Below are positions 1-22,592 of a stretch of DNA of 22,592 nucleotides, one piece after another. How positions within the stretch are numbered: the stretch's first letter is position 1; every line of letters starts with the position of its first letter. The translations under genes were made by a program, and so were the position numbers. The DNA is from a virus: positions 1-22,592 of IMG/VR virus record IMGVR_UViG_3300010883_021569; one strand, given 5' to 3'. A model generated the notes under the pieces. It was not told the origin of the DNA, made no database searches, and saw only the letters and a list, made by a program, of their open reading frames with translations.

Positions 1-525
1 CATATTCGCCTGCAACTCCTCTTTTACAACCTCAACCTTCTCGGAAGGCACACCTGCTTTGCTCAGTGCCTTCGTTGCTTTCATAAATGTCTTGCGCCAA
101 GTGCCGGCAGGCTTTGCCCACGCTTGCTTTATATTGTCTGCGACGAATGCGATCTTCTTGTTTTGCTCGATGGTTTCGTCGTCGTATGTGGCGCGCGGTG
201 TTGTACGGATAGCGCTCGTATCATATGGCTCGACTGTGCGTGCAGCCACTGGGCTGTGTGTTGCGCGTGGAAGCTGTATCTGATCTGGGAACATCCGTTC
301 CATGAAGCTCAGCCAGTTCTCTTGAGTGCTATCAATGTAGCCGGGGTTGGCCAGACTGAGTTCTTTCCAGTTATTACCTGCGTACATCTTTGACTTCTCG
401 GGAGCATTTGGCATGCCTTCCTCAATAAAATCAACGATGATCTCGGGCAGGCCGATGTCTCGCAGGCCCTCCGTTAAAACTTCTTCCTGTAAATACTTAA
501 ACCAGTTGCCTGTAGAAATGTCCAT
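1..525 (-). CDS. Unknown protein, C-terminus cut by the left window edge
   Basis: The reading frame starts at ATG 525 and stays open to base 1, giving 175 residues with no stop, so the C-terminus lies outside the window. The start has a GGAG ribosome binding site 8 bases upstream. The protein begins MDISTGNWFKYLQEEVLTEG and continues with an acidic, helix-prone N-terminal third (the stretch around LRDIGLPEIIVDFIEEGMP). A Pro/Thr-rich middle follows, then a Lys-rich helical segment. It has no signal peptide or membrane segment. I recall N-termini of this type in uncultured marine phages but know no function, and a virion or scaffold role would be a guess. It is the last gene of the minus-strand array, 42 bases after the phosphomannomutase gene. 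The gap contains a TATAAT-like hexamer without a good -35. Confidence 0.75.
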   Translation of the reverse strand, partial: MDISTGNWFKYLQEEVLTEGLRDIGLPEIIVDFIEEGMPNAPEKSKMYAGNNWKELSLANPGYIDSTQENWLSFMERMFPDQIQLPRATHSPVAARTVEPYDTSAIRTTPRATYDDETIEQNKKIAFVADNIKQAWAKPAGTWRKTFMKATKALSKAGVPSEKVEVVKEELQANM

Positions 526-567
526 TAATTAAACTCCAACATTATAAATAGTTGTTTTTATCAGTAA

Positions 568-1326
568 CTACGCAAAAGCCTCAGTCTTTAATAGTTCTGC
601 TGTATCCTTCCAGTTTTCTACCTCATATATCTCACCATTTGGGTGTTCTCTGAGTCGTTGTGCCAAAGGGTAGTCGTTACCAGGGAAAGGGATTCTATCG
701 CCTACAAAATGAATCTGGTTATGTTTGAGAGCTTCTTTAAAATAACGCTCAATAACCTGAGCCTTATCGTTCCCCTTGTTAAAAATGTCAATGCTGACTG
801 CGCCGCCGATTACAAAATCCAAAGACTTATACTTTTCTTTTAGTTTGCTTACAATTTCCTTCCGCTCCTCCTTCTCCGCATCCCATAATTCATATTGTCT
901 GCGTTGTTCTTGGTTAGCATTGCGGCCGACAATTGAAAAGTTAACCATGCCGGTGCGCATTTCGTGGTGGCGGCCAGTCTTAACTGGGAATTCAGATTTA
1001 GCTACAATTGAGTCTAATCTTTTTGTAAGATTTTTGGGTGAGATAAATTTGTTCTTATAAATTAACTCCCATTCATTAAAGCCAGTATTATTGACGAGTT
1101 CAGTTCTTTGTAGAAATGCATTTCCCATACACGCGAACACGCCGGCGGTTTTATTCACTACGTCCACACCGACTTGGCCCATGATTCTCTCAAAAGTACC
1201 ACCGGAAACAATATAAGCCTCTTTGTCTGCGATCCAGCTAAGGAATTGTTTTTGAAACACAGGGTCAATTTTTTGTTTAGCAACGGTCAAGGTTCCGTCG
1301 ACATCAAAAAGATAAATACTGCTCAT
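568..1326 (-). CDS. Eukaryote-type phosphomannomutase (HAD superfamily)
   Basis: 252 residues, the usual length for the PMM2/Sec53 family, which interconverts mannose-6-phosphate and mannose-1-phosphate in the cytoplasm. The N-terminal HAD motif DVDGT sits at residues 8-12; Asp8 would be the phosphorylated nucleophile and Asp10 the acid/base. SGGTFERIMGQVG fits HAD motif II of the family. MRTGMVNFSIVGRN matches the family's substrate-binding stretch (RxGMxNxSxxGR), and GGAVSIDIFNKGNDK matches the conserved GGxxSxDxFxxGxDK motif. FVGDRIPFPGNDYP near the C-terminus is the metal-binding GDxxxxGGND-like segment. The ATG overlaps the stop of the upstream isomerase gene by 4 bases (ATGA), so the two are probably translationally coupled steps of one pathway. 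This is not the alpha-D-phosphohexomutase (ManB) type that most bacteria use for this reaction. Confidence 0.88.
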   Translation of the reverse strand: MSSIYLFDVDGTLTVAKQKIDPVFQKQFLSWIADKEAYIVSGGTFERIMGQVGVDVVNKTAGVFACMGNAFLQRTELVNNTGFNEWELIYKNKFISPKNLTKRLDSIVAKSEFPVKTGRHHEMRTGMVNFSIVGRNANQEQRRQYELWDAEKEERKEIVSKLKEKYKSLDFVIGGAVSIDIFNKGNDKAQVIERYFKEALKHNQIHFVGDRIPFPGNDYPLAQRLREHPNGEIYEVENWKDTAELLKTEAFA

Positions 1327-1661
1327 CGTTCATAGTCGTCCGCGAGTCTAACAACGTCGTCAAGGTGTGGAGTGGAAACTTCCATCAGTCGGACATACTC
1401 CTTGCCGGCGCCGAATCGGTGTACCTGATTGGGCTCGACATGATAAGTTGCCCCTGCTGGATATTTTTCGGGGGCGCCATCGGCGTCGGTCCAGTTAAGC
1501 AATGTGCCCTCTAAAACATACACGGTTTCCTCTTTTGTTACGTGGTACTGAAGGGACAGTCGTTGTTTTGGGTTTATGTGCAGCATCTTGGCAACATAAT
1601 CCTCTGTCTCTGCCCATATGTGCTCAAACCCCCATGGCTTTTCTACTACTCTTTTTTTCAT
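1323..1661 (-). CDS. Mannose-6-phosphate isomerase, type II cupin, stand-alone
   Basis: 112 residues forming a single cupin like the C-terminal domain of bifunctional ManC/AlgA proteins, which isomerises fructose-6-phosphate and mannose-6-phosphate. The N-terminus VVEKPWGFEHIWAE has the family's PWG signature. QYHVTKEETVYVLEG (residues 38-52) supplies likely metal ligands His40 and Glu44 or Glu45, and His81 (NQVHRF) is the later ligand. The end, DDVVRLADDYER, matches the conserved DDIVRxxDxYGR tail of type II isomerases. The usual N-terminal guanylyltransferase domain is absent. ATG 1661 has a GGAG site 7 bases upstream. The next gene is a phosphomannomutase with a 4-base overlap, so the pair converts fructose-6-phosphate to mannose-1-phosphate. 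A related sugar-phosphate epimerising cupin cannot be excluded. Confidence 0.85.
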   Translation of the reverse strand: MKKRVVEKPWGFEHIWAETEDYVAKMLHINPKQRLSLQYHVTKEETVYVLEGTLLNWTDADGAPEKYPAGATYHVEPNQVHRFGAGKEYVRLMEVSTPHLDDVVRLADDYER

Positions 1662-1662
1662 A

Positions 1663-2013
1663 TTATCTCCAAAATAATTGTATGCCTACGATCAGAAACG
1701 ACAAGAAAATACACAACATCGTTTTTGCTGTGAACATGGTTTCATTCAAAAGCCACCAAGTCAGCACGGGAAAAGTAAAGTAAGAAGCGCCGAAGCCAAG
1801 CATTCTGGCAGTCCACGCGGCGTTTGTGGCATCCATAGCGATCTTTGTGCCATACCAGAACATCACACTAGCGGGGATGCCGAATATGATTGCTGCATGG
1901 AAGGGCTTTCCCTCCCACCATGTCCAAATATAGTGAGAGTAACATTGGAACCAAACGCAGGCTTGGGCTGCAGCGAAGAGCCCGAAGGTTTTCGCTAATT
2001 CAGTAATTGGCAA
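1663..2013 (-). CDS. Small four-helix membrane protein, DMT-like
   Basis: 116 residues, almost entirely hydrophobic, with about four predicted membrane helices: residues 8-30, 38-57, 68-88 and 94-115. It is rich in Trp and aromatic residues. Length and topology resemble small multidrug-resistance/DMT-type carriers, and the last helix pair (WWLLNETMFTAKTMLC...) resembles DMT family ends. I recognise no transporter signature such as the EmrE membrane Glu, so transport is only a possibility. The start is TTG at 2013, chosen because AAGGAGG lies 6 bases upstream and no ATG fits. The gene overlaps the end of the preceding gene by 14 bases and is followed at once by the mannose-6-phosphate isomerase gene, so it may belong to the sugar module. 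Confidence 0.72.
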   Translation of the reverse strand: MPITELAKTFGLFAAAQACVWFQCYSHYIWTWWEGKPFHAAIIFGIPASVMFWYGTKIAMDATNAAWTARMLGFGASYFTFPVLTWWLLNETMFTAKTMLCIFLSFLIVGIQLFWR

Positions 2014-2764
2014 GTATGACCTCCTTCGCGGATTCTTCGCGACTTGTAATTCTCCCGTATTTATCTAATAATATTATTGTTGGGAAATGCTTGTACATTT
2101 TAATAAGGCGAGGGTGATAAATATAATCTAAAATCACTTTCTTATCAAATGTTTTTAATTTATTGCATAATGTCGCATGGTGTATTCTAGTTTCCTCAAA
2201 GCCTCTATTAATTCCATCATCCAAAAGATTATAACCAAAGCGACCTGCAGGAATGTAAATGTAATCTGCGTCCGTTTCTTCGGTGACTGTGTCAACGAAG
2301 TTCTCCGTGTCGTTCCAAACCACATCAAAATTTGTTTTTTTAAATCTCTTGATATAGTTGACTGCAAGTGGATTAAAATTTTGACCGTCAAGGATCCCAG
2401 ACTGAATCATACCCTCGGAAGAACAACGATTTAGAATAAAAAACATTGCTGCTCTGACCAAATGATCAGAAAAGGAGCGAAATCTCGTTTGATACACATC
2501 GAAAAGCTTTTCATCGTCAATTGGCCAAAAATGGTTGATGGCACGCACAATTGTCTCCGGGGAATCAAACATGCTTCTCCAAAAATCATAAATAACAAAG
2601 CTCGTTGTGTGGCTTAGAATGTGGCGACCAGATTCTCCCAAGTTTAGTTCAATATCTCCGCCGTACAGCAAGTGTGTATCTACCTTTGAACCAGCAGAAA
2701 TCATATCTTTTAACAAAGGCAAAGATTTGGGAGAGAACCTTAAATCTTTAATCGGTGATTTCAT
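2000..2764 (-). CDS. D12-class adenine methyltransferase homologue lacking DPPY
   Basis: 254 residues from ATG 2764; a longer form from TTG 2806 is possible but would overlap the upstream gene by 59 bases. The order of conserved blocks follows Dam/D12 DNA adenine methyltransferases. LLYGGD (residues 32-37) lies where the AdoMet FxGxG motif should be, then FVIYDFWR at the acidic ribose-binding strand. ILNRCSSEG...FNPLAVNYIKRF (110-141) resembles the D12 stretch LNRxxFxGxxR...FN. DADYIYIPAGRFGYN (166-179) sits where DxIYxDPPYxxY is expected, and the end KEVILANY matches the D12 tail. The catalytic DPPY reads IPAG, so methylation is unlikely. It may bind DNA or regulate, or act as a decoy; function is unknown. 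The homology is by eye. Confidence 0.6.
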   Translation of the reverse strand: MKSPIKDLRFSPKSLPLLKDMISAGSKVDTHLLYGGDIELNLGESGRHILSHTTSFVIYDFWRSMFDSPETIVRAINHFWPIDDEKLFDVYQTRFRSFSDHLVRAAMFFILNRCSSEGMIQSGILDGQNFNPLAVNYIKRFKKTNFDVVWNDTENFVDTVTEETDADYIYIPAGRFGYNLLDDGINRGFEETRIHHATLCNKLKTFDKKVILDYIYHPRLIKMYKHFPTIILLDKYGRITSREESAKEVILANY

Positions 2765-3455
2765 TTTCTTGAAGCCTGTGCTTAAGGTTTTCAAGTTTTG
2801 TGCCAAGTGTTTCTATGTCTGTAAAATCAATTTCGTTGACTTGAGAGAGCATTTGGCGCGCATACTCGGGCGTCATTCTAGCGGGGTCTTGGTGAGAGGT
2901 TAATTGTTGTATTTCTTCGCTGACATTTTTTATCTTCTCGATATCGATCTCCGGTTCCGGAGATTCAGAATTCTGGCCGGCTGCCCACTTTTCTGACAAC
3001 AACTCTTTTTGAGTCTTTAATTCAGGCATAACGCTTTTCAAATCCGGGTCGTTTATCTCGGACCGGTTCTCTGGATCAAGACTGTTAATTTTATTCATCA
3101 GACTCACCGCTTGCTCTGCACTTAAATCGGAGAGATCAAAATCTGATAAATCTGGGCCTTGCTGTGACGCTAATTGCTCGGGCGTGGCGGAATGCCTTAA
3201 CTGGTGTTGTTCTTGCTGATATTGAACATACCCGTCTATAATCGCGTGCACATCATCGAGCATTACATCGATGTTGGCCAGCTCTTGCCTTAGTCCGCTG
3301 ATTTCGTTTATTGTATTAACGGTTAACATAGAGCCCATCTCCGGGACGGTTGCAACGATAGAAGTTAATCTAGAGATAGATTTACCAAGAATCCGCGCTG
3401 TTTCCGGTGCTAATTCATTTTCATCAATTGTATATTGAAGCTTTATTTTTTTCAT
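2748..3455 (-). CDS. Unknown acidic helical protein
   Basis: 235 residues, soluble and acidic, mostly helix-forming. A lysine-rich first strand (MKKIKLQYTIDENEL) is followed by a helical region to about residue 90. A low-complexity Gln/Asp/Ser linker (residues 80-115) comes next, then helical Glu/Lys-rich segments to the end that could form coiled coils. There is no signal peptide, membrane segment or catalytic motif that I recognise. ATG 3455 follows AGAGGA by 5 bases and lies one base after the stop codon of the upstream gene. The gene runs 17 bases into the D12-like gene. Its place in the GroEL operon suggests co-expression with the chaperonin, but nothing ties it to chaperone work. Confidence 0.7.
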   Translation of the reverse strand: MKKIKLQYTIDENELAPETARILGKSISRLTSIVATVPEMGSMLTVNTINEISGLRQELANIDVMLDDVHAIIDGYVQYQQEQHQLRHSATPEQLASQQGPDLSDFDLSDLSAEQAVSLMNKINSLDPENRSEINDPDLKSVMPELKTQKELLSEKWAAGQNSESPEPEIDIEKIKNVSEEIQQLTSHQDPARMTPEYARQMLSQVNEIDFTDIETLGTKLENLKHRLQENEITD

Positions 3456-3456
3456 T

Positions 3457-3747
3457 TTATCCTCTTAAAACTTGTTTTTTTGTGTGTAGTGTCTTTTCAA
3501 TGATCTCCGGCGCGCCGATTACTACAATCTCGGTGCCCGTGTTTCCCTTATCAATAATGAGTTTGGAAAATCTATGGTTTATATCTAGCTCTTCGCTGAT
3601 CAGACCTTGTTCGTTTATTGTACGAAGGCGATGCTCTTCTCTAACCATCACAACATGCTCAGGATTGATAAAAACTTCACGCAATGAATACTTGGCATTA
3701 TTTGTAACGGCGCCGGTTCCACAAACCTCCGTCAGTTTAACAAGCAT
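3457..3747 (-). CDS. Unknown small beta-rich protein
   Basis: 96 residues. The start MLVKLTEV and the alternation of short hydrophobic strands (FINPEHVVMVRE, SKLIIDKG, TEIVVIGAPEIIEKTL) suggest a small beta-sheet protein. The opening and the NPEHVVMV segment are loosely like the FlbD family (MIxLTxLNG...NPxxI), but the similarity is too weak to name it. ATG 3747 has GGAG 8 bases upstream. The gene overlaps the preceding 75-residue gene by 11 bases and lies in the GroEL transcription unit. I recall similar short proteins in uncultured marine phages, without known function. Confidence 0.68.
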   Translation of the reverse strand: MLVKLTEVCGTGAVTNNAKYSLREVFINPEHVVMVREEHRLRTINEQGLISEELDINHRFSKLIIDKGNTGTEIVVIGAPEIIEKTLHTKKQVLRG

Positions 3748-3964
3748 GATTTTTCTCCATGGGGTATACAGATCTTTTTTTCACGAGGGCTTCACGCCCT
3801 AGGGCATAAACGGTGTACGTTCCGCCGTGCCAGCCAACAGCGATATCATTGTCTTCAAGGAATACTCCTACTATTGGTTTTTCTGTTTTATCCAGTATGG
3901 TGCTATCAAAACCAAAAAGCTGAACGCCCTGTGGGATATGCACTAAATCTCCTTGTTGCATCAT
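3737..3964 (-). CDS. Unknown 75-residue protein coupled to GroEL
   Basis: A 75-residue protein whose ATG overlaps the groEL stop by 4 bases (ATGA) and has a strong GGAGG site 5 bases upstream. The predicted structure is short beta strands (GDLVHIPQGVQLFGF, PIVGVFLEDND, IAVGWHGGTYTVYAL), consistent with a small SH3-like barrel. A second ATG follows immediately, so the exact start could shift by one codon. It sits where GroES often accompanies GroEL, but it lacks the GroES mobile loop and the GGIxxP pattern. The GroES-like gene of this phage is at 20872-21150. Function unknown. Confidence 0.66.
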   Translation of the reverse strand: MMQQGDLVHIPQGVQLFGFDSTILDKTEKPIVGVFLEDNDIAVGWHGGTYTVYALGREALVKKRSVYPMEKNHAC

Positions 3965-5541
3965 TTTTCCTCCGTTTGTATGATTGCATATCCAGTTGTG
4001 ATAAGTGTGCCGGCACAGCTAGCTGCGTTTTGAAGCGCTGTAATGGTGACTTTAACTGGATCAATTATACCATTCTCAAACATATTTGTTAATTTATTAT
4101 TTCTAAAGTCCCAACCCATACCATCCTCGGCGTCCATCACCGTGTTAATTAAGACATCTGGGGATTCTCCCGCATTCATGGCCATCTGTCGGAACGGCGC
4201 CTTACATGCTTCTCTAATTATGGACATTCCCAAATTTTGGTCATCGTGGTTTGTTGTAATTTCAATATTTTTGCTGGCCTTTAGTAGTGCGATACCACCG
4301 CCACCCACAATTCCACTTTCTTGCGCAGACCTAACAGCTTCTAGAGCATCCTCAATTCTGTGTTTGCGTTCAATCATTTCAACTTCTGTGGCACCACCAA
4401 CAGAAATGATGGCCACTCCCGATGATAGCCGTACTACGCGACCCTGAAGGGTCGCGGCATCTTGGAGGGAACCTGTGTCTTTAATTTGTTGTTTTAGTGA
4501 TTCAATCCGTTCATCTATTTCATTGAAGTCACACCTCCCACCAACAATTGTAGTTGAATATTTGTTACTTTCAATCGCCCTTGAGGAGCCTAGATCAGAA
4601 AGTTTCACCTCTGATAGCTTTATGCCGCCCTCCCTTGTGATGAAGGTAGCGCCCACTGACAGGGCCAAGTCATCTAATAGGTGCCGGCGCTGTTCTCCAT
4701 AAAATGGAGCCTTAATAGCAGCAATTTTTAGTGTGCCGCGCATGGCGTTCATGATCATCGCAGCCAATGCTTGCCCCTCAATCTCCTCGGCTACCAAAAT
4801 GAGGGGGCGGCCTTCTCTCGCCACCATTTCTAACAGAGGCAAAATCGGCTCAACTTGTGAGATCTTATAGTCTGTAACCAAGATTAAGGGTTCTTCGTAC
4901 CCCATAATACTTCGTCGGTCGTCAGTAACAAATGCAGAGGCACAGTATCCTGATTGTATTTTGAACCCCTCCGTTACATCGATTGATGTTTGCATTGAGC
5001 GAGATTCTTCAATGGTTATGGAGCCATCCTCGCCGACCCTATCAATAGCAATAGTAACAATACTTCCAATATTGGGGTCATTATTGGCAGAAATAGTAGC
5101 AATGTGAGCGATGTCCTCTGCGCTTGTGACTGGAGTGGCCATAGACTCCAAATTTTGGCTAATCTCTTGAACTGTAGCATCAATTCCTCTCTTTAATTCA
5201 ATGGGGGAAACTCCGGAGGCAATATATTTTTGTGATTCATTAAGAATGGCCCGGGCCAGAACAGTTGCTGTGGTGGTACCGTCACCTGCTGTGTTGTTCG
5301 TTTCAATAGCAGCCTGTTTGATGATTTGAGAACCAGCATTTTCAAAGGGATCTTCAAAAGTCACAAAGTGCGCTACTGTCACGCCATCTTTAGTGATGAA
5401 GGGTACCTTTCCATATTCTTGCAAAATTACATTGCGGCCGCGGGGGCCTAGAGTCGACGCCACGTTATCTGCTAATGTATTAACTCCGTTTAGAATTTTT
5501 TGCTGCAAAGAAGTTTTGTTGTCATATGCTCTACTACTCAT
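3961..5541 (-). CDS. groEL: GroEL-type chaperonin (group I)
   Basis: 526 residues, slightly shorter than the roughly 548 of E. coli GroEL. It folds substrate proteins in an ATP-driven double ring. LGPRGRNV lies at 31-38, KDGVTV at 51-56 (Asp52) and GDGTTTATVLA at 86-96 (Asp87), numbered as in E. coli, so the ATPase site looks intact. ATEVEM and IEDALEAVRSA carry the conserved late equatorial segment with the second catalytic Asp. The apical domain retains KAPFYGEQRRHLLDDLA. The C-terminal Gly-Gly-Met tail is missing; the protein ends in QTEEK. ATG 5541 has GAGGT 6 bases upstream, and a perfect consensus promoter lies just ahead. GroEL genes are known in some large phages. A divergent GroES-like gene lies about 15 kb away. 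Confidence 0.97.
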   Translation of the reverse strand: MSSRAYDNKTSLQQKILNGVNTLADNVASTLGPRGRNVILQEYGKVPFITKDGVTVAHFVTFEDPFENAGSQIIKQAAIETNNTAGDGTTTATVLARAILNESQKYIASGVSPIELKRGIDATVQEISQNLESMATPVTSAEDIAHIATISANNDPNIGSIVTIAIDRVGEDGSITIEESRSMQTSIDVTEGFKIQSGYCASAFVTDDRRSIMGYEEPLILVTDYKISQVEPILPLLEMVAREGRPLILVAEEIEGQALAAMIMNAMRGTLKIAAIKAPFYGEQRRHLLDDLALSVGATFITREGGIKLSEVKLSDLGSSRAIESNKYSTTIVGGRCDFNEIDERIESLKQQIKDTGSLQDAATLQGRVVRLSSGVAIISVGGATEVEMIERKHRIEDALEAVRSAQESGIVGGGGIALLKASKNIEITTNHDDQNLGMSIIREACKAPFRQMAMNAGESPDVLINTVMDAEDGMGWDFRNNKLTNMFENGIIDPVKVTITALQNAASCAGTLITTGYAIIQTEEK

Positions 5542-5563
5542 TATTACCTCAAGTTATACCATA

Positions 5564-5592
5564 ATTATAGCTCAATACCCAGACTTTGTCAA
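5564..5592 (-). promoter_or_regulatory. Consensus sigma70 promoter of the groEL operon
   Basis: Read on the minus strand, TTGACA (5592-5587), a 17-base spacer and TATAAT (5569-5564) match both sigma70 hexamers exactly at the optimal spacing. The start of transcription would be near 5557, leaving a leader of about 15 bases before the groEL ATG. It lies in the 56-base gap between clpP-like gene 1 and groEL. The -35 is preceded by AAATAC, as at the 10860 promoter. Confidence 0.88.
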
Positions 5593-5597
5593 GTATT

Positions 5598-6269
5598 TTA
5601 TATAATAATATCCGCAATTCCGTGTTCGATCGCCTCTTCGGCAGATAAATAGACGTTAACTTTTTCATTTAACATTTTGGTTAGTTTCTTTTTGGAAAGC
5701 TTTGTGTTTTCAACGAGAGCACTAACATAGTCGTCCTGCAGCTGTTGTATAGCCTCCAACTCATTTGTCAGATTTGGCAGTGAGCCTGCGGTGCCGCCCA
5801 TCACATTGTGAACCATAACTCTGCAGTTCTTGCCGATCTTGCGTTTGCCCTTAGTACCGGCGGCTAAAAGAAGCACGCCGGCCGACATGACTTTCCCCAA
5901 GCCGATCGTGTGTATTTCGGTGTCCTCTTTGACAACATTCATTAAGTCATAAAGCGCGAACATGTCGTCAGCAGAACCACCATAAGTACAGATATAAAAT
6001 TCAATAGATTTCTTATCTTCTTCTTTTTCCTGAATCTTATTTGCTTCGTTCATATAGATCAGTGACTGGCAGATCTCGGCGACTTTCTCTTGTTCTACGT
6101 CTGAAAAGAGCCCGATAACCCTTAAATCTAATTCCATCGGCGAGAGTGCGCCGGCGGCTAAGGCATCCGGATCCAATAAGATAATTTTATCTGTTCTATT
6201 TTCTAAATTTTCGGCTGATCCAATCTTGTTTATTTTCTCTAGAATCTTTTTTATTACTTTGTTTAACAT
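5598..6269 (-). CDS. ClpP-like serine protease 1, triad Asp replaced
   Basis: 223 residues of the ClpP/crotonase fold. YICTYGGSADD (92-102) is the oxyanion-loop glycine region. GKVMSAG holds the nucleophile Ser129, and RVMVHNVMGG holds the base His154. AGTKGKR and NVYLSAEEAIEHGIAD match ClpP blocks. ClpP normally has Asp just before xFLSAxEA; here that position is Asn205 (NVYLSA), so the triad reads Ser-His-Asn. The N-terminal 45 residues are Lys-rich and lack a typical propeptide. It could be a weak protease or a structural partner of the second ClpP-like protein (11610-12215), or a maturation protease, since some phage prohead proteases share this fold. ATG 6269 has a GGGGGA site. It follows the small membrane protein gene, downstream of the 6726-6754 promoter. 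Confidence 0.85.
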   Translation of the reverse strand: MLNKVIKKILEKINKIGSAENLENRTDKIILLDPDALAAGALSPMELDLRVIGLFSDVEQEKVAEICQSLIYMNEANKIQEKEEDKKSIEFYICTYGGSADDMFALYDLMNVVKEDTEIHTIGLGKVMSAGVLLLAAGTKGKRKIGKNCRVMVHNVMGGTAGSLPNLTNELEAIQQLQDDYVSALVENTKLSKKKLTKMLNEKVNVYLSAEEAIEHGIADIII

Positions 6270-6281
6270 TCAATATTCCCC

Positions 6282-6689
6282 CTATGATAAAAATGTTTGA
6301 GCAATTTTTTTGTTTGAATTTAAAAAAACCATTGCTGTTCTCCAATCTTCAAACTCAATAACTGGCTTGAAGTAATCAGGGTGCATGGCAATTATTGTTG
6401 CGATACTCCTATTCTTAAATAGTTCTACCTCTTCTTCGTGAAGCCTCGCAGTCTTTTTATAGATCTCATCATCGGAACACACACCACATTTGAGCAAGGT
6501 TGTGAGCTTTTGTGTACCGGCATAACTGTATTCTTCGATACACTTGATAAGCATCGACAAGCTGATAACATGCAGTACTTTTAATAACCTCACAGATATT
6601 CTAGTGGCCCTGGAAAAGTAAAAAGTTTGGCACGTGATATAGCCAAAGATGAAGGTCAAAAGATAAAGAGCATACTGTTCAAAGTTCAT
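6282..6689 (-). CDS. Unknown membrane-anchored protein
   Basis: 135 residues. One hydrophobic segment at about 7-25 (YALYLLTFIFGYITCQTFYF) acts as a membrane anchor, possibly with a second weak one at about 37-49. The rest is soluble and faces one side of the membrane. Cys68 and Cys71 form a CxxC (CGVC). The remainder is helical and charged with no motif that I recognise. ATG 6689 has only a weak GAG site. This is the first gene after the terminator-promoter element. I recall similar short proteins in marine phages, without function. Confidence 0.68.
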   Translation of the reverse strand: MNFEQYALYLLTFIFGYITCQTFYFSRATRISVRLLKVLHVISLSMLIKCIEEYSYAGTQKLTTLLKCGVCSDDEIYKKTARLHEEEVELFKNRSIATIIAMHPDYFKPVIEFEDWRTAMVFLNSNKKIAQTFLS

Positions 6690-6701
6690 AAAATCTCAAA
6701 A

Positions 6702-6728
6702 AATAACCATCGGGGTACGATGGTTATT
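6702..6728 (-). terminator. Intrinsic terminator overlapping a promoter -10
   Basis: An 11-base perfect inverted repeat (6702-6712 with 6718-6728) and a 5-base loop are followed, in minus-strand transcription, by a run of six T (6703-6698 region). This is a standard factor-independent terminator for transcripts arriving from the acidic-protein gene. Its upstream arm overlaps the TATAAT of the promoter at 6726-6754, so only read-through RNA can form the whole hairpin. Confidence 0.72.
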
Positions 6729-6754
6729 ATAACAGACAACAGAATATTTGTCAA
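6726..6754 (-). promoter_or_regulatory. Consensus sigma70 promoter inside a terminator
   Basis: On the minus strand TTGACA (6754-6749), a 17-base spacer and TATAAT (6731-6726) match the sigma70 consensus perfectly. Initiation is expected near 6719, inside the hairpin loop or its second arm. New transcripts would therefore lack the 5' arm and not be terminated. It drives the 135-residue membrane protein and the first ClpP-like gene. Confidence 0.85.
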
Positions 6755-6757
6755 GTT

Positions 6758-7429
6758 TTACTTGTTAGTGAGGCGAGCATAAATGCGCTCAGTAAGTTGT
6801 TCTGTTATCTCTTGCTTTTTGCCTTCGGTCCGCAAACGAGCAGTGACACGACGAGCTATTTCGTTAACAACTTTATCGGTGTTGCCTTCCATGTACGCAG
6901 TATTTCCTGGGACTTCTTCTTCTTCTTCTTCGTCGGCCATTGGATCCACGGCGCCCAGATCATCAACGGTGTCTAGTGCGGTTTCATCCCCTAAGTCATC
7001 ACCCCCTTCTAGGGAATCCACATCATCACCCATATCACCCATGTCCATATCGGTTTCGGGTGCTGCACCGCCGTCGTCCATCTCCACATCAACTCCGACT
7101 AAATCGGCAAGCTGTTGTACAAGATCCATAAATTGATCTTCCTTGCCACCAAGGCCGGCGTCGGCAGACATATCATCCATGCCAACTTCCATATCATCCA
7201 TACCAACTTCCTCGTCATCCATACCGGGGTCCATGTCATCCATACCAGGGTCCATGGCGCCCATATCGTCGGGAACCGGAAGTTCTTCCTCATCTTCAGG
7301 AGGAAGTTCTTCTTCCTCTTCAATGGTGGGAGCCCATTCATTTAATCTCGCATGCCCGATCGGCTCTAAGTTAGCGAGTTTCATGAAGCTGCGAATTTCA
7401 GCCTCGGTTAAAAGTGTTTTGCGAGCCAT
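6758..7429 (-). CDS. Very acidic repeat protein, possible scaffold
   Basis: 223 residues in three parts. The N-terminal helix MARKTLLTEAEIRSFMKLAN resembles openings I recall in uncultured marine phage proteins. The middle, about residues 30-170, is an extremely Asp/Glu/Met/Gly-rich region. The C-terminal amphipathic helix pair (VNEIARRVTARLRTEGKKQ... to the end) is basic. Four 7-residue repeats of the type xxGMDDM lie in the middle, encoded by 21-base DNA repeats. Acidic, helical, repeat-rich proteins of this size occur as prohead core or scaffold proteins, or as DNA mimics; either is inference. ATG 7429 follows AGGAG by 8 bases. A terminator lies 30 bases past its stop codon, so it ends a transcription unit. 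The 69-base upstream gap has no clear sigma70 promoter. Confidence 0.75.
   Translation of the reverse strand: MARKTLLTEAEIRSFMKLANLEPIGHARLNEWAPTIEEEEELPPEDEEELPVPDDMGAMDPGMDDMDPGMDDEEVGMDDMEVGMDDMSADAGLGGKEDQFMDLVQQLADLVGVDVEMDDGGAAPETDMDMGDMGDDVDSLEGGDDLGDETALDTVDDLGAVDPMADEEEEEEVPGNTAYMEGNTDKVVNEIARRVTARLRTEGKKQEITEQLTERIYARLTNK
7169..7252 (-). repeat. Four 21-base tandem repeats in the acidic gene
   Basis: Units lie at 7232-7252, 7211-7231, 7190-7210 and 7169-7189. They encode DPGMDDM, DPGMDDE, EVGMDDM and EVGMDDM. Units 1 and 2 share one form and 3 and 4 another, suggesting stepwise duplication. Copy number may vary among relatives. Confidence 0.8.
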
Positions 7430-7498
7430 GATAATTTCTCCTTGAATAAACTCAACTTTAAATAGTAGTTAATAATGATAAAAGACACAAAATGTTGT

Positions 7499-7747
7499 TC
7501 AATCAGCAAGATCGCTTTTCTTTAACTTAAGTAAAGCCTTCTTTTCTATTTGTTTAACACGGGCAAAAGATATACCTAAACGGGCTGCTGTCTCTCGGAG
7601 GGTTAAGTTACCATTCTTAAAGACAGTAACCAGAACACAGTTAAACTCATTGGGATAGTTAATGAAGTGCCGACAGTCAGTTTTATTGCAGAGTGTATTG
7701 TTTTTCATACATATTTTAGAACATAATTTTAAGCCGTCGGTTTTCAT
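7499..7747 (-). CDS. Small sigma region 4-like helix-turn-helix protein
   Basis: 82 residues. The C-terminal half, LTLRETAARLGISFARVKQIEKKALLKLKK, is a sigma70 region 4 type helix-turn-helix, the part that contacts the -35 box. No region 2 is present, so it is not a full sigma factor. The N-terminal half has four Cys (residues 8, 13, 20 and 25) that could bind zinc, next to CRHFINYPNEFNCVL. The start overlaps the upstream stop by 4 bases (ATGA); ATG at codon 14 is an alternative. Such a protein could redirect host RNA polymerase, act as a late activator or be an anti-sigma competitor. The next gene downstream lies after a 69-base gap. Confidence 0.78.
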   Translation of the reverse strand: MKTDGLKLCSKICMKNNTLCNKTDCRHFINYPNEFNCVLVTVFKNGNLTLRETAARLGISFARVKQIEKKALLKLKKSDLAD

Positions 7748-8091
7748 AACTCTGGGAATTCCTCCGCAATTAAATCAAAAACATCTTCTACTTCATTATC
7801 AGAAAGAGAAAAATCTCTAACTATCTGTTTGCCGCTAGCGAGCATTTTGTTTGACTTAGCAATTCTTTGTTTATTCAGTTTTTGTTTTTTTGATAGATGC
7901 TCCTGAATGAATGAGAGCATAAATTCATTATCATTATTGACCGCGCTAATAACTGCCTTAAAAAATTCAGATTGTGTGAGAGCATTGTGTCTTAGCCTGA
8001 CAATTAATTTTGCATGTTCGTGATCAGCAACTTTAAATACTATTCTTTTTACGTCGGTACCATAATCGGCGAAGGATTGCTTCATTGCCAT
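7744..8091 (-). CDS. Unknown protein, possible ribbon-helix-helix
   Basis: 115 residues, basic and helical. A short strand (KRIVFKVADHEH) followed by two helices (AKLIVRLRHN, TQSEFFKAVISAVNND) resembles a ribbon-helix-helix fold. A Lys-rich helix (LSKKQKLNKQRIAKSNKM) and an acidic tail follow. A DNA-binding role is therefore possible but unproven. ATG at codon 3 (8085) forms an ATGA overlap with the preceding stop and may be the true start. The ATG at 8091 has no clear ribosome binding site. It is coupled in turn to the sigma region 4-like gene downstream, so the pair may act together in transcription. Confidence 0.68.
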   Translation of the reverse strand: MAMKQSFADYGTDVKRIVFKVADHEHAKLIVRLRHNALTQSEFFKAVISAVNNDNEFMLSFIQEHLSKKQKLNKQRIAKSNKMLASGKQIVRDFSLSDNEVEDVFDLIAEEFPEL

Positions 8092-9131
8092 TTTCTAGTG
8101 TTAATGTGTGTTTTGCTTTCACCTTGGCCGGCTAGTGTCTGTCTGACAAATATTGCTTTAGATTGTAGTTCTTTTAAGCATGTGGCGCCGGAGTACGAGA
8201 ATCCGCTTCGGAGGCCTCTTTCTATATCTTCTAAAATATCGCCTACCTTTCCGCGGTATGGAACTTGACTTGAGATACCTTCAAACGATGAATATTTACC
8301 TCGCCAGTTTATCTGGGCTTCTTTTGAAGCCATGCCACGATAGGACTTAAACTTAACTCCATTTTTGTCTTCAAACACGCTTCCCGGTGTTTCGGTTGTT
8401 CCAGCTAACAGACTACCACACATTACGGCGTCTGCGCCGGCGGCCAAAGCTTTAACAATGTCTCCGGAATTGCGGATGCCACCATCGGCAATAATTGCTA
8501 CATCGCGATCAGTTTTAGAACACTCAAAGATGGTTTGTAGGCCCGGGAGTCCGTGGCCGGTTTGCACCCTCGTTGAGCAGATTGAACCTCCTCCGATGTT
8601 ACATCTAACAGAATTCGCACCCCAATCGGATAGATCGTTGACCCCCTCTGGTGTTGCAACATTGCCGGCCATGATGTGAAAATCATCAGTCAGGTTGCGG
8701 ATCCGATGCAATGCTTCCTTCATTAATATATGGTGCCCATGGGCCACGTCAATACATAGAAAGTCTACGCCGGTGCCGATCAGTGCTGTGGCGCGCTCAA
8801 GGAAATCACCCGAGATACCGATGGCGGCGCCGAGACAAGACATATTGTTTCCAGCGAATTCATAAGAGTTTATAACTTCTAAGACTTGTTCTTCAATGGT
8901 ATTATATCGGTGAATGATCCCGGCGCCGCCATGGTGGCCGATCGCTGCGGCCATGCGGCCGCCCGTGATGGTGTCCATGGGCGCTGAAAGAATCGGCAGA
9001 CTCAGTTTAACTCCTAGGCCCAAATCACTACCTACATCAATATCTTTGCGTGAGCGTATTTCAGAATATTGGGGCTGTAATAAAACATCATCGTAGGTTA
9101 GTGCTTCATGGCGATATTCATTATTTTTCAT
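8082..9131 (-). CDS. IMP dehydrogenase/GMP reductase family enzyme, no CBS domains
   Basis: 349 residues from ATG 9131, which has GGGAGG 9 bases upstream; a GTG 36 bases earlier is less likely. It is a TIM-barrel enzyme with LTYDDVLLQP (11-20), SAPMDT (49-54), MAGNVATPEG, the catalytic loop NIGGGSICSTR with Cys185, and GGIRNSGDIVKALAAGAD for phosphate binding. The CBS pair typical of IMP dehydrogenase is absent, and the length matches GMP reductase (about 345). The C-terminal half (SYRGMAS...EGISSQVPYRGKVGDILEDIERGLRSGFSYSGA) fits both enzymes. I favour GMP reductase (GMP to IMP, NADPH) but cannot exclude a CBS-less IMP dehydrogenase. Either alters purine pools, fitting the ribonucleotide reductase elsewhere in the window. 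The start overlaps the upstream gene by 11 bases. Confidence 0.88.
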   Translation of the reverse strand: MKNNEYRHEALTYDDVLLQPQYSEIRSRKDIDVGSDLGLGVKLSLPILSAPMDTITGGRMAAAIGHHGGAGIIHRYNTIEEQVLEVINSYEFAGNNMSCLGAAIGISGDFLERATALIGTGVDFLCIDVAHGHHILMKEALHRIRNLTDDFHIMAGNVATPEGVNDLSDWGANSVRCNIGGGSICSTRVQTGHGLPGLQTIFECSKTDRDVAIIADGGIRNSGDIVKALAAGADAVMCGSLLAGTTETPGSVFEDKNGVKFKSYRGMASKEAQINWRGKYSSFEGISSQVPYRGKVGDILEDIERGLRSGFSYSGATCLKELQSKAIFVRQTLAGQGESKTHINTRKWQ

Positions 9132-9486
9132 CTTTTTTATCCTCCCGCTTCTTACGCGACGTCGCACGTTTAAGGGCGCGACTCATCGTCGGCGAGGTTT
9201 CAGCGGTAACAACGGTCGAGGCGGTTGAATGGGCCGGCCGAGGTACAGATGGGGCCGCCGGTGGTGCCTCCGGGGGAGCGGCTTTAGGCACGAAATGGGT
9301 CTGCAACGAGCCATAGGCTTCTTCGCATGTCGATAGCCCCTTAGCGTGTCTGATAATTTCAGCCACATAATCAGTATGATTTGAAATACCAGTGGGATTA
9401 TTTATTAAGATCTCAATTGCTCCGAAGTGTTCGGTGGCTTTGCCTTTTAATTGAAGCAAGGCAGCTTCTAAATTCTTTAACGACAT
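9121..9486 (-). CDS. Unknown protein with Pro/Ala linker and basic tail
   Basis: 121 residues. The N-terminal 65 residues are a helical domain (LKNLEAALLQLKGKATEHFGAIEIL...). A Pro/Ala-rich linker (about 68-90) follows, then a strongly basic end (SRALKRATSRKKREDKKDEK). The basic tail could bind nucleic acid, but nothing is recognised. ATG 9486 has AAGGAG upstream at normal spacing. It lies 8 bases after the thioredoxin-like gene and overlaps the purine enzyme gene, so it is part of the same transcription unit. Confidence 0.7.
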   Translation of the reverse strand: MSLKNLEAALLQLKGKATEHFGAIEILINNPTGISNHTDYVAEIIRHAKGLSTCEEAYGSLQTHFVPKAAPPEAPPAAPSVPRPAHSTASTVVTAETSPTMSRALKRATSRKKREDKKDEK

Positions 9487-9494
9487 TTTTCTCC

Positions 9495-9860
9495 TTATTT
9501 ATATTGCTCGATAAATTTTCTTAATTGTGGCTCGTGGTACCACATTTCTTCATTTGGCGGTTTTGGGTCGGGAACAAATTTAATACGGGTGTTCACGCCG
9601 CCGGTTCTCACATGACAGATGGTTGGGACTCCATCAAATCCATATTTTGATTCAATCTCGTCGCCGGCGTGTTCCATGTTGTATGCGTAGAACAGCACAT
9701 CTTCGTGTTCATCTGAGATACTTTTATAGACAGGCGCGAGGGCATGACATAGGTGACAATGGGTGCCATAAAATTTAATAACTACCGAATGTTCTATTAA
9801 AATCTCGCCATCCAATATCATTTCTAAGCTTTTTTTATCAATTCTCTTTATGCTTGACAT
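9495..9860 (-). CDS. Thioredoxin-like protein with CHLC motif
   Basis: 121 residues with a thioredoxin fold. FYGTHCHLCHALAPVY carries the redox motif CHLC at 35-38. The strand DVLFYAYNME and the cis-proline segment GVPT (Pro79) follow in the right order. The CHLC dipeptide differs from CGPC of thioredoxin, so its redox potential and partners may differ. One likely role is reducing a phage enzyme such as the class II ribonucleotide reductase encoded in the same window, but this is inference. ATG 9860 has AAAGGAGG 9 bases upstream and overlaps the preceding zinc-finger gene by 23 bases. Confidence 0.85.
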   Translation of the reverse strand: MSSIKRIDKKSLEMILDGEILIEHSVVIKFYGTHCHLCHALAPVYKSISDEHEDVLFYAYNMEHAGDEIESKYGFDGVPTICHVRTGGVNTRIKFVPDPKPPNEEMWYHEPQLRKFIEQYK

Positions 9861-10095
9861 TTTCCATGGCCTCCTTTGTTTTTTTAATACAGTCCGGACA
9901 AAACAGTCTCACCACTTCTTGTTTTACAACGACCGACCATGATTGTATCATATCCTTATCTTTCTTATCAAATTCTTTTTGACAAGCGTTACATTGCTGC
10001 GGTAACTTGCCAAACTGGGAAATTTTTTGCGCGAGATTCTCTGCGATATCTTTTCCCATATGTTTATCAAGGCTCCGGCGTTGCTTACGATTCAT
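9838..10095 (-). CDS. Small zinc-finger protein
   Basis: 85 residues. The basic N-terminus MNRKQRRSLDKHM is followed by two CxxC pairs: CNAC at 35-38 and CPDC at 66-69, separated by about 27 residues. This is a typical four-cysteine zinc site. A Lys-rich tail follows. It could bind nucleic acid or protein. The start overlaps the stop of the Dam gene by 4 bases (ATGA), and the end overlaps the thioredoxin-like gene, so the three are translationally linked. No family name is supported. Confidence 0.75.
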   Translation of the reverse strand: MNRKQRRSLDKHMGKDIAENLAQKISQFGKLPQQCNACQKEFDKKDKDMIQSWSVVVKQEVVRLFCPDCIKKTKEAMENVKHKEN

Positions 10096-10565
10096 CGATT
10101 CATTGCACCGAACATCTGCTCCCGATTGCTCCCATCAAAGACCACAACTGCCGACGGAAAGGGCGCGCTGTTTTCACAGTCTCCAAACTTAAGTCTGCCT
10201 TTAATAAAGTACACTTCATCGGCTCTCATAATATATTGATGCCAATACTTCGTGTCGGTGCGCGCAGGAATAAGCATTACCACTCTGGTATTATCCTTAC
10301 GTGATTCATTATATGCCTTCTTAATCCACTGATCAATGCCGCGGCCATAAGGGGGATTAACAAAACTTGTGAACCCCTTCCAGTCCTTAGATAGACCATC
10401 CTCGGCTTCTGTAAAGAAGTTGGCACACTTTGTATTGGTGCAGTCTGCGCAGGGGTCCAAATCAAATGGTCCGAAGCGCCAGTTAAGTTTGTCAAAAAAT
10501 TCTTGTGGGGTTGACCACTCGCCCGTCTTAGACGAGAACATTACTACTTGTGTGCTTTTATTCAC
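10092..10565 (-). CDS. dam: Phage-type DNA N6-adenine methyltransferase (Dam, PF05869-like)
   Basis: 157 residues from GTG 10565, chosen because GAGGG lies 5 bases upstream; GTG 10577 is an alternative adding four residues. EWSTPQEFFDKLNWRFGPFDLDPCAD is the typical N-terminus of the phage Dam family. The conserved Cys-containing stretch and DGLSKDW come next. FVNPPYGRGIDQWIKKA carries the catalytic NPPY and its following motif, and VVMLIPARTDTKYWH and KGRLKFGD complete the family pattern. It would add a methyl group to adenine N6 in phage DNA, either to evade host restriction or to mark strands. Family members often recognise GATC; specificity here is not known. It is the second gene after the 10837 promoter and is coupled to the zinc-finger gene. 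Confidence 0.92.
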   Translation of the reverse strand: MNKSTQVVMFSSKTGEWSTPQEFFDKLNWRFGPFDLDPCADCTNTKCANFFTEAEDGLSKDWKGFTSFVNPPYGRGIDQWIKKAYNESRKDNTRVVMLIPARTDTKYWHQYIMRADEVYFIKGRLKFGDCENSAPFPSAVVVFDGSNREQMFGAMNR

Positions 10566-10812
10566 TGTTTCCCTCACCGCTAATCATTTCGAAGTTCTCT
10601 ACCACTTCATCAATGTTATACTTTTGTTTGAAAAGGCGATATGCCTTTACTGCTGCTCGGATCTCATCAGTATTGAGCCATCCGTTCTCTCGGAACTCGG
10701 AGCGCAGTTCGCGCTTTTGTTCTTGGTATGGGTCAATGCAATCTTCGATTGCCTTCAAAGAGCGAACATACTCCTTAACGTATTGTTTCTTTTGATCATT
10801 TGTTGTAGCCAT
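10558..10812 (-). CDS. Unknown small helical protein, faintly GapR-like
   Basis: 84 residues, helical and charged. SLKAIEDCIDPYQEQKRELRSEFRENGWLNTDEIRAAVKAYRLFKQ has the spacing of hydrophobic and charged residues seen in the GapR/DUF2312 family of DNA-binding proteins (xIERLEEEK...EAKxxGFDxxxLRxxIRxRK), but identity is low and this is only a suggestion. ATG 10812 has AAGGAGG 5 bases upstream. It is the first gene downstream of a near-consensus promoter, so it may be strongly expressed. Its end overlaps the Dam gene. Confidence 0.68.
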   Translation of the reverse strand: MATTNDQKKQYVKEYVRSLKAIEDCIDPYQEQKRELRSEFRENGWLNTDEIRAAVKAYRLFKQKYNIDEVVENFEMISGEGNSE

Positions 10813-10836
10813 TATGGCCTCCTTATTTACTCTATT

Positions 10837-10865
10837 AATATAGCAGGCTAGGGCCGGCCTGTCAA
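10837..10865 (-). promoter_or_regulatory. Near-consensus sigma70 promoter with GC-rich spacer
   Basis: On the minus strand TTGACA (10865-10860), a 17-base spacer and TATATT (10842-10837) differ from consensus by one base. The spacer contains GGCCGGCC and an inverted repeat (10844-10848 with 10857-10861) that could be an operator. It serves the 84-residue protein, Dam and downstream genes. The -35 is preceded by AAATAC, as at groEL. Confidence 0.8.
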
Positions 10866-10869
10866 GTAT

Positions 10870-11568
10870 TTATTCAACGTGAACTTTAAAAACTTGATAT
10901 ATAAAATTTTTCATGAGGCGTTGCCTTTCTTCTTCTGTTTCACATTCAGCAAATTTATAATTATATGTTGTCTTTTCCTGCTGAATGTTAGAATCTAACT
11001 CTTGCACCTTAATTTTCATCCACCTATTTTGTTGTTTATAATTTTTTGGTGTTCTCACCCCAAACCTATCCGATAATTCAAGTAGAAAATAATATCTCTC
11101 CTCTTTTAGTGCATTTTGTGCCTCTTTAAATAACTCGACTCTTTCTACTTTTTCTTCATCAGTTAGTCCCCGTGAACGATCGGGATGTAAGTAAAAAGCA
11201 ATCTTCTTAAATAGTTTAGCGAAGGCTTCGTATAATTCCCTACCGTCTTTTTCCAATACCTCATCAGCCGCGGCCTCATCGGGCGCGGTGTGGTATATTA
11301 CTAGGGCCCCATTCGAATCAATCTCACTTTCAGGCAGTTTAAGGGGGGTGACCTCATTGTGTTCCTCAATTTTAATTGTTTGAGCCGCCATGAGATTCTT
11401 GTTTAAATCAACAAGATCAACTTCTTTTTGTTGACAAAACTCTTCAAGATACATCTGGAATTCCTGTGCATGTGTCAAACTTATATCTTCAATAAATTCT
11501 AATTCGCTATGTTTAAACTTGAGTTCGTTTAAAGTTCTTTTCCATCTTAATAAATTTGATGTGCGCAC
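10870..11568 (-). CDS. J-domain-containing protein
   Basis: 232 residues. A central J-domain-like segment at about 110-165 contains HPD at 128-130 (KKIAFYLHPDRS), preceded by a helix and followed by ERVELFKEAQNALKEERYYFLL, matching helices II and III of DnaJ. J-domains stimulate the ATPase of DnaK/Hsp70, so this may recruit host DnaK to a phage target. The N-terminal 60 residues (LLRWKRTLNELKFKHSELEFIED) and the charged, coiled C-terminal 60 residues are likely target-binding parts. There is no Gly/Phe region or zinc centre, so it is a type III-like J-protein. The start is GTG 11568 with only a GGGG-like site. It follows the second ClpP-like gene after 41 bases, in which I see no clear promoter or terminator. 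Confidence 0.82.
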   Translation of the reverse strand: MRTSNLLRWKRTLNELKFKHSELEFIEDISLTHAQEFQMYLEEFCQQKEVDLVDLNKNLMAAQTIKIEEHNEVTPLKLPESEIDSNGALVIYHTAPDEAAADEVLEKDGRELYEAFAKLFKKIAFYLHPDRSRGLTDEEKVERVELFKEAQNALKEERYYFLLELSDRFGVRTPKNYKQQNRWMKIKVQELDSNIQQEKTTYNYKFAECETEEERQRLMKNFIYQVFKVHVE

Positions 11569-11609
11569 GGCATGTACCCCAATAATTTAATTAGTGAGGC
11601 TATCACAAC

Positions 11610-12215
11610 CTATTTGAAATTAAATTTGATTTCCGTAGTTATTTTCAACTCTGGTACGTGCAATTTGTTGGCCAAGTTGTATTTCTTACATTCGTCAGCT
11701 TCTAAAAACCAATCGGCATGGCCTTTTTCGTGTACAATATCAAGAAAGTAATCTTGATGATGACCACAGTTCTTAGCCATCATAGAATAAATCTTTTGAT
11801 TAAGACGTTCTGTTTCTTCCGCAGATGCTTTGATCTCTTCTACCTTCCCGTGTTCCATTGAACTAACGTCATGAATCATTACTGTGGCGTCTGGATCCAT
11901 ATACCTGTGACCTTCAGCGCCAAAACTAAATAGTACAGCGCCACATGACATGGCTTTTCCTTGTATAATTGTGGCAACTGGAATTTTTGAATGTTTAATG
12001 TCTGAGATCATCGACATTAAACTGTATACTTGACCACCGTAGCTATCAATAATAACTGGCAGGATTGGCTGGCCGGTATTCTGAGCCTTCATGACCGCCG
12101 AGGAGAAGGCCTTTGCCGTTGCTTCATCAAATTTAGTTATCCTAATAATAATTGGCAAGTTGTCAATTAGCTTCGGTTCTTTAAGCATTGGGCTAAATGT
12201 TTTTATGACGTTCAT
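11610..12215 (-). CDS. ClpP-like serine protease 2, intact triad
   Basis: 201 residues of the ClpP family. VIIDSYGGQVYSLMSM (55-70) is the Gly-rich oxyanion region. IIQGKAMSCGAVLFSFG contains nucleophile Ser90, TVMIHDVSSM contains His115, and HADWFLEADE places Asp168 where ClpP has its catalytic Asp, so the triad is complete. An extra C-terminal tail (LKITTEIKFNFK) is unusual. No Clp ATPase is in the window, so it would need the host's ClpX or ClpA, or work alone. Phage ClpP-fold proteins can also be head maturation proteases. The ATG overlaps the HNH gene stop by 4 bases (ATGA). This tight coupling to an endonuclease gene suggests the HNH gene inserted precisely between genes. Confidence 0.9.
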   Translation of the reverse strand: MNVIKTFSPMLKEPKLIDNLPIIIRITKFDEATAKAFSSAVMKAQNTGQPILPVIIDSYGGQVYSLMSMISDIKHSKIPVATIIQGKAMSCGAVLFSFGAEGHRYMDPDATVMIHDVSSMEHGKVEEIKASAEETERLNQKIYSMMAKNCGHHQDYFLDIVHEKGHADWFLEADECKKYNLANKLHVPELKITTEIKFNFK

Positions 12216-12733
12216 GGCCGAGATTCCGGAAAGTTTAATACTGCGAACTCCCCGAAGAGTTCTATTGCTTTTTTATCGTATACTCTCGCGGCTTCTTCGG
12301 CAGTCTTATAGTGCCCCAAACAATAGACTTTTTTATCCTTTTGTATTTTAGCATTATAGGGATTAAGCATACTATCCCCTGTTTTATAAACTCCTTTATA
12401 TCCGGTTGAATTCTGCCGGGTTTTTCCGCGATTCATCATGTTCTCGGACGCTGTTGCGACACGAAGATTTTCTCGCCTGTTGTCCAAGCCATTGTGATTC
12501 CGGTGATCTATCCTCATGCCTTTTGGACAACTCGTTATCTCTCTGTGCAACAACAACGCTGTTGGGCGTGAACCGTCTACCCTACGGGGAAGATTTCTTC
12601 TAGCATAAAAGGTGCTATACCCTTTCACGATGGTCCACATATATGGCTCTACTTTGTGGGCATCCTCCTTATCATATAAGATGGTGTGGACGCCGTGCTT
12701 CGCGCTTTCAATAATCAGTTCTCTTGTGTTCAT
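12212..12733 (-). CDS. HNH homing-type endonuclease with AP2 domain
   Basis: 173 residues. The HNH module (about 60-100) reads LLHREI...GMRIDHRNHNGLDNRRENLR, with His77 and the NHN region forming the metal-binding beta-beta-alpha core. GYKGVYKTG...PYNAKIQKD...YCLGHYKTAEEAARVYDKKAIELFGEFAVLNFP (about 111-168) is an AP2/ERF-type DNA-binding domain, a common partner of HNH nucleases in phages. The N-terminal 55 residues are a target-recognition region that I do not recognise. It is a free-standing gene just 3 bases after the dnaE stop codon and coupled to the next clpP-like gene. By analogy with known phage homing nucleases it may cut dnaE or its flank in related phages that lack it. Confidence 0.9.
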   Translation of the reverse strand: MNTRELIIESAKHGVHTILYDKEDAHKVEPYMWTIVKGYSTFYARRNLPRRVDGSRPTALLLHREITSCPKGMRIDHRNHNGLDNRRENLRVATASENMMNRGKTRQNSTGYKGVYKTGDSMLNPYNAKIQKDKKVYCLGHYKTAEEAARVYDKKAIELFGEFAVLNFPESRP

Positions 12734-12736
12734 AAT

Positions 12737-15700
12737 TTATCCTAATAGTTTGAAAGACTTTCCAATGGCATAGGTTGAAAAACCCCACTGCTCATCATAC
12801 TTGAGCTTTGCCATGTACGGTCTGTTAATAAATATCTTATCTCTCTCCGGACGAACACCCCAGCACCTAATTTTTTCAGTCTCGTTGTTAGAATCAATGA
12901 CCTCAACAATCCAATAATTCTTGCCGTTCTTTGTTTTCTTTGAAATAATCTTGCGAGGAATAAACCAACATACACACAAATCTGTGTCAAATTCTGAGAT
13001 GGGTGGGATGTACTTTTCTCTAAGTCTATTGATCGTGTCCGTACTAATGACAAGGTTCATTGGAAATACACCGGTCAACTCAGTTTTAAAGTGAATGATT
13101 TCTTCTTCAGTAAAATCCCCTTCCTTGCCATATATCTTAATGTTCTCAATAAACTTCTTTTTGTTCTTTGGGCGATCAACGACGGCTGCGGACCAGAAGT
13201 GCTTGCGGCCAGTGAAGCGGTCATCAACTAGGTTATCCAGCGCTCCAGCCCGACACAAGGCGTCCAAGGCTTTCTTGTTCAATTTGGAATAAGTAATCTC
13301 TTCACGAAACAACAGATCCTCAATATCATTAAATGGGCGATGATCAATTACTTGTTCAAGCGCTGAGGTGCCAAAGCCCTTGATAGAAGTTAGCGGTTGG
13401 ATAAGCGTTTTATTATCGCCGGCGATCTCCCATACTCGGCCGGATTTGTTAACATCTACTGGCGCGATGTTGTAGCCTAAAGACTTGGCAATATTAATTG
13501 CCTTCTCTTTGCGAGTCTCGGGTTCTTTGTCTAGAAAGGCAGCGGTCCACTCGGCTTCATAATAATTTAAGAGCCACGCGCACTGATATGAAATAATACT
13601 ATAAGATACGGCATGAGACTTATTGAAGCCATAGCCAGAAAAGTATTCGAACTTATCCCACAGTGCTTGTGCCGCATCGTGATTAATATTCTTTGACACG
13701 CAACCTTTGATGAATTTGTGATGAAGCTTGCCCTTCACCGAACCCTTTCCAGTTCCTTTCTTGGTCAGTACCTTCCGAAGCATATTCCCCTCATCTAGAG
13801 TGAGGCCACCCAGCTTGTGGGCCAGCAAAGCAATTTGCTCTTGGAAGATCAAGAAACCAAAGGTCTCTTGTGTAATCTCCCGGGCTTCGTCGGAAAGGTA
13901 TTTGATATGATGTGGGTGGTTCTTTGCCTCAACATAATCAGTATCCACGCCGGCGGACAGTGGGCCCGGGCGGAAGATGGAAGTGACCGCCGACACATCA
14001 ATGATGTTGCGAGGTTTGACCCTTGTGCAAAAACCTTGGGCGCCGGGTTCAGTAAACTGAAATACGCCGGCCCATTTACCAGTGTGAAAAATGTTTTCAT
14101 ATACATTTTGATCTTCAAGATCAATAATGTCTGGGTGTAAGTGTTGATTATAATAATCGCGAACTTGCGTAAACGTTGGCTCTTCCACACCATGATGTCG
14201 GCGCAGAATATGTTGGATACAGACTTCCATCATTTTAAGTGTGGCTAGTCCTAGCAAATCGAACTTAATGAATCCCATAGGCTCCAAGTGACGAACGTTC
14301 TGGCCTTCGGACCAAGGCGTTTGCCGAACACCGCCTGAATTAATTAAAGGCATACTTGAGTCTAGGTTCTCGGCAATCACCACGCCGCCGGCATGCCGAG
14401 AGCATGAACGAACTTGGCCCACCAGCCCTTGAACGTGTGCTTTTACATCCGGATATGTGTTCAAGAAGTTTTGTAACGACGGAGAGAATTCCATGACCTC
14501 TTGCCACGTTGGGGCATAGACGCCGGCCTTGATGCCATGTTTTTGTTTGGCAAGAGGGGTGGCTTCCTTGATCATAATATTGGTGACACCGTTAACCTCT
14601 GTAAAAGGGATATCATATAGTTTAGAGATATCTTTAACTAAGGATCTAAGTTGTAAAGTGTTCCAATTAGAAATTGGTGCAACGACGTTTTCTCCCCACA
14701 TTTCAACAAGACGTTCTTTAAGGACCATCGGATATGATACATCATAGTCGATGTCCGGATAATCAGTAGCATCCGATCGCAAAAAACGTGAGAAAAGTAG
14801 GCCATGTTTGATGGGATCAACCTGAGTAATCCCGAGGGCATAAGCCACTAGCGAGCCGGCAGCGGAGCCGCGGCCTGGGCCGGCCAACATCATTTCATTT
14901 GTCACATCAACAATCGCCTTCATAGTGAGGAAATATTTAGAGAAGCCACGGTCATCAATAACGTTTAATTCACGCTGAAGACGATCTGTGTATTCTTTAT
15001 TAGTATGGAGGCTGTGCCCCTTCAGGCCTTCTAAGGCAAAATTTACCAAGGCCTGAGTTGCGGTATAGCCGGCCGGCACGACAAATTCGGGAAGCTGTAC
15101 TGTGTTATCAGGAAGAAACGACTCTATTCTTTCATGAGCAATCCTGTATGTCTCTTCAATACTCTTCAAGACCATCGCATCATCATATTCAAATCCCGTA
15201 GACTCTGAATATTCTTTGTAGCTCTCCCATATCTGATCACCATTCTTAGGATATAATTCATAGCCTATTTCTGTGACGTCATCAGGCAGGAACGAATCTG
15301 AATCTTCTGCCCACTTCGGCTTCCCTTTGCCAAGCCAGCCCAAGCGCTTATACAATTCCCTATCTTTCCATGCGTCGGGGCCCGGGTAATGACTGTCTGC
15401 TGTGGTAATTAGCTCAACGCCGCTCTCTTGTGCCGTCTGAATAACGTACTGGTTCAGTTCATGCTGCTCTTTAATGTTGTTCCATTGAATCTCGGCGTAC
15501 CATCGGTCTCCGAAGATATCAACCATTTGCTCTGTAGTCTCTCTCATTGCGCCTAGAACAGCTTCCGGACCTTCGTCTCGGTTCTCCCAGTAGTTGCCGG
15601 CGTAAACGCCGCCTAGGCATGCTGACGCGGCTATAATGCCCTCATTGTACTTTTTAAGCAGTTTGTAATCTATGCGAGGATACCGATAAAAGTTTTCTGG

Positions 15701-16171
15701 CTGATAAGACTCAGATATGAGCCTGAATAGGTTGTTGAGGCCGGTTTGATTTTGAACCAGCAAAACCAAGTGTCGGCGCCGGCGGAGAATGTCTTGGGTC
15801 TTCTTGCTGTTTCCCTCGTCCTCAACAGTGGCGCCCGATTGAGCATCCTTCTTGATTCTCTTGGCGCGTTTCTTGTCTTCCATGCCCTTTGTATATTCTC
15901 CTCTCCACTCCTCTATTGAGGGAATGAAATAAGCCTCGCATCCGAAAATGGGCTTGAAGGCCTTTCCCTCAGCTTGCATTTTCTTAGCATGTAATACCTG
16001 ATAGGCCAAGCCGTTCATGTTACCATGGTCTGTGAGGGCTAGCGCATCGCAGCCGTTTTCATATGCGAAATTCATATGGTCTTGTGGGAAGCCAATGGCA
16101 TCAAAGATAGAGCCTGCGACTGAGTGGGCATGAAGCCCGACGAATTTAATTTTTGGTTGTTCATTAATCAT
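12737..16171 (-). CDS. dnaE: DNA polymerase III alpha subunit (DnaE type)
   Basis: 1144 residues, full length for bacterial DnaE (about 1160). An N-terminal PHP domain starts VGLHAHS. All metal-ligand positions of active PHP domains appear present: His14, His16, Asp24, His49, Glu79, His134, Cys185, Asp259 and His261. The palm has GPGRGSAAGSLVAYAL (431-446) and YPDIDYD (471-477), with catalytic Asp473 and Asp475; the third Asp lies in IKFDLLGLATL. FQFTEPGAQGF, SIFRPGPLSAG and GYGFNKSHAVSYSIISYQCAW are standard family motifs, followed by a helix-hairpin-helix and OB-fold-like C-terminus. It would replicate phage DNA. No epsilon exonuclease gene is seen, and the intact PHP could proofread. It has its own promoter at 16198-16226; ATG 16171 follows AGGAG by 10 bases. 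Confidence 0.97.
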   Translation of the reverse strand: MINEQPKIKFVGLHAHSVAGSIFDAIGFPQDHMNFAYENGCDALALTDHGNMNGLAYQVLHAKKMQAEGKAFKPIFGCEAYFIPSIEEWRGEYTKGMEDKKRAKRIKKDAQSGATVEDEGNSKKTQDILRRRRHLVLLVQNQTGLNNLFRLISESYQPENFYRYPRIDYKLLKKYNEGIIAASACLGGVYAGNYWENRDEGPEAVLGAMRETTEQMVDIFGDRWYAEIQWNNIKEQHELNQYVIQTAQESGVELITTADSHYPGPDAWKDRELYKRLGWLGKGKPKWAEDSDSFLPDDVTEIGYELYPKNGDQIWESYKEYSESTGFEYDDAMVLKSIEETYRIAHERIESFLPDNTVQLPEFVVPAGYTATQALVNFALEGLKGHSLHTNKEYTDRLQRELNVIDDRGFSKYFLTMKAIVDVTNEMMLAGPGRGSAAGSLVAYALGITQVDPIKHGLLFSRFLRSDATDYPDIDYDVSYPMVLKERLVEMWGENVVAPISNWNTLQLRSLVKDISKLYDIPFTEVNGVTNIMIKEATPLAKQKHGIKAGVYAPTWQEVMEFSPSLQNFLNTYPDVKAHVQGLVGQVRSCSRHAGGVVIAENLDSSMPLINSGGVRQTPWSEGQNVRHLEPMGFIKFDLLGLATLKMMEVCIQHILRRHHGVEEPTFTQVRDYYNQHLHPDIIDLEDQNVYENIFHTGKWAGVFQFTEPGAQGFCTRVKPRNIIDVSAVTSIFRPGPLSAGVDTDYVEAKNHPHHIKYLSDEAREITQETFGFLIFQEQIALLAHKLGGLTLDEGNMLRKVLTKKGTGKGSVKGKLHHKFIKGCVSKNINHDAAQALWDKFEYFSGYGFNKSHAVSYSIISYQCAWLLNYYEAEWTAAFLDKEPETRKEKAINIAKSLGYNIAPVDVNKSGRVWEIAGDNKTLIQPLTSIKGFGTSALEQVIDHRPFNDIEDLLFREEITYSKLNKKALDALCRAGALDNLVDDRFTGRKHFWSAAVVDRPKNKKKFIENIKIYGKEGDFTEEEIIHFKTELTGVFPMNLVISTDTINRLREKYIPPISEFDTDLCVCWFIPRKIISKKTKNGKNYWIVEVIDSNNETEKIRCWGVRPERDKIFINRPYMAKLKYDEQWGFSTYAIGKSFKLLG

Positions 16172-16178
16172 GAATTGT

Positions 16179-17057
16179 TTACTCCTGAGTATTACATAGT
16201 ATAGTATGTTTGTGGGGCGCTGTCAAGTTATCTGAGGGTCTTTGTATAAAATTATTGCTGGCCATGTATTGCCTGTATCCGGGCCAATCTCCAGCATCCC
16301 AAAACCAATCTAGTTCGCATGTCTTTGAATTAGTTTCATCTACTTGAGAAAAGACAGTTTTTATATCAAATTTTCTGGCGCTCCACCTTTCTTGGGCGGG
16401 TAATTTTTTTGAAGGATATTTTTCATCATCCTTTAAATTATAGTATGTGTGAGTGGTCTCTTTATTAACGTGTCTTCGGCACATTTTGAAATCTTCTCCA
16501 AACATAGTAAAAGGTAAATATTTGTTGTCTTTTACTGTTTCACCCTCATGAGATAAAAAGAAATTATTCTCGTGATGCAGAATATCGGATCTCATGGGAC
16601 GTAAAGAATAAATATTAAAAGCAGAATGGGGGAAAGAAACATAATATTTCTCTGGAACTATCCATTTTGATAGCCTTGACGCGACATACCACGCAGAGTG
16701 CATTCCGTAAAGAGCAGACCAACCATAGGAATCGCGCCTTTCTCTATCTTTTGGGTGAATCGGTACGTAATAGATTGGTATTTCTTTCCTCTTATCTTTG
16801 TAAAACTTTTCCTTACGGTAGTAATATACTGGATCGTATGTCCATTCCCCGATTGTTTTCCTGATGATTGGCGCCATGTCATCATTTGCCACAATCCATA
16901 TTGTTTGGCAGCCGGCCAAAGCGCACTCAAAAACAGATTTTTGTATCATTGAGAATCCCTCATCTAAAGGCAGAAGACACCACGGGTACTTAATATCAAA
17001 GGTGTCCTCATAATTTGCAAGGGGTATTATCCCAGCCATGTGAATGTGTTTGCTCAT
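16179..17057 (-). CDS. Nucleotide-sugar nucleotidyltransferase-like protein
   Basis: 292 residues. The N-terminal half looks like a GT-A/Rossmann nucleotidyltransferase. AGIIPLA (8-14) begins the first strand, PWCLLPLDEGFSMIQKSVFECALAGCQTIWIVANDDM follows as in sugar nucleotidyltransferases, and PIYYVPIHPKDRERRDSYGWSALYGMHSA resembles their mid region. The usual GxGTRxxxxTxxxPK loop is absent, so the substrate and even activity are uncertain. The C-terminal half (after about 170) is aromatic-rich and unrecognised. I recall such proteins in uncultured marine phages. It could complete the mannose-1-phosphate route encoded at 568-1661 as a GDP-mannose former, but that is speculation. The start overlaps the upstream gene (ATGA). 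Its last codons contain the dnaE promoter. Confidence 0.65.
   Translation of the reverse strand: MSKHIHMAGIIPLANYEDTFDIKYPWCLLPLDEGFSMIQKSVFECALAGCQTIWIVANDDMAPIIRKTIGEWTYDPVYYYRKEKFYKDKRKEIPIYYVPIHPKDRERRDSYGWSALYGMHSAWYVASRLSKWIVPEKYYVSFPHSAFNIYSLRPMRSDILHHENNFFLSHEGETVKDNKYLPFTMFGEDFKMCRRHVNKETTHTYYNLKDDEKYPSKKLPAQERWSARKFDIKTVFSQVDETNSKTCELDWFWDAGDWPGYRQYMASNNFIQRPSDNLTAPHKHTILCNTQE
16198..16226 (-). promoter_or_regulatory. Near-consensus sigma70 promoter for dnaE
   Basis: On the minus strand TTGACA (16226-16221), a 17-base spacer and TATACT (16203-16198) match sigma70 with one mismatch. It lies within the last codons of the nucleotidyltransferase-like gene. Transcription would start near 16191, about 20 bases before the dnaE ATG. 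Confidence 0.8.
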
Positions 17058-17905
17058 AGATGTTTTAAATATTTTTTATATAGTTGTACTTTCTTCGGGA
17101 GTTGGGTGATCATTTCCTCCTGATTTGGTATTTCAAATGCGACGTTATGTTGGTCTACACATGATGTGGAGCTAAAGATGCTCTTACTTCTACTGATAGT
17201 TGACGTTTTAAACTTGTAGTGTTTTGGGCGGCCATTGGGACCATATCCATTAAATAGGCCCAGCATGCCTCTGCCTTCCATCTCACTAACTACCTTAAAA
17301 CGTGCCATTGTTTCTGAGAGATCAAATTCTTCAAGACGATTCTCCTCAATAAACGAGACTGCGCATGCGTCTTTTACTTTGGTATTCCCACAGATTCTAT
17401 CAGACGGGTAGAACCATATTTGTTTAACAAACTTGTCTTCTGTCTCAATCAGATCAATCTCGTGCTTTCCGCCTCTGTTGAAAGCTATCCAGTCGTAGCA
17501 AACATACTTTTTGGTTTTTGGTTTTTGCGTAAAATCGTGGAGCTTATCAAAATAAACATCATAAATTTTAGAGTATTCATTAAAACAGCGAAAAGAATTC
17601 ACATGGCGTCTAATGTTGGTGCAGAGGCCAGCAAGAGGGGCTTTGCCATCTAAGGACAGCAAGAACAGCATCCTTTCCCAAAGTAGTTCTTTGGGGATAC
17701 CCACCAATTTTTGACCTTCAAAAGTCATCAGGCTGTTTTGTTGATTTGGGATTTTTAGTTCAGCAAGTTCTATTTTAGGATGTAAATAGTCAAACCTAAA
17801 CGGGCGCTCAGGCTCAGCAAAGAAGATTGGATAACCATGGTTAAACGCGAATAATACTGCATCTAGACTGCTACCCAAAACGACATTGGGGTATTCAGTT
17901 ATCAA
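17054..17905 (-). CDS. Unknown protein, possible Rossmann-like N-terminus
   Basis: 283 residues, soluble and mixed alpha/beta. The N-terminus PNVVLGSSLDAVLFAFNHGYPIFF resembles a strand-glycine-helix nucleotide-binding start, with VVLGSS for the glycine loop. No catalytic motif follows that I can name. Middle and C-terminal regions are aromatic and charged, ending in a Lys-rich helix. The start is TTG 17905, overlapping the stop of the upstream secreted-protein gene by 4 bases (TTGA); AAGAAG just ahead is a weak ribosome binding site, and the first internal ATG is about 60 codons in. It is coupled to the nucleotidyltransferase-like gene downstream, so the two may work together, perhaps on a nucleotide-linked substrate. 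This is inference. Confidence 0.68.
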   Translation of the reverse strand: MITEYPNVVLGSSLDAVLFAFNHGYPIFFAEPERPFRFDYLHPKIELAELKIPNQQNSLMTFEGQKLVGIPKELLWERMLFLLSLDGKAPLAGLCTNIRRHVNSFRCFNEYSKIYDVYFDKLHDFTQKPKTKKYVCYDWIAFNRGGKHEIDLIETEDKFVKQIWFYPSDRICGNTKVKDACAVSFIEENRLEEFDLSETMARFKVVSEMEGRGMLGLFNGYGPNGRPKHYKFKTSTISRSKSIFSSTSCVDQHNVAFEIPNQEEMITQLPKKVQLYKKYLKHL

Positions 17906-19092
17906 TCTTCTTTTCTTCTAAAGCCTGCCACTAAAGCAGCCATAAAAATAACATACAAGCTACCACGACTGGTGGTTGCGCAGCTGCAGCCGGCAGAGGA
18001 CTTTGTTCCAGCCTCTGTAGTATTGTCGGTGAACTCAAATGGTGCGGATGTATCTGTGTTTTCTTCATGTTCAAAGCCTGAGTCCTGATACTCGGCATCA
18101 CCTGTATCCTCTTCTGTAACGACGGGTTCTTCTTCCCCTTCGTCTGCGGGGATAAAGAACGGCTGTGAAATAACCAAGTCTGATAGTGTCACGCCAAGTT
18201 CATGATGGAAGGGGTCATACCAGCCAGTATCAAAGTTTCCCATAAAGTTTAACTCATCTATCCTAAAGGGTATACCTTCCTCAACCTGAACACTCAAGAA
18301 GTATTCATGGTAGGCTGACTGCGTTTCTCTCGCGCCTAGATTCAGGTACATGTCCCACGCCATCAAATCTGCTCTTCCATCCACAAATACATCCCACTCA
18401 TAAAGTGTGACTTCGTATTGTGTTTGAACTGAATATTCTGATGAGTGGTAGCCCTTGATCTGTACATTGCCTTCCGCTTCCACTTCCCCATCTTCGTTAA
18501 TGGGATACTCGCCATGAGCCATGACGGCGCCCTCTGAATCAGATCCGATTCCGTATGCATTCTGAAACGTTACTTGTCCATAGGCATCAATGCCGTAGGA
18601 CTCAAACGGGACGGACCAGTCCCAACGGAAGGCGCCTTGTTCGCGTTCAATGTCGGTCATTGCCTCTACCGATAAAACCGGATGCTCACCCCAATCACTC
18701 CACTCATCTGCCCATAGTTTGCACTGGGCGCCATCGGCCCATCCCCATGGGGCATAATTACAGTTGTGGCCCGGCGTAACTCTCGTTTTGATGACAGCCA
18801 CATAAAAATCCGTGGCTCGGTCAATCGAGGATTGAAACCAGAAAAACTCCACGATGGCATCAATGGTGTTATCGTATTGATCTGAGTTGCCCACATAAAG
18901 GGTGTTTCCCTCAAAAAAAGCGTACGGAAATCGATCCTCACTGCCGGCGATGTCAGTAGCGGTTTCAAACGATACGTCCCAGTCTCCTTCTAAAATAGAT
19001 GCGCCTGAATAAGACGTCTCACTGTCGCTAAAGTCGCTAGCGTGTGCGGGGGCGGCCAAAGCCAGAGCAGTCAAAAGGGATAAAAACTTCAT
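17902..19092 (-). CDS. Secreted protein with MYXO-CTERM-like sorting tail
   Basis: 396 residues. A clear Sec signal peptide (MKFLSLLTALALAAPAHAS) has an AHA cleavage site after Ala18. The mature part (about 20-310) is beta-rich, acidic and aromatic, with no family that I know. A Glu/Asp/Thr-rich linker (about 312-365) follows. The end has GCSC at 368-371, a Ser/Arg-containing spacer, a short hydrophobic span (379-391) and a terminal RRK cluster. This is the pattern of MYXO-CTERM signals (Cys pair, membrane span, Arg cluster), which direct surface display in Myxococcota and relatives. The start overlaps the upstream lipoprotein gene (ATGA) with GAGGTG ahead, and both lie behind the 19387 promoter. 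A surface role during infection is inference. Confidence 0.82.
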   Translation of the reverse strand: MKFLSLLTALALAAPAHASDFSDSETSYSGASILEGDWDVSFETATDIAGSEDRFPYAFFEGNTLYVGNSDQYDNTIDAIVEFFWFQSSIDRATDFYVAVIKTRVTPGHNCNYAPWGWADGAQCKLWADEWSDWGEHPVLSVEAMTDIEREQGAFRWDWSVPFESYGIDAYGQVTFQNAYGIGSDSEGAVMAHGEYPINEDGEVEAEGNVQIKGYHSSEYSVQTQYEVTLYEWDVFVDGRADLMAWDMYLNLGARETQSAYHEYFLSVQVEEGIPFRIDELNFMGNFDTGWYDPFHHELGVTLSDLVISQPFFIPADEGEEEPVVTEEDTGDAEYQDSGFEHEENTDTSAPFEFTDNTTEAGTKSSAGCSCATTSRGSLYVIFMAALVAGFRRKED

Positions 19093-19361
19093 TTTTCACC
19101 TCTCGCATCAATTTGTGCCCTGATGTGGCTCTTTAATTCCTCACAACGATGGTCAGAAGGACAACCAGTCACGGCACGAAAAATCATTTCAGAATTGTGA
19201 TTCATCTTTTTTAAATCCTCCAACATTTTTTCTGACGTCAAGATCATGCGATCTAGGCGCTCAATTGTCTCATCAAGTGTAACCGGTTGCGGGGCGGAAT
19301 CCCGTAACTCTCCTGCGGGGGAGCAAGAAAGCATAGCTAATGCTAATAAAGTTGTAAACAT
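19089..19361 (-). CDS. Small secreted protein, putative lipoprotein
   Basis: 90 residues. The N-terminus MFTTLLALAMLSCSPAG is a short hydrophobic signal with Cys13 as a possible lipidation site. The preceding MLS is a poor match to the LAG-type lipobox, and there is no basic residue at the very start, so lipidation is likely but not certain. The mature part is about 77 residues: a Pro-rich linker, a helical coiled-coil-like region (TIERLDRMILTSEKMLEDLKKM) and a Cys pair (GCPSDHRC) that could form a disulfide. Size and layout resemble outer-membrane spanin subunits, but no inner-membrane partner is seen. ATG 19361 has TAGGAG at 5 bases. It is the first gene after the 19387 promoter and is coupled to the MYXO-CTERM-like gene. 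Confidence 0.72.
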   Translation of the reverse strand: MFTTLLALAMLSCSPAGELRDSAPQPVTLDETIERLDRMILTSEKMLEDLKKMNHNSEMIFRAVTGCPSDHRCEELKSHIRAQIDARGEK

Positions 19362-19386
19362 GTTTCTCCTAGTTTATGTTTGATAT

Positions 19387-19415
19387 AGTATATCTTATGT
19401 TATGCCAAGTGTCAA
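19387..19415 (-). promoter_or_regulatory. Near-consensus sigma70 promoter of the secreted-protein operon
   Basis: On the minus strand TTGACA (19415-19410), a 17-base spacer and TATACT (19392-19387) match sigma70 with one mismatch. The -10 lies inside a 13-base palindrome (19382-19394, GATATA/TATATC around one base). Initiation near 19380 leaves a leader of about 20 bases before the lipoprotein ATG. Confidence 0.8.
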
Positions 19416-19949
19416 CTATCTTTTACTCAATCCATAAGAATTGTGACCGCCTAACCACCAATTTGGATGCATAATATGATTTTTCCGATTGTAATGTTGC
19501 CAGCCAAGAGCATGGCCTATTTCGTGTTCAAGCACACGTTCTTTTTTGCCCGATCTCGGAAGGATATATATTTTTGCTTTAATTATCTCATTTGTAAACT
19601 TGCTTGTGTAAATCCTTGTGGCGGCCATTTTGTCATCAACTATTCCTTGTGTGGGTAATACAATTGCTATCTCATTATCTTTCGGATTCATGCAGTGTGA
19701 AAAACGATCCAGATAAATTTCGCCAAATTCATACCCGAGGCGTTCCCAATAATTTACTGCTCTACGTACTCTTTCTAACGATATTTCAGTTTCTTGACAA
19801 AGTCTAATTTTTGGTGAGTTTTCCCACTTATATTTCCGCAAAGGTTTCTGGGAAAATTTTGAAATTTTATAGAATTTCGAGTGGCTATGGTAATCATAAA
19901 CGACATTATCGGTCTGAAACGCCATCAAAAGTAGCAGAAAGAACATCAT
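19416..19949 (-). CDS. Secreted metzincin-type zinc metalloprotease
   Basis: 177 residues. A short hydrophobic N-terminus (MMFFLLLLMAFQ) acts as a signal peptide or anchor. The catalytic signature HEIGHALGWQH lies at 142-152: His142, His146 and His152 bind zinc, and Glu143 is the base. HIMHP with Met160 supplies the Met-turn of metzincins. The domain is small, like the matrixin core, with two Cys (51 and 86). No propeptide cysteine switch of the PRCGxPD type is seen. It would cut proteins in the periplasm or outside the cell. It sits directly after the endolysin (3-base gap) and before the lipoprotein operon, suggesting a lysis or surface role; a virion role is also possible. ATG 19949 is followed by a second ATG. 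Confidence 0.85.
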   Translation of the reverse strand: MMFFLLLLMAFQTDNVVYDYHSHSKFYKISKFSQKPLRKYKWENSPKIRLCQETEISLERVRRAVNYWERLGYEFGEIYLDRFSHCMNPKDNEIAIVLPTQGIVDDKMAATRIYTSKFTNEIIKAKIYILPRSGKKERVLEHEIGHALGWQHYNRKNHIMHPNWWLGGHNSYGLSKR

Positions 19950-19952
19950 TTC

Positions 19953-20858
19953 TCATTCTTCTTCCTTCACTTCATCAAGCAACGTCTTGATATCTAAGCC
20001 AGCACAATCAATCTTTCTTTTGCTAACGTGATAGTGGCTAACAAATCCCCTAAACTTACCATAAGCCACTTGTTGTTCGTAGTAGTTTGATGTGTTACCA
20101 AACTGATTAAGGGGTGTTTCATACGGGATATCCGCAGATTCGTGCACGGCTTTCCATAGTGCTCTTAAAGCTTCCAGTTGTTTGGGATAAAATCCTGTAA
20201 ATGGGCCGAGTTCATGGCCGTTGATATAAGCCTTTTTGATGATTGGCCTCTCGCCGAAACCATTTTTTATATACCAGTCTTGATATTTTGGATAATAAGC
20301 ATTTGAGATTTCAACACCAATTGAAGGTCTGTTTGACCTTTCTGATCCGGCATGCCAGCCGGCGTGCTGTATGTCCATAGTTTGATAGATGGTTCCATCG
20401 TTGTCAATAAGAAAATGGACAGATATACCTCTTTTATCTAAAACCCTTTGGCAAGACTTAGAACTGAGACATACATCCCAATGGTTAACAAAATATCTAA
20501 TTTTTCGCTTGGGGCGGCCTGTGTAATCATAATACGTACCACGTTTAGCTTTTAAACCATTTGGCTCGGACCACAACACGACTTTGTCCCAATCAATATG
20601 GGTAAAATTTCCATTGAAAACAATATAATTTGAATACTGGCATTTATCAGGTGTGTGAACATCAATGTTTTCTTGCCTATTCGTCCAGAGGCGCCTGAAT
20701 GTGGCTGGACCGCAAAGACCATCTGCCACCAACCTCAGCTTGCGCTGAAATATTTTTATCGCACGAGTAAGCTTATCATCAAAAAACTTTTCCCCAAACC
20801 ATGAAGGTTCCCATCCCAATTTGGCCGCTGAGGCCTCATTGTAAAAATTCTTGTTCAT
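19953..20858 (-). CDS. N-acetylmuramoyl-L-alanine amidase endolysin
   Basis: 301 residues from ATG 20858, which has an AGGA site; a TTG at 20912 would overlap the GroES-like gene and is less likely. A peptidoglycan-binding domain (about 10-58, LTRAIKIFQRKLRLVADGLCGPATFRRLW) precedes an amidase_2 domain. The latter has FVNHWDV with His126, ISVHFLIDNDGTIYQ, QHAGWHAG, IGVEISNAYYP, and late SHYHVSKRKIDCAGLD whose His and Cys fit the remaining zinc ligands of T7 lysozyme-type enzymes. It cleaves the amide bond between muramic acid and the peptide, causing lysis. No N-terminal secretion signal is seen, so a holin is expected elsewhere. It is followed at 3 bases by the metzincin protease gene. Confidence 0.92.
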   Translation of the reverse strand: MNKNFYNEASAAKLGWEPSWFGEKFFDDKLTRAIKIFQRKLRLVADGLCGPATFRRLWTNRQENIDVHTPDKCQYSNYIVFNGNFTHIDWDKVVLWSEPNGLKAKRGTYYDYTGRPKRKIRYFVNHWDVCLSSKSCQRVLDKRGISVHFLIDNDGTIYQTMDIQHAGWHAGSERSNRPSIGVEISNAYYPKYQDWYIKNGFGERPIIKKAYINGHELGPFTGFYPKQLEALRALWKAVHESADIPYETPLNQFGNTSNYYEQQVAYGKFRGFVSHYHVSKRKIDCAGLDIKTLLDEVKEEE

Positions 20859-20871
20859 CTGTTTACTTTTC

Positions 20872-21150
20872 CTATTTTTGTATAATGCCGACGATATAAT
20901 TATCTTGCACAACAGAATAAGTCAAGTTATTCACAGTTATTTCTTCAATCATAGAGTTATCAACAATAATAGAATCAGCTTGATTTAAGTCAAATCTCAC
21001 ATCTTCTGCCCAAGAAATCACCGCGGTTTGTATATATTTCTCTTCTATAGCCTTGTAGTCGTCTGGCAATAGGATGCCCATAGGCGTCTCTGTGTCTGAT
21101 TTTTGTACCTTGTTCTCAACAAGAATATATCTGTTAACAGGTTTAAACAT
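20872..21150 (-). CDS. GroES-like co-chaperonin
   Basis: 92 residues. MFKPVNRYILVENK starts as GroES does (xxPLxDRVLVKxx). TPMGILLPDD matches the end of the mobile loop and GGIxIPD. AEDVRFDLNQADSIIVDNSMIEEITVNN fits the GDxVxFxxxxGxEVxxxGxxY region, and YSVVQDNYIVGIIQK matches the final xxIMxESDIxAxI strand. The roof loop is divergent, as in phage co-chaperonins such as T4 gp31. It probably caps the phage GroEL or host GroEL. Its gene lies about 15 kb from groEL, in a different transcription unit. ATG 21150 has AAAGGAG at 7 bases and overlaps the upstream gene by 8 bases. Confidence 0.8.
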   Translation of the reverse strand: MFKPVNRYILVENKVQKSDTETPMGILLPDDYKAIEEKYIQTAVISWAEDVRFDLNQADSIIVDNSMIEEITVNNLTYSVVQDNYIVGIIQK

Positions 21151-21376
21151 GACTAATCTCCTTTAGTAATAGTTTTTCATGAAGTTGATATTGGCTTTGC
21201 TCAAGAAAAAAGCTCGTCCTCGCTGAACATTTTTCACAGACCATTGATATGCAAATATTGCTGCCGGCGGTGGCTCTAATATTGCCAGTCGGTCTCCAAA
21301 AGCATTTGGTGGTGTCTCTTAGCTTACAATTAGTAAGTAGTTCGCGTTTTTCTAGCAAGTGATTAAAATTATTCAA
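21143..21376 (-). CDS. Unknown Cys-rich small protein
   Basis: 77 residues from TTG 21376, chosen because AGGAGG lies 4 bases upstream and 9 bases separate it from the reductase stop; no ATG fits. Five Cys include CEKC, with earlier Cys in NCKLRDTTKCFW and NICI, so a zinc ribbon-like fold is likely. The second half is a helical charged tail. It lies between the ribonucleotide reductase and the GroES-like gene in one operon. It may bind nucleic acid or act with the reductase; no family is recognised. Confidence 0.62.
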   Translation of the reverse strand: MNNFNHLLEKRELLTNCKLRDTTKCFWRPTGNIRATAGSNICISMVCEKCSARTSFFLEQSQYQLHEKLLLKEISHV

Positions 21377-21384
21377 TTTTCCTC

Positions 21385-22592
21385 CTAAATGGTGCAAGAA
21401 TCGCCATCGCAGAATTTGGTTCCAGTGCCGCCTTCTGTCTCAAGCTTTGTAATCGGTGTAATATTCGCTGATAATTCTTCATATTTTTCTTTACTGATTG
21501 GTTCATAGGGTGCCTGTTCATACCCAGTCTCTTCATATTTTAAAAATGAAACTGCCTTTAGCCTTGTTTCATACATTTCTAAGGCTCCCTTAATTTGGGA
21601 GGCTTCCTCGGGTTTAAAGGTCACGGTGATGGACACTGAGTTGTCGGCCCAATAGTGTTGATATTGTGCAGCAATCTCTAATTGTTCCCACATACTAACA
21701 TTTTTCTTACCCTTAACAAAATATGGCTCCTTTACAGGAAACTCAACACATATTGTATTGGGCGTGTATTTGTCTTCTTCAGTCTTATAACCCGCTTCGC
21801 GTAATGCGTCGACCATTACACTATCTTTTGAGAATCTGATACGGCGAATATAATATTCATCTTCGGGGAAATGAACACCGGGTGTGGACCCATTCAACAA
21901 AGATACCGTACCGGACGGTTTAATACTTGTCATTCGCACAGACTTAGGAATACAAAGCCAGTTTGAATATTCTTCATCTAGCTGCTTGACGTGGTCATAT
22001 GCATTGTCGCACCAATTGAGCATTTCACGGCGGCCATGTTTATTAAATGCCTGTATGACTCCTGATTGAGACAGTCCAATGCGACGATTTTTAAGCATTT
22101 TCGCGTTTGTTTCTGGCCAGTGTGTATTTGATAGTGTCACGGTCTTGCCATACAGATAAGCTATTTTAAGAGTCTTTAAGTAATCCTCGTAGGTCTCATG
22201 TTTAGCGGGGAAAGTTTCCACCAAACAACATAATTCAGCATCCTCAAGCTGCTGTTCCACGCAGGGATTAAAACCCATAACATTTTTGTCATCGTCTCTA
22301 GGCAGATCAGCCATGCGGCCGCGGGTGCGGGCATTGTCTAGCCAAATATATCCGGGCTCTCCATTGATTTGACTTTGCTGGGCATGCCACGTATAATCCA
22401 TGCCGACAATTGCATGAAAGGAGTTGTTCGAACCCCATCTGTGGTGATAGAGCTTTTCTTGATCGTTCTTCATCTCAAGATAATGTTTGTCATCGTGGGC
22501 GCCCATTGCAAGGGCAGCGGATCTACGTACGTTCCCTGATACTACACAACGTCCAATTAAGTTTTCTGTGTCTACAATATCCACTGATGTGA
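21385..22592 (-). CDS. Class II ribonucleotide reductase, C-terminal part, cut by right edge
   Basis: About 402 residues of an adenosylcobalamin-dependent reductase, open at the right edge; the GTG at 22584 is internal. CVVSGNVRRSA and NPCVEQQLEDAELCCLVE carry the thiyl-radical Cys and Glu of the NPCxE motif, with the disulfide Cys nearby. SIKPSGTVSLLNGSTPGVHFP is the PSGTxS phosphate-binding segment. VSITVTF and the end CDGDSC supply the C-terminal redox cysteine pair, as in Lactobacillus leichmannii ribonucleoside-triphosphate reductase. It makes deoxynucleotides for phage replication, needing B12 but not oxygen or an iron cofactor. It lies upstream of the GroES-like gene, and a thioredoxin-like gene occurs at 9495-9860. 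Confidence 0.93.
   Translation of the reverse strand, partial: TSVDIVDTENLIGRCVVSGNVRRSAALAMGAHDDKHYLEMKNDQEKLYHHRWGSNNSFHAIVGMDYTWHAQQSQINGEPGYIWLDNARTRGRMADLPRDDDKNVMGFNPCVEQQLEDAELCCLVETFPAKHETYEDYLKTLKIAYLYGKTVTLSNTHWPETNAKMLKNRRIGLSQSGVIQAFNKHGRREMLNWCDNAYDHVKQLDEEYSNWLCIPKSVRMTSIKPSGTVSLLNGSTPGVHFPEDEYYIRRIRFSKDSVMVDALREAGYKTEEDKYTPNTICVEFPVKEPYFVKGKKNVSMWEQLEIAAQYQHYWADNSVSITVTFKPEEASQIKGALEMYETRLKAVSFLKYEETGYEQAPYEPISKEKYEELSANITPITKLETEGGTGTKFCDGDSCTI

What the first reader, a model, noticed from the sequence alone, without database searches (positions are those of the whole stretch)
17902..19092. Phage-encoded protein with a MYXO-CTERM-like surface sorting signal
The protein has a Sec signal peptide, an acidic linker and a C-terminal tail with GCSC, a short hydrophobic span and RRK. 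This architecture is established for sorted surface proteins in Myxococcota and relatives. A phage carrying it would use the host's sorting enzyme to place its own protein on the surface, perhaps to block superinfection or alter predation or adhesion. It also gives a host prediction.
Basis: partly seen in the sequence, partly recalled or inferred. Interest (0 to 1): 0.78.

Follow-up and report, generated by a model that had tools for sequence, protein, structure and literature searches.

The report
Phage-encoded host-sorted Myxococcota surface protein
A family of very large viruses of bacteria carries a protein with the address label that Myxococcota bacteria use to place proteins on their outer surface, probably an old capture of a Myxococcota surface protein that may resemble pore-forming proteins in shape; it suggests that a virus uses this sorting pathway, and it points to the virus's host.

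Summary
On the minus strand, 17902-19092 encodes a 396-aa protein: signal peptide, ~290-aa domain, acidic linker, and tail GCSC-hydrophobic span-RRK. This copy's tail scores just below NCBI's MYXO-CTERM cut-offs; a phage relative passes one. Against an HMM of 28 real MYXO-CTERM tails it scores 27.2 bits (E 1e-7), second of 799 phage C-termini. About 60 homologous loci exist in viral contigs up to 293 kb. In 39 aligned homologs Cys369 is invariant and RR is ~90% conserved, although linker and tail otherwise diverge. The only cellular relatives found are Myxococcota genes, also with MYXO-CTERM tails. The 10 such genomes tested all have a myxosortase-like protease; the 10 phage contigs tested have none. 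Phage and cellular copies fall on two sides of one strongly supported branch. In the phages the gene is exchangeable cargo: a ~1.3-kb block was swapped between divergent phages, and two relatives lack the gene at that locus. The predicted domain matches the leukocidin/alpha-hemolysin fold (top 16 PDB hits), without sequence-level support. Best reading: the host's Sec, lipidation and myxosortase machinery displays it on the outer surface. What it does there (membrane effector or superinfection exclusion) is inferred.

The parts
17902..19092 (-). ORF, 396 aa: signal peptide + conserved beta-rich domain + acidic linker + MYXO-CTERM-like tail
   Evidence: homologs in 61 viral loci and 16 of 379 Myxococcota genomes
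19036..19092 (-). N-terminal Sec-type signal peptide (residues 1-19, AHA-S/D)
   Evidence: Sequence shows it directly; kept in form though not in sequence across homologs
18154..19035 (-). Conserved domain (residues 20-313), predicted leukocidin/alpha-hemolysin-like beta fold
   Evidence: Mean conservation 0.84 in 39 homologs; AF2 pLDDT 69, pTM 0.71; PDB fold hits 1-16 all leukocidin superfamily; no sequence match
17992..18153 (-). Acidic, Asp-Thr-Gly-rich linker (residues 314-367)
   Evidence: 18 D/E against 1 K/R over residues 314-368; same style in cellular homologs
17905..17991 (-). MYXO-CTERM-like tail (residues 368-396): GC motif, hydrophobic span, RRK
17986..17988 (-). Cys369, invariant; predicted site of lipidation before myxosortase cleavage
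   Evidence: 39 of 39 phage homologs and all cellular homologs in A2
17920..17961 (-). Short hydrophobic span (residues 378-391)
   Evidence: Sequence
17911..17919 (-). Basic cluster RRK (residues 392-394)
   Evidence: R392 92% and R393 90% conserved
19089..19361 (-). Small lipoprotein-like gene (lipobox-like LAMLSC), overlaps the start of the MYXO-CTERM gene; travels with it in some phages
   Evidence: relatives only in L006, L008, L022
18113..19377 (-). Exchanged block: ~90% DNA identity to L008 although the backbone is ~67-72% identical
19416..19949 (-). Optional secreted M10 (matrixin-like) metallopeptidase neighbour
   Evidence: Pfam PF00413 E 1.2e-5; not found in L012, L013 and L214
19953..20912 (-). 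N-acetylmuramoyl-L-alanine amidase with peptidoglycan-binding domain, conserved neighbour
   Evidence: Pfam PF01510 9.3e-17, PF01471 2e-5; synteny

Best explanation
The gene encodes a surface protein that an ancestor of these jumbo phages captured from a Myxococcota host, keeping the host's C-terminal sorting tag. During infection the protein is exported by Sec and held in the inner membrane by the tail. It is then lipidated at Cys369, cut by the host's myxosortase (the phage has none), and passed to the outer surface, anchored by lipid (pathway as worked out for TraA in Myxococcus xanthus, PMC11980579). Shown here: tail type, invariance of the cysteine, restriction of known relatives to Myxococcota, absence of a phage-encoded protease, cargo-like exchange. 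Inferred: that processing and display really occur, the direction of transfer, and that the leukocidin-like domain then acts on a membrane or partner at the cell surface. The most likely role is a surface effector that changes how the infected cell meets other cells, prey or phages.
For: Tail: NCBIfam hits near or over cut-off; local HMM of real host tails, window 27.2 bits, second of 799; Cys369 39/39 and RR ~90% while residues 311-396 average 0.51 conservation; Cys to first basic residue beyond the hydrophobic span 19-25 residues in all. Host: the only relatives in the genome collection scan are Myxococcota genes, plus one stray phage-like contig; 16 of 379 Myxococcota genomes; the four such genomes tested carry 24-72 TIGR03901 matches each; MrtX-like protease E 1e-28 to 1e-38 in 10 of 10 such genomes, 0 of 10 phage contigs; no CPBP protease in 13 phage contigs. 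Single capture: 45 phage and 12 cellular rows on two sides of a 100/99 branch. Phage identity: T4-like head and terminase in 11 of 11 related contigs. Fold: PDB hits 1-16 are all leukocidin superfamily, probability 0.99-1.00, next hit 0.14.
Against: This copy is under both curated MYXO-CTERM cut-offs, and only 4 of 39 relatives hit TIGR03901 at E <= 1 as whole proteins. Ten family tails (L001, L008, L012, L016, L018, L019, L020, L026, L031, L041) score no better than background with the local HMM. The MrtX-like hits are below that model's cut-off. The fold rests on a model of pLDDT 69 with TM-scores ~0.4 and an unresolved middle, and no sequence search supports it. No physical host link: no convincing spacer-like match in 379 genomes for 9.9 kb of the window. 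The cellular scan used only two short patterns, so relatives outside Myxococcota may have been missed.
Confidence: 0.78

Rival explanations
1. Superinfection exclusion: the protein, shown on the infected cell's surface, masks or alters a phage receptor or blocks DNA entry of rival phages; its domain serves only as a binding module.
For: Accessory cargo: swapped as a block with a lipoprotein-like gene between divergent phages and absent at this locus in two relatives. Phage lipoproteins in the envelope are known to exclude rivals (PMC11893012).
Against: Cellular homologs exist in Myxococcota genomes, so the domain has a function without a phage. The ectodomain is highly conserved (0.84), unlike typical arms-race surface proteins.
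Confidence: 0.3
2. The tail is an ordinary C-terminal membrane anchor that leaves the protein in the inner membrane, with no sorting.
For: Signal peptide + single C-terminal hydrophobic span + basic end is a common membrane topology; curated cut-offs are missed by this copy.
Against: An ordinary anchor needs no cysteine, but Cys369 is invariant in 39 of 39 phage homologs and in the cellular ones while the rest of linker and tail drifts; most family tails match real MYXO-CTERM tails; one relative is over the cut-off.
Confidence: 0.08
3. Lysis helper: the protein disrupts the outer membrane at the end of infection, together with the neighbouring amidase (endolysin-like) gene.
For: The amidase gene lies just upstream in the near clade and 5-7 kb upstream in another clade; a leukocidin-like fold could act on membranes.
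Against: Two relatives keep the amidase but lack this gene at the locus; the 280- and 293-kb phages have it in other surroundings; Myxococcota keep homologs of their own.
Confidence: 0.12
4. The contig is host chromosome or a mis-assigned viral contig, so nothing is phage-encoded.
For: No capsid or terminase gene was recognised in the window itself.
Against: The window is syntenic with a 194-kb contig at about 75-95% protein identity that has a T4-like head protein and terminase; homologs sit in contigs of 72-293 kb with the same structural genes.
Confidence: 0.02

Closest known systems
MYXO-CTERM / myxosortase (MrtX) sorting system of Myxococcota (TIGR03901, TIGR03382; Guo, Haft, Wall 2025, PMC11980579)
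   Same: Signal peptide, C-terminal signature with invariant Cys, short hydrophobic span, basic end; cellular homologs of this very domain carry the tag
   Different: Encoded by jumbo phages that lack the protease; second Cys of the GCGC-like signature mostly lost; often only a basic doublet at the end
SasX, LPXTG surface protein of a staphylococcal SPbeta-like prophage (PMC5088179)
   Same: Phage-borne gene whose product carries a signal for the host's own surface-sorting enzyme
   Different: Gram-positive LPXTG/sortase system and prophage; unrelated sequence and chemistry
Leukocidin/alpha-hemolysin superfamily of beta-barrel pore-forming proteins
   Same: Predicted fold: top 16 PDB matches
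   Different: No detectable sequence similarity; surface-anchored instead of freely secreted; pore formation not shown
Phage superinfection-exclusion lipoproteins (e.g. mEp phages, PMC11893012)
   Same: Phage-encoded envelope protein, predicted to be lipid-anchored; accessory gene
   Different: Those use an N-terminal lipobox; this one uses a C-terminal tag and a large domain with cellular homologs

Membership tests
MYXO-CTERM protein | N-terminal Sec signal peptide | tested here: met
   Read from the sequence; form kept in homologs, (no dedicated signal-peptide predictor was available)
MYXO-CTERM protein | Invariant Cys in a short signature before the hydrophobic span | tested here: met
   Cys369 in 39/39 phage homologs and all cellular homologs in A2
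MYXO-CTERM protein | Hydrophobic span followed by Arg-rich end | tested here: met
   R392 92%, R393 90%
MYXO-CTERM protein | Score over the curated cut-off of TIGR03901 or TIGR03382 | tested here: not met
   Window copy 10.8 (cut-off 20) and 15.2 (cut-off 15.85) bits. A relative in the same family, L027, scores 22.4 bits and does meet it
MYXO-CTERM protein | Occurs with a myxosortase (MrtX, NF040593) | tested here: inconclusive
   MrtX-like in 10/10 Myxococcota genomes with the cellular homolog, none in 10 phage contigs; actual phage host unknown
MYXO-CTERM protein | Lipidation, cleavage by MrtX, surface display | not testable with these tools
   Needs experiment
Leukocidin/alpha-hemolysin superfamily | Fold similarity to solved members | tested here: inconclusive
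   Ranks 1-16 all members, probability 0.99-1.00, best E 1.1e-5, but TM ~0.4 and the middle of the model below pLDDT 50
Leukocidin/alpha-hemolysin superfamily | Sequence profile match | tested here: not met
   No Pfam hit to it; no such chain in a profile search of PDB sequences up to E 10
Leukocidin/alpha-hemolysin superfamily | Oligomeric transmembrane pore | not testable with these tools
   Needs experiment

The most novel reading that the evidence does not exclude
Jumbo phages of Myxococcota display on their host a host-derived, leukocidin-fold, surface-tethered membrane-acting protein through the host's myxosortase pathway, turning the infected cell's surface to the phage's benefit: a viral use of this pathway, and a family of surface-anchored pore-former-like proteins shared by Myxococcota and their phages.
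Probability: 0.35. Interest if true: 0.85.

Novelty: new variant of a known kind. Interest (0 to 1): 0.7.

Why it matters
Of the 14 papers found with the terms MYXO-CTERM or myxosortase, none is by its title or abstract about a phage-encoded substrate. If the phage copy is processed, it shows that a Gram-negative C-terminal sorting pathway is open to viruses. It gives a sequence-based host prediction for a widespread group of uncultured jumbo phages, and a family of conserved surface domains with a possible leukocidin-like fold in Myxococcota whose function can be tested directly.

Tried and rejected
INPHARED phages: no match to the protein. Pfam and PHROGs: no hit for the domain. PDB sequence profile search: only chance hits. 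BFVD fold search: nothing under E 0.001. The first AF2 model of the full protein was poor (pLDDT 56) and its fold matches weak; the domain alone with cellular relatives was better. A DNA search of 379 Myxococcota genomes with 9.9 kb of the window, meant to catch spacers or related proviruses, gave only short conserved stretches, mostly of DnaE, RNR and this gene itself, and no convincing spacer. 'The phage brings its own sortase' rejected: no CPBP or MrtX found. 'Host chromosome' rejected. 'GCSC is the motif' rejected: only the first Cys is conserved. Literature searches for pore-forming toxins in myxobacterial predation and for viruses of marine Myxococcota returned nothing.

Full report
OBSERVATION. 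The window is a 22,592-base IMG/VR virus record; nearly all its genes appear to lie on the minus strand. The ORF at 17902-19092 (minus) gives a 396-aa protein with a Sec-type signal peptide, a ~290-aa domain, an acidic DTG-rich linker and the tail AGCSCATTSRGSLYVIFMAALVAGFRRKED. NCBIfam sees the tail as MYXO-CTERM-like but just below the curated cut-offs: TIGR03382 15.2 of 15.85 bits, TIGR03901 10.8 of 20. The homolog on a 293-kb phage contig passes TIGR03901 with 22.4 bits.

IS IT MORE THAN CHANCE? A cysteine-hydrophobic-basic C-terminus occurs once in 385, once in 375 and once in 32 ORFs of two large phage contigs and the window, and each time it is this gene. From the Myxococcota genomes of two cellular homologs I took 28 distinct C-termini around TIGR03901 matches and built an HMM. 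Of 799 phage C-termini (39 of them family members) the window tail ranks second (27.2 bits, E 1.2e-7), and 29 of the 39 family members rank above the first unrelated protein. The other ten score at background level, so the tag has diverged in parts of the family.

THE FAMILY. Two scans of IMG/VR found 54 and 61 loci, on contigs up to 293 kb. In 39 aligned proteins the domain (residues 20-310) has mean majority-residue conservation 0.84 and the linker and tail (311-396) 0.51. In that divergent stretch Pro311, at the domain end, and Cys369 are the only invariant residues, and R392 and R393 follow with 92% and 90%. The second Cys of GCSC is kept in 6 of 39. The distance from the cysteine to the first basic residue after the hydrophobic span is 19-25 residues throughout.

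PHAGE OR HOST? The window shares gene order (RNR, zinc-finger-like, GroES, amidase, this gene, orf283, orf292, DnaE, ClpP, DnaJ-like, DAM, thioredoxin, IMPDH) with many contigs, among them a 194-kb one at about 75-95% protein identity. All 11 large contigs checked carry a T4-like major head protein and a terminase large subunit, and the 293-kb one a portal protein too. These are tailed phages, several of jumbo size.

CELLULAR RELATIVES. The scan of 84,980 bacterial and archaeal species, limited by two short patterns, returned six loci. Five are Myxococcota contigs, the two listed in detail having ordinary chromosomal-type genes around the homolog. The sixth (L055) groups with the phages in the tree and is most likely a stray phage contig in a Gemmatimonadota bin. 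16 of 379 Myxococcota genomes have a homolog. The full-length cellular homologs end in a cysteine, a hydrophobic span and an arginine-rich end. The four such genomes tested have 24-72 TIGR03901 matches each. An MrtX-like protease is present in 10 of 10 such genomes (below that model's strict cut-off) and in 0 of 10 phage contigs; no CPBP protease of any kind was seen in 13 phage contigs.

EVOLUTION. 45 phage and 12 cellular domains lie on the two sides of one branch (support 100/99), consistent with a single old transfer; the root, and so the direction, is not fixed by the tree, and capture from the host is inferred from the host-type tag. Within the phages the gene behaves as cargo. The window's backbone is closest to L013 (about 80% DNA identity), but the block 18113-19377, holding most of this gene and the lipoprotein-like gene upstream, is 90% identical to L008, whose backbone is only 67-72% identical. 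Two relatives, L211 and L214, have the same neighbours but no such gene at the site, and none elsewhere on their fragmentary contigs. In the 280- and 293-kb phages the gene stands in other surroundings.

FOLD. AF2 of the domain with cellular relatives gives pLDDT 69 and pTM 0.71, with most of residues 140-212 unresolved. Foldseek against the PDB puts members of the leukocidin/alpha-hemolysin superfamily at ranks 1-16 (probability 0.99-1.00, best E 1.1e-5); the next hit has probability 0.14. TM-scores are only ~0.4, and neither Pfam nor a PDB sequence-profile search supports it, so this is a lead, not an assignment. The unresolved stretch sits in the middle of the chain, where I recall (from memory, not tested) that the pre-stem of these proteins lies.

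MECHANISM. Most likely: Sec export, tail held in the inner membrane, lipidation at Cys369, cleavage by host myxosortase, transfer to the outer surface. For TraA in Myxococcus xanthus the cysteine-dependent cleavage and surface display were shown and the lipidation predicted (PMC11980579). Every step for the phage protein is inferred from sequence. What it does at the surface is open; I rank a host-derived surface effector first, superinfection exclusion second, help in lysis third. The strong conservation of the ectodomain and its cellular homologs favour the first; its exchange as cargo with a lipoprotein-like gene favours the second.

COMPARISON. It is built like a MYXO-CTERM protein and meets the architectural features, though this copy misses the curated score and processing is unproven. 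The nearest conceptual parallel is the prophage-borne LPXTG protein SasX (PMC5088179). None of the 14 papers found with MYXO-CTERM or myxosortase is, by title or abstract, about a phage-encoded substrate.

Noticed in passing
window 3961-5541, 20872-21150, 5598-6269, 11610-12215: The phage carries a GroEL, a GroES-like co-chaperonin and two ClpP-like proteases, besides DnaE, IMPDH, a DAM-type methylase and a ribonucleotide reductase.
   Followed up: partly
window 16179-17057: orf292, conserved next to this gene and DnaE, looks by eye like a nucleotidyltransferase; no Pfam or PHROG hit.
   Followed up: no
window 19416-19949: Secreted matrixin-like metallopeptidase upstream; a related gene also lies within 4 kb of the homolog in otherwise different phages (L027, L031), and a secreted protein with a zinc-protease-like motif precedes the cellular homolog in L057.
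   Followed up: partly
L055 (3,700 bases): Contig of this phage family binned in a Gemmatimonadota MAG, a likely mis-binning that could give a false host.
   Followed up: partly
L229 5088-7043, L231 4506-6434: Distant Myxococcota homologs join the same domain to Cys-rich DNDCDG-type repeats before the MYXO-CTERM-like tail.
   Followed up: no
G002 176341-180096: The 293-kb phage has two adjacent T4-like major head protein genes.
   Followed up: no
G002 20000-30000 (293-kb contig): Many short ORFs starting MKxGDLV form a multi-copy small-protein family; also seen in G001.
   Followed up: no
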